Positions 1 through 64,000 of a stretch of DNA of 64,000 nucleotides are shown here, in pieces. Within the stretch, counting starts at the first letter, position 1. Each line of letters begins with the position of its first letter. The translations under genes were made by a program, and so were the position numbers. This DNA comes from Cytophagales bacterium (GTDB lineage Bacteria > Bacteroidota > Bacteroidia > Cytophagales > Thermoflexibacteraceae): contig JAAFKA010000005.1 of NCBI GenBank assembly GCA_013299115.1, positions 1-64,000 on the forward strand, read 5' to 3'. The notes beneath the pieces are model-generated. The model ran no database searches, was not told the origin of the DNA, and saw nothing but the letters and a program-made list of their open reading frames with translations.

Positions 1-3000
1 CACTGTTTCGCCGCCTGCGGTCATATTTACAGTTCCTGCTGCTTGATTAACAGTTCCTGTGCCACTCACAATGCGTATGGAAACAGGCAAATTGGAACTT
101 GCTACTGCACCCAAATTAATTGCTGTGTTCAACAAAGGATTAATAGGCTGCGTAAACCGAATGGTTTGGTTTGCTTTTGCAACCTCAAAAGTACGAACTA
201 CATTCGTTGCTGCATTCCACAAATCATTGCCAGCTTGGGCAAAAGTCAAAGTAATAACACCAGCCCCGTTGATAGTCAAGGTATTGCCAACTATTGTTGC
301 GTTTCCTGTTACGGTTGTCGTTACAGGCAAATTGGAAGTTGCCGATGCCGAAACTGTGGCAGTCAAAAGTTGTCCAAACACGCCATTGAAAGGTGCAACG
401 ATGTTGCCAATGCTTTGGTTTGCTTTCACCACATTGAAACTACGAGTCAAGGTAGTTGCAGCAGCAAAGTTGCCACCCGCAGGAATTGTTGCAGTGATGG
501 TAACTCTGCCAACCGCAGGGGTAGTGGTATTGAGAACTACCAAATTTGGATTTGCAGGTAAAATACTTGCAATATTTTGTCCTGCTGTAATTGTATAAAC
601 CACAGGCAAGCCTGAAGAACTGCGTGCATTGACAAAGAAATTGCCACTGTTCCAAGCCCTGTCAAGAATTTCGTCAAAGCCTATAATTTCTTGCGGTGCA
701 GGCAAAATACGGAAAGTGCGGCGAACAGGCGTAGCTGCTAAGAAAGCAAAATTACCACTTTGCGTAGCTTCTACTACTACTTCTCCCAAACCTGTCATGC
801 TTGCAGTGTTGCCACCAACAGCCAAATTGCCACTCACGACTGTAAACGAAACAGGCAAACCTGAACTTGCCGTAGCCACCAAAGTAAATGGTACGGTGCT
901 GAAAATACGGTCAGGCAAGGCATCGAAGGTGATGGTTTGCGAAGCTGGGGCTGGTGGTGGCGGTGTAACTACCACTGGCGGAGTTCCTACTACGACTGTA
1001 AACGGAACCACCGAAGAACAACCTGTAACCGTATTTCTCACTGTCAAATTGAAGTTATACGTACCTGCTGCACTTGCGGGAACTGTAACCGAAATTGGCG
1101 AAACAGGCAAGGCTGTGTTTGGAACTGCCACAAATAAAGGCATTGCATTTGGCGTACCTGCTGCGATGCTGTATTGGTTTGGAGAACCAACAGTAGCGGT
1201 GTAAGGCAAGCTAAACGAGGTGGCAGTTGGTAAGATGTTTGCAACTGCACCCAAAGTAAGGCTTGTAGTATTTACTGTGCTTACAGGAATTGTAACAGGT
1301 TGATTAGCTGCTAAAATGCTGGTACACAATACATTACCACTTGCTCCGTTTGTAGCATTGTTACGCATACGCACAAAAATTGGCGTTGAGGCTACTGCAT
1401 TTAATAGCGTTGGCGTTAAGCTAACTGCTGCTGTAAAAGTGCCACCTGATGTTAAAGAAACTTCAAAACCTGTTGAGGCTGCTACATTTAAGTTGCCCCC
1501 CAAATTAGTTCCAGAAACTTCAAACATTTGTTCTGCCGAAGCCACTCCCGAACAAGCTGTAAAAGCTGCTAAGGTGGCAACAGAAGTTACAATAGTTGGT
1601 TGCAAAGTGGTTGCACGCAAAGCAAAATTATAAACTGCCTCATCACAATCACTATTGGCAATATTGATAGTTGCGTTTCTGATACCTACTGTATTGGTTA
1701 CAAACTGCACCGTAATTGTCAATGGCGTTGCGGTTGTTACCACTACTGGGAAAGTTGGAGGCGTAAGCAAGCTAAATTCCGTTGCATTTGTACCTGTAAA
1801 CGTGATACCTGTTACATTTAGGTTTCCTGCATCTGTGTTTTGAATGACAAAGGTTTTGGTGATAGCCACACCTGCTGGGGTGCTGCCAAAATCTGTGTTA
1901 TTTGCAACTGCTACTGCGGTTGTGCCTGTCAAAATCGTATTTGCATTGCCTTGTACGTTAATTTCGGGTTGTGCTACTGGCGTAGTGCCTGTTACAGTTG
2001 CACCTGCCACATAGTTTGATGTTGCACCTGTCAAAGCAAAGGCTGTTAATGTGCCATTGTGGGCAGTTGGTGTACTTGCAATATCGGGCAAAGCTGTTAA
2101 ACCTGTATTTGTTCCGTTGGCTATGCCTTGATTGAAGTTGTAATAAGCCACCAAACCTGCTTCGTTGCCTACTAATTCTCTGTCTTTTGTAGAAAGTAGT
2201 TGCGAACAAGTACGTGCCACATTCCAAACTCTCACCTCGTCCACTGCACCTCTAAAATGTTCTCCGCTTGGCGTTGCTGCTGCACCTGCTTCTGCACCTA
2301 TGATAAAGCTGTTGGTTACAGAATATTGAACAGGGAAGTTTGCACCTGCATCATCTCTACCTGCTTCTACGCCGTCAATATACAAAATCATAAAACGACC
2401 ATCATAAGTAACAGCAAAATGATGCCAACCTGTTGCCAAACCTGTTGAAGGGGTGTTGATAAATCTGGTTGTTCCATTTCTGCGAACTCCTGCACTAATT
2501 TCGTTGGCTGCTCTGGTGTAAATTGCATACCCTCCTGTTTCGGTGTTACCCGCAATGGTGGTGTTTGCCATACCTGTATTCCAGCTATTGCGGAATGCCC
2601 AAACTTCCAACGTAACTGCTGCGGTTGGTTTCATGGCGGGTTCGTGTGCAATGGCTACATAATTATTGGCTGCACCCTCAAAGTTCAAGGCATTGTTTGG
2701 TTGCACTGCCACTGTCAAAGTGAACGGAACAACTGCTGAAACGCAACCTGTTGTAGTATTTCTAACTGTCAAATTGAAGTTATATGTACCGACTGCACTT
2801 GCAGGAATTGTTACAGAAATTGGAGAAGTTGTGAAAGCTAAATTCACAACATTCGCAAAACCTACCATTAGATTTGGTGCAACTGCCGAAATTGAATATT
2901 CGTTTGGTGTACCTGTGGTGGCGGTAAAAGGCAAGCTGAATGACGTGGCTGTTGGTGCTACGCTGTTGATTGTACCTAACGTGATAGTTGGCAAGGCATC

Positions 3001-6000
3001 AACAGTGATAGTTTTGGTAACAGTGGTCGTACAACCTAAGGCAGTAACCGCATAAGAAATTACCGAAGTTCCTGCTGCCACAGGCGTAATTACACCTGTG
3101 GTGGCGTTGATAGTTGCCACTGTTGGCGTTGCACTACTCCAAACTCCTGCTGCGGTTGCGTTGGTGTAGGTAGTTGTGCCTCCCATACATACGTTAGCTG
3201 CACCTGCAATAGCTGCCACTACGGGGGCTGCATTGACAGTTAAAGTAGCTACTGCCGAAGTAACAGGACAAGCCACCGCACCCGAAGTATTGGTAATGAT
3301 TACTCTATATTCATTGGTAGTCATACCTGCTGTTACGCCTGTCAAGGTCAAAGTAGCCAAAGTTGCACCACTATAAACACCACCATTGGGAATGTTGGTA
3401 AATGCACCTGCTGGTACTTTTTCCTGCCATTGGTAACTCAACGTGCCTGTACCTGTGGCTGCTGCTGTGAAAGTTGTGTTTAGCCCTGCACAAACATTTT
3501 GAGCCAAAGTCATTGAAGTAATGGCTGGCGGTGCTAAAATTGTCAAGGTTGCAGTATTGGAGTTGAGGTCGCAAGTTGCAAGCCCAATCGTATTGGTTAC
3601 AACACAACGATAAGTACGGTTGTTGAAAGATGTACCTACGCCTGTTAAGTTTAAAGTTGTAGTAGTTGCGTTGCTATATACACCTCCGTTTGCAATGTTG
3701 TTGAAACCTGCCCCATTGTTTTCTTGCCATTGGTAGCTTAACGTGCCAACTAAGGCAGTAGCTGCCACTGTGAAAGAGGCGTTGCCTGTGGTGGTCGTAC
3801 ATATACTTGCGTCTGTGGGTTGTGTGCCAATGGTTAAGCCCGAACAAGTTACCACAATGCTATAATTTTGCGTTACAGAACAGTTATTGACATCAGTTGC
3901 ACTAACAGCAAAGTTGTATGTACCTGCAACAGTTGGTGTGCCTGTTAAAGCACCTGCACCCGAAAGAGTTAAGCCTGTGGGCAATGTGCCAGAGAAAACT
4001 GTGTAATTGACAGCACCCGAACCGCCGACTGCATTAAAGTTTACAGTGGTGTATGCTGTACCCACTGTTCCTGTTGCCAAAGCACCAGTTGCTGGTGTTA
4101 AGGTAATGGTTGGGCAACTTACAATGATTGTGTAAGCCCTAAAACCTGTGCAAAGATTTGCACTTCCGTCTGTTGCTGTAACAGTGAAATTGTAAGTACC
4201 TGCAACAGTTGGAGTTCCCGATAATACGCCTGCACCTGTGAGGGTCATGCCTGTTGGCAATGCACCTGCGGTTACTGCAAAAGTGTAAGGGGCTGTTCCG
4301 CCTGTGGCTGCATAATTGACAGTTACGTAAGCTGTGCCTGTGGTGGCTGTGCCTGTAATGGTAGCTGGATTAACGGTGATGGCAGCACAACCAGCAACGT
4401 TTACTACGCCCTTTATTGGAAAAACGAAGGGGTTAGCAACGACATCGTTGGTGGTGAATTGTATATTTCCGTTGTATGTTCCCGCAGCCAATGCGTCAAG
4501 ACGAACTTGGAAAGTGGCTGTTCCTCCGTTTATGGCTACCGAAGTTGGGAATAAACCCACCAAACTAAACCCTGCGGGCAAAGTCAAGGCAGATAAATTG
4601 AGTGCAAAGTTACCATTGTTGGTAATGGTAAAAGTTTTGGTAACAGGAGTACCTACGTTGGTAATACCAAAATCTGTGATATTGACTGTATTATTAGGTA
4701 TCAAAGTTGCCCCATCTTCTACTTTTATGACTGGTTTCGTTATCATATAACGAGCATAAACAGGCAAGTGGTCAGAAGTTGTTGTACCATAATTGTTAGT
4801 CGGCAACGGACTGAACACATCAGGCATGGTGGCTGTACCTTCTAAGGTGTAGTCATACAATTCGTTTGAGGTCATCAGGTGGTCAATCACGTTTAATTGC
4901 GTGAGGTAAGACCTCCAATTATCATTACTCAAATTGACTGTATTTACTTTAAACCTTGCGGGGTCATTCACAAAAGGTGCATAGGTGCTTGCACCATTCA
5001 AAGGGTCAGACGAAACAGTAATGTCCACATCATCATTGTAATCTCCCCCAATAATAATTTTTGCAGTTGGGAAATCAATGTCTAATTGCTGTTTCAAATA
5101 CTCCAAATCTGCTTTTCTGCGGTCATAATCTTGACGGTCGCCGTTTGCTTTGGCATGTATGCCAATCAAATGCAATTTTGATGTTACGCCATTCATTGTG
5201 GCATCAACAACCAACATGGCAGGGAAACGACCAGACGACCAGAAACTTGTGGGAGCAACAGGATAAACAGGCGGAACAAAACTCTCTAAATAACACGAAA
5301 CATTGCCCCCGTTTACCGCAGGGTCAGGTGTAATAATAGAAGTACGATAAATGAAACCTATTTTTTGTCCTTGGTCTATTGGTGTTGAGGATTTATGCGA
5401 CCAGCAAGGAGATAATTTTCCTGCATAACCTGGCATAGCTGCTACCAAATCATTGAACAAAGCCACATTACAAATTTCAGACAAAATAATTACGTCTGCT
5501 TGGGTGCTTGCCAAAATAGCTGCTGCATTGTCTTTTTGCAAAGTCGTATTGGCGGGGCCATTGGGAGGGAAACCAAACCATTCTAAGTTCCACGCAATTA
5601 CGTCTAAACTTTCGGTGCGAGGTACAGCTTGATAGGTTACGGCGTGGGGTGCAAGACTTGCCACGTCTGTAATCATACGAGGTTGGAATTGGTAAACTCC
5701 TCTGAATTGCGAAATTACGCCGACCATAGTAGCCGAAGTTGCAGGGATTTTTTGCCCTATGATGTTCAAATCTGCAACATTGGCAGAGGCTGTTCTGCAA
5801 ATTGCGTTGGTAATTGCACCATAATTGAACCTATAACTTGTGGCAGGAATAAACAAACCTCTATCGGTAATACTTGCTGCATTGATTTGCACTAATTTTC
5901 CTTCATCGGCTTCGGTCATTGCACCACCCAAAATAATAGGCGTTGGAGGCACAGCAGGGGCTGCCGAAATAGTATAAGAAGTGATAGGGCTGATTTGACG

Positions 6001-7917
6001 CAAACCAGAACCAACCACCAAAGAAGGTGAAGTGGTAGGTTGAAATTCTGCCATTGTACCTGTTACAGTCAAAGTTTTGCCAATCAATAAATTAGCATCA
6101 CTATATAAAGGATTACCAACTCTGTTGTCAAAAATAGCAATACCACCCGTAGCATCTTGAATAAATACAGTACCACCAAATTGTTTCGCAACAGAAATTA
6201 CGCCTGTAACAGTAACCGTTGTACCATTGGCAAGCAATTTTACGTCTGCAATCGTAGGTCCAACACTTGGACTAACAGTTTGCGTACCACCAACGCCAGC
6301 ACTTCCTGTTACAGTGGCGGCGGTAAAAGTTAAAGCTGTATTTGCAATAGCAGCTACATTAATTGTTGCACCAACAGTTGCAGTCATTGCCACATCTGCG
6401 GTTACAAAAATAAAACCTGTTGTAGCATTTGGAATATTTTGGGCTGTGAATGGCGTAAATACTTGCGTACCCGCAGCCAAACCTGTTGTTTTGGTAGAAA
6501 GTAAAGTGGCAGTTCCAGCATTAAAAGTACCATTATTTTGATACCAAACTTTCAAATTGTTTAGGTCTGCTGCTGCGTAGCTGCCTGCTGTGGTAACAGT
6601 CAAACCTGTTAAATTAGCATTGGCAACTGTTACGCCCAACTGAAAAGCTGAAATTACTCTGTTGTTTGTGCCTTGTGGTACGTTGGCTGCTGCTACTTGT
6701 GCAGGAGAACTCAACGCCACTGTTGCCGTTGGCGGTGCAATGATAGTTTGCAAACCTGCTGCGGTTACTGTACTTGTGCGTGAAGCAAAACTTGTGAAAC
6801 TCACGTCTGCTGCTGCAATAGCCCCAACCGAAATGTTGTTAGCAATGGTTGCCCCTGCTGCCACGTCTGCGGTTACGAAAATAAAACCTGTGCCAACAGG
6901 AATACTTTGTGCGGTAAAACTTGGGAAAACTTGCGTACCTGTTCCCAAAGCTGCTGTTTTGGTAGAAAGCGTAGCATCACCACCGTCTAAGGTTGCATCA
7001 GTAGAATAACGAACTTTTAGGTTTGTCAAATCTGCTGCTGCGTAAGTTCCTGCTGTTGTGATAGTTAAACCTGTCAAATTAGCTGCTCCTGTGGTAATTG
7101 CCAACTGAAAAGCCGAAATTACGTGATTGGTTGTGCCTTGTGCCACGTTTCCTGCGGTTACTTGTGCAGGAGAGGAAATTACGATATTTGGAGGGGTTGA
7201 AGCACCAAACGTAATTTCAAAATCATCGATTGCCAACCCATCATCTGAACCTGATGCATTAAAATCATTCCAACGTATCCAAATATTAGAATTGTTAGCC
7301 AAATTTACACCTGTAATGGTGTTTGTAATTGCTGTTTTATTGGCAGCCAAATTTCCGTCTAATGCCCCTACTGTTCCTGTGGTAACAGGTGCAGTAAAAT
7401 CAAGTGCTGTTACCGCAGTCCAAGTGCCTGTGGTTAGCGAAGTAGCATCAGTGCTGTATTGAAAAACCATTCTATCTGGTCTTGCTGTTGCACCCAAACG
7501 CCATTGTTCACCTACAAAGGCAATGGTAACATCAGGCACTACTGCCCCTGTCATGTTGCGATAAACACCACCAACCGTAGGGATAACACTACCAGATTGC
7601 AAGCCACCAAAAGCCCTATCCGTAGCACTTGTTGTGCCGTAGCTATACGTTTCGCCTGTGTTTGCTGCGCCGTTGTTTGCTGTGTAGTTGGCATTTGCCC
7701 CTGAACCTGTTTCAGCAAAACTCCAGCCCGCAGGAAGTGGTGTGCTGACTGTGCCTGTATTGGCAAGCCCATCAAAGTTTTCGGTTTTCTTACCTGCAAC
7801 GCCTGTGATAGTAACATCTACAGGAGTTTGTGCTTGTGCTGTCCAGCAGCCAAACATAGAGAATACTGTAAACAACGCAGCCCAAAGGTGTCGTTGTTTG
7901 TGTAGATTTTTGTGCAT
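1..7917 (-). CDS. Giant secreted multidomain nuclease (EEP family), C-terminus off left edge
   Basis: An unbroken minus-strand frame of 2639 codons starts at the ATG at 7917 and is still open at base 1. The protein begins with a signal peptide (MHKNLHKQRHLWAALFTVF..., ending TAQAQ). Two repeats starting SSPAQV follow at about residues 240-540, then an OB-fold/DUF5689-like segment (about 555-650). The exonuclease-endonuclease-phosphatase domain spans about 768-1057 with its expected motifs: WNLEWFG (about 772), ILSEI (809), GIHAKANG (919), GGDYNDD (956) and SDHLPVYA (1047). Next come a choice-of-anchor-D-like domain, putative-Ig repeats of the LPTGMTLTG...LSGTP type, and a LamG/concanavalin-like domain around 1760-1920 (GAVDEVRVWN). 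By family this is an extracellular or cell-surface nuclease, perhaps used for DNA or phosphate scavenging. A T9SS sorting signal probably lies beyond the edge but is unseen. Nuclease call sure; substrate inferred. Confidence 0.9.
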   Translation of the reverse strand, partial: MHKNLHKQRHLWAALFTVFSMFGCWTAQAQTPVDVTITGVAGKKTENFDGLANTGTVSTPLPAGWSFAETGSGANANYTANNGAANTGETYSYGTTSATDRAFGGLQSGSVIPTVGGVYRNMTGAVVPDVTIAFVGEQWRLGATARPDRMVFQYSTDATSLTTGTWTAVTALDFTAPVTTGTVGALDGNLAANKTAITNTITGVNLANNSNIWIRWNDFNASGSDDGLAIDDFEITFGASTPPNIVISSPAQVTAGNVAQGTTNHVISAFQLAITTGAANLTGLTITTAGTYAAADLTNLKVRYSTDATLDGGDATLSTKTAALGTGTQVFPSFTAQSIPVGTGFIFVTADVAAGATIANNISVGAIAAADVSFTSFASRTSTVTAAGLQTIIAPPTATVALSSPAQVAAANVPQGTNNRVISAFQLGVTVANANLTGLTVTTAGSYAAADLNNLKVWYQNNGTFNAGTATLLSTKTTGLAAGTQVFTPFTAQNIPNATTGFIFVTADVAMTATVGATINVAAIANTALTFTAATVTGSAGVGGTQTVSPSVGPTIADVKLLANGTTVTVTGVISVAKQFGGTVFIQDATGGIAIFDNRVGNPLYSDANLLIGKTLTVTGTMAEFQPTTSPSLVVGSGLRQISPITSYTISAAPAVPPTPIILGGAMTEADEGKLVQINAASITDRGLFIPATSYRFNYGAITNAICRTASANVADLNIIGQKIPATSATMVGVISQFRGVYQFQPRMITDVASLAPHAVTYQAVPRTESLDVIAWNLEWFGFPPNGPANTTLQKDNAAAILASTQADVIILSEICNVALFNDLVAAMPGYAGKLSPCWSHKSSTPIDQGQKIGFIYRTSIITPDPAVNGGNVSCYLESFVPPVYPVAPTSFWSSGRFPAMLVVDATMNGVTSKLHLIGIHAKANGDRQDYDRRKADLEYLKQQLDIDFPTAKIIIGGDYNDDVDITVSSDPLNGASTYAPFVNDPARFKVNTVNLSNDNWRSYLTQLNVIDHLMTSNELYDYTLEGTATMPDVFSPLPTNNYGTTTSDHLPVYARYMITKPVIKVEDGATLIPNNTVNITDFGITNVGTPVTKTFTITNNGNFALNLSALTLPAGFSLVGLFPTSVAINGGTATFQVRLDALAAGTYNGNIQFTTNDVVANPFVFPIKGVVNVAGCAAITVNPATITGTATTGTAYVTVNYAATGGTAPYTFAVTAGALPTGMTLTGAGVLSGTPTVAGTYNFTVTATDGSANLCTGFRAYTIIVSCPTITLTPATGALATGTVGTAYTTVNFNAVGGSGAVNYTVFSGTLPTGLTLSGAGALTGTPTVAGTYNFAVSATDVNNCSVTQNYSIVVTCSGLTIGTQPTDASICTTTTGNASFTVAATALVGTLSYQWQENNGAGFNNIANGGVYSNATTTTLNLTGVGTSFNNRTYRCVVTNTIGLATCDLNSNTATLTILAPPAITSMTLAQNVCAGLNTTFTAAATGTGTLSYQWQEKVPAGAFTNIPNGGVYSGATLATLTLTGVTAGMTTNEYRVIITNTSGAVACPVTSAVATLTVNAAPVVAAIAGAANVCMGGTTTYTNATAAGVWSSATPTVATINATTGVITPVAAGTSVISYAVTALGCTTTVTKTITVDALPTITLGTINSVAPTATSFSLPFTATTGTPNEYSISAVAPNLMVGFANVVNLAFTTSPISVTIPASAVGTYNFNLTVRNTTTGCVSAVVPFTLTVAVQPNNALNFEGAANNYVAIAHEPAMKPTAAVTLEVWAFRNSWNTGMANTTIAGNTETGGYAIYTRAANEISAGVRRNGTTRFINTPSTGLATGWHHFAVTYDGRFMILYIDGVEAGRDDAGANFPVQYSVTNSFIIGAEAGAAATPSGEHFRGAVDEVRVWNVARTCSQLLSTKDRELVGNEAGLVAYYNFNQGIANGTNTGLTALPDIASTPTAHNGTLTAFALTGATSNYVAGATVTGTTPVAQPEINVQGNANTILTGTTAVAVANNTDFGSTPAGVAITKTFVIQNTDAGNLNVTGITFTGTNATEFSLLTPPTFPVVVTTATPLTITVQFVTNTVGIRNATINIANSDCDEAVYNFALRATTLQPTIVTSVATLAAFTACSGVASAEQMFEVSGTNLGGNLNVAASTGFEVSLTSGGTFTAAVSLTPTLLNAVASTPIFVRMRNNATNGASGNVLCTSILAANQPVTIPVSTVNTTSLTLGAVANILPTATSFSLPYTATVGSPNQYSIAAGTPNAMPLFVAVPNTALPVSPISVTVPASAAGTYNFNLTVRNTVTGCSSVVPFTVVVGTPPVVVTPPPPAPASQTITFDALPDRIFSTVPFTLVATASSGLPVSFTVVSGNLAVGGNTASMTGLGEVVVEATQSGNFAFLAATPVRRTFRILPAPQEIIGFDEILDRAWNSGNFFVNARSSSGLPVVYTITAGQNIASILPANPNLVVLNTTTPAVGRVTITATIPAGGNFAAATTLTRSFNVVKANQSIGNIVAPFNGVFGQLLTATVSASATSNLPVTTTVTGNATIVGNTLTINGAGVITLTFAQAGNDLWNAATNVVRTFEVAKANQTIRFTQPINPLLNTAINLGAVASSNLPVSIRIVSGTGTVNQAAGTVNMTAGGETV

Positions 7918-7921
7918 AGTT

Positions 7922-7985
7922 CTGTAGAACGGACTTTAGTCCGTTTTTTTGTTTTAAATTGAACGGACTGAAGTCCGCCCTACAG
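7922..7985. repeat. Nested inverted repeat, CTGTAG-CGGACTTTAGTCCG family
   Basis: The ends CTGTAGAACGGACTTTAGTCC and its near-complement form terminal inverted repeats, and each arm contains its own palindrome CGGACT-TTAGTCCG-like core. The right arm is imperfect (CCGCCCTACAG). Related copies are at 17084-17211 and 22613-22724. The element ends four bases before the nuclease start codon, so it could fold in the leader. Confidence 0.85.
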
Positions 7986-7993
7986 TTTTTTTG

Positions 7994-8001
7994 CAAAGTT
8001 A
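7994..8001 (-). promoter_or_regulatory. Putative -7 element for the giant nuclease gene
   Basis: On the minus strand this reads TAACTTTG, matching the Bacteroidetes -7 consensus TAnnTTTG. No convincing TTG lies 19 bp upstream. If it is real, the inverted repeat at 7922-7985 is transcribed as the 5' leader. Confidence 0.4.
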
Positions 8002-8111
8002 GTTTTATTCTATGAATTATATGTAAACACAATAAGAAATTTATTGGCTTTTTTGGAGAAATTTTAGATTGTCTGATACTATACAATTTTCTATAAAAAA
8101 TCCATCATTTC

Positions 8112-8141
8112 TTGCAGCCTTCAACTGGTTTTGTAAATTTG
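8112..8141 (+). promoter_or_regulatory. Bacteroidetes-type promoter of the HHH protein gene
   Basis: TTG at 8112-8114 and TAAATTTG at 8134-8141 are separated by exactly 19 bp, matching the Bacteroidetes sigma-factor consensus TTG-N19-TAnnTTTG. The ATG at 8164 follows after 22 bases. Confidence 0.7.
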
Positions 8142-8163
8142 CAAGCTACATTTTCAAACAAAT

Positions 8164-10290
8164 ATGAAAATCCTCTTCACCTTTTGGCTATTTTTTTCTT
8201 GCCTACTTTTTTCTGTTGCCTTTGCCCAAACCTCCAAGCCGCTGCCCAAAAAAGACAAGTTCGAGAACTTTGACCTCGATGCTTTTATTCAAGACCTGTT
8301 TCCCGTACAGGACGACAATATCAACTATGCCGATGCCTACGAAACTTTATTTCAACTCTACACCAACCCCTTAGACCTGAACGAAGCCACACGCGAAGAA
8401 CTGAAATCTTTGTATGTGTTGTCTGAAATTCAAATTAATAGCTTGTTGGCTTACAGAGAAAGTAAAGGCAACTTATTATCTATCTATGAATTACAGGCAA
8501 TAGAAAACTTTGATTATCAGACAATTAAAAAGATTTTGCCTTTTGTAGAGATAGACGAAAGCAATTTTAGTCAAGACAGCCGTAGTCTTTGGCAACGTAT
8601 TTTGGTGGAGGAAAATCGGCAATTAATGGTGCGAATGGAAAGGGATTTGCAAACCCGACGAGGCTATTTGCCCCTCACCGCAGCCGACACCAACTCCACT
8701 GGGCAACCTCTTAGCCGTTATGCGGGCAACGCCAACAAGGTTTATTGGCGGTTTCGCACCAGTCACGCCAAAGATTTCAGCATAGGGCTTACAGGCGAAA
8801 AAGATGCAGGCGAAACTTTTGGTTTCGACAATAAAATAGGTTTCGATTTCACGTCTTTTCACGTGGCTTTGTATAACCGCAAAAAATACAAGGCTTTATT
8901 AATTGGTGATTATCAACTCCAAATAGGGCAAGGTTTGCTACTTAGTGCAGGTTTTGCTCTGGGCAAAGGGGCAGAAACTGTTTTGGGTGTGCGGCGGAGT
9001 ACGCTGGGGTTGCGACCTTACACTTCGGTCTTGGAAACAGGCTTTATGCGGGGCGTGGCTACTACTTTGCAAGTCCACAAACGAATGCAATTTACACCTT
9101 TTGTTTCTTATTTGGGTCAAGATGCAGCCTTGCAAAATGTGGCGGGTGATACACTAACAGATGCTGAAGACTTTATTAACAGCTTGCAAATCACAGGCTT
9201 GCACCGCACAGCAAGAGAAATTGCCTCGAAAAACCAAGTAATGGAACTGACCTATGGAGGAAACCTGACCTACACCAACCGCCAACAAACTTTTGAATGG
9301 GGGGCTACGTTTATCCAAACTTCTTTTTCTGCTCCCATTGTCCGCAAGTTTCGCAACTACAACCAATATGAATTTACAGGGGCTACCAACCACAACATAG
9401 GCACACATTTCTCGTACAGTTGGCGAAACTTCAACTTTTTTGGCGAAGGAGCAAGGTCGGCAAGTGGCGGCGTGGGCTTGGTCGGCGGTTTTGTGGCTGC
9501 ATTGACTACCAAAATTGACATTGCTTTTGTGTATAGACAATACGACAAAAATTTTCACACTTTTTATGGCAATGCTTTTTCTGAAAACACTCGCAATATC
9601 AATGAAAATGGTGTTTATTGGGGATTAAAGTACAAAATAAACAAAAAAGTTACTTTTGCAGCTTATTTCGATAAATTTTCATTTGCTTGGCTCAAATTTC
9701 TGGTCGATGCACCCTCAGAAGGTTACGAATATTTGGCTCGGCTGTCTTATACGCCCAACAAAACCATGCAACTCTACGCCCAATTTAGAGAGGAAAACAA
9801 AGGCAGAAATTTGGCAGACAATCCCAGCCGTTTGGATTTTGTAGTGCCTACAACCAAACGAAACCTGATTTTCAATGCAGATTGGACACTCAAAGAAGGT
9901 GTTTTTCTCCGTTCTCGTGTGCAGATGAGTAGCTACACGCAGCAGGGCAGACCCACCACCACAGGTTTTGTAATGGCACAAGATGCCGTAATAGATTACA
10001 AACAGTGGCAATTTAGCACTCGTTTTGCCATCTTCGATACAGATGATTTTGACAACCGCCAATATGTTTTCGAAAAAAATGTATTGTATGCTTTTGCTAT
10101 TCCTGCGTATTATGGGCGTGGTTTTCGCAATTATTATATGATAAGATACAAAATGAACAAAAAAATTACATTTTGGCTGCGTTATGCTTACACCTCTTTT
10201 CGGGACATCAACCAAATCAGTTCAGGTTTAGAAACCATAGAAGGCAATTTTCAATCGGAGGTCGTTGGGCAAGTAATTTGGAAGTTGTAA
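8164..10290 (+). CDS. Helix-hairpin-helix outer-membrane beta-barrel protein
   Basis: The 708-residue protein starts with a signal peptide cut after about residue 21 (SVAFAQ). A ComEA-like tandem helix-hairpin-helix region lies at about residues 69-131 (DLNEATREELKSL ... LLSIYELQAI). The rest is rich in alternating aromatic and polar strands (for example YYMIRYKMNKKITFWLRYAY) and ends in a hydrophobic strand (VVGQVIWKL), as in outer-membrane barrels. In Bacteroidetes this arrangement is a recurrent family of unknown role; the HHH part would face the periplasm. I do not infer DNA binding from the HHH motif alone. It stands alone, divergent from the nuclease gene, with its own promoter. Confidence 0.8.
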   Translation: MKILFTFWLFFSCLLFSVAFAQTSKPLPKKDKFENFDLDAFIQDLFPVQDDNINYADAYETLFQLYTNPLDLNEATREELKSLYVLSEIQINSLLAYRESKGNLLSIYELQAIENFDYQTIKKILPFVEIDESNFSQDSRSLWQRILVEENRQLMVRMERDLQTRRGYLPLTAADTNSTGQPLSRYAGNANKVYWRFRTSHAKDFSIGLTGEKDAGETFGFDNKIGFDFTSFHVALYNRKKYKALLIGDYQLQIGQGLLLSAGFALGKGAETVLGVRRSTLGLRPYTSVLETGFMRGVATTLQVHKRMQFTPFVSYLGQDAALQNVAGDTLTDAEDFINSLQITGLHRTAREIASKNQVMELTYGGNLTYTNRQQTFEWGATFIQTSFSAPIVRKFRNYNQYEFTGATNHNIGTHFSYSWRNFNFFGEGARSASGGVGLVGGFVAALTTKIDIAFVYRQYDKNFHTFYGNAFSENTRNINENGVYWGLKYKINKKVTFAAYFDKFSFAWLKFLVDAPSEGYEYLARLSYTPNKTMQLYAQFREENKGRNLADNPSRLDFVVPTTKRNLIFNADWTLKEGVFLRSRVQMSSYTQQGRPTTTGFVMAQDAVIDYKQWQFSTRFAIFDTDDFDNRQYVFEKNVLYAFAIPAYYGRGFRNYYMIRYKMNKKITFWLRYAYTSFRDINQISSGLETIEGNFQSEVVGQVIWKL

Positions 10291-10301
10291 GAATAAATTG
10301 C

Positions 10302-10354
10302 GTAGAATGTAGCATACGCTTTAGCGTGTGGTGTAGCATACGCTAAAGCATGTG
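10302..10354. repeat. Palindromic element, CGCTTTAGCG type, between convergent genes
   Basis: Two half-units (GCATACGCTTTAGCGTGTG and GCATACGCTAAAGCATGTG) stand next to each other, each centred on a CTTTAG or CTAAAG palindrome. The element lies between the convergent ends at 10290 and 10388 and may act as a terminator. A related single unit is at 45007-45022. Confidence 0.7.
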
Positions 10355-10387
10355 ATTTTTTCGTGCCAAACATTAACTTACTTTACT

Positions 10388-13300
10388 CTATTTATTTTTC
10401 GCAAGCTGTTTCGTTACGGCTGCGTCTATGTCATTTGCCAATTTTTGAAAATACCTATTCAACAACCTTTCTTGTGGGGCTGGCACTTCTGCCAACTCGT
10501 CAAAAGGCATCAGCTTGTCTTTTCGCAACAAATCTGCAAAGTCATATTCACTTTGATAGGTTTTGAAAAACTGCATAGCTTTCAGATTCTCGTCATTGAA
10601 AAAACTACATTCTCTTAGCAAAATAGGCACAATCAAATAGCCTTCATTTTTTCGTTTGTCTAACATCTTTTTCAATTCATCTGCCATACAATAATGTGAA
10701 CCCAAAAACATAGGGCTAACCAACAAAATACCGATAGAAGAACCTTCAAGGGCATCTTGGATTGTTTCATTCCAATCATCACCAATAGCAATTTCTTTGT
10801 CTGTCCAAACCTCGCCAAACTTGTTTTTCGTACTTTTGAGGTAGATTTTTAGTCGCAGTTCCATAATTTGGCGAAGGTTGCGGTCTGCACTGCAATAGGA
10901 AATGAAAATGTTGTTTTTATCAACTTTTAATTTTTCCTCCTTCGGCTTTTCCTCCACTTTATTTTCCTTTGGTTTTTCGCCTTGTGGCAAAGGTACTGGC
11001 TTAGCATCGGTTTTTCTCGTTGCCTTGTCAAAATGCGAATTGATAAAAACAACTACATTCTGTTTAAAAATGCTGTTTTTTTCGCCATCAACAAAACGGG
11101 TGCGTAGTTGCGAATAAGTGGCTTGATTAGCCCCAAAATGATAATTGTTTAACTCCGAAAACACAGCACCTAATTGGTCTTCGTCTATCAAACTTAATAA
11201 TTCTTGCTTGGTCATAAAGTTGTGGTTTTCTATTTCCTCAAAACTGTTACCTATCGGGTGGCTCGCAGCCACCCGATAGGTAGTTTCCTCAAAACTATCA
11301 AATTTGCTCGACATTCCAAATCTGAGAAAAGACATTTCTTTGTCCCTACGTATTACCTTTACCTCATACTCTAAAAAATTATAGCCTAACAAAACATCAT
11401 CTAACAAAGGTCTAATAGGCACAAATTTAAAACTTTCCTCACACCGTATTTCATAAACCTTATTATTCAAATATTTTATCAATGTATTGTACTTATACAA
11501 TTCGGGTTTTTCACTTGGGCTGCACACCTCACAATTACAAGGCACTTTTAGAACAGGCTGTTGAGTTTCGTCAAAATTATAGTAACTGTTAATGGTTTGG
11601 ATTTCGTTGCTAATCACTGCCAACAAATCTTTTCGTTGCAAACCCACCACTCGTATTGTTATCGTAGGCACTTTGTTTTTGTAAGTTTCTGTTACAAAGG
11701 CTTTTGTGTCGGGGGTGTAATGTTTGGGGGCAAAAATAACACCTTCTTTCCACACAATATTGTCTTCGCCTATCCACGTATGTAACCGAACTATCAAACG
11801 CCAAAAAATACCGTGCAAAGGAAAAGAATAATCAAACTGCACTTGCAAATTATGGGCAAAGTTCCAATCATACGCAGGTGCTTTGGCAGAAAGTAATTGA
11901 GGCATCACATACATTTCGTTTTGCTGATAACACAACTCAAATTTTTCTATGATTTTCAACAAAAACAAGTGCATTTTTTCATAACTGCCTTCATATTTGG
12001 GCTGTTCCCACAGGTTTTTGGCATCTTGGGCAGAAAATTGTCCTTTGTTCATAAAATCTATCAATTCATACACAGCTTTTGTAACCCAAGTGGGCTGCAA
12101 AAAGATTTTGTGCTGCAAAAAATCATCTTCTTTGTAGTACAACAATACGCCCAAATCGTGGAGATATTGCCCCAAATCTTGCTGGCGTAACTTTTCGGGT
12201 ACATTGTGTTGCTCGCAAATTTCTTGGTATTTTTCTAAGGAAATATGGGCTTGCGTTTTGCACTCCAACGCCTGCCGAACTGCCAACCAATCGACAGGAA
12301 AAGGTCTTTGCATAGTTTCCAATGCCGAAAAATGAGTTTTGATAGCCTCCTCCAATTTATCTAAACCCGAATTGTCTGCCAAGTCCACCTGAAAAACACC
12401 CCGAATATTGCTAAATTGGAAGTCGGGCAATTCTTTTTTGCGTTTGTCTTTTTCGTTCTGCACAATCAGCACTGGACTATTACCACCCAAAAGTTTTATT
12501 TTTTCTAACCAATAGTTAAAATCAGTGTCCTCTTTGCGGTTGTCGGTCAAGAGAATATACAGCGAATTGCGGGTAAGAAAAAAACGGTGCGTATTTCTGT
12601 AAATTTCCTGCCCACCAAAATCCCAAATATTGGCGGTATAGGTCTGTTCTTTGTGCGGAAACTGCCATTTTCTGATAGCCAAGCCATGCGTAGTGGGCTG
12701 TGTAGTCAATACATAACCTCTATTCATTAGTTTCTCTGCCAAACTTGTTTTGCCCGCCTCACCTTCGCCCACTATCAAGAGTTTTGCCTCATACAAAGGT
12801 TTGCCTTTTTTCTCCTCCAAAAATCTGCGAATTGCCTCCTTGCCTTCTTTGATTACTTCTATTGGTACATCTGAAATGGGGTTGCCATAAAGATTGATGC
12901 CTCCTTTAAGTAAATAAAAATCATCATCCCATTTAATGGCTAAATCAGTATTTAATAAAAATTCAGGAAATAAAACAACTTTGTTATCACTTGCATCAAC
13001 ATTTGTCAAATTAGGTAAATGCTGTAAAACAGAAATATCTGAAACTTGATTATTTGGAAACCATAATCTTATTAACTTAGCCAAATGCCTCAATACAGAA
13101 ATATCAGAAACTGCGTTTGAACCAAAATATAGCTCTGTTAAATTAGGTAAATACTCTAAAATAGAAATATCAGAAACTTGATTCTCCCAAAAAGATAATG
13201 TATCTAACCTTGATAGGTAGCGTAAAACTGAAATATCAGAAATTTGATTACCACCAAAGTTTAAATTAGTTAGCTTCTTTAAGAGTTGTAAAGCAGAAAT

Positions 13301-13999
13301 TTTGGTAACTTTATTTTGCCAAAAATATAATTTAGTTAAATTTGTTAAGTGCTGCAAAGCAGTAATATTAGAAATTTGATTGTTTCCAAAACTCAAATCA
13401 GTTAAATTTGGGAGGTGTTGCAAAACAGAAATATTGGAAACTTGATTATTTGTAAAATTTAACTTTGTTAAATTTATTAAGTGCTGCAAAACTGAAATAT
13501 CAGAAATCTGATTGTTCCCAAAATTTAAACTTGTTAAGTTAATTAAGTACTGCAAAACAGAAATATTGGAAACTTGATTATTATCAAACCATAATTCTCT
13601 TAAATCATTTAAGTACTGTAAAGTAGTAATATCGGAAATCTGGTTGCCTCTAAAATCTAAATTAACTAAATTAGTTAAGTGCTGTAAAACAGAAATATCT
13701 GAAACTTGATTGTTACTAAACCATAAAGTTTCTAAATTTGTCAAGTGTTGCAAAATAGAAATATCTGAAACTTGATTATCTATAAAATTTAGGTGAGTTA
13801 AATTTGGTAAGGCTTGCAAAAAATCAATGTTTTGTAGTTCACACATACACACATTTAAGCCCACTACCTCTTGTTTTTCGTTAAGGAAATATAATATTGA
13901 TTCATTCCAAAAATTAAGAATATCATCCCTGTTTTCAGTTTCATTGAGTTCAAAACCTAAAATTTTTTCTATTTGGATTATTTGTTGTGGTTTTTGCAT
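10388..13999 (-). CDS. LRR-ROC-COR-TIR protein (bacterial Roco with C-terminal TIR)
   Basis: 1203 residues. About 13 internalin-type 22-residue leucine-rich repeats (LTNLxxLxFxNNQISDISVLQH) fill roughly residues 65-370. A ROC GTPase follows, with P-loop GEGEAGKTS at about 412 and the switch motif WDFGGQE at about 460; the NKxD position reads QNEKD. A COR-like segment spans about 560-800. A charged linker (KPKENKVEEKPKEEK) leads to a TIR domain at about 1030-1165 (NNIFISYCSAD ... WTDKEIAIGDDW ... SHYCMADEL, whose Glu is the likely NADase residue). No signal peptide is seen, so it is probably cytoplasmic. By analogy the LRRs sense, the GTPase switches and the TIR signals or depletes NAD+. The architecture is plain; an immune role is inferred. 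Residues about 902-922 come from a palindromic insertion. Confidence 0.88.
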   Translation of the reverse strand: MQKPQQIIQIEKILGFELNETENRDDILNFWNESILYFLNEKQEVVGLNVCMCELQNIDFLQALPNLTHLNFIDNQVSDISILQHLTNLETLWFSNNQVSDISVLQHLTNLVNLDFRGNQISDITTLQYLNDLRELWFDNNQVSNISVLQYLINLTSLNFGNNQISDISVLQHLINLTKLNFTNNQVSNISVLQHLPNLTDLSFGNNQISNITALQHLTNLTKLYFWQNKVTKISALQLLKKLTNLNFGGNQISDISVLRYLSRLDTLSFWENQVSDISILEYLPNLTELYFGSNAVSDISVLRHLAKLIRLWFPNNQVSDISVLQHLPNLTNVDASDNKVVLFPEFLLNTDLAIKWDDDFYLLKGGINLYGNPISDVPIEVIKEGKEAIRRFLEEKKGKPLYEAKLLIVGEGEAGKTSLAEKLMNRGYVLTTQPTTHGLAIRKWQFPHKEQTYTANIWDFGGQEIYRNTHRFFLTRNSLYILLTDNRKEDTDFNYWLEKIKLLGGNSPVLIVQNEKDKRKKELPDFQFSNIRGVFQVDLADNSGLDKLEEAIKTHFSALETMQRPFPVDWLAVRQALECKTQAHISLEKYQEICEQHNVPEKLRQQDLGQYLHDLGVLLYYKEDDFLQHKIFLQPTWVTKAVYELIDFMNKGQFSAQDAKNLWEQPKYEGSYEKMHLFLLKIIEKFELCYQQNEMYVMPQLLSAKAPAYDWNFAHNLQVQFDYSFPLHGIFWRLIVRLHTWIGEDNIVWKEGVIFAPKHYTPDTKAFVTETYKNKVPTITIRVVGLQRKDLLAVISNEIQTINSYYNFDETQQPVLKVPCNCEVCSPSEKPELYKYNTLIKYLNNKVYEIRCEESFKFVPIRPLLDDVLLGYNFLEYEVKVIRRDKEMSFLRFGMSSKFDSFEETTYRVAASHPIGNSFEEIENHNFMTKQELLSLIDEDQLGAVFSELNNYHFGANQATYSQLRTRFVDGEKNSIFKQNVVVFINSHFDKATRKTDAKPVPLPQGEKPKENKVEEKPKEEKLKVDKNNIFISYCSADRNLRQIMELRLKIYLKSTKNKFGEVWTDKEIAIGDDWNETIQDALEGSSIGILLVSPMFLGSHYCMADELKKMLDKRKNEGYLIVPILLRECSFFNDENLKAMQFFKTYQSEYDFADLLRKDKLMPFDELAEVPAPQERLLNRYFQKLANDIDAAVTKQLAKNK
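11233..11296. repeat. In-frame palindromic insertion in the LRR-ROC-COR-TIR gene, with 13-bp direct repeats
   Basis: A perfect hairpin (15-base arms ACCTATCGGGTGGCT, loop CGC, 11248-11280) is flanked on both sides by TTTCCTCAAAACT (11233-11245 and 11284-11296). The repeat spacing is 51 bp, or 17 codons, so the frame is kept and the protein reads FEETTYRVAASHPIGNSFEE. The core GGGTGGCT-nnn-AGCCACCC recurs in the intergenic hairpin at 41450-41482. Confidence 0.9.
12990..13830 (-). repeat. 66-bp tandem repeats encoding the LRR array
   Basis: About 13 copies of a 66-bp unit encode the 22-residue leucine-rich repeats. Several copies share long identical stretches such as the DNA for NQVSDISVLQHL, so copy number could change by slippage or recombination. 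Confidence 0.8.
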
Positions 14000-14350
14000 G
14001 GTAGTTATTTTTTTGAAACCTCGGCAGTGGCTTTTTCAGCCCTGCCGATGGTTGAAAAAAAAACAACTATTGGCAGGGCTGAAAAAGCCACTGCCAAAGT
14101 AGTTTTTTTTGCGAAAAAATCCTATTATTTTTCTATTTGGATTATTTGTTGTGGTTTTTGCATGGTGTGTAGCCAATGTTATTAAGCTAAGAAATAATTA
14201 AAAATGCCTTTTTGTCCCGTAGGGACTTCATATTGGTAGAAAAAACAGCCCACCCTCACTTTTTGTCCCGTTAGGGACTTTATATTGGTAGCCAATTTGA
14301 TTTACCAATATAAAGTCCCTAACGGGACAAAAATAATTTTTTTAGTCTAT
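14000..14350. repeat. Two long perfect inverted repeats and a start-codon fragment upstream of the LRR-ROC-COR-TIR gene
   Basis: A 24-bp perfect inverted repeat (14023-14046 against 14072-14095, GGCAGTGGCTTTTTCAGCCC...) is followed by a 31-bp perfect inverted repeat (14260-14290 against 14303-14333, containing GTCCCGTTAGGGAC). Between them, 14125-14163 copies the first 12 codons of the neighbouring gene. No other coding potential is seen. Confidence 0.85.
14125..14163 (-). pseudogene. Stub copy of the LRR-ROC-COR-TIR gene start
   Basis: Reads MQKPQQIIQIEK then stop, identical to the first 12 residues of the gene starting at 13999. Confidence 0.8.
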
Positions 14351-14664
14351 TAAGCCCCCAGCCCCAAAGGGGAGTTTGATGGGGTGTTTTTTTTGCTAAG
14401 ATAAGAAGTTTTTTTGAAAAAAACCTTATAAGGTCTTTAAGACCTTATAAGGTTCGAGTTTTTTGTTTCTTTTAGCAACAGCGTTGCGTGCCGTTGGTAG
14501 CAAAAGCAAATGTATAATTGTGTGTAAGCACCAGCGGTGCGTACCAAGCCAGACAAGGTACGCACCGCTGGTGCTTAGAAAATAAACCCTTATTTGTGCT
14601 ACCGACGGCATCGCCTCTACGAGGCTGGAAAAAATGTTCTGAAAAGGTATAATTTTGATTTTTG

Positions 14665-14754
14665 TCAATGAAGAATATCCTCACTATTTTCAGTTTCAGT
14701 GAGTTCAAAGCCTAAAATTTTTTCTATTTGGATTATTTGTTGTGGTTTTTGCAT
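14665..14754 (-). pseudogene. 29-codon stub copy of the LRR-ROC-COR-TIR gene start
   Basis: Starts MQKPQQIIQIEKILGFEL and continues TETENSEDILH before a stop. It matches the real gene (NETENRDDILN) with a few substitutions, then diverges into repeat sequence. Confidence 0.8.
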
Positions 14755-15086
14755 GGTGTGTAGCCCCCAGTTAAGCCCCCAGCCCCAAAGGGGAGTTTTG
14801 ATGGGGTGTTTTTTTTTGCTAAGGTAAGAAGTTTTTTGAAAAAAACCTTATAAGGTCTTAAAGACCTTATAAGGTTTGAGTTTTTTGTTTCTTTTAGCAA
14901 CAGCGTTGCGTGCCGTTGGTAGCAAAAGCAAATGTATAATTGTGTGTAAGCACCAGCGGTGCGTACCAAGCCCGACAAGGTACGCACCGCTGGTGCTTAG
15001 AAAATAAACCCTTATTTGTGCCACCAACGGCATCGCCTCTACGAGGCTGGAAAAAATGTTCTGAAAAGGTATAATTTTGATTTTTG

Positions 15087-15176
15087 TCAATGAAGAATAT
15101 CCTCACTGTTTTGAGTTTCAGTGAGTTCAAAGCCTAAAATTTTTTCTATTTGGATTATTTGTTGTGGTTTTTGCAT
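15087..15176 (-). pseudogene. Second 29-codon stub copy of the LRR-ROC-COR-TIR gene start
   Basis: Same as the stub at 14665-14754 with one Glu-to-Gln change (TETQNSEDILH, stop). It stops at the same point, so the two stubs were copied as part of the array unit. Confidence 0.8.
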
Positions 15177-15504
15177 GGTGTGTAGCCCCCAGTTAAGCCC
15201 CCAGCCCCAAAGGGGAGTTTGATGGGGTGTTTTTTTTGCTAAGATAAGAAGTTTTTTTGAAAAAAACCTTATAAGGTCTTTAAGACCTTATAAGGTTCGA
15301 GTTTTTTGTTTCTTTTAGCAACAGCGTTGCGTGCCGTTGGTAGCAAAAGCAAATGTATAATTGTGTGTAAGCACCAGCGGTGCGTACCAAGCCAGACAAG
15401 GTACGCACCGCTGGTGCTTAGAAAATATACTCTTATTTGGACTACCAACAGCATCGCCTCTACGAGGCTGAAAATAAAAGTAAGTTTTTTTGTTTTTTTC
15501 AACC

Positions 15505-15590
15505 TCGGCAGTGGCTTTTTTGCCCTGCCGATGGTTAGTTGGTTGGTTGCAAAAAAACAACTATCGGCAGGGCAAAAAAGCCACTGCCGA
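15505..15590. repeat. 28-bp perfect inverted repeat, CGGCAGTGGC family
   Basis: Arms at 15505-15532 and 15563-15590 are exact reverse complements (TCGGCAGTGGCTTTTTTGCC...). It is the same family as 14023-14095 and 18566-18608. It lies just past the stop of the MoxR-like gene and may end its transcript. Confidence 0.85.
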
Positions 15591-15620
15591 AGTCGTTTTT
15601 TAACGTAGTTTTTTTGCCAC

Positions 15621-17045
15621 TTATTGAAAAGACAAAAACTTTTCGGTGTTCATTTTATCTATTTTTTTGTGTATAGCCAAAGTCCAGATGACCATTTCCA
15701 TACAAAAAAGTTTTTCTTGTGCAGCCAATTTTGCACCATACTCCTCTACTAATTTTACCAAAGGAGTAATCTCACGAAGGGAAGCATTAAAATCCTCGTC
15801 GGGGTCGGTGTAGTTTAGTTCTAATAGTTTGGAATTGAACCACTTAATCACATCAGTATAAGGAGTTTTTACGCCTTCTTTCTCCAATTTAGGAATTTTT
15901 GGGAATATTTTTTCAAACTCTGTAAGAATTGCTTTGTCAATCAATAATTGGGCAACTTCGGCAGCACCTTCTTGTTCTCCTTCATAAACCAATTCAATTT
16001 TACCTGTAATAGCAGGAACAATCGAGGCAAAATCAACCAAACGAATAGCAGTTTTATCTGTTCCTGTTTCAATCAAACGCAATTTTGCAGCAGCCATCAG
16101 GTTTTCCATAGCACTAATCGTCAATCTGGCACTCACACCACTTTTTGCATCTACATATTCGCTATTTCTTGCCGTAAATGCCACTTGTTCCAGCAAATCT
16201 TTGGCTATGTTGCCAACAAAAATAGCCTCTTTGTCTTGTGCAGAAATCCTTGCCTCTTGTTCTGTAATTTTGCGTGCTAAGGCTATGGATTGCGGATAAT
16301 GCGTAAAAATTTGCGAGCCAATTCTGTCTTTCAAAGGCGTAACTATGCTGCCCCTGTTGGTATAATCTTCTGGATTTGCGGTGAAAATAAACTGAATATC
16401 AAGGGGCATACGCAACTGAAAACCTCTTATCTGCACATCTCCCTCTTGCAAAATATTGAACAGCGAAACTTGGATTCTTGCTTGCAAGTCGGGCAATTCG
16501 TTAATCACAAAAATACTGCGATTAGCACGAGGTATCATACCATAATGCAACACTCTTTCATCTGAATAAGGCAATTTCAAAGTGGCAGCCTTGATAGGGT
16601 CAATATCACCAATCAAATCCGAAACATTTACGTCAGGCGTAGCTAATTTTTCAAAAAAACGGTTGCTGCGATGCACCCACGCAATAGGCGTATCGTCGCC
16701 ATGTGTTGCCAACAAGTCTTTTGCATATTTAGAAATGGGTTTGAATGGGCTGTCGTTAATTTCAGAACCTTTTACAATCGGCATATATTCGTCCAGCAAT
16801 TCAATCATATTGCGTGCAATTCTTGTTTTTGCTTGTCCTCGCAAGCCTAACAAATTGATGTGATGACCTGCCAAAATAGCTTTTTTTAATTGCGGAATTA
16901 CAGAGTCTTCATAGCCCCACAACCCTTCAAAAACAGGCAATTTTGCCTTTAATTTTTGTGTTAAATTAGCCTGCATTTCTTGGCTAATGCTGCGGTCAAT
17001 ATAACCCGATTGTTTGAGTTCTTTAAATGTGATGTCTTGTTTCAT
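15621..17045 (-). CDS. MoxR/Mg-chelatase-I-like AAA+ ATPase
   Basis: 474 residues. The Walker A loop reads GLRGQAKTR (about 67-75). The Walker B region reads IFVINELPDL (about 178-187), with Asn in place of the usual Asp before Glu. A FTANPEDY sensor-type motif is near 221 and arginine-rich RIGSQIF near 241, as in magnesium-chelatase subunit I and MoxR proteins. These ATPases act as chaperone-like remodelling rings working with a VWA protein, and the next gene upstream (17216-18364, same strand) is one. No chelatase subunits H or tetrapyrrole genes are present, so a chelatase role is unlikely. The 170-bp gap to its partner contains a palindromic element. Confidence 0.85.
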   Translation of the reverse strand: MKQDITFKELKQSGYIDRSISQEMQANLTQKLKAKLPVFEGLWGYEDSVIPQLKKAILAGHHINLLGLRGQAKTRIARNMIELLDEYMPIVKGSEINDSPFKPISKYAKDLLATHGDDTPIAWVHRSNRFFEKLATPDVNVSDLIGDIDPIKAATLKLPYSDERVLHYGMIPRANRSIFVINELPDLQARIQVSLFNILQEGDVQIRGFQLRMPLDIQFIFTANPEDYTNRGSIVTPLKDRIGSQIFTHYPQSIALARKITEQEARISAQDKEAIFVGNIAKDLLEQVAFTARNSEYVDAKSGVSARLTISAMENLMAAAKLRLIETGTDKTAIRLVDFASIVPAITGKIELVYEGEQEGAAEVAQLLIDKAILTEFEKIFPKIPKLEKEGVKTPYTDVIKWFNSKLLELNYTDPDEDFNASLREITPLVKLVEEYGAKLAAQEKLFCMEMVIWTLAIHKKIDKMNTEKFLSFQ

Positions 17046-17083
17046 TTTTTGTGATGATGTTTTACTTTCGTAATAGTCTGATT

Positions 17084-17211
17084 CTGTAGAACGGACTTTA
17101 GTCCGTTTTCAGTACAAAGCAAACGGACTTTAGTCCGTTTTCAGTACAAAGCAAACGGACTTCAGTTCATTTTTTCAGTACAAAGCAAACGGACTGAAGT
17201 CCGTTCTACAG
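17084..17211. repeat. Extended CGGACTTTAGTCCG palindromic element between MoxR and VWA genes
   Basis: Outer ends CTGTAGAACGGAC and its complement bound internal units of about 33 bp (palindrome plus TTTTCAGTACAAAGCAAA). One internal palindrome has decayed (CGGACTTCAGTTCATT). It sits between two co-oriented genes that probably share a transcript. Confidence 0.85.
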
Positions 17212-17215
17212 AAAA

Positions 17216-18364
17216 TTACTTTATTTTTCTCACTCTATTTTTCTCATAATCCTCAAAAATCATTTCTCCCAAACCTTTTAAGCCTGTTAAAAATGCTTTT
17301 CCGTTATTTTGAGCCGTAAATAACTCTACAAATTGCCTTAAATACGGGTCTTGGGCAATCATAAAAGTTGTGATTGGAATTTTGAGTTTTCGGGCTTGTG
17401 CAGCTTTATTCAAACAGAGGCTTACAATTTTTTCGTCTAAGCCGTTGCTATTTTTATAAAACTCCCCATTTGGCAACCGAATACAGCTTGGTTTCCCATC
17501 TGTTATCATAAAAATTTGCTTGTTGGTATTTCGTTTTCTCCTCAAAATATCCATTGCCAATTCCAAACCAGCAACTGTATTGGTATGATAAGGTCCCACT
17601 TTCAAATAAGGCAAATCTTTCACCTGAATAGACCACGCTTCATTGCCAAAAACAATAATATCAATCGTATCTTTTGGATATTTTCTATGAATAAGCTCCA
17701 CCAAAGCCATAGCAACTTTTTTGGCGGGCGTAATTCTATCTTCGCCATACAAAATCATCGAATGACTAATATCAATCATCAAGACCGTACTCATTTGAGC
17801 TTTGTGTCTTGTTTCCTCAATAATTAAATCATCTTCAGTCAATTTCAAATCACCAATTCCGTTATTGATTTGGGCATTTTTTAGACTTTCGGTCATATTG
17901 AGCAAAGCCATGTCGTCGCCATATTGGTAACTTCGGTTTTCGCCATCTCTTTCATCTCCCACACCTAATTTTGAAGTGCGGTGATTGCCAATGCCACTCT
18001 TTTTCAGTTTGCCAAAAATTTGGTCAAGAGCAAATTCACGCAAAGCACTTTCCAACTTGGAAGTTAGCAATTTTTTGCCACTACCAGTGCCTGTGTTGCC
18101 GTCTTGGTTAGGGTCAATTTCCTCTTTAATGTAACCTCTTTTCTTTAAATCCTCTTCAAAATCAACAATGGTGTAATCCTCGCTAAAAATTTTATATTCT
18201 TTGTCCAGCATATTGAGCCAATCCAAACTTTCGTCAATGTCGCCAGACGTATGAGTCAATAAGTCTTTGAAAATATCAAAAATACGGTCAAAAGGGTCTA
18301 TTTTTTCAGCTATGTGTTTGCTAAAAATAAAACCCTTTCCAAAATCAATGTGTAGGTCTTCCAT
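17216..18364 (-). CDS. VWA-domain protein, partner of the MoxR-like ATPase
   Basis: 382 residues. The MIDAS metal site DISHS lies at about 198-202 (STVLMIDISHSM), with later pieces around DIIVFGNEAW and ITDGKPS. The N-terminal half is helical and charged, without a signal peptide, so the protein is probably cytoplasmic. VWA proteins encoded beside MoxR ATPases act as the substrate or metal-binding adaptor of the ATPase ring. The gene precedes the ATPase gene on the same strand. The cellular target cannot be told from the sequence. Confidence 0.82.
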   Translation of the reverse strand: MEDLHIDFGKGFIFSKHIAEKIDPFDRIFDIFKDLLTHTSGDIDESLDWLNMLDKEYKIFSEDYTIVDFEEDLKKRGYIKEEIDPNQDGNTGTGSGKKLLTSKLESALREFALDQIFGKLKKSGIGNHRTSKLGVGDERDGENRSYQYGDDMALLNMTESLKNAQINNGIGDLKLTEDDLIIEETRHKAQMSTVLMIDISHSMILYGEDRITPAKKVAMALVELIHRKYPKDTIDIIVFGNEAWSIQVKDLPYLKVGPYHTNTVAGLELAMDILRRKRNTNKQIFMITDGKPSCIRLPNGEFYKNSNGLDEKIVSLCLNKAAQARKLKIPITTFMIAQDPYLRQFVELFTAQNNGKAFLTGLKGLGEMIFEDYEKNRVRKIK

Positions 18365-18752
18365 TTTTTATGTAGTTTCGAATGAATGTTAGGCAGAACT
18401 GATAAACTAACAAAGAGATGAGTAGGTAAGTTTTAGAAATGCAATTTAATTTTGGGTAGTTTTCAGCAACGTAGTTGCGTGCCGTTGGTAGCAAAAGCAA
18501 GTTTTTTTTGTTTTTTCAACCATCGGCAGGGTCTGCGACCACTGCCGATGGTTAAAAAATAAAAAAACAACTTCGGCAGTGGCTTTTTTGCCCTGCCGAT
18601 AGTTGTTTTTGGCAACTGCCGAAGTTGTTTTTTTCTACGTTGGCAATGGTGCTTTTCGCACCTTGACAATCGTAGAAAAATAATTGCTTTTAGCTAACTA
18701 TTTTGCTTTATTGCAGTCAAATTTATTCACAAGATTAGAAAAGTCTATTCAA
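18365..18752. repeat. Intergenic region packed with hairpins
   Basis: Divergent intergenic region. It holds a copy of the array segment AGCAAC-GTTGCGTGCCGTTGG (near 18466-18500), a hairpin AACCATCGGCAG...CTGCCGATGGTT (18519-18554), a CGGCAGTGGC...GCCCTGCCG hairpin (18566-18608) followed by a further half copy, and CTACGTTGGCAATGG...CAATCGTAG (18637-18676). No gene is seen, and no promoter stands out clearly for pepA. Confidence 0.75.
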
Positions 18753-20270
18753 ATGCTTCATTTCAAATTAACACAGGAGTTTCAACCTGCGGAGGTATTG
18801 GTCGTTTTGCTTGCCCAAGACCCACAACTCAAAGAAAATTTGGCTGCTATTGCCAGCTTTGCCCACCTAACGGCAGATGATTTGGTGGCAAACTTCAAAG
18901 CCGAAAAAAAAGATAGCACAGCTTTTTATACAGCCCACCAACACCCAACAGGTGTAAAGAAAATTTATTTGCTCGGCTTAGGCGAAACCAAAGAGGACAA
19001 ACCTTTGTCGCCAGAGGCAGTACGCCAAGTGATGCGTAGTTTTGTCCACAAAAACAAAACGACTTTGCCTACTGTCATCAGTATAGATTGCTTGCAATTT
19101 TCGTCCCTCAAACAACTTTCGGCTGCACAACTTCCTGCTTTTGTGGAGGCATTGGCGGGAGGAAGTCTATTAGGCTTGTACGAAATAGGCAAATACAAAC
19201 AAGAACCACCCAAACCTGTTGCATTTGATACTTTGCGAATTCATCTGGCTGTCAAAACACAAGCAAATGACCCAATAGAAAAAAGCATAGACAAAGCAAA
19301 AGTAGTGGCTGTTGCCCAGTTGCGAGTTTTTGACATGGTCAATACGCCCTCCAACCGTTTTACTCCCGAAGACTTTGCCAAAACAGCCGAGTTAATTGGT
19401 AGCGAAGCCTCAATAAATGTAAAGGTTTTCAGAGGGAAGGAAGTGAAAGAGCAAAACCTCCATGCCCTTTGGTCGGTGGGCAAAGGCAGTGAAAACTTGC
19501 CAACTTTCTCTATTTTGGAGTACAAACCAGCCCATTTTACCAAAAGCATTGGCTTGGTAGGCAAAGGCGTAAACTTCGATACAGGAGGTTATAACATCAA
19601 AACGCAAGGCATGGCACCAATGAAAATAGACATGGCGGGTGCTGCCACGATGCTGGGCGTGATGGAAAGTATAGCCAAATTGCAACTGCCTATTCATGTG
19701 GTTTGCATTATTCCTGCCTGCGAAAATATGATTAGTGGCAATGCTTACAAACCCAGCGACATTATAGACTCCTACGCAGGTTACACCATAGAAGTAGAGG
19801 ACACCGATGCCGAAGGACGAATTATGATGGCTGATGCCTTGGCTTACCTCACCAAAAACTACCAAACCGACTATCTTTTAGACATAGCCACCCTCACAGG
19901 GGCAAGCATCATCAGTTTGGGGCTAAAAGCAGGAGCTATGTTCACGAATAATGAGGAATTGGCTACAAAATTCTATGATTTAGGGCAACAAACCGAAGAA
20001 AAAGTTTGGCGTTTGCCCCTCTGGGACGACTACGCAGATGCCCTCAAATCGGACATGGCAGATGTAAAAAACTACGCCAATTCGCAAGCAGGGTCTGTTA
20101 CGGCTGCAAAATTCTTAGAAAAATTTACCAACAAACACCCCGCCTGGGTGCATTTTGACGTGGCAGGTATGTGCTGGATGGACAGCGAATTTGCAAAAAC
20201 TCGAAATGCAACAGCTTTTGGTGTACGCCTAATGGTGGAATTTGCAGAGAGTTTGGTGGCAGGAAAATAA
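18753..20270 (+). CDS. pepA: Leucyl aminopeptidase, peptidase family M17
   Basis: 505 residues from the ATG at 18753; an in-frame ATG at 18684 would add 23 residues unlike the family (MLLANYFALLQ...). Family motifs are present: GKGVNFDTGGYNIK (about 268-281), MKIDMAGAATMLG (about 288-300), and the signature EDTDAEGR at about 349-356 with its metal-binding Asp and Glu. The enzyme removes N-terminal residues, preferably leucine, in the cytoplasm using two metal ions as a hexamer. The N-terminal part (HFKLTQEFQPAEVLVVLLAQ) fits the diverged M17 macro-like domain. The gene stands alone; the hairpin at 20318-20350 follows it. Confidence 0.93.
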   Translation: MLHFKLTQEFQPAEVLVVLLAQDPQLKENLAAIASFAHLTADDLVANFKAEKKDSTAFYTAHQHPTGVKKIYLLGLGETKEDKPLSPEAVRQVMRSFVHKNKTTLPTVISIDCLQFSSLKQLSAAQLPAFVEALAGGSLLGLYEIGKYKQEPPKPVAFDTLRIHLAVKTQANDPIEKSIDKAKVVAVAQLRVFDMVNTPSNRFTPEDFAKTAELIGSEASINVKVFRGKEVKEQNLHALWSVGKGSENLPTFSILEYKPAHFTKSIGLVGKGVNFDTGGYNIKTQGMAPMKIDMAGAATMLGVMESIAKLQLPIHVVCIIPACENMISGNAYKPSDIIDSYAGYTIEVEDTDAEGRIMMADALAYLTKNYQTDYLLDIATLTGASIISLGLKAGAMFTNNEELATKFYDLGQQTEEKVWRLPLWDDYADALKSDMADVKNYANSQAGSVTAAKFLEKFTNKHPAWVHFDVAGMCWMDSEFAKTRNATAFGVRLMVEFAESLVAGK

Positions 20271-20317
20271 TAATACATGGTTTGTTATCAGGTAACCCAA
20301 AAAAAGTAGTTGAACCT

Positions 20318-20350
20318 AATTATCCGACACCTTTGAGGTGTTGGATAATT
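20318..20350. repeat. 33-nt hairpin, TTATCCGACACCT family
   Basis: 15-base arms (AATTATCCGACACCT) with loop TTG and one mismatch. Two relatives lie inside the kinase gene at 24019-24089. It follows pepA and may act as its terminator. Confidence 0.85.
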
Positions 20351-20540
20351 CTGATAATCAGATACTTAGTACTTTAAATATTATCGATTATTTAAGTCTA
20401 ACTACTTACTTACTTGCTTTGCTACTCTTTTACTTTTAACCAATTCAATTTTTTTGTGAAAATTTAACAGGCAAAACTACCAAACACCGCAACAATTCAC
20501 GAAATTCGCCAATTATTTTCTCATTTTGATTGGTCTTATC

Positions 20541-22589
20541 ATGCACAATACAGTACATAACTATTTGCTAACCAGCCGTTTAGCTTTATTTTTTCTTTTC
20601 CTTGCTTGCTCGTCTGCCTTTGCTCAAAAGCCTGATAGCACCAAAAATGCCAAAAAAGATTCTATTATCTATGGGGCTAATACCACTCGTTATTTCTATG
20701 CAGAAGACCTGATACTCAACCGCAGTGCTATGCGTTTTTTAGATACAAGTATCAACAATTTACACCGTTTTAACTATTTGCAAAAGCACCAAAACCTCTA
20801 CCAAGATGCGGGCAACATGGGTACGGCTATGCGTAGCATTTACTACCAAACCCCTGAGCAAATAGGCACTACGTTGGGCTACACCAACTACGATTTGTAT
20901 ATTCAAGACCCAAAAAAACGAAAATACTACAATACCATGTCGCCTTTTACTGATATTTACATAGGGCAAGGTGGCAATTTCCGTTCTTTGATAACTGTTA
21001 ATTTTGCTCGAAACATTACACCACTTTGGAATGTGGGCATTTATTATCACCGCGTAGGGTCAAATAAAGTCTATGGCAGAGCCTCTCGGAGAAATGACCC
21101 ACAGGCACTGCTCAATAATTATGGTATTCACACCAATTTTTTAAGCAAAAATCGCAGGTACAAATTATTGGCAAGTTTTAATTACTATGACAATACAGTT
21201 TTTGAAAGTGGAGGTTATCAGTTGGGGACAATAAAAGATGCAGATAGTTTGTTTAAGGTCGAGGCAGGAGGTTTGCAATTTAATTTGAATGATGCCGTAG
21301 CCACCCAAAACCGCAGACAAATCCATGTCTATCAACAACTTGGCGTTTTCGATACGGTCAAATTCCAAATCTTTCATACTTACGATTACGTCAAGCAATT
21401 TAACGGCTACGAAGACCGAAAATTTACATGGGCAGCCGAGCCGAATGCCAAGCAAACGGGCAATGTTTTGTTTTATTTGCCTTTGCAGCCCGATGGAAAA
21501 TCTTTTGCTAATTTTTCTCCGCAATTTGTTGGTGGGCAAGTTTCATCTTTTACGGAGTTTACCCAACACGACAACAAAGCAGGGTTGAAAGGCAAAATCC
21601 AAAAATTTAAGTATTTGGGTTATGTGCAACTCCGCAATTATGCCTTGCAAGATGAGTTTCTCCGCAAACAAGACAGCCTAAAAGCACGAAAAGATACGAT
21701 AAACATACGTCAATTACCCGCAGAGTTTTTTGTCGGTGGCAATCTGCGGTATGAATTTAACGATAGCATGCGGATAGATGCCACCTTAGATTATTTAGTG
21801 GCAGGAGATTATAGACTACGTGGCGTTTTTCAGCGAGGACTTTGGCAAGTAGGTTACGAAAGAACTTCTTACCGTCCTACCCTGATGCAGCGGAGATTTA
21901 AAGGCAATTTGATACAATGGGACAACCCCGATTTGGTAAACACCGAAGCAGATAAAATTTTTGGTAGCCTTGCTATCAAATTGCCCCTGATTCGGCTCAA
22001 TCCTTATGGCTCTTTGACTAACATCATTGATTATGTTTACTATGACACCAAAGGTGTGGCTCGACAAATAGAACCAATAGAAATAAAAAACCCCGCCAAT
22101 TATATCAATCTCGACCAGCTTCCTCGTGCTGCAAAACAAAATATTACCATTGCCCAAGTAGGGTTAAATTGGGAGTTCAGGTGGCGAAAATGGAACAATG
22201 TTACAAATATTATTTATACACGCAATTTAGGTGCAAACCTCATCAGAATGCCCGAATGGTTGGTAAACTCCCAATTTTACTATGAAAGTGCTTTGTTTAA
22301 AAGTGCTTTGTTTGCCCAAATAGGCGTGGATTTTCATTGGAAATCAGCCTATTATGCCAACGCCTTTATGCCTGTAACCCAAGAATTTTATCTGCAAAAC
22401 AACTTTTTGGTAGAGAACTTTGTCAATGCTGACGTATTTATGAACTTCCGAATGAAAAGGGCTTTGATATTTCTCAAAATCAACAATATGCTGCAAGATT
22501 TCACCCGACCAGGATATTTTATTACGCCTTTGTATTTTGCTCAGTCGCGTGGGTTTGAGTTAGGAGTGAATTGGTTGTTTTATGATTAA
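20541..22589 (+). CDS. Putative porin (Porin_10-like) outer-membrane protein
   Basis: 682 residues from the ATG at 20541; a TTG 15 bases earlier is also in frame but less likely. A signal peptide ends near SSAFAQ. The mature protein begins with a short charged stretch, then conserved-looking segments (YYQTPEQIGTTLGYTNYDLY, GQGGNFRSLITVNFARNI), followed by many amphipathic strands ending ELGVNWLFYD with a C-terminal aromatic residue, as expected of an outer-membrane barrel. The layout fits the Bacteroidetes putative-porin family. Substrate unknown. It lies between pepA and the kinase gene with spacers of over 200 bp on each side, so it is probably transcribed alone. Confidence 0.8.
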   Translation: MHNTVHNYLLTSRLALFFLFLACSSAFAQKPDSTKNAKKDSIIYGANTTRYFYAEDLILNRSAMRFLDTSINNLHRFNYLQKHQNLYQDAGNMGTAMRSIYYQTPEQIGTTLGYTNYDLYIQDPKKRKYYNTMSPFTDIYIGQGGNFRSLITVNFARNITPLWNVGIYYHRVGSNKVYGRASRRNDPQALLNNYGIHTNFLSKNRRYKLLASFNYYDNTVFESGGYQLGTIKDADSLFKVEAGGLQFNLNDAVATQNRRQIHVYQQLGVFDTVKFQIFHTYDYVKQFNGYEDRKFTWAAEPNAKQTGNVLFYLPLQPDGKSFANFSPQFVGGQVSSFTEFTQHDNKAGLKGKIQKFKYLGYVQLRNYALQDEFLRKQDSLKARKDTINIRQLPAEFFVGGNLRYEFNDSMRIDATLDYLVAGDYRLRGVFQRGLWQVGYERTSYRPTLMQRRFKGNLIQWDNPDLVNTEADKIFGSLAIKLPLIRLNPYGSLTNIIDYVYYDTKGVARQIEPIEIKNPANYINLDQLPRAAKQNITIAQVGLNWEFRWRKWNNVTNIIYTRNLGANLIRMPEWLVNSQFYYESALFKSALFAQIGVDFHWKSAYYANAFMPVTQEFYLQNNFLVENFVNADVFMNFRMKRALIFLKINNMLQDFTRPGYFITPLYFAQSRGFELGVNWLFYD

Positions 22590-22612
22590 GAAATTATTTT
22601 GTGTAGTATTTT

Positions 22613-22724
22613 CTGTAGAACGGACTTTAGTCCGTTTTTTTAGAGGTTTCAGCAAATAAATAGGTATTTTGAATCAAAATCTACATTTTCATCAACAAGA
22701 AACGGACTAAAGTCCGTTCTACAG
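22613..22724. repeat. MITE-like inverted repeat, CTGTAGAACGGACTTTAGTCCG termini
   Basis: Terminal inverted repeats of about 24 bp, identical apart from the interior (AACGGACTTTAGTCCGTTT against its complement), enclose about 64 bp of unrelated sequence. Same termini as 7922-7985 and 17084-17211, with different interiors. Confidence 0.85.
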
Positions 22725-22767
22725 ATACTGCATTTTTCACCAAGTATTTTTGTTTTAAATTCTACAC

Positions 22768-22793
22768 TTGTTTTTAGTTTTTTCGTATATTTG
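22768..22793 (+). promoter_or_regulatory. Possible promoter of the propeller histidine kinase
   Basis: TATATTTG at 22786-22793 matches the -7 consensus TAnnTTTG. The best TTG (22768-22770) is only 15 bp away, shorter than usual. The ATG follows 31 bases later. Confidence 0.4.
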
Positions 22794-22824
22794 TTTAGGT
22801 TACTATTTTGTCTAAACACTTTTC

Positions 22825-25800
22825 ATGCGTGTAGGTCTTTTTCTGTTCGTTTGTTTTTGGCTGTTGCTGCAATCCTTCGCAGATTTGCAAGGGCAAACAG
22901 TCCGATTCGAGCATATAGGTACAGAGGAAGGGCTGGAAAACCTCGATATTCAGGCTATTTTGCAAGACCGACAAGGCTTTATTTGGGTGGCTACTATGGG
23001 AGGGCTGCATCGTTTTGACGGCTACGGCTGCAAGGTTTTTAAATATGATGCCGAAAGGAAAAATAGCTTGTCGAGTAATTTGGTCTATTGCCTTTACCAA
23101 GATACTGATGGTTTTGTTTGGGTAGGTACAAGATACGGCATGAATAGGCTGAACCCCAAAACTGAAACTTTTACGGCTCATACACACTTTGAAGGCAATT
23201 ATTTGCTCGAAAATAAGGCAATTCGCCACATTTACCAAGACAAGAAAAAAAATTTGTGGGTGTCGGTTTCTGCCGTAGGTTTGCTGCATTTCGATTGGCA
23301 AACTCAACGGTTTGACAAATTTTTTTCGCCTCAAAATACCAAAAACCCATTGTTGGCTTACCCTAAGTTTTTTTATCAAGACCGCAAAGGAAACCAATGG
23401 CTGGGCAGTGATGGCGGGTTGGCACTTTTTTTTGAACACACCCAACAATTTGTAAATCTCCCTACCAACTTGCTCCCCAGTCAATATATAAAATGTATTT
23501 TTGAAGACAACGAAAATAATTTGTGGATTGGCACTGATGGCGGTTTGGCACTATTGCCACAAGAGCAACTTCGATTGTTTCAGGCTACGGATACAGCTAT
23601 TTTGCAATTTCAGCGGTTTGCAAACAGCCCTAACAACAAATATTCTTTGAGTAACAACTTTGTAAAAGCTATAAATCAAGACCAAGAGGGTAATTTATGG
23701 GTGGCTACAGACAATGGCGTTTCTTTCTTAAACCAAGCAAGACTCAAAAATAAAACCTATTACTTTACCAACTTTGTGCATAATGAAAATGATGAGCAAA
23801 GCCTTTCCAACAATTATTGCAGGACTGTAACCGCAGACCAACAAAATATAATTTGGATTGGAGGCAGCGGAGGCATTAGCAAATATGTGAAAGACAGGTT
23901 TCCATTTCGCCGTTTTCAGCACGAAAAAAACAACCCAAATAGTCTGAACGACAACTATGTACGAGCTATTGCCTGCCAAAAAATATCCAATCCTGCGATA
24001 AAAAGCAACCTAAAATACTTATCAGACACCTACAAGGTGTCGGATAAATTCAAAAAATACTTATCAGACACCTCTAAGGTGTCGGATAAATTGAGTGCTG
24101 CCCCCGACTCGTTGGAGATTGTGTGGGTAGGCACAAACAGCGGTGTTGCCAAATTTGACAAAACGAATAAGCAATTTTCTTTTCTTTCCATTGCAGAGGG
24201 TTTGCCGTTTAATCAAGTAAAGGCTTTGGCAACAGACCAACAACAACAACTTTGGATAGGCACAGACAAAGGTTTGGCGGTGCTAAACACCAAAACCAAC
24301 CAACTCAAAACTTATTTGTACGACAAAGACAAGCCACATAGCATACCAGATAATGCTATCAACTGTATTCACGTGGACAAAGAGGGTGTGGTTTGGATTG
24401 GTACGTGGAAAGGCGTGGTAAAATATGAACCTGCAACCGACAATTTTTCGGAGGTTTATCCTCAACTCGAAGACAGGGTGCAGTGTATTTTGAAAGACTC
24501 GGACAATGAACTCTGGATTGGCACAAGAGATGGGCTGATTCGGTTGCAAAACGAAATTGCCTCTACTGTTTATACTCACGAAACCAACAACACCAAAAGT
24601 TTATCGAGCAGCTATATTAATTGCTTATTGCAAATCGAAAAAGGAAAATTGTTGATAGGTACTTCCAATGGCGGACTCAGCCGTTTCGACAAAAAAACAG
24701 GTGTTTTTGAGCATTTTACGGAGGCAGACCATTTGCCCAACAACAACATAAACTGCATGATTGCGGGCAACGACAATAGACTTTGGTTAGGCACAGACAA
24801 AGGACTTTCACGCATAGATTTCGACACCAAACGGATTCGCACTTATTTAATCTCCGATGGATTGGCAGGGGCTTCTTTTTCGCACTTGGCAGTCGATAAA
24901 TTTTCAAATGGCGAGGTTTTTATAGGTACGTTGTCGGGTTTTAGCAGTTTTGCACCCAAAAGAATAAAAGACAATTCGTACAGTCCGCCTGTTTACGTAA
25001 CCAATTACAGTTTGTTCAGAAAAGTGGTAAGCATAGACCAACAAAAAGCCTTGACCCATAACTTACTGTTCGACAGGTACTTAACTCTCAAACACAGCGA
25101 CAAAATGATAACCTTCGACTTCATTGCCTTAGATTATCGCAATCCGCACCAGATTAAATATGCCTACAAATTAGAAAATTTTGATGACGATTGGCACTAT
25201 ACCAATGCCGAAAACCGCCAAGCTACTTACACCAATTTGCCCGCAGGCAACTACAAATTTATGGTAAAAGCCACTAATAACGATGGTTATTGGAGTAGAA
25301 ACGAATCGACTACATTGGTGGAAGTAAAACCTCCCTATTGGAAAACGTGGTGGTTTTTGCTCTGTTGTGGGTTGGCAATCAGTGTGGTGTTGTATGGTTT
25401 CCAATATTGGCGAGAAAAAGATTTGATAGCCACCCAAAATAGATTGGAAAGAGAAGTAGAGGAAAGAACAGCCGAATTGGTGGCAGAAAAAAATAAATTG
25501 GAAGATGCCAAAATAGAAATTTCTATCAATTTGGAGGAGATAGAAGCCCAACGCGACGAAATAGAAGCCCAACGCGACAACATAGCCCGCATGAACTCTG
25601 CCTTAGAAATACAAGTGCAAGACCGTACACAGAAATTGGTGGAAAAAAACAAAGAACTCGACCAGTTTCTCTACCGAGCTGCCCACGATTTGAAGGGACC
25701 CTTAGCCCGAATGAAAGGCTTAGTCAATTTGGGTATCATAGAAACACAAGACGAAATAGCCGTAGAGTATTTTGAAAAATTGGATTCTTTGTCCGTAGAA

Positions 25801-26316
25801 ATGTTGCAATTACTGAACCGCATACGCCAAATTCACGATATTAAAAACAAAAAAGTAGTTTCAGAAGTAGTTGATTTTGAGCAAATTATAGAAAATATTT
25901 TGTATCATGTCATTCGCAAGCACAATTTGGCTATGGTCAAAATCCAGACTGATACCTCTCCCCTACCCTACTTTACCTCGGACAAAGAACTGCTGACCCA
26001 ACTCCTTCGCAATTTGATAGAAAATGCTGCCGCCTATGTGGACTATTCCCAAAAAAGCAAAATCAAAATTTCGGTGCTACCTTGCACACCTCTCACAGAC
26101 GAACAGCAAGGCGTAAAAATTATGGTCGAAGACAACGGCATAGGCATAGACCCACAGGTGCATGAAAGAGTTTTTTCCATGTTTTTTGTCGGCACTTCCC
26201 TCTCCAAAGGCATGGGTTTGGGCTTGTATGAAGTGAAACTCATAGCCGAAAAACTAAACGGACAAGTTAGTTTTATATGTCAAGACGGGTGGACAAAATT
26301 TTGGGTGGTGGTGTGA
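22825..26316 (+). CDS. Beta-propeller sensor histidine kinase (no receiver domain)
   Basis: 1163 residues. A signal peptide (LLLQSFADLQGQ) leads into a periplasmic two-component-regulator propeller with many blades of the type GNLWIGTDGGLALL, then a Y_Y_Y domain (about 760-835), one membrane helix (WWFLLCCGLAISVVLYGFQY, about 842-862), a coiled coil containing a repeated EIEAQRD, a HisKA domain with the phosphorylated His at about 954 (RAAHDLKGPLARMKG) and an ATPase domain (NLIENAAAYV, VEDNGIGID, GMGLGL near 1129). Unlike typical Bacteroidetes hybrid sensors it lacks a receiver and a DNA-binding HTH, and no response regulator gene is adjacent. Residues about 399-422 derive from two palindromic repeats inside a propeller blade. 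Ligand unknown. Confidence 0.92.
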   Translation: MRVGLFLFVCFWLLLQSFADLQGQTVRFEHIGTEEGLENLDIQAILQDRQGFIWVATMGGLHRFDGYGCKVFKYDAERKNSLSSNLVYCLYQDTDGFVWVGTRYGMNRLNPKTETFTAHTHFEGNYLLENKAIRHIYQDKKKNLWVSVSAVGLLHFDWQTQRFDKFFSPQNTKNPLLAYPKFFYQDRKGNQWLGSDGGLALFFEHTQQFVNLPTNLLPSQYIKCIFEDNENNLWIGTDGGLALLPQEQLRLFQATDTAILQFQRFANSPNNKYSLSNNFVKAINQDQEGNLWVATDNGVSFLNQARLKNKTYYFTNFVHNENDEQSLSNNYCRTVTADQQNIIWIGGSGGISKYVKDRFPFRRFQHEKNNPNSLNDNYVRAIACQKISNPAIKSNLKYLSDTYKVSDKFKKYLSDTSKVSDKLSAAPDSLEIVWVGTNSGVAKFDKTNKQFSFLSIAEGLPFNQVKALATDQQQQLWIGTDKGLAVLNTKTNQLKTYLYDKDKPHSIPDNAINCIHVDKEGVVWIGTWKGVVKYEPATDNFSEVYPQLEDRVQCILKDSDNELWIGTRDGLIRLQNEIASTVYTHETNNTKSLSSSYINCLLQIEKGKLLIGTSNGGLSRFDKKTGVFEHFTEADHLPNNNINCMIAGNDNRLWLGTDKGLSRIDFDTKRIRTYLISDGLAGASFSHLAVDKFSNGEVFIGTLSGFSSFAPKRIKDNSYSPPVYVTNYSLFRKVVSIDQQKALTHNLLFDRYLTLKHSDKMITFDFIALDYRNPHQIKYAYKLENFDDDWHYTNAENRQATYTNLPAGNYKFMVKATNNDGYWSRNESTTLVEVKPPYWKTWWFLLCCGLAISVVLYGFQYWREKDLIATQNRLEREVEERTAELVAEKNKLEDAKIEISINLEEIEAQRDEIEAQRDNIARMNSALEIQVQDRTQKLVEKNKELDQFLYRAAHDLKGPLARMKGLVNLGIIETQDEIAVEYFEKLDSLSVEMLQLLNRIRQIHDIKNKKVVSEVVDFEQIIENILYHVIRKHNLAMVKIQTDTSPLPYFTSDKELLTQLLRNLIENAAAYVDYSQKSKIKISVLPCTPLTDEQQGVKIMVEDNGIGIDPQVHERVFSMFFVGTSLSKGMGLGLYEVKLIAEKLNGQVSFICQDGWTKFWVVV
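24019..24089. repeat. Two in-frame palindromic repeats inside the kinase gene
   Basis: Hairpins at 24019-24047 and 24061-24089 have arms TTATCAGACACCT / AGGTGTCGGATAA (one mismatch) and loops ACA and CTA. They are 42 bp (14 codons) apart and encode YLSDTYKVSDKFKK and YLSDTSKVSDKL. The intergenic relative at 20318-20350 shares the arms. Confidence 0.9.
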
Positions 26317-26475
26317 GTAGGCTAGAAAAAGTTTTTTGCAAAGCACAAAACTTGAACAACACTACCTATTAAAAACTCTTTTAAACCTTTTTGGTATTTT
26401 TTAATCTAATCTTAAAACCATTGCAAGTTAAAAATACTAACTTGCCTTTGTATTTTTTTTACAAACACCAACAAG

Positions 26476-29400
26476 ATGAAAAAGCAAGCTACTATCCTCC
26501 TCTTTTTGATACTTAATTGCCTGATATCCAATTTTTTACAAGCACAAACCTTATCTACCGAAGGCAAAGAGTTTTATGCAGGATTTTTGAGCATCATTCC
26601 CAATCCGCCCAATACGTTGCGGTTTGTGATAAGCTCACGCACAGGGGCAAGTGGGCGAATTTCGATGCCGACCAATGCCAATTTTACACCGCTAAATTTT
26701 ACTGTAACCGCAGGAGGAATTTACCAAACGCCAGACCTGAGTGCTACTTTTGCAGCCAGCATAGGCGAGCAGGTAGAAAACAAAGCCTTTTATATTCAAT
26801 CGAACAACAACGACATCAGTGTTACAGCCATTAACTTGTCGCCAAACCGAACAGAAGCCTCTTTGGTGCTGCCCCAAACAGCTTTGGGCAAAACAACGGA
26901 ATACATCGTCAATACAGCCCAGCGAGGTGTCAATAATGGTTCTTTGTCTGAATTTATGGTTGTAGCTACCGACAACAACACCGTATTAGAAATTATACCA
27001 AGTGCCACCACCGTATTGGGCAAGCAGGCAAATCAACCTTTTACTGTTACCTTGCAGCGTGGGCAAGTAGTGCAGTATCAAGCAGTTGAAGACCTCACAG
27101 GCACACGCATACGCGGGGCAAACGGCAACTGCAAATCTTTTGCTGTTTTTGCAGGCACTAATACGGTTACATTGGCTTGTGGCGTGGGTGGCTCTCCCTT
27201 GGCAGGTTCTTCGCAGCACGTTTACGAACAGCAATTTCCTACCCACACATGGGGAAACCAATACATTGTTACGCCTTATCAGGGTTTGAATGGTGTTTTT
27301 TACAAAGTGGTGGCAAGGGAAGATAATACTGCCGTAACAACTACAGGAAACCCAACTAACTTTACTTTGCGTGCAGGAGAATCGAGGTTGATTTTTACCA
27401 CTACGCCCTCTTGTATTAAAGCAGATAAGCCAATTAGTGTAGTGCAGATGAGCCAAAATTCTTTTTGCAATTTTCCTGCAAACTCAGACCCTTCTTTGCT
27501 TGCCCTCAATGCCGTAAACCAAACGACAAGTAGAGCCACTTTTAACACCATAGAATTAGGGTCTAATCAAGGGCAGCACTTTGTCAATGTCCTGATAAAA
27601 ACGGCAGACATCGGGCAGTTGCGAATGAATAGCAGAACAACGGACAATAACAATGTGCCGTTGCGAAATTATTTTAATCCCATTCCTTCTTGCAACGAGT
27701 ATTCTTATGCACCTCTGCCCGTAGGCACAGCAGGACGTACAGGGCTGATAACCACCACCTTAGAGGCAGCTAATGGCTTTTCGGCTTTTGCCTACGGATA
27801 CAGCCAAGTAGATATGTATGCGTATGCAGTAGGGGCAAGTTTCGAAAATTTGGAAGTCAATTATACCTACAAAACCGACAGTGTGGTCTGCAACAGAACT
27901 GTATTGAGTTTTGTAGGAGCAGGCACCAATACATCGAGTTTTACATGGGATTTTGGCGACAATACGCCCGTAGGTTTGGGGGCAAATGTCAAGCATACCT
28001 ACACACAATCAGGCACTTACAAAGTTACAATGACTGTTTTGCTGTTTGGTGGCACAGGTTGCTCTTCTATTACTTCTGTTACAAAAGAAATTTCGGTCAT
28101 AGTCAATAAACCTTTTCCTGTTTTGGCACAAATAGAGGGCAATCGTAGCCCTTTGACTGTTTGCGGTGCAGCCGACTCCTTGTTTGCGGTGGCAGTGGAC
28201 AGTGCTACCTACCAATGGAATTTGAATAACGCACCTATTCGCAATGCAACCAATCGAAAGTTAATTATCACACAATCAGGCAATTATACAGTAACAGTTT
28301 CCAAAGGTTTGTGTTCTTCCAATACTTCGCAGCCTGTAACAGCCACTTTTCTCAACGTAATTGCCAAAATTCAGGGAGATAGTTCGCAAATTTTTTGCGA
28401 CAGAGGTAGGCTAAGAGCAGACGTGAAAGACAGCACCCTCTATACCTATGAGTGGAGAAGAAACAATGAAGTATTGGCAGAAAAAACAGCAACTTTGTGG
28501 ACAAACCAAGAAGGCAGCTATGTTTTGACCTTGAAACAAGGCATTTGCAGCAACACCTCCAAACCTACACAAGTAAGAGTAAACAAAAGTCCGTTGGCTA
28601 TTTGGTTGAATACCAACCCTTTGCAAGTTTGCGACAGCACAATTTTGGAGGTGCAAGCCGTAGCCAATGCAACCTATACGTGGACACGCAACAAGGCTAC
28701 CATTGCAGGAACTTTGCCAACTTTGCGTACCAAATTAAGTGGAATTTATACAGTAGCTGTAACCTTAAATGGTTGTACCACAGTTTCCAGACCCTTAGAT
28801 TTGACTGTTACACCCACGCCCACAGCCAAAATTACGCAGCCTAATCCTTTGTATTTTTGCCGACAAGCCACGTTGAGTGCAGTAAAAACGGATAGTGCCA
28901 GCTATATTTGGTTTAGAAACAATACTATTTTGCTCGATGCACCCAATAGACCCGACTTGACCACTACGCAAGCAGGTACGTATCGGGTGTTGGTGAGGGT
29001 GAGAAATTGCGAAAGATTATCAGATACTATTCAGCTCATTCCCAACAACTTGCGGGCTGTTATCCGCCAAAACAATGGTGTGAGTTTTTGCGAAAAAGGT
29101 GTATTGCAAGCCGACTCTTTAATCAATTTTGGTGCTATCAACTATGAATGGTTGTTGGGTGGCAAGGTCATTGGTACTAAACCTTCGCAAACCATTACCG
29201 AGTCGGGGACTTACACCTTGCGGGTTTACCAAGAAACTTGCGAAGCCTTAGCACGAGTGGAGGCTATTGTCCATACTTTTCCAAAAGATTTGAGAATAGA
29301 AGCTACCAAATTGACTTTCTGCCCCGATAGTTTGGTTACGTTGGCAATAAAAGGTAGCAATTTAAGTCCTTCGGCTACTTTTCAGTGGCAATACAACAAC

Positions 29401-30009
29401 GCCAATTTGCCTTTTACCACATCCGAAATTTCGGTTACAAAGGCTGGCACTTACAAAGCACTTGTAACCATTGCCAACCAATGTACGCAAACTGTAACCT
29501 TAGCTATTCAGAATTTTGCCCCTATTACTCTCAACTTAAAACAAACTAATTTGCCCTTCACTATCAACGAGTTAGGTGTTTTTCCTAATCCAACCACAGG
29601 GCTATTGACCTTGCAAGTAGGCAATGGTTTGGGCGTGGCAATCAGCATAACAGACGAGGCAAATTGGAAAAATGCACGTTGGGTGTGGGGTATAGAAACC
29701 TTGCCCGCATACAACGACAAGACCAACTTTGCAGCACCACAAGCAGGCACTTACACTGCACGTGCCACAGACCGAAACGGCTGTCCGCAAATGGCAACTC
29801 CATTGGAAGTAAAACCCCAAACTTTGCCCGACTTCACCGTAGTTTTAGTCAATATGTTAGGGCAAACAGTGATAAACAGCCAACGGACTTTTAAAGTAGG
29901 CGAAAAAGTGCAATTAGATTTGAGTGGGTTGGCTGCGGGAATGTATTGGTTGCGTATCCGCAATGAAAATGGCGAAAAAACTTTGAAGGTGGTGAAGGTG
30001 CAGGAGTAG
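26476..30009 (+). CDS. Secreted IgGFc-binding/PKD/Ig-repeat protein with interrupted T9SS sorting domain
   Basis: 1177 residues. Signal peptide ending SNFLQAQ, then a region resembling the IgGFc-binding N-terminal domain (about 30-440), a PKD domain at about 455-541 (FTWDFGDNTP ... HTYTQSGTYKVTMTV), and five or more Ig-like repeats of about 80 residues, each with paired cysteines (VCGAADSLFAVAVDSATYQW, FCRQATLSAVKTDSASYIW). The C-terminus has the type A T9SS pattern VFPNPTTGLLTLQV (about 1034) and MLGQTVINS ... LAAGMYWLRI ... LKVVKV, but about 75 residues (ITDEANWKNARWVWG ... EVKPQTLP) separate the two halves. Expected to be exported by T9SS and attached or released at the surface, perhaps in adhesion. 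The end of the call is inferred. Confidence 0.82.
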   Translation: MKKQATILLFLILNCLISNFLQAQTLSTEGKEFYAGFLSIIPNPPNTLRFVISSRTGASGRISMPTNANFTPLNFTVTAGGIYQTPDLSATFAASIGEQVENKAFYIQSNNNDISVTAINLSPNRTEASLVLPQTALGKTTEYIVNTAQRGVNNGSLSEFMVVATDNNTVLEIIPSATTVLGKQANQPFTVTLQRGQVVQYQAVEDLTGTRIRGANGNCKSFAVFAGTNTVTLACGVGGSPLAGSSQHVYEQQFPTHTWGNQYIVTPYQGLNGVFYKVVAREDNTAVTTTGNPTNFTLRAGESRLIFTTTPSCIKADKPISVVQMSQNSFCNFPANSDPSLLALNAVNQTTSRATFNTIELGSNQGQHFVNVLIKTADIGQLRMNSRTTDNNNVPLRNYFNPIPSCNEYSYAPLPVGTAGRTGLITTTLEAANGFSAFAYGYSQVDMYAYAVGASFENLEVNYTYKTDSVVCNRTVLSFVGAGTNTSSFTWDFGDNTPVGLGANVKHTYTQSGTYKVTMTVLLFGGTGCSSITSVTKEISVIVNKPFPVLAQIEGNRSPLTVCGAADSLFAVAVDSATYQWNLNNAPIRNATNRKLIITQSGNYTVTVSKGLCSSNTSQPVTATFLNVIAKIQGDSSQIFCDRGRLRADVKDSTLYTYEWRRNNEVLAEKTATLWTNQEGSYVLTLKQGICSNTSKPTQVRVNKSPLAIWLNTNPLQVCDSTILEVQAVANATYTWTRNKATIAGTLPTLRTKLSGIYTVAVTLNGCTTVSRPLDLTVTPTPTAKITQPNPLYFCRQATLSAVKTDSASYIWFRNNTILLDAPNRPDLTTTQAGTYRVLVRVRNCERLSDTIQLIPNNLRAVIRQNNGVSFCEKGVLQADSLINFGAINYEWLLGGKVIGTKPSQTITESGTYTLRVYQETCEALARVEAIVHTFPKDLRIEATKLTFCPDSLVTLAIKGSNLSPSATFQWQYNNANLPFTTSEISVTKAGTYKALVTIANQCTQTVTLAIQNFAPITLNLKQTNLPFTINELGVFPNPTTGLLTLQVGNGLGVAISITDEANWKNARWVWGIETLPAYNDKTNFAAPQAGTYTARATDRNGCPQMATPLEVKPQTLPDFTVVLVNMLGQTVINSQRTFKVGEKVQLDLSGLAAGMYWLRIRNENGEKTLKVVKVQE

Positions 30010-30058
30010 GAAATGTAAAAATTATAGATTTGCAAATGAATGGAATAGTGCAACACAA

Positions 30059-30196
30059 TTAATTTTTAGAAACCGCCAAACACCTATCTAAATTTTCGCC
30101 TTCTCCAATAAATTCAGGGTGCAAAAATAAAGCATAAGTGCCTTTTTCAGGGTAAATAACATCATTTGCTATTTCACAAGTTAAGTTTGGATACAT
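30059..30196 (-). CDS. Short hypothetical frame downstream of the methylase remnant
   Basis: Forty-five residues starting MYPNLTCEIANDVIYPEKG and ending LDRCLAVSKN. It overlaps the end of the remnant frame at 30181-30297 by 16 bases. I do not recognise it; it may be the 3' end of a gene truncated by the same duplication, or non-coding. Confidence 0.3.
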   Translation of the reverse strand: MYPNLTCEIANDVIYPEKGTYALFLHPEFIGEGENLDRCLAVSKN

Positions 30197-30297
30197 AATT
30201 TCATTTTAAATATATTATTCGTTACAAAATTTGGGCTATAAAAAATGCCTTCCTTTTTGCGAAAGTCCGTAGCTAAAGATAATTCGTAAGTTGTCAT
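30181..30297 (-). pseudogene. 5' remnant of a third type IIG-like methylase gene
   Basis: Reads MTTYELSLATDFRKKEG and continues IFYSPNFV before diverging into NNIFKMKLCIQT and a stop. The first 27 or so residues match the start of the gene at 30370-32364 with one or two changes. Confidence 0.75.
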
Positions 30298-30305
30298 TTT
30301 TATGT

Positions 30306-30367
30306 TGTAGCTGTGGGCTTTAGCCCGCAGCAAATTAGGTCTCTGCGGACTGAAGTCCGCAGCTACA
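30306..30367. repeat. GGGCTTTAGCCC-type nested palindrome, copy 1
   Basis: Outer arms TGTAGCTG and CAGCTACA enclose palindromes GTGGGCTTTAGCCCGC and GCGGACTGAAGTCCGC. Same structure as 32373-32434, with which it was duplicated. It begins two bases after the methylase stop codon. Confidence 0.85.
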
Positions 30368-30369
30368 GA

Positions 30370-32364
30370 TTACATTTCCACAATTTTTATTTCCTCCTCA
30401 CTTAACCCATATAAAGCATAAATCAACTTATCTATTTGATTTTCAAGGGTTTGTGTTTGCGATAAAACAGATTTTGCATTTTTTTGTTCTGCTGAAAACA
30501 CATCAAAAAAAGCATATTGTTCTTTCATTGGAATTGTAATTTTTTGCTTTTCTAATTCTAATAAAAATTCTCTTTCACTTAATAAATGCCATTCTGTTAT
30601 TTTTTTTGAGATTTTTATATTGCTAAAATTTCTCAATAAAAAATTAGAAAACTTACTTTGTAAGGCTTTTAATTCTTTGTTGAGTAATAATATTTGTGTA
30701 ACTTTTTCTATGAAAACTTGTTTTTGCGTTTCACTCAAAAAAGGAATAGGAACATTAACCATTTTATTGTAATCTAATTTGTTGCGACCTTTTTCGTCTG
30801 CATTGCCATAAGCCACAAAATGAAGTTTTTTGTAAAACTGAAATACTTTTGAATTGAGAAAAGCCGACAAAAATACATCTGCATTAGAGATAATAAAGCA
30901 AGAGTTATTGACATAAAAACCCTCCACATCATAGTAAAAATAATGATTGACTGCGGTGTAGATATAAATAATTTTGGGTTGTTCAAATTTATCGTAATAA
31001 TCACAAGCCCGCAAATTATAATGTGTTTTGCCTTTGTCCTGCCTTACTGCCAATTCCGCATCAAATTGTTGTAAATGTTCATAAATTGCAAAGTAATTTT
31101 CGGGCGAAATTTCGGTGTCAAAGCCTGTGTTAATCAAAAAACTTTCGTTTTTATCCTCAATTTCCCACCGTTTAATGGCTGTTGGTTGAGCATAGGGTTT
31201 TATCAACTCTGCACTTCGAGCATCTTTGGCTATCAAAGCTGCTTTGGTATCTTTGTCTATAATAAAAGCCTTGTTTAAAGCCGTTTTAATGCCCAAATAA
31301 ATTGCATTATTTGTATATTCTTCGAGAGAAATCACTTTTACGCCTGTTTTTCCTAATATTTTATCGAGAATAATTTGTGCCTTTGGGCTTGCAAAAACCC
31401 ATTCTTCTTCGTTCAAATTACCCTGGTTAATGCTTAATTTTTTGGTCAAATTTTTAGCAAAATCTTCTATTTTTCCGTCTGGTAACAAGGCTTTTGTAAC
31501 AGGAAAATAAGCAAAATTTGTAGTTTCTTTGGTGGTTATTGCATTTTTAAGCACAATGATTTGAGGCTCTGTGCTGGCATCTGCAAAAATTTTGAGTTCA
31601 AAAAAATCTACAATGTGTTGAATATCATAGCTTTGCAATAGTTTTCGCAAACCTAAACCATATTGTGTTTTAAACCATTTGTTCGGAGTAATAAATGCCA
31701 AAAGTCCATCAGCTTGCAACATTTCTAAGGCTTTTGCATAAAAATAAACATACAAATCTGCTCCACTATGATACACATTTGCATATCTTTTGGCATAATA
31801 TTTTTTCTGCTTTTCGCCCAATAATTCCTGCCTCACATAAGGTGGATTTCCTAAAATGATTGTAAAACCATCATCGCCAAACCTTACAAGGTTTTCAGAA
31901 CCTTGTAAGGTCTTTTTGAATACTTGTGGAAATTCAGTCTGCCAATTAAAAGGTTGTTCGGCAATATTTTTGTCGTCTATCAACGAATTTCCAACCTTGA
32001 TATTATCGCAATAAAAACCACTTCTTTCAAAAAGTTGTTGCTTACAAATACTTACAGCTTGTTCATCTAAATCTACACCAAATAAATTATTTTCGATAAT
32101 AAATTTTGCAACTCCTTCATTATCAGGAAAATAGCTTTGGTATTGTTGAAATAAAAAATCAAAACTTTCTATCAAAAAAGCACCTGCACCACAAGACAAA
32201 TCAAGAACAGTAATTTGTTGCAATGCCTCAAAATGATTTTCGGCACTTGCTAAATAATTTCCTATGGTTTCTGTAATGATGTATTTTGTTATAAAATTTG
32301 GGCTATAAAAAATGCCTTCCTTTTTGCGAAAGTCCGCAGCTAAAGATAATTCGTAAGTTGTCAT
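30370..32364 (-). CDS. Type IIG-like adenine-specific DNA methylase, tandem paralogue lacking the nuclease half
   Basis: 664 residues from the ATG at 32364 (MTTYELSLAADFRKKEG); a longer frame to 32400 reads through a hairpin and is unlikely. SAM motif I is VLDLSCGAGAFL (about 53-64) and the N6-adenine catalytic motif is NPPYV (about 174). The rest resembles Eco57I-type methylase/specificity regions. Compared with the neighbour at 32437-35586 it lacks the N-terminal nuclease domain, but the last 36 residues are almost the same (NQIDKLIYALYGLSEEEIKI). It may methylate a second site or be a decaying duplicate. Residues about 151-161 come from a palindromic insertion just before the catalytic motif. 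Confidence 0.85.
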   Translation of the reverse strand: MTTYELSLAADFRKKEGIFYSPNFITKYIITETIGNYLASAENHFEALQQITVLDLSCGAGAFLIESFDFLFQQYQSYFPDNEGVAKFIIENNLFGVDLDEQAVSICKQQLFERSGFYCDNIKVGNSLIDDKNIAEQPFNWQTEFPQVFKKTLQGSENLVRFGDDGFTIILGNPPYVRQELLGEKQKKYYAKRYANVYHSGADLYVYFYAKALEMLQADGLLAFITPNKWFKTQYGLGLRKLLQSYDIQHIVDFFELKIFADASTEPQIIVLKNAITTKETTNFAYFPVTKALLPDGKIEDFAKNLTKKLSINQGNLNEEEWVFASPKAQIILDKILGKTGVKVISLEEYTNNAIYLGIKTALNKAFIIDKDTKAALIAKDARSAELIKPYAQPTAIKRWEIEDKNESFLINTGFDTEISPENYFAIYEHLQQFDAELAVRQDKGKTHYNLRACDYYDKFEQPKIIYIYTAVNHYFYYDVEGFYVNNSCFIISNADVFLSAFLNSKVFQFYKKLHFVAYGNADEKGRNKLDYNKMVNVPIPFLSETQKQVFIEKVTQILLLNKELKALQSKFSNFLLRNFSNIKISKKITEWHLLSEREFLLELEKQKITIPMKEQYAFFDVFSAEQKNAKSVLSQTQTLENQIDKLIYALYGLSEEEIKIVEM
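31881..31911. repeat. In-frame palindromic insertion in the methylase paralogue
   Basis: 31-nt hairpin: 13-base arms ACCTTACAAGGTT / AACCTTGTAAGGT, loop TTCAG. The paralogue protein reads EFPMPMNEGGFTLIVGNPPY, while this one has about 14 extra residues (FKKTLQGSENLVRF) at that point. Related hairpins occur at 14422-14454, 44946-44982, 50249-50279 and 58399-58425. Confidence 0.85.
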
Positions 32365-32372
32365 TTTTATGT

Positions 32373-32434
32373 TGTAGCTGTGGGCTTTAGCCCGCAGCAA
32401 ATTAGGTTTCTGCGGACTGAAGTCCGCAGCTACA
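32373..32434. repeat. GGGCTTTAGCCC-type nested palindrome, copy 2
   Basis: Near-identical to 30306-30367. It fills the spacer between the stop at 32437 and the next start at 32364, so it could attenuate read-through in the operon. Confidence 0.85.
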
Positions 32435-32436
32435 GA

Positions 32437-35400
32437 TTACATTTCCACAATTTTTATTTCCTCTTCACTTAACCCATATAAAGCATAAACCAACTTATCT
32501 ATTTGATTTTCAAGGGTTTGAATTTGCAATGAAACAGATTTTGCATTTTTTTGTTCTTCATTAAAAAATTCTTTCCATTTCATTTGCTCTCTTAAAGGAA
32601 TATCAATAGACAATTTTTTTAATTCTTGAAGAAAATCAGCCCAATTTATTTTTATCCAATTTTCACTTTTTTTAGATAATTGTTGTTTAAAATTATCTTG
32701 AAAAACTTGAATAAAACCTTTTTGTATTTTCTTTAATTCTCTATTGAGCAATAATATTTTTGCAACTTTTTTTACGAAAGGTTGCTGTTCCGAAATTGTG
32801 GCTTTGTGAATTGGCAATGCCTCAAACAAATAGGTTTGAATTTCTGGAAAAATATCTACTTTTTTCATAGAAAATTTCTTTTTGTAGTAGAAATCTAACA
32901 ATTTGGAATTAAGCAAAGCCAAAATATACTTTGCGTCAAAATCTGAATTTTCTACTTGCAAACCATACAAATTTTTGTTGTAAGCAAATTCTACATCAGA
33001 CATTGTTGCAATTAAACAATTAGCAACACGTCGTAAATAAATTAAGTTTGGATTAAAAAAGTTTTGTAACCTTTTGTAATCTTTTGCACTTTCGGAAACA
33101 AAAGTATTTTCAAAATTAATTTGATAACGGTTTACATCTTGACCTATCAAAGTAGCTTTGCCTTGTGAATTTCGCAAGTCATTTTTTCCTATTTCCATTC
33201 CCCGTTTAGAATGTATTATTTTTCCTAAATAAGTGCTATTTTTTTCTATCTGAATAAGAATTTCAATAGCATCTTTACTTAGAAATGTAAGAATTTCATT
33301 GCTACCATTTCGCAAAGAGTACGATTTTTTGATAACATTAACAGCTATCATCTTTTCTTTATTATCCTCTTTTACTTGAATTTCATCACTTTTTGGCGGA
33401 TAATTATGTAATAATGTAATCACGCACTCTGTATTTGCTTCGGGAAAGGGACTTGTTTCTGTTAATTGCCAAATATCAACTTGCGTAAGCATAAAATTCC
33501 TAAAATCACTATTTACTTTATTTACAAGCCAATAACGAGGTGTAATAAAACCTAACATTCCTATATTTTTTCGCAATAAATCACGAAAACATTTTTCAAA
33601 AAACATTAAATAGAGGTCTGTATTCCAAGTATATAATGTTGTAATTGGGTTTTGTTTATTGACAGTTACATACGGAGGATTACCAACTATTAACGTAAAA
33701 CCTCCTTCATTCATAGGCATTGGAAACTCCTTTCCCCACTCAAAAGCCTTTTCAGAAATAGCTTTGTCGTCTATCAACGAATTTCCACATTTAATATTAT
33801 CCGTTAAATTATTCAATTTTTGACGCATGGAGGCAGTTTTTAGCCACAACGAAAGTTTGGTTATCTCCACACTTTCTTCGTTTAGGTCGACACCAAAAAT
33901 ATTATTTTCTAAAATCTGGTGGATAATATTTTTCTCCTCTTTCACTATTTTTACTTCCATCGGCACAGGGGCAGCAAAAATATCAACCTCTACTTTCTTT
34001 GCCTTTTTCTCTGTTTTTTCCTCAACTTTTGGTGGCAACAAAGCCTTTTTTGCAGCCTCCAACCAAGCATATTCGGCAATAAAAAACGTAAGCACTTGAT
34101 TGAGAAATGCACCCGAACCGCAAGCAGGGTCTAACACTCGAATAGTAGCCAGCCAAGTTTCGTAGGTTTCAAGTGCAGACCCCACCCCCTGCCCCTCCCC
34201 TATCGGGAGGGGAGTTTCACTCCCAGACATCGAAGATGTCAAAAACTCCCCTCCCAGAAGGGGAGGGGCAGGGGGTGGGGTCAAGCCCAATTCCACTTTT
34301 TTCTCCTCACACAATTTGCCTACGGTTTCCTGCACCATGTATGCCGTAATGTAGGCAGGTGTATAGAAAATGCCATCAATTTTGCGTTTTCCGTTCTCTT
34401 TTGGCTTTTCGCCCAACTCCATTTTTTGGGCAGTTTCTATCAGTTCTGCTCGTTTGGCATCTAATTGGTTGAGGCTATGCTCAAAAATATGACCTAACAC
34501 ATTAACATCAATATCTGAATCAAAATCATAACGACTTAAATAATTGCATTGGTTCATCAGCAATTCGTCTGTCATTTGCAACTGCGATAAAATTTCGTCT
34601 TCCGCAAAAAGCCCACCATTATAGCCAAAAATATCGTATAATTTATTCTTAAAACCATTGTTGATATAGCCAAAATGTTTGAGAAAAATGGCAAACAAAG
34701 GCTTGTATTCGTTATAATCTCGCAAATTTTCCCACTCTGTAATTATTTTTTTAATCAAATTGGAGGGCAACAAACCTTTGTCCTCCGCAAAACACATAAA
34801 CACAATTCTATCTAAGAGTTTTTGCGTTTTTTGGAACAGGGTAAACTTGTCTATTTGGCGGTTTTTGTTCGAAATATCCAAAAACAACACATCTTTAAAA
34901 TTTTCATAGTCATTGTAGAAAGACAAAGTTAATTCCTCCTCTCTTTCAATAGACTGTTGTTTGAGCTTGAGGGGCAAATCTGCCAATAAGTTTTTGCAAT
35001 GCAGCAAGGTATAAAGCACCGCAAAGTCGGGCAAGGAGAGAGCAAACAAATCAAATTCCTCAAACTCTATGGCATTGTCGAGGTAAAAACGTAGTTTGGT
35101 AAAATTGGAAGTAATCACATAGCGACAATTTGCATGATGATTTTTATAACCAAAAGCCTGATATTCAACACTTTGCAAGAGAACTGTTTTAGCAGATTTG
35201 AGTTCTATAATACCAATGACAAGCCCAGCCCCCCCACCCCCGAAGGGGGAGTTTGACGTATTGGACGTAGTTCCCCCTTCGGGGGTTAGGGGGCTTGTTG
35301 GCTGGGGGGCTAAAATAGCTGCATCAGCTTTTTTGCTATCCGTTTCGTTTTTTTGCTCTGTTGTAAGGTTAAAATCTGGCTGGGGATTTAGTGTATAGCC

Positions 35401-35586
35401 CAGAATATCTACAAACAAATCTTTCAAAAATCCTTCTTGATATTGCTCTTCTTTGGCTGCTGCAATATTTTTTTGAATAGCAGCATTGCCAAAATGAGCC
35501 TGAAATTTGGCATAGGCTTCTTGTATCTGTTCTTGATTTTGTCTTGCAACAAATTCTTTTCTTACGGTCTTTTGGAATAAAGGCAT
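32437..35586 (-). CDS. Type IIG-like restriction-modification protein (nuclease plus Eco57I-type methylase)
   Basis: 1049 residues. The N-terminal part has a PD-(D/E)XK nuclease layout: Asp in KKADAAIL (about 88-95) and IGIIELKSAK (about 122-131). The methylase part has SAM motif I VLDPACGSGAFLNQVL (about 484) and NPPYV (about 635). A C-terminal region probably recognises DNA. Such fused enzymes both cut and methylate DNA and defend against phage. Two GC-rich palindromic insertions are read in frame: residues about 97-122, between the two nuclease strands, and about 435-470, before motif I. The gene leads a same-strand unit with its methylase paralogue. Whether the insertions leave the nuclease active is unknown. 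Confidence 0.87.
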   Translation of the reverse strand: MPLFQKTVRKEFVARQNQEQIQEAYAKFQAHFGNAAIQKNIAAAKEEQYQEGFLKDLFVDILGYTLNPQPDFNLTTEQKNETDSKKADAAILAPQPTSPLTPEGGTTSNTSNSPFGGGGAGLVIGIIELKSAKTVLLQSVEYQAFGYKNHHANCRYVITSNFTKLRFYLDNAIEFEEFDLFALSLPDFAVLYTLLHCKNLLADLPLKLKQQSIEREEELTLSFYNDYENFKDVLFLDISNKNRQIDKFTLFQKTQKLLDRIVFMCFAEDKGLLPSNLIKKIITEWENLRDYNEYKPLFAIFLKHFGYINNGFKNKLYDIFGYNGGLFAEDEILSQLQMTDELLMNQCNYLSRYDFDSDIDVNVLGHIFEHSLNQLDAKRAELIETAQKMELGEKPKENGKRKIDGIFYTPAYITAYMVQETVGKLCEEKKVELGLTPPPAPPLLGGEFLTSSMSGSETPLPIGEGQGVGSALETYETWLATIRVLDPACGSGAFLNQVLTFFIAEYAWLEAAKKALLPPKVEEKTEKKAKKVEVDIFAAPVPMEVKIVKEEKNIIHQILENNIFGVDLNEESVEITKLSLWLKTASMRQKLNNLTDNIKCGNSLIDDKAISEKAFEWGKEFPMPMNEGGFTLIVGNPPYVTVNKQNPITTLYTWNTDLYLMFFEKCFRDLLRKNIGMLGFITPRYWLVNKVNSDFRNFMLTQVDIWQLTETSPFPEANTECVITLLHNYPPKSDEIQVKEDNKEKMIAVNVIKKSYSLRNGSNEILTFLSKDAIEILIQIEKNSTYLGKIIHSKRGMEIGKNDLRNSQGKATLIGQDVNRYQINFENTFVSESAKDYKRLQNFFNPNLIYLRRVANCLIATMSDVEFAYNKNLYGLQVENSDFDAKYILALLNSKLLDFYYKKKFSMKKVDIFPEIQTYLFEALPIHKATISEQQPFVKKVAKILLLNRELKKIQKGFIQVFQDNFKQQLSKKSENWIKINWADFLQELKKLSIDIPLREQMKWKEFFNEEQKNAKSVSLQIQTLENQIDKLVYALYGLSEEEIKIVEM
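34178..34282. repeat. 105-bp in-frame GC-rich palindromic insertion in the restriction-modification gene
   Basis: Outer 23-bp arms (34178-34200 and 34260-34282) are perfect complements (GACCCCACCCCCTGCCCCTC...), with nested smaller arms (GGGAGGGGAGTTT, GACATCGAAGATGTC). The length is 105 bp, exactly 35 codons, and gives a low-complexity stretch (TPPPAPPLLGGE ... PLPIGEGQGVGS). Confidence 0.88.
35221..35294. repeat. In-frame GC-rich palindromic insertion in the nuclease domain
   Basis: Arms AAGCCC...CCCCCGAAGGGGGA and TCCCCCTTCGGGGG...GGGCTT, with an ACGT-containing centre, are imperfect complements. It encodes a Pro/Gly/Ser-rich loop (SPLTPEGGTTSNTSNSPFGG) between the Asp and Glu-x-Lys strands of the nuclease. 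Confidence 0.82.
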
Positions 35587-35664
35587 AGACTCTTATTTTT
35601 TGCAAATTACAAAAAAACTTGTTTGATAAAAGAGAAAGAGTACCTAAATAATTATAAATAAGAG

Positions 35665-35760
35665 TAGTGCCATATAAGTAATGTTCGACCTCGTTAGAAT
35701 TAACATTTCTTTGAGAAATGTTAGTTTTAATGGGTTCACAACATTACTTGTATGGCACTA
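35665..35760. repeat. 96-nt long imperfect hairpin between the restriction-modification and DUF2911 genes
   Basis: Outer arms TAGTGCCATATAAGTAATGTT and AACATTACTTGTATGGCACTA, inner arms TAACATTTCT and AGAAATGTTA with loop TTG. The two halves of about 46 bp match over most of their length, with an unpaired middle part. It could be a terminator or a small non-autonomous element. Confidence 0.75.
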
Positions 35761-35794
35761 TCATAGTAATACAAATGCGACAAAAACTTTCAAA

Positions 35795-36649
35795 TTATTT
35801 TGCCAACTTTTTCCATGCGTTGATGTTGTCATCATTCATTTTTATATAAGCATCATTTTTAGCTTCTGTAGCTACTTTTTTGCTCATTTCGGCAGTTTCT
35901 ATTGCCTCTTTGTGTTTGCCCAATTTTGCCAAAATTTCAGCTTTTGTTTTGGTCATCCAGAAAGCATCTTTGCGAATTTCGACAGCTTTGTTTATCCACT
36001 CTAAGGCTTGGTTGAGGTCTTTGCCAGTTTCGAGATAATAACTTGCCGATTGAAAGTAGTTTTGAGCAGCAGCACCCAATGGATTAGCCATTGCCTTTTT
36101 GATTTGCTCCGTTATTTTGGTATCTGGTTCGGTTGTAACTTTGATACGCACCAAAGTTTTGTCCCATGTCAAATCGAGGTTTGCCGAAGTGCTGGTAAAC
36201 TCATTGAAACCAATGGTAAAAGTTTCTACAGGTGCAGCTAACATTTGCGGCTTCACTTTGAAACGAATTAAATCTTGGCTTGCATCTAATTCAGAAGACC
36301 CTGTTTGCGATTTGTTTATAATAATAGTCCATTCGTCTTTGCCCGGTATGGTAAACAAGGCGTATTTCCCCGCAGGAATTTCGTTGCCTTCGAGTTTTAC
36401 TTTGTCGTCAAAAGTAACAAAGGTAGAGGCATTAGCACCTGTACGCCAAACTTGATCATAGGGAACTATGCCACCAAAGGCTGCTCTGCTTTTGAGTCCT
36501 GGTCTCGAATAGGTTACTGTAAAGTTTGTAATACCCACTACTTGCTGCACAGTAGCAGCAGGACTTGGTTGTGGAGTTTGAATTTGAGCCATTGCATCAG
36601 TTGTGAATAATAAACCTGCCAAAGCTAAACCAAAAATTACTTTTTTCAT
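35795..36649 (-). CDS. DUF2911 periplasmic protein with C-terminal TPR-like segment
   Basis: 284 residues with a signal peptide ending DAMAQ. The core matches DUF2911 (TVTYSRPGLKSRAAFGGIVPYDQVWRTGAN ... PAGKYALFTIPG ... WTIIINK). Residues about 195-275 form helical TPR-like units (AQNYFQSASYYLETGKDLNQ, AEILAKLGKHKEAIETAE). The family is common in Bacteroidetes but has no known function. It is transcribed alone between the permease gene and the long hairpin; a possible -7 element is at 36791-36798. Confidence 0.88.
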   Translation of the reverse strand: MKKVIFGLALAGLLFTTDAMAQIQTPQPSPAATVQQVVGITNFTVTYSRPGLKSRAAFGGIVPYDQVWRTGANASTFVTFDDKVKLEGNEIPAGKYALFTIPGKDEWTIIINKSQTGSSELDASQDLIRFKVKPQMLAAPVETFTIGFNEFTSTSANLDLTWDKTLVRIKVTTEPDTKITEQIKKAMANPLGAAAQNYFQSASYYLETGKDLNQALEWINKAVEIRKDAFWMTKTKAEILAKLGKHKEAIETAEMSKKVATEAKNDAYIKMNDDNINAWKKLAK

Positions 36650-36790
36650 GGTGTTTAAATAAAGTGTTAAATAGTAAATATGAAATATTAGGTATGAAAT
36701 ATGAAATTAAAATATTGATTACCAATAAATTATAAAATTCATATTCTTGTCTAATTTATTACACTTATGTAGATTGTAAAAAATTATGCA

Positions 36791-36798
36791 CAAAGGTA
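36791..36798 (-). promoter_or_regulatory. Possible -7 element of the DUF2911 gene
   Basis: Minus strand reads TACCTTTG, matching TAnnTTTG, about 140 bases before the start codon. No good -33 TTG at 19 bp. The rest of the 280-bp gap between 36650 and 36929 is AT-rich with no other signal. Confidence 0.35.
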
Positions 36799-36929
36799 GT
36801 AATTTTTTGCAACTCTGTTTGTTAAGGTTTGTTAAATTGTTTCTAAATAAACAGAACTTACGCAAAAATTCTTGTTTGCTGCTGTTTGAAATACAAGCAG
36901 AAGAAAAACCTACCAACTTACCAACTGTT

Positions 36930-38165
36930 TTACTCGTACCTCAACGACTCTATCGGGTCTAACTTCGAGGCTTTGTAGGCGGGATAAAAGCCTGAAACAA
37001 TACCAACCACCACGCAAACCACCAAACTCAACAACATCCAGTTCCAAGGAATAACAAAATTAGTAACATCTAAAAGCCTTGCTACGCTATTGCCTACAAT
37101 AATTCCCAACAAAATACCAGCAATGCCGCCTACTTGACAGATGACAATAGCCTCTATCAAAAATTGTTGGCGAATTTTGGCAGGTGTAGCCCCCAAAGCC
37201 TTGCGAACTCCAATTTCTCTTGTTCTTTCTGTAACCGAAACCATCATAATATTCATTAGCCCAATGGCTGCACCTATCAAGGTAATAAAACCAATGCCAA
37301 AACCTCCTAAGCGAAGTGTGCCTGCGGTTTGGTCTAAGGTGGCTGCTAAGGATTCACTTCTGGACAACTCAAAGGAGTCGGGTTTTCCTCTTTGGTCTTG
37401 TCTTATTCTCCTCATTAATCCCCTTGCCTCGTCCATGACCAACTCAAAACGGGTAACATCACGTACATAAGCCATGAGGGTGTAAACCAAATCTTTGCCC
37501 AAACCCAAGCTGCGGGCATTGACTAAGGGAACAAAAATTGTTCGGGCTGTGCCTCCTCTGCTGCCCATGCTGCCTTTGTCTTCCAATACGCCCACCACTT
37601 TGTATTGCGACCCCAAAAAATTGATAGTTTTGTCTATTGGATTTTCTTTGTCAAACAATTTTTTTGCTATTTCTTTGCCTATCACACATACATACGCCCC
37701 TGTGCGGAGTTCGGCAGTGGCAAAAGGTCGTCCTTTTTCTATGTCATAGCTTTTGATAGTCAAAAAGTTTTCGTCTATTCCCTCCACCGTTACGTTGGGG
37801 TTGGTTGTTTTCGACAATCTTTTTACTTCGGCAGCCATCGTAGCTGTGGTGCTGATGCTCACCAAATCGGCTGCTGCAAAGTCGTTTTTAAATAAAATTA
37901 CGTCTTCGTATTCCAGCGGCGTTTTGGTTCTTTCTGCCATGCCTCGCCTACTTTTTTTGTTCACTGCTTTGTCTTTAATATCAAAAGTATTTGCCCCCAA
38001 ATCTGCCAAACCAGAGGTAATAGAGCTTTGTATGCTATCAATAGCCGTTAAAATCCCCACCAAAGAGGTAATGCCAATGGCTATAATGGCAACGGTCAGC
38101 GAAGTACGAAGCAAATTATCGTAGATTGCACGCAAACCTTCTTTTATATTTTCCGTAAATTGCAT
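36930..38165 (-). CDS. MacB/FtsX-type ABC transporter permease
   Basis: 411 residues with the MacB layout: one N-terminal membrane helix (LRTSLTVAIIAIGITSLVGIL, about 20-40), a periplasmic domain of about 240 residues, then three C-terminal helices (GFGIGFITLIGAAIGLMNIM; VICQVGGIAGILLGIIVG; MLLSLVVCVVVGIVSGFYPA). The FtsX signature ERTREIGVRKALGATPAKIRQQF is present. Such permeases move lipoproteins, peptides or signals using an ATP-binding partner; no ATPase or membrane-fusion gene is next to it, so it must pair with one encoded elsewhere. It has its own promoter at 38184-38214. Confidence 0.92.
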   Translation of the reverse strand: MQFTENIKEGLRAIYDNLLRTSLTVAIIAIGITSLVGILTAIDSIQSSITSGLADLGANTFDIKDKAVNKKSRRGMAERTKTPLEYEDVILFKNDFAAADLVSISTTATMAAEVKRLSKTTNPNVTVEGIDENFLTIKSYDIEKGRPFATAELRTGAYVCVIGKEIAKKLFDKENPIDKTINFLGSQYKVVGVLEDKGSMGSRGGTARTIFVPLVNARSLGLGKDLVYTLMAYVRDVTRFELVMDEARGLMRRIRQDQRGKPDSFELSRSESLAATLDQTAGTLRLGGFGIGFITLIGAAIGLMNIMMVSVTERTREIGVRKALGATPAKIRQQFLIEAIVICQVGGIAGILLGIIVGNSVARLLDVTNFVIPWNWMLLSLVVCVVVGIVSGFYPAYKASKLDPIESLRYE

Positions 38166-38183
38166 AGTCTAATTTTAACGAAA

Positions 38184-38214
38184 CAAAGGTAAGCAATTAT
38201 TAATTTGGCAGCAA
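38184..38214 (-). promoter_or_regulatory. Bacteroidetes-type promoter of the permease gene
   Basis: On the minus strand TTG (38214-38212) and TACCTTTG (38191-38184) are 20 bp apart, within the tolerance of TTG-N19-TAnnTTTG. The start codon lies about 18 bases after, leaving a very short leader. Confidence 0.6.
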
Positions 38215-38341
38215 TTTTACAGCTAAAATTTGCTTACTAATAATTTTTTTTCGTTTTTGCACTTTTACATTTTAAATCCTCGCAACCTAAGTGAAACATA
38301 ATGGCACAATTTTAGGTATAACTAAGCAAACCTTATTGATT

Positions 38342-41300
38342 ATGAAAATGCGTTTTCCAATAGCTTCATTTTCCTTGTTCGTGTTTGTTTTTGTTTTGTT
38401 TTTCTCAACTACCAAAGCACAACAAGTCATTTCGATTGATATAAAAATCAACAACGGTGGCAAAATCACCAATGACCCCGAAGGCAAAGTTACCTTAACT
38501 GCTTTTGCGATGGGGGCAGTACAGATGCAAATTAGCAATGAAAGCAACTTTGCCAATGCAAGGTGGGTAAGCTACGAAACTCGTCTGCCTTGGAAACTAA
38601 GCACAGGCGACGGGCTAAAAACCGTCTATGCGAAGTTTAAAGACAGAAATGGCGAAATTTCTACGGCAGAGGCTCAAATAGAGTTAGACCGTGAGCCGCC
38701 AACCAATACCAGCATTAGTATTAATTCGGGTATGACTTATACCAACGATAAAAACCGTATGGTGTCTTTGGAGTTTACAGCTGACGACGCAACGCAAATG
38801 CAACTAAGCCACCGCGACGACTTTGCTGGAGCAAATTGGATGCCTGTGATTAAACAACGTAAATATCAACTCTTAGGCGAAGATGGAGTAAAAACTCTCT
38901 TTGTGCGTTTTAGAGATGAAGCAAACAATATTTCGCAACCTGTGTCTGCTTCCATAGTCTTAGACCGAAAAGCCCCAACCAATACCAAAGTTGTAATTAA
39001 CAATGGTGATAAATTCTCAAAATCCAACGAAGTTACATTAAGTTTGTATGCAGAAGGGGCTACTTCTCTCTTTATCAGAGGAGATTCTGATTGGTTGCCC
39101 TACCAAACCTCGATGAAATACAGCCTATTGCCCCCTGGCGATGGCGAAAGAACAGTACAGGTCATGTTTAAAGACTCGGTTGGCAATCAATCGAAAGTAG
39201 TTGTAGATGCCATCGTGGTAGATAGTGAAGCCCCACAAGCCCCAAAAATTTCTATCAATAGTGGAAATAAAAACACCAAAGATGAGGCTGTTCGGTTGCG
39301 TTTGTCTGCTGTAGGTGCAAATTTTATGATGATAAGCAACACCGAAGACTTTAATGGTGCGGTTTGGGTAGGCTACAACATAGAGATGCCCGCATGGAAT
39401 TTACTACCCAACGAAGGCGAAAAAACTGTTTTTGTCAAATTTAAAGACCTAATTGGAAACGAATCGGAAGTAACCCATGCCAAAATCAAATTAGATAAAA
39501 CGCCACCTTCCAGCCCAAAAGTTAAGATTTTGGGAGATAAAAATACAGTAAAAAACAAAGTAGATTTGGAAATTTCTGCCGAAGGTGCAAAATATATGAT
39601 GTTGAGCAACGAAAGTAATTTTTACTCTGCTCGTTGGGAAATTTACAAAACCGAATACAAAGAATGGGAGTTGGGCGGCGTAGAAGATGGCAAAAAAGGT
39701 GTGTTTGCTAAGTTTAGAGATGAGGCGGGCAATGTATCTGCCGTTGGCAGTGATTTTATCCGTTTAGATAAAACACCACCACAAGACGGCAAACTCATGA
39801 TAGACATGAACAAAGAATATTGTACCGACAAAGAGGGTAAAGTTACGCTTAATATTTTTGCAAGAGGTGCTTCCAAGATGAGGGTAAGTAACAATAGTGA
39901 TTTTGCGGGTAAAGACTCAGCTTATAGTATTCCTTATAACACTTCGCATAATTGGCAATTAGAAGGCGAAGATGGACTGAAAAGTGTAGCCATTCAGTTT
40001 ATAGACGAGGCTGGTAGCCCTTCTGAAAAAGTAGTGGACAATATCATTTTAGACCGAAATCCTCCCTTCGACACCGAAGTAGTGATGAACAAAGGCGACA
40101 GCGTTACTAACGACCCCGATGGAATTGTTTTGTTAAAAGTAAGAGCAAAAGAAGCTGTTTTGATGCGTATAGCCAATACGGAGGATTTTCAGGGTGAGCA
40201 GTGGCAAAAATATGATGAAAAAAATAGAGGTTGGAAATTATCGAGTGGAGTAGATGGCAAACGCAAAGTCTATGTGAAATTTAAAGACATAGCGGGCAAT
40301 GAATCAAAAACCTTGTCAAACGAAATTTTCTTAGACCGTACACCACCCAAACAAGGTTTTGTGAAAATTATGTCTGAAAATCAGGCACAAGCCAAGACCC
40401 AAAACGTGAAACTCGACCTCAAAGCCGAAGGTGCAATAGAGATGATGGTTTCTAATGATTTTGCTTTTCGCGGGGCAAAATGGGAAGTGTATCAAGCCGA
40501 AAAAGAATGGGCTTTGACTACACAAGACGGTGTGAAAATGGTTTTTGTGAAGTTTAAAGACAAAGTAGGCAATATTTCTGCCGTAGCTTACGACAAAATA
40601 GGTTTGGATACGCAAGCACCAAAAAATGGCAAAGTGCAAATCAATGGCGGTGCTAAATTCTGTACACAGGTGGGCAAGTTAGTAACACTCAAACTTTCTG
40701 CCAACGAAGCTACACAAATGATGATAGCCAACGACCAGCAATTTACTGAGGCTAAATGGCAAAAATTCGAACCCTACTTGTATAACTGGCGTTTGGAGGG
40801 CGAAGATGGCGAAAAAGCTGTATTTGTGAAGTTTAAAGACAATGCGGGCAACGAAACAGAACCTGTAACAGCCTCTGTAATGTTAGACAGACAAGAACCT
40901 GTTGGTGAGGAAGTCTTAATCAACAATGGAGATGTGTGTACCAACAACCCAAACAACAGAGTAAAATTAACTTTGCGTGCAGATGGGGCAACAGAAATGG
41001 CGTTTAGTTCTAACACTTACTTCAACAACGCCAAATGGGAGCCTTACAAAGATGCAAAAGACTATATTTTGATTGGCGGTAGAGATGGACAAAAAACAGT
41101 CTATGTCAAGTTCAGAGATGAGGCGGGCAATGAATCGGGAACAGCCAAAGCCTCTATCATGCACGACACCGAAGCTCCTTATTCGGGCATTTTGAAAATA
41201 AACAACGGCAAAACCTTAACCAATGAAACCAGCGTAAGATTAGGTTTCAACGCCAAAGGTGCGGAGTTTATGGCAGTTGCCAATAGTGAAAACTTCGATG

Positions 41301-41443
41301 GCGTGGTTTGGGAGCCTTACAGCCCTAATAAACCTTGGTCATTGACCGAAGGACCTGGTTTGAAAACCGTTTTTGTGAAGTTTAAAGATAGTTGTGGCAA
41401 TATTTCTGCCCCGATTAGGCAAACTATCACTTTGGCTTATTAA
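38342..41443 (+). CDS. Secreted protein of 11 tandem Ig-like repeats
   Basis: 1033 residues from the ATG at 38342; a GTG at 38291 would put 17 residues before the signal peptide. After the signal peptide (FFSTTKAQQ) the protein is almost only 11 repeats of about 92 residues. Each has the pattern xVxLxxxAxGAxxMxISNxxxF and xxWxxY, then DGxKxVFVKFKDxxGNxS and a closing LDRxPP linker, like fibronectin- or Ig-like surface repeats. There is no clear T9SS C-terminal signal: it ends within the last repeat (ISAPIRQTITLAY). Probably periplasmic or exported, perhaps structural or adhesive. The repeats differ enough at DNA level to be old. Confidence 0.82.
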   Translation: MKMRFPIASFSLFVFVFVLFFSTTKAQQVISIDIKINNGGKITNDPEGKVTLTAFAMGAVQMQISNESNFANARWVSYETRLPWKLSTGDGLKTVYAKFKDRNGEISTAEAQIELDREPPTNTSISINSGMTYTNDKNRMVSLEFTADDATQMQLSHRDDFAGANWMPVIKQRKYQLLGEDGVKTLFVRFRDEANNISQPVSASIVLDRKAPTNTKVVINNGDKFSKSNEVTLSLYAEGATSLFIRGDSDWLPYQTSMKYSLLPPGDGERTVQVMFKDSVGNQSKVVVDAIVVDSEAPQAPKISINSGNKNTKDEAVRLRLSAVGANFMMISNTEDFNGAVWVGYNIEMPAWNLLPNEGEKTVFVKFKDLIGNESEVTHAKIKLDKTPPSSPKVKILGDKNTVKNKVDLEISAEGAKYMMLSNESNFYSARWEIYKTEYKEWELGGVEDGKKGVFAKFRDEAGNVSAVGSDFIRLDKTPPQDGKLMIDMNKEYCTDKEGKVTLNIFARGASKMRVSNNSDFAGKDSAYSIPYNTSHNWQLEGEDGLKSVAIQFIDEAGSPSEKVVDNIILDRNPPFDTEVVMNKGDSVTNDPDGIVLLKVRAKEAVLMRIANTEDFQGEQWQKYDEKNRGWKLSSGVDGKRKVYVKFKDIAGNESKTLSNEIFLDRTPPKQGFVKIMSENQAQAKTQNVKLDLKAEGAIEMMVSNDFAFRGAKWEVYQAEKEWALTTQDGVKMVFVKFKDKVGNISAVAYDKIGLDTQAPKNGKVQINGGAKFCTQVGKLVTLKLSANEATQMMIANDQQFTEAKWQKFEPYLYNWRLEGEDGEKAVFVKFKDNAGNETEPVTASVMLDRQEPVGEEVLINNGDVCTNNPNNRVKLTLRADGATEMAFSSNTYFNNAKWEPYKDAKDYILIGGRDGQKTVYVKFRDEAGNESGTAKASIMHDTEAPYSGILKINNGKTLTNETSVRLGFNAKGAEFMAVANSENFDGVVWEPYSPNKPWSLTEGPGLKTVFVKFKDSCGNISAPIRQTITLAY

Positions 41444-41449
41444 AAAACT

Positions 41450-41482
41450 ACCCTTCGGGTGGCTCAAAGCCACCCGAAGGGT
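41450..41482. terminator. Hairpin terminator-like element, GGGTGGCT family
   Basis: 15-base perfect arms ACCCTTCGGGTGGCT with loop CAA, six bases after the stop codon at 41443, between convergent genes. It shares the 3-nt-loop structure and GGGTGGCT core with the in-gene element at 11248-11280. Confidence 0.8.
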
Positions 41483-41564
41483 AAAGAAAGTTGTCGTATA
41501 ATTTTGATAATCAGATAGATAGTGTTTAAGATATTCAGGCAAAAGCCAACTTTACTTAAAATCC

Positions 41565-42587
41565 CTACAAAAAATCTGCTTTGATTTTTTCCATAATTTT
41601 ATCCATAAAAGGATTTCCCAACTTGTAACTATCTTGCAGCCTTGTCTTGATGTCTTGTTTTTGTAACTTTCCTAATTCATTGATAACCTTTTCGGCAAAA
41701 GGAAACATAAATTTTTCAACAGTTTTGTGTCCATTGAGATAAAAAAATGTTTCATTTTTGGATATTAGTCCCATTAATTTTGTTTCTACTTCATTAATTT
41801 CTTGTGCAAATATTTCGGCTGTGTACCAATCATTTTTTTCTAAAAACTTTGCTTTTATCAATTCCACCCATTTCTCAATCTTGTCTTTCAAAGTTGTTTT
41901 AATTTGAACTTCTATGTTTAAAATATCAATTTCCTCAATAGGCAATAAAAGGCAAGTTAAGGAGTTTTTAATTTTGTCATCTTCGCCAAAATTCCAGCCA
42001 AGTTCTTTCCATGTCGAATATCTATGTCTTTCATTTACATCAGAATATAGCTCTGGATTACTTTGACTATGCACCCAATAAACTAAAAACGGAAATACAG
42101 TTTCAGAATAAATATTGACGATTTTTTCAAAATCAAAATCTTTAAAAGTCAGTTCATTGCAAATTGCTTGCAAATTTTTTGGATAGGCAGCATGTGCCTC
42201 TCTGTCGTATGTATAAGTATGATAAATATATGATTTTGTCAAATAAGCTGCATCTTTATGCCCATAGAGCAGCCAATTATCAGTATCTCTACAAATTATT
42301 AGTTTTTCATTCACTTCATCTTTAAACTTCATTGCATAATCTTTGCCTTCTGGTTTTGTAATTGTTGTGTTTAGTTCAAAGTTTGCAGTAGCCACACAAC
42401 AAGGTTTTAAAGTTGGAACAGCAGTCGTAATAATATGTTTCCAAAAAATAAAATCCTCGTAATCATTTTCCAAAATTAGCCCAACATTATATTTGTTTGA
42501 ATTTATTGTCAGTCTTCCCAAAAGGCTCTGCACATCATTTTTCCAAGCTATTGACTTTTTTTCGTCTTTTGTTTGCTTTTTGTTCAT
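41565..42587 (-). CDS. DUF4435 (TOPRIM-like) protein, PARIS AriB-like
   Basis: 340 residues without a signal peptide. The N-terminal part has TOPRIM-like features: LILENDYEDFIFW (about 35-47) at the position of the usual Glu motif, and IICRDTDNWLL (about 93-103) as the DxD motif. The rest is helical, with an aromatic-rich centre. DUF4435 proteins are the effector (AriB) of PARIS anti-phage systems, where the partner ATPase (AriA) releases them on sensing a phage protein and they then cut tRNA. Here the gene starts six bases after the ATPase gene ends, so the two are co-transcribed. Function as an effector is inferred from family and pairing. Confidence 0.75.
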   Translation of the reverse strand: MNKKQTKDEKKSIAWKNDVQSLLGRLTINSNKYNVGLILENDYEDFIFWKHIITTAVPTLKPCCVATANFELNTTITKPEGKDYAMKFKDEVNEKLIICRDTDNWLLYGHKDAAYLTKSYIYHTYTYDREAHAAYPKNLQAICNELTFKDFDFEKIVNIYSETVFPFLVYWVHSQSNPELYSDVNERHRYSTWKELGWNFGEDDKIKNSLTCLLLPIEEIDILNIEVQIKTTLKDKIEKWVELIKAKFLEKNDWYTAEIFAQEINEVETKLMGLISKNETFFYLNGHKTVEKFMFPFAEKVINELGKLQKQDIKTRLQDSYKLGNPFMDKIMEKIKADFL

Positions 42588-42593
42588 AAATCC

Positions 42594-43943
42594 TTATCGT
42601 TTAAATTTTAGTTTATTTTCATACAAAGGATTGGTAGCCACACTAAAATATTTGCGAAGTTCCTCTACTTCCTCTACTTCTTTTGTAGTACGTGCCTTAC
42701 CTAGTAAAGTAGAGAAAGTGATAATATCAGGTCGTATGTCTTCAGTGGGCAATTCATTTTTTACTATTTGCATACCTTCTATAATATTATCAACCTTTTT
42801 AATGATTGCATTGTAGGTTACAATAGTCGGCTTAATTTCATTTGATTTCATTGTAGTTAGAAGTTGCCTTGCACCCTCCAACGTACTAACTTTAATGATT
42901 AAAGTTGTATAGGTGTAAGTATCAGCCTCTAAGTTCTTCTTTTTTATTATTTCTAATATTTTATTTGCACCATGCAAAGACATATTGACAATACTTTCAT
43001 TAAGTAGCCGATTAAATTCATATTTAGTGGTAACATTTTGAAACAACGTCAAAAGTGCTTCATTGGTATCATTATTTAATTCTATATTGACTTCATCTAC
43101 ACTAATATCGTACATACCTTGTTTGCGGTTTTGCCAGCCTTGCATATATAAATTAGGCGAATGTGTAACCGCAATAATTTGGCAATTTGGATTGAGTTCT
43201 CGCATCATTTTCACAATCGTTGCCTGCCATTCTACGTGCAGAGAAATTTCGGGTTCGTCAAGCAATAAAACAGAAGGTTTGTTGTGTTGCAAGAGGCAAG
43301 TAAGCAAAAGAAAAAAAGCCTGTTTTTCGCCTGATGATAAGTTTTTGGGCAATATTGGTTCTGTTTTTCCTTCTTTGATAAAAACAAATTCGTCAGGAGA
43401 AAAAGATTTTCCTGTTTCTGAAAAAAGTTGGTCTATAAATTTTTTAAATAAATTAAATTTTCCAAAAATTCTTTCTCTCAGTTCCCTTATTGTGGTAGTT
43501 GTATGTTGATGTTCAAGATTTGAAGATAAAATAGTAGCAAGAACTTCGTTTGCTTCACTTGCTTGCGAATTTTTAAACTTAAAATAATCTCTTGGTAACT
43601 CTTTATCCAATTTATCTGTCAATCCTTTTTCACCAAAAAACGAATCTATCTTTTTTATATTAGCACCTTGCAAAGACTTAAAACCAATTAATTTTCGACC
43701 TTCGGAGTCAAAAAATATGTATCTGCCATCGTCTAATTGTACCAGTAATTCATTAATAAAATTGAATTTATCGAAATCAATATCTTCTTCATTTTCTTTA
43801 AATAATTCCTCTACAATGTTGAGTAAGGTAGTTTTGCCATAACCATTATCGCCAACCAAAAAATTAACATCTTGAAAGAGTTGCCATTCTATATCAGAGT
43901 CTGATATAGAAAAATGTTTGATTTTTATATTTTGAATAAACAT
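42594..43943 (-). CDS. AAA/ABC-type ATPase with C-terminal PPR-like repeats, PARIS AriA-like
   Basis: 449 residues from the ATG at 43943; in-frame ATG at 43958 and TTG at 43970 are alternatives. Walker A VGDNGYGKTTLL (about 27-38), signature LSSGEKQ (about 198), Walker B SVLLLDEPEISLH (about 218-230) and the switch VTHSPN (about 259) define an SMC/OLD-like ATPase. From about residue 305 the protein changes to helical pairs of 32-33 residues resembling pentatricopeptide repeats: TYTYTTLIIKV...NEIKP, then TIVTYNAIIKKV...EDIRP, then DIITFSTLLGKA. PPR units bind RNA base by base in organelles and are rare in bacteria. With the DUF4435 gene downstream the pair looks like a PARIS-type defence module with an RNA-sensing tail; this last part is inference. 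Confidence 0.8.
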   Translation of the reverse strand: MFIQNIKIKHFSISDSDIEWQLFQDVNFLVGDNGYGKTTLLNIVEELFKENEEDIDFDKFNFINELLVQLDDGRYIFFDSEGRKLIGFKSLQGANIKKIDSFFGEKGLTDKLDKELPRDYFKFKNSQASEANEVLATILSSNLEHQHTTTTIRELRERIFGKFNLFKKFIDQLFSETGKSFSPDEFVFIKEGKTEPILPKNLSSGEKQAFFLLLTCLLQHNKPSVLLLDEPEISLHVEWQATIVKMMRELNPNCQIIAVTHSPNLYMQGWQNRKQGMYDISVDEVNIELNNDTNEALLTLFQNVTTKYEFNRLLNESIVNMSLHGANKILEIIKKKNLEADTYTYTTLIIKVSTLEGARQLLTTMKSNEIKPTIVTYNAIIKKVDNIIEGMQIVKNELPTEDIRPDIITFSTLLGKARTTKEVEEVEELRKYFSVATNPLYENKLKFKR

Positions 43944-43970
43944 AAATATAGGTGTCATTTTAAAAGGCAA

Positions 43971-44123
43971 AGCTAATAAAAAAACTAAAACTACTATACT
44001 GTATTACATTTTATTTGATAAAACCACAAAATATATAGTAATCAGCAGGGACTTGACGGGGCTGCCTAAGCCACTGCCGAGGTTGCACTAAATATTTTTT
44101 AATTAAGAATTAAGCATTAACAA
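43971..44123. other. Spacer with a degenerate CGGCAGTGGC repeat
   Basis: Bases 44044-44088 resemble the GGCAGTGGC...CTGCC family (GCAGGG, GCCACTGCCGAGGTTG) without a clean hairpin. No gene or promoter is seen. Confidence 0.4.
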
Positions 44124-44897
44124 CTAAGAATTAACTGTTGTTCTTTGCCTTACCGCCTCAAACAAAATAACTCCTGTGGCTACCGATACATTCAGCGAAG
44201 AAATATTGCCCATCATAGGAATTTTTACAATCGTATCGGCTATTTTCAGGTATTCTTTTTGTATGCCATCTTCCTCCGACCCCATCACAACGACAGTTGG
44301 TAGGTTAAAATCCACTTCATAAATAGGTTGTACAGCTTTTTCAGTACAAGCTACCACTTGTAACCCACTGTTTTTGAGGTATTTAAGGGCATTGAATAAA
44401 TTTGCTTCCCTGCAAATAGGCACTCTGCTCAAAGCCCCTGCCGAAGTTTTGTGAGCATCGCCACCTAATCTTGCCCCGCCTTTGTCGGGTATGACTATGC
44501 CTTGCACCCCTGCACATTCGGCACTGCGGACTATAGCCCCAAAGTTACGAACATCAGTAATTCGGTCTAAGAGTACAATCAAACTGTTTTTGCCTTCCTG
44601 AAAAGTCTGCGTAACAATATGGTCAAGCGAAGCATAACTAACAGAGGTAATAAAAGCTATAACGCCTTGGTGAGCCTTGCGTGTAATTCGGTTGAGTTTC
44701 TCTGGCGGTACGTAGGCAAACGGAATATGACGGTCTGCACACAACTTTAAAAGTTCGGAGAGGGCGGGGTTGCGAAGACCTTTTTGTACCAAAACCCTTT
44801 CTATTTCTTTGTCGGCTAAGATTGCCTCCTGTATAGGGTGAATACCAAAAACAACATCTTTTTCAGATGGCGAGGAAGATTGCGAATGAGATTGCAT
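44124..44897 (-). CDS. rlmB: 23S rRNA (guanosine-2251-2'-O)-methyltransferase, TrmH/SPOUT family
   Basis: 257 residues. The N-terminal substrate-binding part reads VFGIHPIQEAILADKEIERVL and the C-terminal SPOUT domain carries the three family motifs: DRITDVRNFGAIVRSAEC (about 125-145), VMGSEEDGI, and IPMMGNISSLNVSVATGVILFE. The enzyme methylates the 2'-OH of a guanosine in the peptidyl-transferase region of 23S rRNA. Members differ in target, so assignment to RlmB rather than another SpoU-type enzyme rests on the N-terminal domain and length. It stands alone, followed by the hairpin-flanked PPR-ATPase gene. Confidence 0.9.
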   Translation of the reverse strand: MQSHSQSSSPSEKDVVFGIHPIQEAILADKEIERVLVQKGLRNPALSELLKLCADRHIPFAYVPPEKLNRITRKAHQGVIAFITSVSYASLDHIVTQTFQEGKNSLIVLLDRITDVRNFGAIVRSAECAGVQGIVIPDKGGARLGGDAHKTSAGALSRVPICREANLFNALKYLKNSGLQVVACTEKAVQPIYEVDFNLPTVVVMGSEEDGIQKEYLKIADTIVKIPMMGNISSLNVSVATGVILFEAVRQRTTVNS

Positions 44898-44945
44898 CGT
44901 GATTTTTTTAATTAAAGCCGCAAGTTAGGCAATTTTGCAAAAAAA

Positions 44946-44982
44946 CTAAACTTTCTAAGTTTTAAAAACTTAGAAAGTTTAG
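44946..44982. repeat. 37-nt perfect hairpin
   Basis: 18-base arms CTAAACTTTCTAAGTTTT and complement with a single-base loop, between the DUF4097-like gene (upstream) and rlmB (downstream), both minus strand. Likely a terminator of the former; it belongs to the AAGTTTT-AAAACTT hairpin set seen at 50249 and 58399. Confidence 0.75.
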
Positions 44983-45006
44983 TTTTGGCGTGGTATGAAT
45001 GGAATA

Positions 45007-45022
45007 CACACTTTAGCGTGTG
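45007..45022. repeat. Short CACACTTTAGCGTGTG palindrome
   Basis: A single palindromic unit related to 10302-10354, 12 bases past the end of the DUF4097-like gene region. Confidence 0.5.
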
Positions 45023-45034
45023 ATTTAAAACTAC

Positions 45035-46171
45035 TTAATTTACCCAAAACTTTACGCCACCATATCGCAAGCTGATTTTAACTTTGCCGTTTTTGCCCCC
45101 GTTTACACTGCCTTCGTAGTATTCGGAGTTGTTGTCTTCTATTTGTTTCGTAACATTGGTGTTAGTCAAGCTGCTTTTGAAACCTCCGTATTTGGTTTCT
45201 ATTGAATAATCGAAAGCTGCTTTGGATTCAAAGCCCAACTTTACTGCATTATAACTGCCTTCTATGTCTATGCTCTCAAAACCCGCAGCTACCTTTTCTA
45301 TCTCGAATTTGCCTGCATAACGAACTTCTACGTTCATTTTTTTGCCCAATTCGCCTATTTCGCAGTTGGAATAGGCAATAACGCCATGCAAAAAGTCTAT
45401 TTTGTTTACTTCCAAACCGCCATATTTAGTTTCGGTTTGTATCTTTTTGGCTTTGTTTATCTTGCAAGTGCTGTATTTATTTTCCAAACCAATTTCCCCT
45501 ACTTCCTCCACATTGGCAGAACCGTATTTGCAAATCAAATTGCCTTGCTCCAACAACTCAATGCTGCCCTTGCTGTATGCCAATTCTACATTTTTGCCCG
45601 AACCTCGCAAACTATTAGCCTTTAAGTTGCCATATTTCACTGTAAGGTTTAGCACACCCGAAAAGTTATCTAAAAACACATTGCCATATTTGTTTTCCAA
45701 TTCCAAATTATTTTCGGCAGGCATATTGATTGTGTAGTTGATTTCAAAACCTTTGTCGTCAGAATCTCCCCAAGACCAATCCCAATTAGGCCACCAAGAT
45801 TCTTTTTTATTTGCATCAATAATGGTTTCATAGCTGATAATATTACCAGCTTTGCTATACTGAATGGTAATATTGTCTAAAATTTCCTTTGCTTTTTCTT
45901 TGTTTCTGCCGTAGGCTTTGATTTGCACCTCCATCGTAATTTCATTTTTGGCAGAGGTGTTTACATGAACTTTGCCGTATCTATTCAACACACGCAATTT
46001 GGTGTCTTTGTCCACACTATACTTTTCAGAAATAGTTTTGCTAACTTCCTCTTTCTTTTTTGGGTTGTCAAATACTGAGTAAGCAAACAACCATACAGGT
46101 TGAAACAGCAAGCAACCTATCAACAACCAACAAACTACCAACGGATTGGTGCGAATCTTATGATTTTTCAT
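45035..46171 (-). CDS. DUF4097-like adhesin-fold protein
   Basis: 378 residues. A long hydrophobic N-terminal stretch (VVCWLLIGCLLFQPVWLFAY) is a signal peptide or anchor. The remainder has a repeating beta pattern with ENKYGN, VKYGNLK, CKYGSANV, ENKYSTCK and ETKYGG, typical of DUF4097/head-GIN beta-helix proteins that are often found next to anti-sigma systems. No sigma or anti-sigma gene is adjacent. It is divergent from the T9SS protein gene at 46451. Function unknown; probably periplasmic or surface exposed. Confidence 0.75.
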   Translation of the reverse strand: MKNHKIRTNPLVVCWLLIGCLLFQPVWLFAYSVFDNPKKKEEVSKTISEKYSVDKDTKLRVLNRYGKVHVNTSAKNEITMEVQIKAYGRNKEKAKEILDNITIQYSKAGNIISYETIIDANKKESWWPNWDWSWGDSDDKGFEINYTINMPAENNLELENKYGNVFLDNFSGVLNLTVKYGNLKANSLRGSGKNVELAYSKGSIELLEQGNLICKYGSANVEEVGEIGLENKYSTCKINKAKKIQTETKYGGLEVNKIDFLHGVIAYSNCEIGELGKKMNVEVRYAGKFEIEKVAAGFESIDIEGSYNAVKLGFESKAAFDYSIETKYGGFKSSLTNTNVTKQIEDNNSEYYEGSVNGGKNGKVKISLRYGGVKFWVN

Positions 46172-46391
46172 CTTTATACAATTTTAAGTTTTTATTTGTA
46201 GTAAAGACAAGGTTTATATACAAAGGTTGCAAGAAAGTAAAAAAATTATTAGACACCTTTTGAAAAGATATTAGCTTTGCAAAAAATTTGGTAGATAGAC
46301 GAAAAATAGATAGAGAAAACAGCATAATTAGCAATAAAATCCAAATTAACAATAATTTTAATGCAGTAAACCTATTCAACAAACTTTCAAT

Positions 46392-46421
46392 TTGCTTTTT
46401 GCTTTTCTTTTGGTAATTTTG
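46392..46421 (+). promoter_or_regulatory. Bacteroidetes-type promoter of the 46451-50241 operon
   Basis: TTG at 46392-46394 and TAATTTTG at 46414-46421 are exactly 19 bp apart, matching TTG-N19-TAnnTTTG. The ATG at 46451 follows after 29 bases. The rest of the 279-bp divergent gap is AT-rich with no other clear element. Confidence 0.72.
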
Positions 46422-46450
46422 CAATACTTTTACCAATCTCTGCCAAAAAT

Positions 46451-48328
46451 ATGAAAAATTTTGTTGTTTCCTTGTGTAGTTTGTGGGGTTTTATTTGTCT
46501 ATTTTTTAGCAATTCGTTGTTTGCCCAACTGCACTTGACTCCCCTCCCCCACCCTACTTTGCAAAACGCAACCGCAACCCGAACGGAAAATTCAGGTTGC
46601 CCTAACGATACCTTACGCCTAAAATTGCCTTTTTTTGACGATTTTTCGCAGACCAAAAACGGCATAGCTGATACTTCGCGTTGGCAATGTGGTTCGGGTG
46701 TTTTTATCAACAATACGATGGCAACCCGCACTGCCTCGTTTAATATGGCAAGTTTTGACGGCATTGCTGCCAATGGCAAACCTTATAACTTCGATACGCC
46801 TGTGGCTGTGGGCATTACAGACGTGCTGACCTCTAAGCCTATGGATATGCGTAACAATTCGGGTGGTTTCCCAAAAGTGGTGTTAAGTTTTTATTTGCAA
46901 CCGCAAGGCTACGGAGAAAGACCCGACAAAGGTGATGTTTTTCAGGTTTTGGGCAAAACCGTAGAAGGACGTTGGGATATTATTCGCCAATACGAGGCAA
47001 GAGATGATTGGAAAGAGTTTGAATATCAGAGTATTCCTGTGATAGATGCCAAATTTTTTCACATAGATTTTCAGTTGCGTTTCCAAATTGTGGGTCGCCA
47101 ATCTGGGCTGTATGATGTTTGGAATCTGGATTATGTGTATTTAGACAACAACCGAGATGCCAGCCGTACCAGTGTCATTGATTTGACCATGAGCATAGCC
47201 CCCGATTATTTGCTCAAAGACTATACAGCTATGCCCATTACCCATTTTTACGAAAAAACAAGCCTGTTGCGTGATACCATTAACGCAACCATGAACCAAT
47301 TAGACAACCAAAACCCAAACCCTGTATTTTACAACGTCATTTTGAGTGATGTTTTGACAAAGGCAAAATTAGGCAATTTGTTAGTCCGAGATAGTTCTAT
47401 TTTGGCTAAGACCCAACAAATTCGTGTGCAAGGTTTTCCATTCAAATTCCCTAACATCATACCCAAAAACCGCACAAAGTTATACCTCAAAACAGATTTT
47501 CAACTCAATACAGGCGAAAAAATTGCTACATTGGGCATCAACACCCTTACGAATGATACACTAAGTACCACCACAGTTTTAGACAATTATTATGCTTATG
47601 ACGATGGCAGTGCAGAATATGGCGTGTCTTTCAACCAAAAATTTGGCAAAATAGCTTGTGAATTTGACAATGCAAAGGCAGATTTTTTGACCCATATCGA
47701 CATTTATTTTCCACAATTAGGGGTCAATCTTAGTCGTGAAACGTACAATTTATATGTGTGGCAAAAAGTCAATATTGGTGGTGGTAGCAACAAAGATAGT
47801 ACCTTGTTGGTGCAAAATATCATTCTCAACTACTCCGATTCTCTCAATAAATATACGCGTATTCCTCTCAATCGGGTGATTAACCTCAAAACAGGCAAGT
47901 TTTACATAGGCGTAGAGCAGTTGTCAGACAAAAACCTTACGTTGGGCTTTGATAAAAACATAGACAATACCAAAAAAATCTATGTCAATGTAAACAACCA
48001 ATGGTTGCAACCGCAAAATATATCGGGTAGCCTGATGATAAGACCTGTTTTCCGCCCCGCTACTGTTACCGCAGCAGACGACAACATCGAGGAAGAAAGC
48101 ATCGCAACTATTTACCCAAATCCAACTTCGGGAGCAATTACCATAGCAGGCAAAAGCATAGAAAAAATCCAAATTTACAACAGCGTAGGGCAGTTCATAG
48201 CCGAACAAACAGTACAATCTCCTGAATCTGTGCAGTTTGAACTCAGCCACTTGCCTACGGGCTTGTATTTGGTTTATTTGCAAAGCAAAGACAAAGTGGA
48301 AGTGAAAAAATTGGTGATAAATAGGTAA
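46451..48328 (+). CDS. Secreted protein with T9SS type A sorting domain
   Basis: 625 residues. The signal peptide ends at SNSLFAQ. The central part has segments like LPFFDDFSQTKNGIADTSRW and FYLQPQGYGERPDKGDVFQV, close to a family of Bacteroidetes secreted proteins with jelly-roll-like domains, but I cannot name a ligand or enzyme activity. The C-terminus carries a full T9SS signal: ATIYPNPTSGAITI (about 552), IYNSVGQFI, LPTGLYLVYL and the final KKLVINR. The product is expected at the cell surface. Its stop is three bases before the gp25-like gene, suggesting an operon. Confidence 0.85.
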   Translation: MKNFVVSLCSLWGFICLFFSNSLFAQLHLTPLPHPTLQNATATRTENSGCPNDTLRLKLPFFDDFSQTKNGIADTSRWQCGSGVFINNTMATRTASFNMASFDGIAANGKPYNFDTPVAVGITDVLTSKPMDMRNNSGGFPKVVLSFYLQPQGYGERPDKGDVFQVLGKTVEGRWDIIRQYEARDDWKEFEYQSIPVIDAKFFHIDFQLRFQIVGRQSGLYDVWNLDYVYLDNNRDASRTSVIDLTMSIAPDYLLKDYTAMPITHFYEKTSLLRDTINATMNQLDNQNPNPVFYNVILSDVLTKAKLGNLLVRDSSILAKTQQIRVQGFPFKFPNIIPKNRTKLYLKTDFQLNTGEKIATLGINTLTNDTLSTTTVLDNYYAYDDGSAEYGVSFNQKFGKIACEFDNAKADFLTHIDIYFPQLGVNLSRETYNLYVWQKVNIGGGSNKDSTLLVQNIILNYSDSLNKYTRIPLNRVINLKTGKFYIGVEQLSDKNLTLGFDKNIDNTKKIYVNVNNQWLQPQNISGSLMIRPVFRPATVTAADDNIEEESIATIYPNPTSGAITIAGKSIEKIQIYNSVGQFIAEQTVQSPESVQFELSHLPTGLYLVYLQSKDKVEVKKLVINR

Positions 48329-48331
48329 CAA

Positions 48332-48733
48332 ATGGACAATTCATTCTTAGGCAAGGGCTGGAAATTTCCGCCTACTTTTCACATAGGCAACCACATAGGT
48401 ACAGAAATGGTGGCAAATGAGGCAGACATTCAAGAAAGTTTGCAGATTTTGCTTGCGACCAAACCCAACGAAAGAGTGATGTTGCCCGAATTTGGCTGTG
48501 GAATCCACCTTTTTACCTTCGAACCCATAGATGCCACGCAGAAACAACGCATAAAAGATGCCGTAGAAAGGGCAATTTTGTTTTTCGAACACCGAATCAA
48601 GGTAGAAAATATAGACGTGGAGGCAGACAAAGACGAAATGGGCAAGTTGTGGCTAACCTTAGACTACACCATCAGGCAGACCAATATGCGGGCTAATATG
48701 GTGTTTCCGTTTTATTTGCAGGAGAAAAATTAG
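48332..48733 (+). CDS. Orphan gp25-like baseplate wedge protein
   Basis: 133 residues with the GPW/gp25 fold sequence: FLGKGWKFPPTF, EADIQESLQILLATKPNERVM and LPEFGCGIHLF, ending LDYTIRQTNMR...FPFY. These proteins form the baseplate of phage tails, type VI secretion systems and contractile injection systems. No sheath, tube, spike or AAA gene of such a system is in the window. The gene starts three bases after a T9SS protein gene and ends eight bases before biotin carboxylase, so it is likely co-transcribed. It may serve a contractile system encoded elsewhere or be a relic. Confidence 0.85.
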   Translation: MDNSFLGKGWKFPPTFHIGNHIGTEMVANEADIQESLQILLATKPNERVMLPEFGCGIHLFTFEPIDATQKQRIKDAVERAILFFEHRIKVENIDVEADKDEMGKLWLTLDYTIRQTNMRANMVFPFYLQEKN

Positions 48734-48741
48734 AACATAAA

Positions 48742-50241
48742 ATGAATATAAAAAAAATAGTAGTAGCCAATCGGGGCGAAATAGCCTTGCGGGTCATGCG
48801 GACAGCCAAAGACATGGGCATCAAGACCGTAGCCGTTTACAGCACAGCAGACCGCAAAGCCTTGCACGTGAGGTATGCAGACGAAGCCTATTGCATAGGC
48901 GAAGCCCCCTCGTCCCAGTCTTATTTGTTGGGCGACAAAATCATAGCTCTTGCCAAAAGTTGCGGAGCAGATGCCATACACCCTGGTTATGGTTTTTTGT
49001 CTGAAAACGCCAACTTCTCTCGCAAATGTAAGGAGGCTGGTATCATTTTTATAGGACCTTCGGCAGAGTCTATAGAAATAATGGGCAGCAAAATAGGGGC
49101 AAAAAAAGCCGCCGCCAGCTACAATATTCCGTTGGTGCCAGGTATCAACGAAGCCATAAGTGATGTGGAGGAGGCAAAAAAGGTAGCCAAACAAATAGGT
49201 TATCCAATTTTGATTAAGGCAAGTGCAGGCGGTGGTGGCAAAGGTATGCGGTTGGTCGAGAAAGAGGAGGACTTTGCAGAGCAGATGCAACGTGCTGTAA
49301 GTGAAGCAGTTGCAGCCTTTGGTGATGGGTCTGTTTTCATAGAAAAATTTGTTACATCGCCTCGCCACATAGAAATTCAGTTGGTTGGCGACCAACATGG
49401 CAACGTGGTTCATTTTTTCGAAAGAGAATGTTCTATTCAACGCCGCCACCAAAAGTTGGTGGAGGAAGCCCCAAGTTCTTGCCTTACACCCGAAATTAGA
49501 GAAAAAATGGGCAAGTGTGCAACAGACGTGGCAAGGGCTTGTAACTACTACGGGGCTGGCACTGTGGAGTTTGTGGTAGATGCCGACCTGAATTTTTACT
49601 TTTTGGAAATGAACACCCGTTTGCAAGTGGAACACCCTGTAAGTGAACTGATTACAGGCGTGGATTTGGTAAGGTTGCAAATTTTGGTGGCAGAAGGCAA
49701 ACCATTGCCCATGAAACAAGAAGACCTGAAAATAAATGGTCATGCAATGGAAATTCGGGTTTGTGCCGAAAATCCGCTAAACAACTTCTTGCCCGAAGTA
49801 GGTACACTGACTACTTACAAAAGACCACAAGGTACAGGCGTAAGGGTGGATGATGGGTTTGAGCAAGGTATGGAAATACCAATTTACTACGACTCGATGA
49901 TTGCCAAACTGATAACCTACGGCAAAGACCGCAGCGAAACCATAGCCCGCATGATTAGGGCAATAGACGAATACCAAATTACTGGTGTGCCTACTACTTT
50001 GCAGTTTTGCCAATTTGTCATGCGTCATGAGGCTTTTGTTTCGGGTGATTTTAACACCAAATTCATAGAAAAATACTATAAACCCAAACTGCTGGCTGCA
50101 CCCTTAACCGCAGATGAGGCACAAGTGGCTGCTTTGCTGTTGCACCACATCATAGAGGAAAAACCAACTGCCCAACTTGCCCCTACGCCTTCGCAAGCTA
50201 CGCCACTTGCAAAAAGTAAGTGGAGAGAAAGGGCAAAGTAA
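48742..50241 (+). CDS. accC: Biotin carboxylase subunit of acyl-CoA carboxylase
   Basis: 499 residues beginning KKIVVANRGEIALRVMRTA, with the ATP-grasp loop ASAGGGGKGMRLV (about 160), ERECSIQRRHQKLVEEAPS and FLEMNTRLQVEHPVSELITG. It carboxylates biotin carried on a carrier protein, using ATP and bicarbonate, for fatty acid or branched acyl-CoA synthesis. The protein is about 50 residues longer than E. coli AccC, with a C-terminal low-complexity tail (QLAPTPSQATPLAKSK), so it may belong to a propionyl- or acetyl-CoA carboxylase of the PccA type. No carboxyltransferase or carrier gene is adjacent. Last gene of the operon, followed by a hairpin at 50249. Confidence 0.9.
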   Translation: MNIKKIVVANRGEIALRVMRTAKDMGIKTVAVYSTADRKALHVRYADEAYCIGEAPSSQSYLLGDKIIALAKSCGADAIHPGYGFLSENANFSRKCKEAGIIFIGPSAESIEIMGSKIGAKKAAASYNIPLVPGINEAISDVEEAKKVAKQIGYPILIKASAGGGGKGMRLVEKEEDFAEQMQRAVSEAVAAFGDGSVFIEKFVTSPRHIEIQLVGDQHGNVVHFFERECSIQRRHQKLVEEAPSSCLTPEIREKMGKCATDVARACNYYGAGTVEFVVDADLNFYFLEMNTRLQVEHPVSELITGVDLVRLQILVAEGKPLPMKQEDLKINGHAMEIRVCAENPLNNFLPEVGTLTTYKRPQGTGVRVDDGFEQGMEIPIYYDSMIAKLITYGKDRSETIARMIRAIDEYQITGVPTTLQFCQFVMRHEAFVSGDFNTKFIEKYYKPKLLAAPLTADEAQVAALLLHHIIEEKPTAQLAPTPSQATPLAKSKWRERAK

Positions 50242-50589
50242 AACCAATAACCTTGAAGGTTTTTAAAACTTTCAAGGTTTATTTTCCTGAAAATTGATAT
50301 AATCAAAAAGGGTTTTGCAATTATTTCCTCACTGCATCCCCTTGCTTCTCAACGCCACCTTCAACCTATTTATAAAATGAACATCAAACTTGCCATCGGA
50401 TTCACGTGCATTTCCCCCTACGTTGCACGTAGGGCTGCTGGTGGCAGCCCCGTAGATAAATCCTGTCGATGGTTAAATAAGTCAGGTAGCATGTAATATA
50501 TACAACTTATATTAATTAAAAATAACTTTTGTTGCATTTTTATAAAAATATTACTTACTTGTCTAAGTTTTTGCACAAAACCCAGAAAG
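50242..50589. other. Spacer with hairpins and a short truncated frame
   Basis: A 31-nt hairpin (50249-50279, AACCTTGAAGGTTTT against AAAACTTTCAAGGTT with one mismatch) probably ends the upstream operon. A nested hairpin lies at 50414-50455 (CCCTACGT-TGC-ACGTAGGG, then GGCTGC-TGGTG-GCAGCC). A 39-codon frame at 50377-50496 starts MNIKLAIGFTC and reads through that hairpin; it looks like a fragment rather than a gene. Confidence 0.6.
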
Positions 50590-51726
50590 ATGCACCAAGC
50601 AAGCATGGAAGAAAGTAAACAAATTGTTTATCACAAGGTATTAGAAAGGCAACTTCGCAAGTTGTTTGGCAAACAAGCTGTACTACCAGCGGAGCTTGCT
50701 GATTTGTTGCGTGTAGTGAGTGATACCTACAAACAATATGACGAAGACCATGCTTTGCTCGAACATACGATGGATGTAAGTGCAAAAGAATTATCAGAAA
50801 CTAATCAAAGCCTAATTAGTCAAAAAGTCGAATTGCAAGTAGCTTATGAACAACTAAAAACTACACAAGAACAGTTGGCTGTTTCTGAAAAATTGGTGGT
50901 AATAAGTCAAGAGTTAGAAAGAGCTTACAAGCAGTTGGAATTTCAAACAGAAGCCTTAAAAGTAGCATACATCAATCAAAATGCAGCCAAAATGCGAGCA
51001 AAACGGATACAAGATGCCATGTTACCCAAACGTCAAAAAGTTATTTCCAAGTTTAAAGAGGGTTTTATTTTTTTTCAACCTTTAGATTTTGTTTCAGGTG
51101 ATTTTTATTGGTTTTCAGAGGTCAATAATCTGCAAATTTTGATAGTGGCAGACTGCACAGGGCATGGTGTGCCTGGGGCTTTTATGACCGTCATGGCTAC
51201 GGCTATGCTCGAAGAAATTGTAAATAGTCAAGAAATTACCTCGCCCAAAGCAATTTTAGAGGCTTTAGACCTCAAAATTACCAAAGCCTTGCTCAAAAAA
51301 GGAGAAGACCAAAACACCCACGATGGCATGGACGCAGCCATTGTTGCCATAAACAACATCAATAAAACTTTGGTATTTGCAGGAGCAAAAAATCCTCTTT
51401 ACATTGCTCGAAATGGTGTATTATCTGAAATAAAAGGCTCCGTTCACCCCATTGGTGGTGGAAGCTTTGCTACTGGTAAATCCTTCGAAAATCATTGCAT
51501 AACATACCAAACAGGAGATACTTTTTATATAACTTCTGACGGCTATCAAAGCCAATTTAGTGAAAAAGGCGAAAAGTTTATGCGTAAAAGACTCAGGCAA
51601 CTTTTGACAGACATCAACCAGCTACCCTTAGACGACCAACGGCGTAAGGTTAAGTTTACTTTTGCCGATTGGAAAGGAGATTATAGACAAACAGACGATA
51701 TTTTGTTAGTTGGGTTTCGGTTGTAA
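50590..51726 (+). CDS. SpoIIE-type PP2C phosphatase with N-terminal coiled coil
   Basis: 378 residues. The first 140 residues are helical with heptads (SQKVELQVAYEQLKTTQEQL), without a signal peptide or membrane helix. The phosphatase domain has the metal-binding motifs FVSGDFYWF, VADCTGHGVPGAFM (about 196-209), HDGMDAAIVAI, TSDGYQSQF and QTDDILLVGF. Such phosphatases remove phosphate from anti-anti-sigma factors or act as outputs of coupled sensors. No STAS or kinase gene is adjacent, so its partner is elsewhere. The ATG at 50590 is used; an ATG five codons later is also possible. Confidence 0.88.
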   Translation: MHQASMEESKQIVYHKVLERQLRKLFGKQAVLPAELADLLRVVSDTYKQYDEDHALLEHTMDVSAKELSETNQSLISQKVELQVAYEQLKTTQEQLAVSEKLVVISQELERAYKQLEFQTEALKVAYINQNAAKMRAKRIQDAMLPKRQKVISKFKEGFIFFQPLDFVSGDFYWFSEVNNLQILIVADCTGHGVPGAFMTVMATAMLEEIVNSQEITSPKAILEALDLKITKALLKKGEDQNTHDGMDAAIVAINNINKTLVFAGAKNPLYIARNGVLSEIKGSVHPIGGGSFATGKSFENHCITYQTGDTFYITSDGYQSQFSEKGEKFMRKRLRQLLTDINQLPLDDQRRKVKFTFADWKGDYRQTDDILLVGFRL

Positions 51727-51766
51727 TTTTTTTTTGTATCTTTACCCCCAATAGAATCTTATCAAA

Positions 51767-54700
51767 ATGAAAAATAGATGTCAAAAAATAGCAATAGGGC
51801 TGCTTTTGCTCTTTGTTTCCATTCAGGCTTATGCTACACACATTGTAGGTGGCGAGTTAGAAATGCGTTTTATCAGTGGAACTACCTACCGTTTCAATAT
51901 GATTATGTATTTCGATGCTATTAATGGTCGTCCTGATGCCATAGACCCTACAGCAACTATCAATATTTTCCAGAAATCGAATAACGCATTTATCCAACGG
52001 CTGGTGTTGCCGCGTATTGCTGACGAAGCTGTCAATTATTCCAACCCTGCTTGTGCGGTGGGTAGTTTGCGAACACGCAGGATTTCTTACTCCATTACGC
52101 TGTCACTAAATCCTAATACTTTTTCTCACCCTTCGGGTTATTATATGTCGTGGGAAAGGTGCTGTCGAAATGACGTGATTGGAAATATTACCAATCCTGG
52201 CGGTGCAGGGCAAGTTTTTTATGCCGAATTTCCAGCCATACAGCAGGGAGGCAGACCTTTTATCAATTCTACGCCCCAAATTTTCCCTCCTTTGAGTGAT
52301 TATGCTTGTATCAACCAACCTTTTTATTTCAATTTTGGTGGTACAGATTTTGATGGCGATGAGTTGCGTTATTCTTTGGTAACACCTCTCAATGGCAATA
52401 GTTCTACTGCTGAGCCTAATCCCAGTACAGCTTTTCCTGCCCCTTACAGTTTGGTGAACTATGCCCCTGGTTTTTCGTTGCCTAACATTATCATGGGCAA
52501 TCCGTCTTTGCAAATCAACCCACAAACAGGGCAGTTGATAATTACCCCCACAAGAATTGGTTTGTTTGTGTTTGCAGTGCGTTGCGAGGAGTTTAGAAAT
52601 GGAGTGAAAATAGGCGAAGTACGGCGTGATTTTCAGTTAAGTGTGCTGAACTGCCCCACCAGTCGACCACCTGTGGCTGTGGTTCGCAGATTAGGAAGCA
52701 ACGTCAATTTGTCTGATAGAGATACCATTATTTTGCGTTTGGGAGAAAATAATCGTTGTGCAGAAATTATAGTTGGCGACCCCGACCCTAATACAGTATA
52801 TCAAGCTCGTATCATACCAAGAGGCAATACCAATGCTTCGCAAGTTACACTGACTCCTAATAATGGCACTATTACAGGTACAGGTACAGTTACGTTGCGT
52901 GCTTGCGTGCCTAATTGCCCTACCAATTTGCCCGCCACTTATTTGTTCGATGTCATTGTGCAGGACAATAGCTGTGCTGTGCCTTTGATAGATACGGCAA
53001 AAGTCAATATCAAAATTTTGCCCGACATTAATCAAAAACCTGTTGTAACAACTTCGCTAACAAATTTGGTAAACAGAGAATACAAAGCCGAAGTAATTTT
53101 AGGTCGCAATCTTACGTTTAACGTCATTGGAAATGATGCCAACGGAGACGAAATTACAATGAGTGCCTTTGGCGATGGGTTTACGCTGGCAAGTGTGGGT
53201 ATGAATTTCCCTACGCAACAAGGTTTGCCTGTACTCACCAGAGCTTTTTCGTGGACTCCTGCCTGTTCTCTGTTGCGTGCAGACGAAAGAGAAAAAGATT
53301 TTGTTGTGAAGTTTCCATTAAGAGATACCCGAAATTGCGGGGCTTCTTTGATAGATACGGCAACTGTGCGTATCACTGTTAAAAATCCTGCTCAACTCAA
53401 CCAAAGACCTACCATAGCCAGTGGGTTGAAATACGACAATGTTCGCAAATTCTATTACGATACGGTTTACGTCTTGCGACCTATTCGTTTTGAGGTAACA
53501 GGAGATGATGCCGACAAAGATACCATAGCCCTAAGTTTTGCCCCCGTAGGCACAAATTTGGCAACTGGTGCTACGTTTTCCAATCCAAGAGGTTTGCCTG
53601 TGCAGCGTGGAAGATTTGTGTGGACTCCGCCCTGCTCGGCAGTAGGCGAAAGAGAAACCGCAGGCAGACCTTATGATTTTCTGTTTACAACCACCGATTT
53701 TGGTCTTTGTCGCCCAAGTTTGACCGACACTACCAGAGTACGAATTTTTGTTAAGCCTGTTCCCAACCTCAAACCCAGCATACGCCCTGTTTTGCAGTTT
53801 GACAATACGCGAAGGATATTTTATGATTCGGTAGTGGTCGGGCAAACAGCAACTTTCAATGTCATTGGTGATGACCCCGAAAAAGACATCATTACAATGG
53901 CTATGCAAGGAATTGGTTTCAATCCCAGCAATGTGAACATGACTTTCACCTCCCAAACAGGCAAAGCACAACAGACTGGCGTGTTTAGGTGGCGGACAAA
54001 TTGCAGCCATTTAGACGATACTCTTAGAGCTAAAGACTATAATTTGCGTTTCATTGTCAATGACATAGACTCTTGCAACCGCCAAAAGTTTGATACTGTA
54101 TTAGTTAGGTTACGTCTGTTGCCCAACAGAACACCTAATAATCAGCCCAAAGTTACGACCAATTTGTCAAATTTTAACCCAACAACCAAAATCTATACAG
54201 ATACGGTGGTCATAGGCAAAAGCTATACTTTTGAGGTCATAGGCAATGACGAAGACAGAGATAGTTTATTGTTGCGGGGCAATGGCATAGGTTTTAACTT
54301 TGCAGCCATGCGAATGACTTTTGCTCAACGCAGTGGCAGACCCATTTTGCGGAGTCCGTTTACGTGGCAGACCTCCTGCGATATGCTCAATGTGGCAGCA
54401 GGCGAAACCCGCAAAGAGCTTATGATGCAGTTTGTAGTCAATGATTTTAGAGATTGCCAACGCAGCCGTTTCGATACAGTCCGAGTCCGTTTGATTTTGA
54501 TAAACAATATTAAACCAAACATAGCCCCTGTAGCCGAAGCCAATAACTTGACTTTATCGAGCAGAAAAACATACAACCGAACTTTGATAGCAGGTGAAAG
54601 CCTGAATTTCAGGGTCTTGGCAAATGATGCAGACAAAGACAGCGTAACTATTACGGCTTCGGGTTTGGCAGACGGAATGACTTTTGTAGGTGGACAAAAA

Positions 54701-55510
54701 GGAATAGCCCCCGTAGAAGGCAACTTTGCTTGGCGAACAGATTGCAGTTTGTTTAGAGGCAATACCAATCCTCGCAATTACGCCCTTACATTTTTGGTTA
54801 GAGATTTTAGAGGTTGCGACCTCCCAAAATTTGATACCATTCGGGTCAATTTGCGTTTAGAACCTGTGCCTAATCCCAATCCTCCGCGTATTTTTACGGA
54901 CTCTACCAAATTGATTTACAACCGAACTACGCGGACTTATAGCAAAAAAGTGATTATTGGCGAAGAAATCAACCTCGACATCATTGCTACTGACCCCGAT
55001 AGAGATATTTTGAGCATTACAGGCAACGGCATAGATTTCAACATGGCAGATTTTGGTATTCAGTTTACGCCCGCCACAGGCACTGCACCCATTACCGCCA
55101 AATTGACTTGGAAACCTGAATGTGAATTGTTGCAACGCCGCAAAGAATATCGTATGCGGTTTACGACCAAAGACCAAAATGCTTGTGGGTTGGAAAAAAC
55201 AGACGAAATTTTTATCACTTTTACCATAGAGGACTTGGCAGTGAGCAAAGATTTTCAGCCTTACAACGTCTTTACGCCCAATGGCGATGGCAAAAATGAT
55301 ACCTTTACCTTAGACATTCCCTTAGACAACTGCGTGGATAGTTTTAGCAAAATCATTATCTATGACCGTTGGGGCAGGTTTGTCTATGAAAGTTCGCAAC
55401 GAAACTTCTCTTGGGACGGCAACAACTTAGCCACAGGCACTTATTACTACTTGATACAATTTAAAAACAAGGAGGTAAAAGGCTGGGTAAGTTTGTTGCG
55501 AGGCGAATGA
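51767..55510 (+). CDS. Giant gliding-motility-type surface protein (CHU_C C-terminus)
   Basis: 1247 residues. The signal peptide ends ATHIVGGELEMRF, a start common in Bacteroidetes gliding-associated surface proteins. The N-terminal part (about 25-310) includes SPC-like segments (YYMSWERCCRNDVIGNITNP, FDGDELRYSLVTPLNGNSS). Six repeats of about 115 residues follow, each with a VIGDDxxxDxI motif and a WxTxC core. The C-terminus is a gliding motility-associated C-terminal domain: FQPYNVFTPNGDGKNDTF and YDRWGRFVYE, then GTYYYLIQFKNKEVKGWVSLLR (type B T9SS sorting). It is expected at the cell surface. Its start codon follows the phosphatase by 40 bases. Confidence 0.88.
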   Translation: MKNRCQKIAIGLLLLFVSIQAYATHIVGGELEMRFISGTTYRFNMIMYFDAINGRPDAIDPTATINIFQKSNNAFIQRLVLPRIADEAVNYSNPACAVGSLRTRRISYSITLSLNPNTFSHPSGYYMSWERCCRNDVIGNITNPGGAGQVFYAEFPAIQQGGRPFINSTPQIFPPLSDYACINQPFYFNFGGTDFDGDELRYSLVTPLNGNSSTAEPNPSTAFPAPYSLVNYAPGFSLPNIIMGNPSLQINPQTGQLIITPTRIGLFVFAVRCEEFRNGVKIGEVRRDFQLSVLNCPTSRPPVAVVRRLGSNVNLSDRDTIILRLGENNRCAEIIVGDPDPNTVYQARIIPRGNTNASQVTLTPNNGTITGTGTVTLRACVPNCPTNLPATYLFDVIVQDNSCAVPLIDTAKVNIKILPDINQKPVVTTSLTNLVNREYKAEVILGRNLTFNVIGNDANGDEITMSAFGDGFTLASVGMNFPTQQGLPVLTRAFSWTPACSLLRADEREKDFVVKFPLRDTRNCGASLIDTATVRITVKNPAQLNQRPTIASGLKYDNVRKFYYDTVYVLRPIRFEVTGDDADKDTIALSFAPVGTNLATGATFSNPRGLPVQRGRFVWTPPCSAVGERETAGRPYDFLFTTTDFGLCRPSLTDTTRVRIFVKPVPNLKPSIRPVLQFDNTRRIFYDSVVVGQTATFNVIGDDPEKDIITMAMQGIGFNPSNVNMTFTSQTGKAQQTGVFRWRTNCSHLDDTLRAKDYNLRFIVNDIDSCNRQKFDTVLVRLRLLPNRTPNNQPKVTTNLSNFNPTTKIYTDTVVIGKSYTFEVIGNDEDRDSLLLRGNGIGFNFAAMRMTFAQRSGRPILRSPFTWQTSCDMLNVAAGETRKELMMQFVVNDFRDCQRSRFDTVRVRLILINNIKPNIAPVAEANNLTLSSRKTYNRTLIAGESLNFRVLANDADKDSVTITASGLADGMTFVGGQKGIAPVEGNFAWRTDCSLFRGNTNPRNYALTFLVRDFRGCDLPKFDTIRVNLRLEPVPNPNPPRIFTDSTKLIYNRTTRTYSKKVIIGEEINLDIIATDPDRDILSITGNGIDFNMADFGIQFTPATGTAPITAKLTWKPECELLQRRKEYRMRFTTKDQNACGLEKTDEIFITFTIEDLAVSKDFQPYNVFTPNGDGKNDTFTLDIPLDNCVDSFSKIIIYDRWGRFVYESSQRNFSWDGNNLATGTYYYLIQFKNKEVKGWVSLLRGE

Positions 55511-55616
55511 TAGAAATTTTTGTTACTCCTGTTTCTGTTTGCTTAAAAATTGCTAATTTGAAACAAATTTATATAGCTTTGCAGGCTGTGAAACTCAAAT
55601 ATTGCGTAGATTAGCT

Positions 55617-56474
55617 ATGAAAATCTTAGTAACAGGAAGCACAGGTTTCATTGGCAATGCTGTCATAGCGGAACTATTGAGCCAAAATATTGCCGTTGTT
55701 GCCACCTCCAGAGAGGAAACAAAGGCAAAAAAATATAATTGGTACGAAAAAGTTGAATATATTGAATCGGATTTATTAGCTTTGCACCCGAAAAACTTTT
55801 ACGAGGAGTTTCGCAAACCCACTCATGTCATTCATTTGGCTTGGGAAGGTTTGCCCAACTACAAAGATTGGTTTCATTTTGAAAGAAATTTGCCACATAG
55901 CTATCATTTTTTGAAAAATTTGGTGGAAAATGGGCTGCAAAACTTAACTGTAACAGGTACTTGTTTTGAATATGGAATGGTAAATGGTTGTTTGCACGAG
56001 GCAATGCCAACCAATCCGCAAAATCCCTACGGATTAGCAAAAGATAGTTTGCGAAAGTATTTGTTTTTTTTGCAACAAAAAATGTCTTTTCGTTTGCAAT
56101 GGGTACGTCTGTTTTATATGTATGGGCAGGGGCAGAGTGAAAAGTCTATTTTGTCGCAATTAGACAAGGCTTTGCAGCGAGGCGACAAGGTTTTTAATAT
56201 GTCGGGTGGCGAACAACTGCGGGATTATTTGCCTGTTTCGGAAGTAGCCAAAAGAATAGTGCAGTTGGCAATACACCCAACTACAAATGGAATTTATAAC
56301 TGTTGCAGTGGGCAGCCAATTTCTATCCGTAAATTGGTAGAAAATCATTTGGCAAGTCGCCAACAACAGATTGAGTTGAATTTAGGTTATTACCCCTATC
56401 CAGATTTTGAGCCTATGGCTTTTTGGGGGGATACAACAAAATATAATGAAAGCATACACAGCCATACAAGATAA
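55617..56474 (+). CDS. NAD-dependent epimerase/dehydratase, glycan cluster
   Basis: 285 residues from the ATG at 55617 (MKILVTGSTGFIGNAVIAEL); the upstream TTG start gives five extra residues. The Rossmann motif is VTGSTGFIG. The catalytic Tyr-x-x-x-Lys appears as NPYGLAKDSL (about 139-148). The protein belongs to the extended SDR epimerase/dehydratases that modify nucleotide sugars. It overlaps the next gene by 29 bases, so it is translationally coupled with the methyltransferase. Substrate unknown. Confidence 0.85.
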   Translation: MKILVTGSTGFIGNAVIAELLSQNIAVVATSREETKAKKYNWYEKVEYIESDLLALHPKNFYEEFRKPTHVIHLAWEGLPNYKDWFHFERNLPHSYHFLKNLVENGLQNLTVTGTCFEYGMVNGCLHEAMPTNPQNPYGLAKDSLRKYLFFLQQKMSFRLQWVRLFYMYGQGQSEKSILSQLDKALQRGDKVFNMSGGEQLRDYLPVSEVAKRIVQLAIHPTTNGIYNCCSGQPISIRKLVENHLASRQQQIELNLGYYPYPDFEPMAFWGDTTKYNESIHSHTR

Positions 56475-57537
56475 TTTTTCTTCGCCAATTTTTGGTTATC
56501 ATACCTTGTTTGCCCAGCAACAAGTGCCTGTTTTTCAGAATAAAGTCTATCCTACCCAACAGGAGGCATTGCAAGCACCCATAGGCGAGGTAGTTTTGGC
56601 ACAGTCTGCTGTTTCGGGTTTTGTCTATAACCTAAAATTTGATAACAACCAGATGAATTATGATGAAAACTACCAAAATGAGCAAGCAAATTCGGGAGTT
56701 TTTCAGCAACACCTCCAAAATGTATTGGCACAACTGCAAAATTATGGCATAACAGGCAAAAAAGTAGTGGAAATTGGTTGTGGCAAAGGACATTTTTTTG
56801 AAATGATGCTCGCAAAAGGAATAGATTGTATTGGCTTTGACCCTACTTATGAAGGACAGCACCCAAAAATTCGCAAAGAATATTTTACAGAAAAGTCTGC
56901 AATTCAGGCAGAGGTCATTGTGTTGAGGCACACCTTAGAGCATATTCCCTCGCCTTTTGACTTTTTGCACCAAATAGCCAAAGCAAATGGCTATCAGGGC
57001 AAAATTTTTATAGAAGTCCCTACTTTTGATTGGATTTTGAAAAAAGAGGCTTTTTGGGATATTTTCTACGAACATTGCAACTATTTTACCGAAAAAACCT
57101 TAGCCTTAGCTTTCAAAGAAGCACAAACAGGCAGTTTTTTTGGAGGTCAATACATTTATTTGTGGGCAGATTTGGCACAGTTGCAACCCACCATTAGCCA
57201 ACAAAGTTTTACGCCTTATCAGCCTTTGTTTGCTAAAACTCTTGCCCATTGGAAAAATTATTTGGCTACTAATCAAAACATTGCGATATGGGGGGCAGGG
57301 GCAAAAGGTTCAACCTTTTTGAATTTGTTAGACAGCCAACGCCAACAAGTCCGTTGTGTAATAGACATCAATCCCGCCAAACAAGGCAGGTTTATTGCCC
57401 GCACAGGACACCCTATTGTAAGCCCCAATGATTTGCAAAGTCTTGGTATTCAGCATATTATCGTGATGAACGAAAATTATTTAGAGGAAATACGCAGTGT
57501 GGTTGGAGATGCAAAAGTGCAATTAGTTACGTTGTAA
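56446..57537 (+). CDS. SAM-dependent C-methyltransferase, sugar-modifying type
   Basis: 363 residues from the ATG at 56446. SAM motif I is VVEIGCGKGHFFEMM (about 104-118); motif around HTLEHIPSPFDFL. The C-terminal part (about 265-363, IAIWGAGAKGSTFLNLLDS ... VIDINPAKQGR) matches the C-methyltransferase C-terminal domain, which binds a nucleotide sugar. The usual N-terminal zinc cysteines are not visible. Starts inside the end of the epimerase gene. With its neighbours it suggests synthesis of a branched or methylated deoxysugar. The stop lies within the base of a perfect hairpin. Confidence 0.85.
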   Translation: MKAYTAIQDNFSSPIFGYHTLFAQQQVPVFQNKVYPTQQEALQAPIGEVVLAQSAVSGFVYNLKFDNNQMNYDENYQNEQANSGVFQQHLQNVLAQLQNYGITGKKVVEIGCGKGHFFEMMLAKGIDCIGFDPTYEGQHPKIRKEYFTEKSAIQAEVIVLRHTLEHIPSPFDFLHQIAKANGYQGKIFIEVPTFDWILKKEAFWDIFYEHCNYFTEKTLALAFKEAQTGSFFGGQYIYLWADLAQLQPTISQQSFTPYQPLFAKTLAHWKNYLATNQNIAIWGAGAKGSTFLNLLDSQRQQVRCVIDINPAKQGRFIARTGHPIVSPNDLQSLGIQHIIVMNENYLEEIRSVVGDAKVQLVTL

Positions 57538-57596
57538 AAAAGTGTTTATATAGATGACATCTTTTTAAAAGATGTCATCTATATAAACACTTTTTT
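57536..57596. terminator. Perfect 61-nt hairpin
   Basis: 30-base perfect arms (57536-57565 and 57567-57596, with AGATGACATCTTTT centre and A6/T6 ends) around a single T. It follows the methyltransferase gene and precedes the CmcI-like gene. It shares the GATGACATCTT core with the hairpin at 62731-62765. Acts as a likely terminator or RNA-processing site in the cluster. Confidence 0.8.
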
Positions 57597-57635
57597 ACAA
57601 TCCCAAAATCAAAATCTATAAAAATATCAACAAAA

Positions 57636-58370
57636 ATGTCAAACCCCGTAGAAAAATTTAAGCAAGAAACCATAGAAAGAGTGGCTACGCAAGGCGACAA
57701 TCCTGCTGTATTGCAAACAGGCAAAGCCTTTATGTACGAAACCATTAAGTCGCAATATTCCTATAATTTCACGTGGATGGGCAGACCTATTGTGCAGTAT
57801 CCGCAAGATATGATAGCCATGCAAGAAATTATTTGGCGTTTGCAGCCCGACCTCATCATAGAAACAGGCATAGCCCATGGTGGCTCGTTGATTTACTATG
57901 CTTCCTTGCTCGAATTGATAGGCAAAGGCGAAATTTTAGGTATTGATATTGACATTCGTGAGCATAACCGAATGGAAATAGAAAAACACCCGATGGCAAA
58001 ACGAATAACTATGTTGCAAGGCTCGTCTATTGCACCTGAAATTATAGCACAAGTGCAAGCTAAGGCAGCAGGCAAAAAAACTGTTTTGGTAGTGCTGGAC
58101 TCCAACCACACCCACGCCCATGTGCTGGAGGAATTAAAATTATATGCTCCTTTTGTAAGTTTGGGTAGCTATATGGTTGCTTTTGATACCGTAGTGGAGG
58201 ATATTCCACAAGAATTTGAGTGGAACAGACCTTGGGGCATCGGCGACAATCCGAAAACTGCGGTTTGGGAGTTCTTAAAAAACAACACGAACTTTGAGAT
58301 TGATAAAGCAGTGGAAAATAAAATCATCATCAGCGTTGCTCCTGATGGCTATTTGAAAAGAGTGAAATAG
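57636..58370 (+). CDS. Cephalosporin hydroxylase-family (CmcI-like) protein
   Basis: 244 residues with IIETGIAHGGSLIYYASLLELIG (SAM/Rossmann motif, about 73-95), ILGIDIDIREHN and VLDSNHTHAHVLEEL. CmcI-family proteins are Rossmann-fold enzymes found in antibiotic and surface glycan loci, and the better-studied ones are methyltransferases rather than hydroxylases. In this cluster it probably modifies a sugar. It is separated from the previous gene by the 61-nt hairpin and from the next by 69 bp containing another hairpin. Confidence 0.85.
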   Translation: MSNPVEKFKQETIERVATQGDNPAVLQTGKAFMYETIKSQYSYNFTWMGRPIVQYPQDMIAMQEIIWRLQPDLIIETGIAHGGSLIYYASLLELIGKGEILGIDIDIREHNRMEIEKHPMAKRITMLQGSSIAPEIIAQVQAKAAGKKTVLVVLDSNHTHAHVLEELKLYAPFVSLGSYMVAFDTVVEDIPQEFEWNRPWGIGDNPKTAVWEFLKNNTNFEIDKAVENKIIISVAPDGYLKRVK

Positions 58371-58398
58371 AACTACAAATAAAAAACTTAAATATAAT

Positions 58399-58425
58399 CT
58401 TTCCAAGTTTTTGAAACTTGGAAAG
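58399..58425. repeat. 27-nt hairpin between CmcI-like and glycosyltransferase genes
   Basis: 12-base arms CTTTCCAAGTTT with loop TTG. Same structure as 50249-50279 and others of the AAGTTT hairpin set. Confidence 0.75.
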
Positions 58426-58439
58426 TATTTTTAATAACA

Positions 58440-59735
58440 ATGAAACAACACAAATTTACCATCATAGTACCGACCAGAGAAAGAGGTGATACATTGTATT
58501 GGTGCTTAAAAACCTTAGTGGCACAAGATTATGAAAATTTAGAAATTTTGGTTTCAGATAATTATAGCCAAGACAATACCAAAGAGGTTGTGCATTCTTT
58601 TGACGACAAACGTATCCGTTACATCAACACAGGGCAACGGGTAGATATGAGTAGTAATTGGGAATTTGCACTCAGTCATGTAACAGATGAAGAAAGTTAT
58701 GTAGGTTTTTTGGGAGATGATGATGGGTATTTGCCTCATGCTTTTACTACCTTAAACAAACTACTAAATTTATATCCGTTGGAGGCTGTGCTGTGGAAAT
58801 GTGCAAGTTTTTTTTGGCAACATACACAAAGAGAGGAGGTTACGCCTTTTTTAGAGATGCCTCTTACAAAAAATACAATAGAATTTATCGATGGCAAACG
58901 GCAATATGAAAAATATAAGGAGTTAAAACCATCAATTAGTGATTATGTATATGTGTATGGTGCGGCGGTAGCAAAGTATAGTGTGTATAAAAAAATTAAG
59001 GAAAAACAGAATAATTCTTTCTTTTTGTCTTCCTTGCCCGATTTATATTCGGCTTGTATTCTTACAAAAAACATAAAAAGTTACATTAAAACAGATACTT
59101 TGCTGACCGTGATGGGAACATCTGCAAAAGCTAACTCTAATCAAGGTGCAAAGGTAATAAAGGACTTTGTGGCAGAACAACAACGTCCTGTTTGTCATTA
59201 CCTTTTAGGCAATGAATTGATTTATGCTTGGGCTGTTTTTTATACAGATTCTATTTTATATGCGGAAACAAGCACAGAAACCAAGCCAAATGACCCACAA
59301 GTTAGTTTGGCAATAGACAAAATGTTGGGCGAGGTATTAAATGAAATGCAATACCACCACCCCAACCAGTACAACAAATTAGTAGACCAAATAAAGACTC
59401 TACTCCAAACACAGTATCCTGACAAGATTGCAAAATGGGAGAAAATAGTACGCCAAAAACCCTGTCTGTATGTCCAATCTGAAATTAGAGTCCTTGCTGG
59501 ACGAGGATTGACGAGTAGTAATTTAACAATAAACAATCGGGTTACGCATTGCGAAAATATTTTTGACGCTGTACAGTTTGTTTATGGCGTTTTGTTTGGA
59601 CAGGAAGTTACCCTTGCAAATAGAGCAGTAATAGAATTTCAAGTTGTTAATGCTAATTATGCTATGTTAGACAAATTACATTATTATCTTGGAAGGTTTA
59701 TAGCCAAATATACCCAAAAAAAAGTAGTGTTGTAA
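58440..59735 (+). CDS. Family 2 glycosyltransferase
   Basis: 431 residues. The N-terminal GT-A fold has FTIIVPTRERGDTLYWCLKTL, LVSDNYSQDNT and the metal-binding DxD region as FLGDDDGYLP (about 88-97). The second half is not obviously related to a known domain. It transfers a sugar from a nucleotide donor, probably to a surface glycan. Follows the CmcI-like gene and precedes an FkbM methyltransferase. Confidence 0.87.
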   Translation: MKQHKFTIIVPTRERGDTLYWCLKTLVAQDYENLEILVSDNYSQDNTKEVVHSFDDKRIRYINTGQRVDMSSNWEFALSHVTDEESYVGFLGDDDGYLPHAFTTLNKLLNLYPLEAVLWKCASFFWQHTQREEVTPFLEMPLTKNTIEFIDGKRQYEKYKELKPSISDYVYVYGAAVAKYSVYKKIKEKQNNSFFLSSLPDLYSACILTKNIKSYIKTDTLLTVMGTSAKANSNQGAKVIKDFVAEQQRPVCHYLLGNELIYAWAVFYTDSILYAETSTETKPNDPQVSLAIDKMLGEVLNEMQYHHPNQYNKLVDQIKTLLQTQYPDKIAKWEKIVRQKPCLYVQSEIRVLAGRGLTSSNLTINNRVTHCENIFDAVQFVYGVLFGQEVTLANRAVIEFQVVNANYAMLDKLHYYLGRFIAKYTQKKVVL

Positions 59736-59782
59736 ACACACGTTTCAACAAAAATTGTCAAACAACCGCAACTTACTATTTT

Positions 59783-60478
59783 ATGCTTAAAAATTTTATC
59801 AAAAAACTTTTATTCGGTTATACGCATTACCAACCTTCTTTTTCCATTGGGGCAGAAGATTTGGTACTGATTCACATTTTGCAAGATATTCAGCAAGGTT
59901 TTTATGTAGATATTGGGGCTTTCCACCCCGAAAAACATTCTAATACTTTCCTGTTGCACAAATACGGCTGGTCGGGTATCAACATCGATGCCATGCCCAG
60001 CGTCATTGATTTGTTCAAACAAGCAAGACCGAATGACATCAATTTAGAAATTGGAATTGCAGACAAAGCAGGCAGTTTGGATTTTTATATTTCGCAAAAC
60101 AATACGCTATTTAATAGTTTTGATGCCAATTTTCAGCAAGATTTATTATCGCAAGACGTAAAGAAAATAACCGTAGCCACCAAACCCTTGGCTATGATTT
60201 TAGATGAAAATTTACCAAAAAATCGACGTATTGATGCTTTACTAATAGATGTAGAGGGTTTTGAACTCAAAGTTTTGCAATCTAACAACTGGGGAAAATA
60301 CCGCCCACGCATTATTTTGATTGAGGATTTTACTACTTTTGTTGATGAGTTACCACAAAACGAATGTGTGCAGTTTTTGCAAACACAAGGCTACCGAGTG
60401 TTACACAAAATACCAAATGGCATTATTTTTTCGGAAAAAGGCAACCAACTTTCTAAATTTAACCGACTAATTCCTTAA
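59783..60478 (+). CDS. FkbM-family SAM methyltransferase
   Basis: 231 residues. The FkbM signature is clear: YVDIGAFHPEKHSNTFLLHKYGW and INIDAMPSVID, then GIADKAGSLDFYI and LLIDVEGFELKVL. The family O-methylates sugars and polyketides. It is the last gene of the glycan cluster and precedes a terminator-like hairpin at 60554. Confidence 0.9.
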   Translation: MLKNFIKKLLFGYTHYQPSFSIGAEDLVLIHILQDIQQGFYVDIGAFHPEKHSNTFLLHKYGWSGINIDAMPSVIDLFKQARPNDINLEIGIADKAGSLDFYISQNNTLFNSFDANFQQDLLSQDVKKITVATKPLAMILDENLPKNRRIDALLIDVEGFELKVLQSNNWGKYRPRIILIEDFTTFVDELPQNECVQFLQTQGYRVLHKIPNGIIFSEKGNQLSKFNRLIP

Positions 60479-60553
60479 CATGACAGCTAAATATTTGGCT
60501 TGTGGTAGCTCTGCCCCACTATGCAGGGAACTTTTACAGAATTTGTATAAAAA

Positions 60554-60586
60554 ATTCGTCTTACAAATCAAAGTTGTAAGACGAAT
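60554..60586. terminator. Bidirectional hairpin between convergent genes
   Basis: 13-base perfect arms ATTCGTCTTACAA with a 7-base loop, between the FkbM gene (+) and the DUF4332 gene (-). Confidence 0.75.
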
Positions 60587-60613
60587 AGAAAAAATAATAA
60601 CATTTTTACAAAC

Positions 60614-61021
60614 TTAGTGTGTTACCACAGGAGGTAATTCCTTTGCTTGGTTGATAAAACTTTCTACGGCAGTCAAAGCAGGCACCTGGCGAACTAATTT
60701 TTTCTCTTCGTTCACTTCTATTATTTTGGCGTGCAAGTTTTCAGCTTTGCGGTTGCGGAGTTCTTTTACAGTGTCCACACCTGCTGCTTTCAAAATCTCT
60801 GCATTTTGAGAACTTACACCTTTGATACGGAACAAATCTGCCATATTAACCCAGTCTAAGATTTTGCCTTCGTCTAAACCAGAGGCTTCTGCAATTTTTT
60901 TGCGACCAGCTTTGTCTTTGCCCAAGTCGAGCAATTTCTCTACTGTTTTGATGCCTGCTAAACCTAATTTTTCGGCATAAGCAGGTCCTATGCCTTCGAT
61001 GTCTGTGATTTTGTAAGCCAT
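60614..61021 (-). CDS. DUF4332 helix-hairpin-helix protein
   Basis: 135 residues made of two helix-hairpin-helix units: IEGIGPAYAEKLGLAGIKTVEKLLDLG and IKGVSSQNAEILKAAGVDTVKELR, as in DUF4332. Related proteins bind DNA or RNA non-specifically or act as adaptors; the exact function is unknown. Transcribed alone, divergent from the WG-repeat gene. Confidence 0.88.
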   Translation of the reverse strand: MAYKITDIEGIGPAYAEKLGLAGIKTVEKLLDLGKDKAGRKKIAEASGLDEGKILDWVNMADLFRIKGVSSQNAEILKAAGVDTVKELRNRKAENLHAKIIEVNEEKKLVRQVPALTAVESFINQAKELPPVVTH

Positions 61022-61255
61022 GATTTTGTGCTATTTTGGTTTTTGAGTTACGTTTCGGTGGTAGTATAGCCACTACCTACTTTCTGTTCTAATATTGCAA
61101 ACAAAATACCTAAATAGCAAGTTTTATAGTAAATTAATTTGGAAAATTAGTAAAAATAACTTATCTTTATACTGATGTATTAAAAAATGCAAAAAAGCAC
61201 AACCATTTTACCTGCTTTTATCGTATATTGGTACAAAATTTAATTTATCTCCGTT

Positions 61256-62620
61256 ATGCAAGAAAAATATATCATCTTATTGGCTTTGCTTTTAAGCCCT
61301 ATGGCTGAGGTCGTAGATAGATGGCAAGCAATAGACGCACCTGCTAAGACTTTGCAACTCGATATTACCCAAAATCCAGAAACTGTGTATCCTTATACAG
61401 TAAAAGGCAAGTACGGCTTTACGAGCAAAGAGGGCGTGGTAGTCAATCCCAAATACGACTATGCAGACAGTTTGCGTGAGCAAATGGCATTGGTTGTATT
61501 GAAAGCCAAATGGGGTTTTGTCAATAAAACAGGCAACGAAGTGGTGCAACTGACCTACGAGGAGGCTCATAGTTTCAGCGAAAGCCTTGCTGCGGTGAGT
61601 GTAAACAAAAAATGGGGTTTTATAGACCCACAAGGGCAAAAAGTTGTGGAGTTTAAATACGACTATGTAGGCAAATTTCACGATGGATTGGCTCCTGTCA
61701 AACTCAAAGGCAAATATGGCTACATCAACAAAAAAAGTATGATGGTTATTCCTGCCAAGTATGACGAAGCCCAAAATTTCAGCAACGGCATCGCCTTAGT
61801 AGGCGTTGAGGGTATGTATGGCTTTATAGACAAGACAGGCAAACAAATTACAGCACCAAAATACGATTTTGCGGGAGATTTCAAAGATGGCATTGCGGTA
61901 GTAGCCAAAATGGACGCAGAAACAGGCATGAACAAATACGGCTTTATCAACAAAACAGGCAAAGAAATCACCGCCCTCAAATACGATAATGCGTTGAGTT
62001 TTGCCGATGGTTTTGCATTGGTTACTAACGAAGAAGGCAAATTTGGTTTTATAGACAAAACAGGCAAAGAAGTTATTGCACTGAAATACGAATATGCTGC
62101 AAGTTTTAGCAACGGATTAGCCCCTGTGAGTATCAACGGCAAATATGGATTCATAGACCGCAATGGTTCGCAAGCAATTCCTATCAAATATGACGAAGTA
62201 TCTGGTTTTTCCGAAGGGTTGGCAAGGGTGCAAAGTGGAGGAAAATATGGATTTGTAAACAGCCAAGGCAGAGAAGTGGTAGCCCTCAAATACACCAAAG
62301 CCGATAATTTTTCAGAAGGTTTGGCTTCGGTTACTGTTGGCGGTAAATTGGAAGGAAATGTAGTAGTAGGTGGCAAAAGTGGACACATAGACTACAACGG
62401 CAAAGAAGTAGTGAGTCTAAAATACGAGCAAACAGAAAGTTTTGCAGAAGGTTTGGCAGTGGTCAAACTGAATGGGAAATTTGGTTATGTAGATTGTCAA
62501 GGCAACGAGGTAATTGCTTGCAAATATCAAGGGGCTGGTGCTTTCAACAATGGCGTAGCAGAAGTTATTTTGTCTTCGGGTATGTCGAAAAAAATAGACA
62601 AAGAAGGCAAAGAAAATTAA
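61256..62620 (+). CDS. WG-repeat protein
   Basis: 454 residues with at least 11 WG repeats of about 34 residues, each of the form GKYGFIDKTGKEVIALKY and a following FSEGLAxV. The N-terminus (YIILLALLLSPMAEVV) is a weak signal peptide, so the protein may be periplasmic or cell-surface. WG repeats are thought to be binding modules of unknown ligand. Three hairpins lie downstream. Confidence 0.9.
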   Translation: MQEKYIILLALLLSPMAEVVDRWQAIDAPAKTLQLDITQNPETVYPYTVKGKYGFTSKEGVVVNPKYDYADSLREQMALVVLKAKWGFVNKTGNEVVQLTYEEAHSFSESLAAVSVNKKWGFIDPQGQKVVEFKYDYVGKFHDGLAPVKLKGKYGYINKKSMMVIPAKYDEAQNFSNGIALVGVEGMYGFIDKTGKQITAPKYDFAGDFKDGIAVVAKMDAETGMNKYGFINKTGKEITALKYDNALSFADGFALVTNEEGKFGFIDKTGKEVIALKYEYAASFSNGLAPVSINGKYGFIDRNGSQAIPIKYDEVSGFSEGLARVQSGGKYGFVNSQGREVVALKYTKADNFSEGLASVTVGGKLEGNVVVGGKSGHIDYNGKEVVSLKYEQTESFAEGLAVVKLNGKFGYVDCQGNEVIACKYQGAGAFNNGVAEVILSSGMSKKIDKEGKEN

Positions 62621-62629
62621 AAAAACGTG

Positions 62630-62765
62630 CTTTGGGATTCTCAAATCCCAAAGTAAAAGTTTTTCAAACTCTGCGTTTCGGTTTTGAGAAACCGAAACGA
62701 CGTTACTTTTACCGAAACCACGTTACTTTCAAAGATGACATCTTCCGAAAAAAGATGTCATCTTT
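62630..62765. terminator. Three successive hairpins between convergent genes
   Basis: CTTTGGGATT-loop-AATCCCAAAG (62630-62653), CGTTTCGGTTT-TGAG-AAACCGAAACG (62674-62699) and AAAGATGACATCTT-loop-AAGATGTCATCTTT (62731-62765). The last shares its core with 57536-57596. Together they would terminate both converging transcripts. Confidence 0.75.
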
Positions 62766-62771
62766 TTCATT

Positions 62772-63614
62772 TTAGTCCAAAATAATAGTTTTGTTGCCAC
62801 TCACAAACACACAATCTTCAAAAACTAACCGCAAAGCATTGGCAAGTACCAATTTCTCCACATCTCTGCCCGTTTGTGCCATATCAAACGGCGTTTGGCT
62901 GTGGTCAACATGGTGAACTGCTTGCTTGATAATAGGACCATCATCGAGGTCGTTGTTTACAAAGTGAGCCGTAGCCCCTATGATTTTCACGCCACGTTGG
63001 TAGGCTTGTTTGTAGGGATTAGCACCAATGAAGGCGGGCAAAAACGAATGGTGAATATTGACTATTCGATTAGGAAAATCAGCAACAAATTCAGGGGTTA
63101 GTATCCGCATAAATTTGGCAAGTACCAAATAATGTGGGTTGTATTGATTGACTAATGCTTTTATTTCCTGCTCGTGTTCTTGCCTGCTCTTGCCCTCGTG
63201 TGTGAGGTAATGATAAGGTATGTCAAACTTTTCGGTAAATTTTTGCAAGGTATTGTAATTGCCAATAACAGCTAAAATATTGGCATTCAGGTCTTTAAAT
63301 TGATACCTGCAAAGCAATTCCGCCAAACAATGGTGTTCTTTGGTTACCAAAATAACAATATTTTTTTTGACCTTAGACGACATTTTTATCACTGCTTCGG
63401 GAGGCAAGGCTGCTTTGAGTTGCTTCATTACCGACTCCTCGTATAATTCGCCTGAAAATTCTGTTCGCATAAAAAAGTGATTGGTTTCTTTCTCTACAAA
63501 CTCACTATTGCGAATGATATTTAGTTGGTTGTTATACAAAATATTGGTTATCCGATAGACCAGACCTATTTGGTCTTGGCAATCTATCAATAACGTATAA
63601 GTAAGATTTTCCAT
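62772..63614 (-). CDS. purU: Formyltetrahydrofolate deformylase
   Basis: 280 residues from the ATG at 63614 (MENLTYTLLIDCQDQIGLVY); an upstream start at 63701 would add 29 residues absent from the family. Residues about 1-85 form an ACT domain and the rest is the formyltransferase-like domain, with NIHHSFLPAF and DDGPIIKQAVHHVDH holding the catalytic Asn, His and Asp. The enzyme hydrolyses 10-formyl-THF to THF and formate, supplying formate for purine synthesis. Transcribed alone. Length and motifs fit PurU well. Confidence 0.93.
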   Translation of the reverse strand: MENLTYTLLIDCQDQIGLVYRITNILYNNQLNIIRNSEFVEKETNHFFMRTEFSGELYEESVMKQLKAALPPEAVIKMSSKVKKNIVILVTKEHHCLAELLCRYQFKDLNANILAVIGNYNTLQKFTEKFDIPYHYLTHEGKSRQEHEQEIKALVNQYNPHYLVLAKFMRILTPEFVADFPNRIVNIHHSFLPAFIGANPYKQAYQRGVKIIGATAHFVNNDLDDGPIIKQAVHHVDHSQTPFDMAQTGRDVEKLVLANALRLVFEDCVFVSGNKTIILD

Positions 63615-63861
63615 TAGCTCTGTATGGGGCTTGTACCTATTTAAAAGAATAAGAATTAAATAAACTGACCTTTTGGCTTTATTCGGTCTGGTAAACGCCA
63701 CAAAGATAGAATAAAAAAGTTGCTTTATTCAATTTTTGTTAGTTAGTATTTTCTGTTGTCTGAAAATTTTGTGAGAATCTTTTGGGCAAAACATTTGATA
63801 AATCAAATGCCTACATTGTTTCCATTTCACAAAAATTTTCATCAAAAAAGCAAGGACAAAA
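63615..63861. other. Spacer without recognised features
   Basis: AT-rich spacer between purU and a gene ending at 63862. No clear promoter or hairpin is seen. Confidence 0.5.
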
Positions 63862-63999
63862 TTATTCAGAAATAGGTACATACTCCAATGGAAGTTCAGT
63901 AGCCACTCCTAAAAAAGACCAATATCCATACTGTAAAATAGATAAAGGATTTTCTAAATAGCCATTGAGATAAAAAGTAGCTGGTTTGGTTTGATTCAT
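63862..63999 (-). CDS. End of a gene running off the right edge, or a short frame
   Basis: A minus-strand frame starting at an ATG at 63999 (MNQTKPATFYLNGYLENPLS) and ending VATELPLEYVPISE, stop at 63862. It is probably the last 45 codons of a longer gene starting beyond the window, but could be a short frame. Not recognised. Confidence 0.45.
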   Translation of the reverse strand: MNQTKPATFYLNGYLENPLSILQYGYWSFLGVATELPLEYVPISE

Positions 64000-64000
64000 T

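Follow-up and report, generated by a model that had tools for sequence, protein, structure and literature searches.

The three partial copies of a gene start that lie upstream of a live LRR-Roc-COR-TIR gene in a Cytophagales bacterium (assembly GCA_013299115.1) are probably non-functional leftovers of an old, local partial tandem duplication in palindrome-rich DNA, and not interchangeable starts. On the strength of sequence comparison, we put the probability of this reading at roughly three in four. The features on which it is built are given below by their positions in the window, the whole stretch of 64,000 nucleotides that was analysed (contig JAAFKA010000005.1, positions 1 to 64,000).

10388..13999, minus strand: live LRR-Roc-COR-TIR gene, 1203 aa (ORF; Pfam LRR_4, Roc, COR-A, COR-B, TIR_2)
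14018..14100, no strand: GGCAGTGGC-family palindromic element that separates copy A from the live start (inverted repeat, copy-number profile)
14128..14163, minus strand: start copy A, which matches the live start in all of its 12 codons and is followed by TAA TAG (start codon 14163-14161)
14180..14355, no strand: GTCCC-palindrome insertion with 8-bp direct repeats GCTTAATA (14180-14187 and 14348-14355)
14350-15474: tandem array of a 422-bp unit, 2.7 copies, 96% matches (TRF; in this assembly of 74 contigs the copy number of the 421-bp repeat may be wrong)
14350..14770, minus strand: tandem unit B, 421 bp, made up of a palindrome-rich block and start copy B (TRF, alignment)
14648..14757, minus strand: start copy B, with homology that extends from -3 to around codon 38 (start codon 14754; TGA 14667-14665)
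14771..15192, minus strand: tandem unit C, 422 bp, differing from unit B by 8 substitutions and 3 gaps of one base
15070..15179, minus strand: start copy C (start codon 15176; TGA 15089-15087)
15193..15474, minus strand: block D, in which the block recurs a third time, incompletely, and which lacks an upstream start fragment
15318..15343, plus strand: GTAG-tagged hairpin AGCAACAGCGTTGCGTGCCGTTGGTAG in block D, with further copies at 14475-14500 and 14897-14922
15502..15593, no strand: another palindrome of the GGCAGTGGC family, bounding the array on its far side

The live gene scores above the Pfam cut-offs for LRR, Roc, COR-A, COR-B and TIR. It shares the LRR, Roc, COR-A and COR-B domains with bacterial Roco proteins (LRR-Roc-COR), in the same order, and differs from them by its C-terminal TIR domain, the product being a predicted receptor known from sequence. 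The gene is immune-receptor-like; membership of a defence system is not claimed, since the PADLOC matches are limited to the TIR domain. A search of named genomes for relatives of the LRR protein gave none. With a profile built on the N-terminal region of the family, 17 genomes out of 291 in the order were found to carry that region.

Alignment and TRF confirmed the original prediction: the beginning of the gene is found three more times upstream, in unchanged orientation, as stretches of its first 12, 29 and 29 codons, and two of these belong to a tandem unit of 421/422 bp. All three copies lie within 1.2 kb and share an upstream context, GGCTACACACC. Copies B and C are each 93% identical to the gene start (13999) over the first 88 nt, and the whole-genome DNA match of the start copies (E = 4.4e-33) excludes chance; the same search gave no further DNA-level match to the copies in this genome. 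Their ends had been described as coinciding at codon 29. B and C do end alike, as duplicates of one unit, but the end does not lie at codon 29: in both copies codon 30 is TGA, the translated match to the live gene continues past it to codon 37-38, and the N-terminal-region profile matches positions 1-37 of both, with one stop inside.

The family alignment places this TGA on a conserved tryptophan (W). Downstream of it B and C read QKSKLYLF, compared with EKSKTYLL in a relative from another genome (G003) and NESILYFL in the live gene, and beyond codon 29 the two copies are closer to other members of the family than to the live gene. Both also have T at codon 19, without the extra F codon that the live gene carries. 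Recent copying from the live gene was dropped as an origin for B and C after this alignment; the family-like residues and the absent extra codon point instead to an older form of the gene, or to a relative.

The arrangement of the array suggests how such fragments could have come to lie there. Read in the sense of the gene, the order is block D, start C, block C, start B, block B, GTCCC insertion, start A, GGCAGTGGC-family palindrome and live start. The D-C and C-B junctions are alike, and so is the B-A junction once the GCTTAATA-flanked insert is removed. Blocks D, C and B are thus each followed by a start (C, B and A, respectively), which suggests stepwise partial tandem duplication. The palindromic elements that compose the array occur many times elsewhere in the genome; the GGCAGTGGC-family element, for instance, is dispersed, with about 30-40 matches in the sampled DNA and copies also in contigs C24 and C39.

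The divergence between blocks is uneven. Over about 225 bp blocks D and B do not differ at all, yet the first 53 bp of block D hold 8 substitutions. This left-hand divergence (8/53) resembles that between fragment and gene (roughly 8% plus indels), and together with the identity on the right it would fit an early partial duplication followed by homogenisation or by a second duplication. It counts against this reading that blocks D and B are identical while the intervening block C differs, for which an extra conversion step is needed. We therefore envisage the following order of events. An old partial tandem duplication would have taken in the first ~38 codons of the gene (or of a relative in tandem with it) along with a palindrome-rich block of intergenic DNA; the start so duplicated would then have decayed, its tryptophan codon becoming TGA, while the live gene kept changing; a later tandem duplication would have produced units B and C; and palindromic elements would finally have inserted, one separating block B from start A and the other separating start A from the live start. 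The palindromes may have helped the duplications by slippage or template switching. With a partial tandem duplication that leaves a truncated 5-prime remnant, the locus shares direct orientation, local position, block-start register and nonsense decay; unlike a plain case, it has three serial blocks, later palindromic insertions and signs of block homogenisation. The earlier suggestion that the copies are by-products of repeat amplification is thus borne out by the three blocks and starts in register, by the identity of D and B over ~225 bp and by similar remnants across the genome (see below).

Silent recombination cassettes, such as pilS and vls, are partial gene copies near an expressed gene, and the original prediction had alternatively proposed that the copies form a set from which the start or leader could be exchanged. 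In its functional form, recombination of these copies with the live gene would alter expression. At the live start, the first 47 aligned nucleotides are identical to B and C and the next 66 hold all 9 substitutions (Fisher p ~0.01 for this split, in a single test chosen after the data were seen), a clustering that could reflect a past recombination tract with the live start. Each tandem unit also carries one TAnnTTTG site on the minus strand (14514, 14936 and 15357), directed at the next gene start; such sites, which we take as possible Bacteroidota promoters (-7 motif), number 4 against 0.47 in shuffles, 3 of the 4 being copies of a single site. The resemblance to pilS/vls-type cassettes ends with the position of partial copies near a live gene. 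The copies here lack variety (B and C have 2 differences in ~91 nt, and there is no protein variety among the copies), represent the wrong gene end for ligand variation, and contain a nonsense codon. A is only 12 codons long, and B and C run into their stop at a conserved site, short of the LRRs. Exchange over the tract of identity would leave the protein unchanged, and recombination between direct repeats would delete DNA, not exchange it. It had also been asked whether the same array precedes other LRR genes, and no such array of starts lies upstream of the two paralogs checked (C23 and C15). A cassette function is, on balance, highly improbable.

A regulatory role, in which the copies would serve as short upstream ORFs or yield decoy RNAs or antisense RNAs covering the translation start of the gene, appears scarcely credible. 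B and C do hold an open frame of 29 codons across the start region, and short N-terminal-only frames of the family occur in two other genomes (31 codons in G002 and 46 in G069). Over the first 88 nt, however, B differs from the live gene by 2 synonymous and 4 non-synonymous substitutions, which gives no sign of purifying selection, and Rfam returned no family at gathering score in the region, the matches being all below it and reflecting hairpins only.

These frames in G002 (contig C99) and G069 (contig C90) each end in a stop. In G003 (contig C71), a look-alike of the LRR start, 11 codons long and with a nearly identical leader, lies immediately before a Y1-type transposase gene, which itself stands upstream of an intact LRR gene; on the basis of 33 nt, this look-alike is probably a further N-terminal remnant of the family. 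Such N-terminal-only remnants in G002, G069 and probably G003 favour the remnant reading. That start fragments of the LRR family, in at least three and probably four genomes of the order, are kept because they recombine with live starts or regulate them seems very unlikely. At the G003 locus (L205), the transposase gene starts right behind the look-alike at 2433 and 2467, and within G003 GTAG-tagged hairpins matching GCGNRCCGTTGGTAG were found at this locus only.

To place the array in its genomic context, we sampled 2.42 Mb of the genome in pieces for intergenic gene-end fragments, and found 35 fragments of gene starts or ends, some of which may be shared C-terminal domains or members of tandem families, the fragment filter and ORF caller being simple. 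For 23 of the 35 the source is no more than 12 kb away, and in this local group 22 are in direct orientation (p 6e-6). Local end fragments number 19 in 2.28 Mb here against 1 in 1.13 Mb of control DNA (p 0.007), the control being 67 loci of ~17 kb from other Bacteroidota, picked by an ATPase gene and matched for size but not for family. Examples include C23:103118-103261, which corresponds to the first 45 codons of another gene (presumably mnmE, as which it reads), and C4:88869-88962, the last 31 codons of C4:92646-95051. Many fragment edges lie less than 10 nt from a start or stop codon, and 9 of 14 5-prime fragment edges fall between -9 and +9; random breakpoints do not predict such sharp edges. 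Fragments are no nearer to dispersed repeats than random intergenic places are (15 observed, 12.7 expected), so that palindromes are not shown as their cause.

Single loci gave further observations. Directly behind the stop codon of the gene at window 30370-32364, positions 30218-30369 repeat the first 80 nt of this gene and 72 nt upstream of it with 97% identity. Window 46257-46345 matches -20 to +69 of the ORF C4:97575-99911 with 99% identity and may be a dispersed repeat, and nt 9 to 71 of the ORF at window 48742-50241 are matched at 87% in intergenic C67:49676-49737. In G000:C23:166928-177648, an LRR-Roc gene has a copy of its 3-prime end downstream (167579-167930, 98%) and a partial one upstream (175090-175141), both starting at gene position 4477.

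The survey bears on another origin of the start copies, as the 5-prime ends left behind when full-length LRR paralogs in tandem, one or several, lost their bodies by deletion. Between fragments and their sources, 162 of 282 substitutions fall at third codon positions (p 1e-16), indicating that much of the divergence arose under coding constraint, on one side at least, and suggesting an earlier coding life; this bias is in keeping with the partial-duplication reading too. The C23 paralog is flanked on both sides by copies of its own 3-prime end, contig C67 holds a tandem gene array with 3-prime leftovers, and the likeness of B and C to other family members beyond codon 29 would also fit. At the locus itself, decay of a full-length tandem paralog and partial duplication are indistinguishable. 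The array, however, contains no trace of LRR, Roc, COR or TIR, and partial duplication accounts for the register of blocks and starts with no need of a vanished gene body, which leaves paralog decay an unlikely origin.

The palindromic component of the array recalls REP sequences. In the 2.42 Mb sampled, GTTGGTAG occurs 286 times, versus 62 for its reversed control, and ATATTGGTAG 64 times, versus 3. The genome thus holds a many-copy short hairpin with a terminal GTAG, as in GTAG-tagged REPs, whereas the exact tail of the array hairpin is rare (5 genome sites). Short dispersed palindromes in mosaics, some of them ending in GTAG, are shared with REP/BIME mosaics and GTAG-tagged palindromes (PMC3733652, PMC2817692). 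A further shared trait with REP/GTAG systems is the presence of RAYT-like Y1-type transposase genes: there are three Y1_Tnp genes in the genome, and one in G003 adjoins the LRR gene. In the portion of PMC3733652 considered here, GTAG repeats are given for Proteobacteria, Cyanobacteria, Chloroflexi and PVC, with Bacteroidetes under CGTC repeats only; GTAG-tagged palindromes nevertheless appear abundant in the sampled contigs of this genome (G000).

The process behind the start copies is an ordinary one in an unusually legible form. The locus displays, step by step, how partial tandem duplication in palindrome-rich intergenic DNA strands decayed starts beside a live gene, and it serves as a warning against taking such start copies for cassettes. 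The genome around it is rich in comparable gene-end remnants, with edges that are sharp near start or stop codons.

Follow-up and report, generated by a model that had tools for sequence, protein, structure and literature searches.

Intragenic REPs are already known in other phyla. The GTAG/CGTC REPs occur in frame in many genes, where dimers or groups that encode 20–30 amino acids are common and tRNA synthetases are among the targets, and different REPs are present at about the same recB site in two Xanthomonas species (Di Nocera et al. 2013, PMC3733652). Among the TnpA-REP subclasses described by Quentin et al. (2018, PMC6006769), 2.4 and 2.6 include RAYTs (REP-associated tyrosine transposases) from Bacteroidetes. 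In these descriptions, subclass 2.6 has the motifs NH[LIV]H and YIH[QN]NP and atypical hairpins with copies elsewhere, and subclass 2.4 has NH[IFV]H and YIxNNP, with REPs often located within the transposase gene itself. A similar behaviour is described for the Rickettsia palindromic elements (RPEs), several families of which lie in frame in unrelated genes. In yeast, template switching is reported to homogenise the arms of inverted repeats in coding sequence, producing perfect complements in one event (PMC8604942).

The insert described here is best classed as a member of the same known kind as the intragenic REPs. It lies in a sensor kinase gene within the window, which is the whole 64,000-nt stretch of Cytophagales DNA that was analyzed. 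Homologs of the host kinase with known structures are the Bacteroides hybrid two-component sensors 4a2l and 3v9f; phage records were also searched, and no match resembling the kinase gene was found in them. The relevant features of the window are the following.

22825 to 26316, plus strand: two-component sensor histidine kinase of 1163 aa (Reg_prop propeller, Y_Y_Y, HisKA, HATPase_c), host of the insert
24010 to 24114, plus strand: residues 396-430, both hairpins and a short tail, in a predicted loop without counterpart in the same-genus ortholog (tblastn against L017)
24017 to 24049, no strand assigned: translated palindrome copy 1 (F1 or GACACCT family), YLSDTYKVSDK, in the kinase ORF
24059 to 24091, no strand assigned: translated palindrome copy 2, YLSDTSKVSDK, in the kinase ORF
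20304 to 20408, plus strand: MITE-like element of 105 bp between genes, ending in AAGTAGTT and AACTACTT, with the same hairpin inside (20320-20348)

The repeat unit, ATTTATCNGACACCTNNNAGGTGTCNGATAAAT, is 33 nt long and almost perfectly palindromic, with arms of 14-15 pairs and a 3-nt loop. In the kinase it takes the form ACTTATCAGACACCT-NNN-AGGTGTCGGATAAAT and codes for YLSDTxKVSDK. The two 29-nt cores (24019-24047 and 24061-24089; 33 nt with the outer pairs) are 42 bp apart, and both are in the frame of the kinase ORF, so that each contributes 11 extra amino acids. Both arms are identical between the copies, which differ in the loop and in a few bases after the unit (95% identity). The presence of two translated hairpins inside a propeller blade, which had been proposed from the sequence, is thus real. 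Six hairpin matches (three sites on both strands) were observed in the window, with none expected from the shuffled window, and a chance origin of the palindromes is ruled out by such shuffles together with reversed-pattern controls.

The original prediction interpreted the pair as a recent insertion and duplication. In the closest kinase ortholog, from one other species of the genus (42-46% identity), tblastn aligned NPATQQG-ELLWVGT with the NPAIKSN and EIVWVGT of the window, between which the window has 35 further residues; this ortholog is too distant to place the exact insertion junction. The L202 genome, from a more distant family member, yielded no close orthologs. The same insert in orthologous kinases, which would have spoken against the prediction, was not seen in the nearest ortholog. 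An AlphaFold2 model of the kinase, built from ten sequences, has a confident propeller (mean pLDDT 83). In it, most of residues 392-427, which separate the strands 381-388 and 429-436, score below 50 (at 392-397 and 411-427). Since the modelled insert is a low-pLDDT loop in a confident propeller, the guess that it would occupy a surface loop holds. That the inserts are added sequence in a sensor blade is therefore supported at the level of sequence comparison and prediction. The word "recent" fares less well: its support is the near-perfect palindromes and the 95% identity between copies, and the ortholog is too remote to date the insertion.

The predicted feature is meaningful as well as real. 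What had not been anticipated is how widely the unit occurs: it is associated with RAYTs, repeated across the genome and present in many genes. Exact copies of GACACCTNNNAGGTGTC number 78 in the genome (5.5 Mb in 74 contigs), and allowing one mismatch raises the count to 104; the reversed pattern gives 0 and 1. Elsewhere, there are 4 copies in the same genus and 26, 3 and 2 in other genera of the family, and a stricter version of the palindrome was found in only 3 of ~85,000 species genomes, all of them Cytophagales or Bacteroidetes bins. Gene context was read in 1.75 of the 5.5 Mb, around copies and along three contigs, with ORFs called mechanically. At two or fewer mismatches this portion has 117 sites, comprising 54 in a MITE context, 34 intergenic without a MITE and 29 in ORFs. 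The MITE context, TAAGTAGTT...AACTACTTA, has 43 good copies in the same 1.75 Mb. The third copy in the window, noted earlier at 20318-20350 as the same hairpin between genes, is just that, but its carrier is different, namely the 105-bp MITE-like element.

A search with a RAYT protein identified several RAYT genes in the genome, four of which are flanked by palindromes.

C28, 37163 to 37744: RAYT-1, with GACACCT palindromes on both sides, the copy at C28:37028 being ~120 bp away
C11: RAYT-2, the second RAYT, flanked by TATCGGGTGGCT palindromes (GGTGGC family)
C16: third RAYT, flanked by ACTTTCCAAGT palindromes
C74: fourth RAYT, flanked by AACCTTATAAGGT palindromes

Two to three palindrome copies lie upstream of RAYT-1 and three downstream. 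Against NCBIfam REP_Tyr_transpos, the four proteins give matches with E values from 3e-12 (RAYT-1) to 2.5e-15, under the curated cut-off; RAYT-1 scores below both the Pfam and the NCBIfam cut-offs, and a comparison by sequence with solved structures gave no detectable match for it. The four share NHFH and a YIH-NP motif, which reads YIHQNP in RAYT-1 and RAYT-2 and YIHNNP in RAYT-3. RAYT-1 and RAYT-2 combine YIHQNP with NHFH, where PMC6006769 gives YIH[QN]NP and NH[LIV]H for subclass 2.6. It is RAYT-3, and not RAYT-1, that has the features given there for subclass 2.4: NHFH, YIHNNP and two palindromes of its own family within its ORF, which are in frame. The accounts of these two subclasses that were consulted do not mention REPs inside other genes; here they are found in many.

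The likeness to the GTAG/CGTC REPs consists of short in-frame palindromes in many genes, with a tRNA synthetase as a target. However, the palindromes here have no GTAG or CGTC head (neither tetranucleotide was seen beside in-gene or RAYT-flanking copies), the host is a Cytophagales-type bacterium, and several families coexist, four of them with an identified cognate RAYT. The resemblance to RPEs is one of behaviour only; these elements come from Rickettsiales, and the accounts consulted connect them with no RAYT. We found no description of intragenic RAYT REPs in the Cytophagales lineage in a literature search that largely excluded subscription journals.

The unit is a short palindrome, in the 20-40 nt range, with many dispersed copies that flanks, on both sides, a RAYT with HUH and tyrosine motifs, as is characteristic of RAYT-associated REPs. 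Because it is dispersed, flanks RAYT-1, is in frame in about 15 genes and is missing from the kinase ortholog, we interpret the kinase inserts as REP elements of a RAYT/TnpA-REP system that landed inside a gene and are translated, with a probability of roughly 0.85. The association with RAYT-1 suggests that this transposase probably spreads the hairpin. As an HUH/Tyr single-strand nuclease, RAYT-1 could cut and move the hairpin as single-stranded DNA, and insertion would leave no target duplication. The frame is preserved by insertion because 33 nt equal 11 codons. Survivors would be only those insertions in tolerant loops and in the frame of the soluble peptide LSDTxxVSDK, the alternatives being a stop or a Cys/Arg-containing peptide. 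The second copy in the kinase may have arisen by tandem duplication or by a second insertion, given that nearly all differences between the copies fall in the 3-nt loop.

REPs are named as extragenic; here, REP families with identified cognate RAYTs lengthen many proteins by peptides of 11-12 codons, among them alanyl-tRNA synthetase and an NFACT/RqcH-type protein. In the latter (L074:6548-6666), two families contribute three translated palindromes to a stretch of 120 bp, and further in-gene targets are a LysE exporter and a Roc-COR protein. The genome is therefore a good system in which to ask about the frequency with which genes acquire RAYT repeats and about the tolerance of the proteins concerned.

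The freshest part of the analysis comes from comparing sister species, whose in-gene palindromes can be unlike at corresponding codons, in one case in one arm only. In alanyl-tRNA synthetase, each of the two sister species has its own perfect 36-nt palindrome at the shared site; the two are 47% identical, the flanking DNA is 85-95% identical, and each palindrome is a member of a family dispersed in its own genome. In an N6-methyltransferase-like gene, the genome under study (G000) and one paralog of the sister species (G001-a) have left arms with 0/18 differences and right arms with 8/18; between the paralogs G001-a and G001-b, the left arms differ at 8/18 and the right arms at 2/18. In terms of two arm families, G000 has X on both sides, one G001 paralog has Y on both sides and the other has X on the left and Y on the right. 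Another genus also has the insert at the corresponding position of the Roc-COR gene, where a C-to-G change in one arm is matched by a G-to-C change in the other.

We consider it possible, at somewhat less than even odds, that in-gene REP palindromes are rewritten in place, arm by arm, into other palindromes, with the result that sister species have unlike palindromes and unlike peptides at the same codons. At up to three mismatches, G000 has no second copy of the palindrome in its N6-methyltransferase-like gene. This speaks more for one arm having been rewritten from the other, in either direction, than for recombination with another copy. If arm-by-arm rewriting is true, in-gene REPs would keep supplying coordinated changes of several residues, and the arm-by-arm intermediate would bear on the old puzzle of how REPs change while palindromy is kept. 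A scan of 1.75 Mb of G000 for further chimeric palindromes gave none that was convincing; in both hits an AT-rich arm was paired with a weak match. In the alanyl-tRNA synthetase of a more distant relative (L228), a short direct repeat, CAATCCAACAATC..., is located at the site of the two species' palindromes, and the loop therefore seems to accept several kinds of repeats.

These differences bear on the strongest of the alternative explanations, that the palindromes are copied or rewritten at replication by template switching between hairpin arms or repeats, with the RAYT as a bystander. Such a process would account for the gene that differs in a single arm (0/18 versus 8/18) and for a resulting palindrome that is nowhere else in the genome, and arm homogenisation is documented in other organisms (PMC8604942, PMC8794818); the case described in PMC8604942 is alike in that arms within a gene become complementary, with yeast inverted repeats there and REP-like units here. 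As an account of the whole pattern it is nevertheless unlikely, since template switching alone does not explain how a 33-nt unit would reach dozens of new sites, and the pairing of each of the four RAYTs with its own flanking family is a strong association that speaks against the bystander view.

The reading frame of the copies can be considered next to the REP interpretation and to its remaining rivals. In ORFs of at least 200 codons, and away from the start, 24/24 copies are in one frame (LSDTxxVSDK) in 17 ORFs, 2 of which are weak matches, probably due to chance, leaving ~15 independent clear cases. If both open frames were tolerated equally, this bias would have a probability of 0.5^15 = 3e-5. 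A stop interrupts one of the palindrome's three frames in every case, another is open in nearly all and reads YQTPxRCRI, and the third gives LSDT; because the unit is palindromic, the same kind of peptide results in either orientation. The spacings between copies within a gene (36, 39, 42, 45, 45, 87 and 102) are all multiples of 3. Together, the single frame and these spacings form the pattern expected of selection on 33-nt insertions. Tolerance in any open frame was dropped as an explanation, the only two copies in another frame being at most 22 residues from a called start and probably extragenic.

The single frame could also be taken to mean that the insert is a functional sensor loop under selection for its peptide, in ligand binding or signalling, with the DNA palindrome incidental, and one copy common to two genera in the Roc-COR gene would agree with this. 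We regard that reading as very improbable: the same peptide is found in unrelated proteins, the DNA is palindromic both in genes and between genes, the nearest kinase ortholog is without the insert, and the frame bias is accounted for by a stop in one frame and by the nature of the peptide in the other. Uptake sequences, too, are numerous and favour one reading frame within genes, and by analogy the palindrome might be a DNA-uptake or protein-binding signal built point by point in existing sequence; this is extremely improbable, as the in-gene copies in the kinase and in a methyltransferase are extra residues relative to homologs and not substitutions.

Two of the three other RAYT-flanking palindrome families also occur in genes of the window, and a further hairpin pair precedes the kinase.

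11248 to 11282, minus strand: palindrome of the GGTGGC family, which flanks RAYT-2, in a 1203-aa ORF, reading YRVAASHPIGN
31881 to 31911, minus strand: palindrome of the ACCTTRYAAGGT family in an adenine-specific DNA methyltransferase, reading KTLQGSENLVRF
22612 to 22725, no strand assigned: two ACGGACTTTAGTCCGT hairpins, inverted and 56 bp apart, REPIN-like, between the upstream gene and the kinase

Peptides of the other in-gene families include LSGGxxPPDK, TLQGFxNLxRF, FPSLxDLES and TPQGLKALAEL; the palindrome at 11248-11282 is read in a frame (YRVAASHPIG) that differs from the LSGGxxPPDK frame used in other genes. The methyltransferase palindrome is a 13-residue addition, with a gap at that place in same-genus homologs, and these ~13 residues of the ACCTTACAAGGT family are directly ahead of the NPPY motif. 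In two relatives (L231 and L232), the same methyltransferase loop has other palindromic or repeat DNA. The ACGGACTTTAGTCCGT hairpin also adjoins a RAYT in the sister genome (L263). Finally, AACCTTATAAGGT palindromes at 14442-15300 are ~420 bp apart with the same 30-nt sequence after each, which suggests a larger tandem unit.

What the first reader, a model, noticed from the sequence alone, without database searches (positions are those of the whole stretch)
42594..43010. PPR-like repeats fused to a bacterial defence-type ATPase
Residues from about 305 hold helical pairs with the PPR pattern (TYTTLI...KP, VTYNAII...RP, ITFSTLL). PPR proteins are largely eukaryotic organelle RNA binders. If true, this ATPase may sense a specific RNA, or present tRNA to the DUF4435 effector. 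I know of no such described fusion.
Basis: partly seen in the sequence, partly recalled or inferred. Interest (0 to 1): 0.85.

Follow-up and report, generated by a model that had tools for sequence, protein, structure and literature searches.

The report
PARIS-like defence ATPase with PPR tail
A bacterial anti-phage-type ATPase, paired with a tRNA-nuclease-like partner, really does carry four tandem pentatricopeptide repeats (modules best known from RNA-binding proteins of plant organelles), whose base-reading residues are frozen across relatives, suggesting that a bacterial immune system uses a protein 'RNA-reading code'.

Summary
The minus-strand ATPase (42594-43943) is a PARIS AriA-type ABC/AAA_21 ATPase. 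Its C-terminal 140 residues match PPR models (PPR_3 E 1e-15; no TPR match) and designed PPR proteins in the PDB. AlphaFold gives four helix pairs plus a cap at pLDDT 86-96. Three of the four repeats are 32-33 residues, not 35: about three residues are missing between helices A and B.

The next gene (41565-42587) is AriB-like (DUF4435) with the E/DxD triad intact. Ten distinct fusions are known from one order, three of them in this genome; eight have an AriB-like neighbour. PPR-less siblings of the same ATPase, also paired with DUF4435, stop where the repeats begin.

In nine aligned fusions, six of the eight 'fifth and last' base-reading residues are invariant (P about 1e-4), reading roughly U-(A)-U-A, with K/R at position 10 of repeats 1-3. 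Other bacterial short-PPR arrays in the phylum, several beside NACHT NTPases, diversify preferentially at those residues (combined P about 1e-3).

Best reading: a PARIS variant whose PPR module binds single-stranded RNA and gates or feeds the nuclease. RNA binding is inferred, not shown. The fusion was not found in the literature searched; PPR repeats in a bacterial immune STAND (Avs5) were.

The parts
42594..43943 (-). AriA-like ABC/AAA_21 ATPase with C-terminal PPR module (449 aa)
   Evidence: PADLOC AriA 2.1e-43; Foldseek best hits AriA 8v47, 8v45
43827..43853 (-). Walker A, residues 31-39 (GDNGYGKTT)
   Evidence: sequence; G31, N33, G34, G36, K37 invariant in A3
43320..43340 (-). ABC signature LSSGEKQ, residues 202-208
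   Evidence: near-invariant in A3
43251..43268 (-). Walker B LLLDEP, residues 226-231
42921..43025 (-). PPR repeat R0, residues 307-341 (35 aa), code residues N311/D341
   Evidence: AF2 helix pair 307-317/323-335; N311 and D341 invariant in 9 fusions
42825..42920 (-). PPR repeat R1, residues 342-373 (32 aa), code residues T346/T373
   Evidence: Pfam PPR_3; AF2; T/N in most relatives
42726..42824 (-). PPR repeat R2, residues 374-406 (33 aa), code residues N378/D406, K383
   Evidence: Pfam PPR_2/PPR_3; AF2; invariant
42630..42725 (-). PPR repeat R3, residues 407-438 (32 aa), code residues S411/N438, K416; IITFSTLLGKA block
   Evidence: AF2; invariant
42600..42629 (-). C-terminal capping helix, residues 439-448
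   Evidence: AF2
41565..42587 (-). AriB-like DUF4435 protein (340 aa), starting 6 nt after the ATPase stop codon
   Evidence: PADLOC AriB 8.7e-20; Pfam DUF4435 6.4e-5, below its gathering score
42468..42470 (-). E40, candidate Toprim catalytic glutamate
   Evidence: invariant in 12 relatives
42279..42287 (-). D101-x-D103, candidate Toprim DxD
   Evidence: both D invariant in 12 relatives

Best explanation
The two genes form a PARIS-like abortive-infection system. The ATPase (AriA type) holds an AriB-type Toprim nuclease in check and releases it on infection. In this variant the ATPase carries a four-repeat short PPR module that binds a short single-stranded RNA stretch read by the 'fifth and last' residues as roughly 5'-U-(A)-U-A-3'. 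Binding, or loss of it, is coupled to the ATPase and so either signals infection or brings the nuclease's RNA substrate. Shown by computation: ATPase and PPR identity, helix-pair array, AriB-like partner by profile, recurrence, invariance of code residues. Inferred: defence function, RNA binding, the read-out and the coupling.
For: AriA/AriB profiles; AriA as closest solved fold. AriB-like gene next to 8 of 10 distinct fusions, and 11 of 12 DUF4435 relatives match AriB. PPR-less siblings of the same ATPase, also paired with DUF4435, end where the repeats begin, so the module is an add-on. In nine fusions (relatives 28-38% identical to the window protein) 6 of 8 code residues are invariant (hypergeometric P 1e-4; 8e-4 among N/D/S/T sites), and position 10 of R1-R3 is always K/R, plausibly matching position 13 of 35-aa repeats, which contributes to RNA binding (PMC11094755). 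In other bacterial 32-33-aa PPR arrays, otherwise near-identical units vary preferentially at the same two positions, mostly using the code alphabet (fifth N/S/T, last N/D), combined P 9e-4. One such PPR protein also has an S1 RNA-binding domain. E. coli AriB is a tRNA-cleaving Toprim nuclease released by AriA (PMC12409363).
Against: Four repeats is short for independent RNA binding. N5 and D35 are also consensus PPR residues, so invariance may be partly structural. R1 is variable and its T/T pair in the window is not a standard code word. The E. coli AriA senses proteins, not RNA. The AlphaFold model of the AriB-like partner was poor and matched no Toprim, and a profile search of the PDB found no AriB. 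DUF4435 in Pfam is below its gathering score for the window protein. One lineage with the PPR module lacks the DUF4435 neighbour and has degenerate ATPase motifs (L023/L090, L201).
Confidence: 0.55

Rival explanations
1. The PPR repeats are a protein-binding sensor or docking surface: they bind a phage trigger protein or the AriB-like partner, and RNA plays no part.
For: E. coli AriA is triggered by phage proteins such as Ocr, Ptr1 and Ptr2 (PMC12409363). [quoted passage not shown] Four repeats is few for RNA.
Against: The invariant residues coincide with the base-reading positions and position-10 lysines. A sensor of phage proteins would be expected to vary rather than be frozen, and the AriB-like partners are very divergent (19-26% identity).
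Confidence: 0.3
2. [quoted passage not shown] coli AriB. (A special case of the best explanation.)
For: The read-out is U-(variable, mostly A)-U-A. In this genome U-N-U-A lies at anticodon positions 34-37 of Lys(UUU), Thr(UGU) and Arg(UCU). E. coli AriB mainly cleaves Lys(UUU) and Thr(UGU). A fixed read-out suits a fixed host ligand.
Against: The match was noticed after the fact. U-N-U-A is common in anticodon loops because U33 and A37 are conserved (also Tyr). The favoured R1 reading, A, fits neither Lys nor Thr. E. coli AriB cleaves these tRNAs without a PPR module.
Confidence: 0.15
3. The PPR tail only promotes oligomerisation or stability and has no ligand.
For: PPR-less siblings paired with DUF4435 exist, so the core can do without it.
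Against: The strong, selective conservation of polar residues at ligand positions is more than stacking needs.
Confidence: 0.1

Closest known systems
PARIS (AriA-AriB) of E. coli B185
   Same: AAA_15/21-type ABC ATPase next to a DUF4435 protein; AriA is the best PADLOC match and best PDB fold match; E and DxD residues present in the partner
   Different: ATPase core is only about 290 aa and carries a 140-residue PPR module; AriB similarity is remote; PPR was not found in the passages of the PARIS papers read
PPR-less short ATPase + DUF4435 pairs in the same family (L080-L084) and small plasmids
   Same: Same ATPase core and partner, same gene order
   Different: They end at about residue 290, without PPR
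Avs5 (AVAST type 5), PaAvs5-3 with PPR repeats (PMC12931631)
   Same: Bacterial immune NTPase with C-terminal PPR-type repeats in the sensing domain
   Different: A STAND-family system, not ABC ATPase plus DUF4435; repeats discussed as protein ligand binders, no RNA code analysis in the passages read
P-class PPR proteins and designed PPRs (PPR10, dPPR)
   Same: Helix-pair repeats, fifth/last code residues, xPD[VI]TYxxLI pattern; strong sequence matches
   Different: 32-33 aa unit with about three residues lost between helices A and B; only four repeats; bacterial, fused to an ATPase

Membership tests
Pentatricopeptide repeat (PPR) | Significant match to PPR profiles rather than TPR | tested here: met
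   PPR_3 1.3e-15, PPR_2 2.2e-14, PPR_1 3.5e-8; no TPR model at E<=10
Pentatricopeptide repeat (PPR) | Tandem helix-turn-helix pairs stacking into a solenoid | tested here: met
   Four helix pairs plus cap, pLDDT mostly 86-96; superhelix geometry itself not measured
Pentatricopeptide repeat (PPR) | 35-residue unit (31-36 in S and L types) | tested here: met
   R0 35, R1 32, R2 33, R3 32 residues; within the known range but not the P-class 35
Pentatricopeptide repeat (PPR) | Code residues at fifth and last positions | tested here: met
   N/D, T/T, N/D, S/N; 6 of 8 positions invariant; R1 of the window is non-standard
Pentatricopeptide repeat (PPR) | Sequence-specific single-stranded RNA binding | not testable with these tools
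   needs binding assay
PARIS (AriA-AriB) | AriA-type ATPase with Walker A, signature and Walker B | tested here: met
   PADLOC AriA 2.1e-43, motifs, AriA folds
PARIS (AriA-AriB) | Adjacent DUF4435 / AriB gene | tested here: met
   PADLOC AriB 8.7e-20; Pfam DUF4435 23.3 bits, below the 27-bit gathering cut-off also used by the original PARIS search
PARIS (AriA-AriB) | Toprim nuclease fold and catalytic residues in the partner | tested here: inconclusive
   E40, D101, D103 invariant but the model had no PDB match
PARIS (AriA-AriB) | Phage-triggered defence by tRNA cleavage | not testable with these tools
   experiment

The most novel reading that the evidence does not exclude
Some Bacteroidota use a short (32-33 aa) PPR as a reprogrammable RNA-reading sensor across several immune NTPase classes. 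Long arrays beside NACHT NTPases or other domains re-tune their code residues, while the PARIS-type fusion keeps a fixed U-(A)-U-A read-out for a conserved host RNA, possibly an anticodon loop that its AriB-like nuclease then cleaves.
Probability: 0.3. Interest if true: 0.92.

Novelty: new variant of a known kind. Interest (0 to 1): 0.75.

Why it matters
PPR has been described as an exclusively eukaryotic motif absent from bacteria (PMC4029402). Here it is a recurrent part of bacterial immune-type NTPases, with signs that the same two-residue RNA code is in use. If true, bacteria possess protein-coded, reprogrammable RNA recognition in immunity, the trigger of a PARIS variant becomes predictable from sequence, and compact 32-33-residue PPR units become available for RNA-binding design.

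Tried and rejected
TPR or another helical repeat instead of PPR: rejected. Contamination by eukaryotic DNA: rejected for the window (three copies in this genome, ten distinct fusions in the order counting L016/L018 once, bacterial neighbours). The one strong plasmid hit, a Rahnella plasmid with a 35-aa-unit PPR protein, was set aside as probably plant DNA. Phage origin: the phage collection held no match to a bacterial PPR array, and in the viral-contig scan with the whole fusion all 66 matches ended at or before residue 314, that is in or just after the ATPase. One genome-contig scan found one further locus, with the same sequence as one already seen. Toprim fold of the partner by AlphaFold and Foldseek: model too poor; PDB profile search gave nothing useful. 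Direct similarity of the PPR module to the DUF4435 profile: none. A class III cyclase reading of the N-terminal domain of the L073 PPR protein: by eye only, not supported by Pfam. Conserved housekeeping linkage to the flanking rlmB-like methyltransferase gene: not seen in three relatives.

Full report
Observation. The minus-strand ORF 42594-43943 encodes 449 aa. Residues 26-265 are an AAA_21/ABC-type ATPase with intact Walker A, LSSGEKQ signature and Walker B. The rest matches PPR models above gathering score and no TPR model. Sequence searches of the PDB return designed PPR proteins and maize PPR10 for the tail and AriA for the ATPase. AlphaFold2 with nine sequences predicts four helix pairs and a cap, pLDDT mostly 86-96. 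The model's best structural matches are AriA chains of the PARIS complex.

Partner and system. The downstream gene 41565-42587 starts 6 nt after the ATPase stop and matches AriB (PADLOC 8.7e-20). Pfam DUF4435 is sub-threshold. Across 12 relatives E40, D101 and D103 are invariant, as expected of a Toprim nuclease (inference from established knowledge of the fold), and 11 of 12 match AriB models. The AlphaFold model of the partner was not good enough to confirm the fold.

Recurrence. The genome holds two more ATPase-PPR/DUF4435 pairs (L002, L003) and a PPR-less pair (L080). The same fusion occurs in other genomes of the order (L018 = L016, L019-L023; L201 from G594). In the sampled searches with the repeat profile, full-length module matches came only from that order (391 genomes; 396 genomes across the phylum). 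The loci have different neighbours, and in three relatives the gene flanking the window pair, an rlmB-like methyltransferase, stands without an ATPase-DUF4435 pair, so the pair behaves as a movable cassette (inference). Two related fusions (L023/L090 and L201) lack the DUF4435 neighbour and have altered ATPase motifs.

Do the repeats read RNA? The field defines base recognition by the fifth and last residue of each motif, also for motifs that are not 35 aa (PMC13041630). In nine aligned fusions these residues are N/D (R0), T or G or M / N or T (R1), N/D (R2), S/N (R3). Six of eight positions are invariant while the region has 20 invariant columns of 139 (hypergeometric P 1e-4; 8e-4 if only N/D/S/T sites are compared), and position 10 is K or R in each of R1-R3 in all nine. 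By the published code (PMC11094755) this reads U-(A)-U-A. Caveat: N5 and D35 are also the PPR consensus, so some of this may be structural.

Independent evidence comes from other bacterial short-PPR proteins met on the way. In L073 (11 near-identical 96-nt units), L072, L079, L202 and L205, I asked whether positions 5 and last vary more than other positions (P 0.005, 0.01, 0.33, 0.35, 0.06; combined 9e-4; the signal is carried by L073 and L072). The residues used are mostly N/S/T at the fifth and N/D at the last position. L073 reads C-G-U-C-A-C-U-G-A-C-G. Several of these PPR genes lie next to a NACHT-like NTPase gene (L075, L078, L202, L204, L205; some NACHT matches are below the gathering score), and one carries an S1 RNA-binding domain (L202). 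PPR remains rare: 4 of 297 sampled genomes of the phylum and 0 of 14 controls.

Mechanism. Most likely a PARIS-type system in which an RNA-binding PPR tail has been grafted onto the ATPase (confidence 0.55). [quoted passage not shown] coli (PMC12409363). A tempting but post hoc match: U-N-U-A occurs at anticodon positions 34-37 of Lys(UUU), Thr(UGU) and Arg(UCU) in this genome; I give tRNA presentation 0.15, because such a motif is common in anticodon loops and R1 favours A. The main rival is protein-ligand sensing (0.3), as in E. coli AriA and as suggested for Avs5. These confidences overlap, because tRNA presentation is one form of RNA binding.

Novelty. No paper found describes an ATPase-PPR-DUF4435 architecture (the library is open-access only). 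PPR in a bacterial immune STAND is mentioned for Avs5 (PMC12931631). I therefore rate it a new variant of a known kind, with an unproven but testable claim that bacteria use the PPR RNA code in immunity. The phylum (Bacteroidota) is inferred from the title of a close relative's record.

Noticed in passing
L073:877-3150: 758-aa protein with at least 11 near-identical 32-aa PPR units whose fifth/last residues use all four code words and read CGUCACUGACG, a perfect inverted repeat around the central C. N-terminal domain unassigned (cyclase-like by eye only).
   Followed up: partly
L078 (this genome, C46), L075, L202, L204, L205: Recurrent two-gene arrangement: NACHT-like NTPase followed by a short-PPR array protein; in L202 the PPR protein ends in an S1-type RNA-binding domain.
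   Followed up: partly
L079:6819-9697 (this genome, C67), also L076, L077: AAA-like gene followed by a PPR protein with an unassigned N-terminal domain of about 200 aa; apparently conserved as a pair, and the same C-terminal tail style is seen in L075 and L203.
   Followed up: partly
L072:7234-9087: 618-aa PPR protein with six near-identical units reading A-A-G-G-U-U; N-terminal domain without a Pfam match.
   Followed up: partly
L090 and L201: ATPase-PPR fusions that have lost the DUF4435 neighbour and show altered Walker B and signature, yet keep invariant PPR code residues; possibly a separate function.
   Followed up: no
window 38291-41443: 1050-aa secreted-type protein made of about ten repeated units beside the ATPase/DUF4435 pair; unrelated to the finding.
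   Followed up: no
CP036489.1 37717-39927 (L158): Rahnella plasmid record with a plant-type 35-aa-unit PPR gene, probably plant contamination in a public record.
   Followed up: partly
L086:5019-5682: Transposase-like fragments just upstream of the ATPase-PPR/DUF4435 pair on C26, in keeping with mobility of these cassettes.
   Followed up: no
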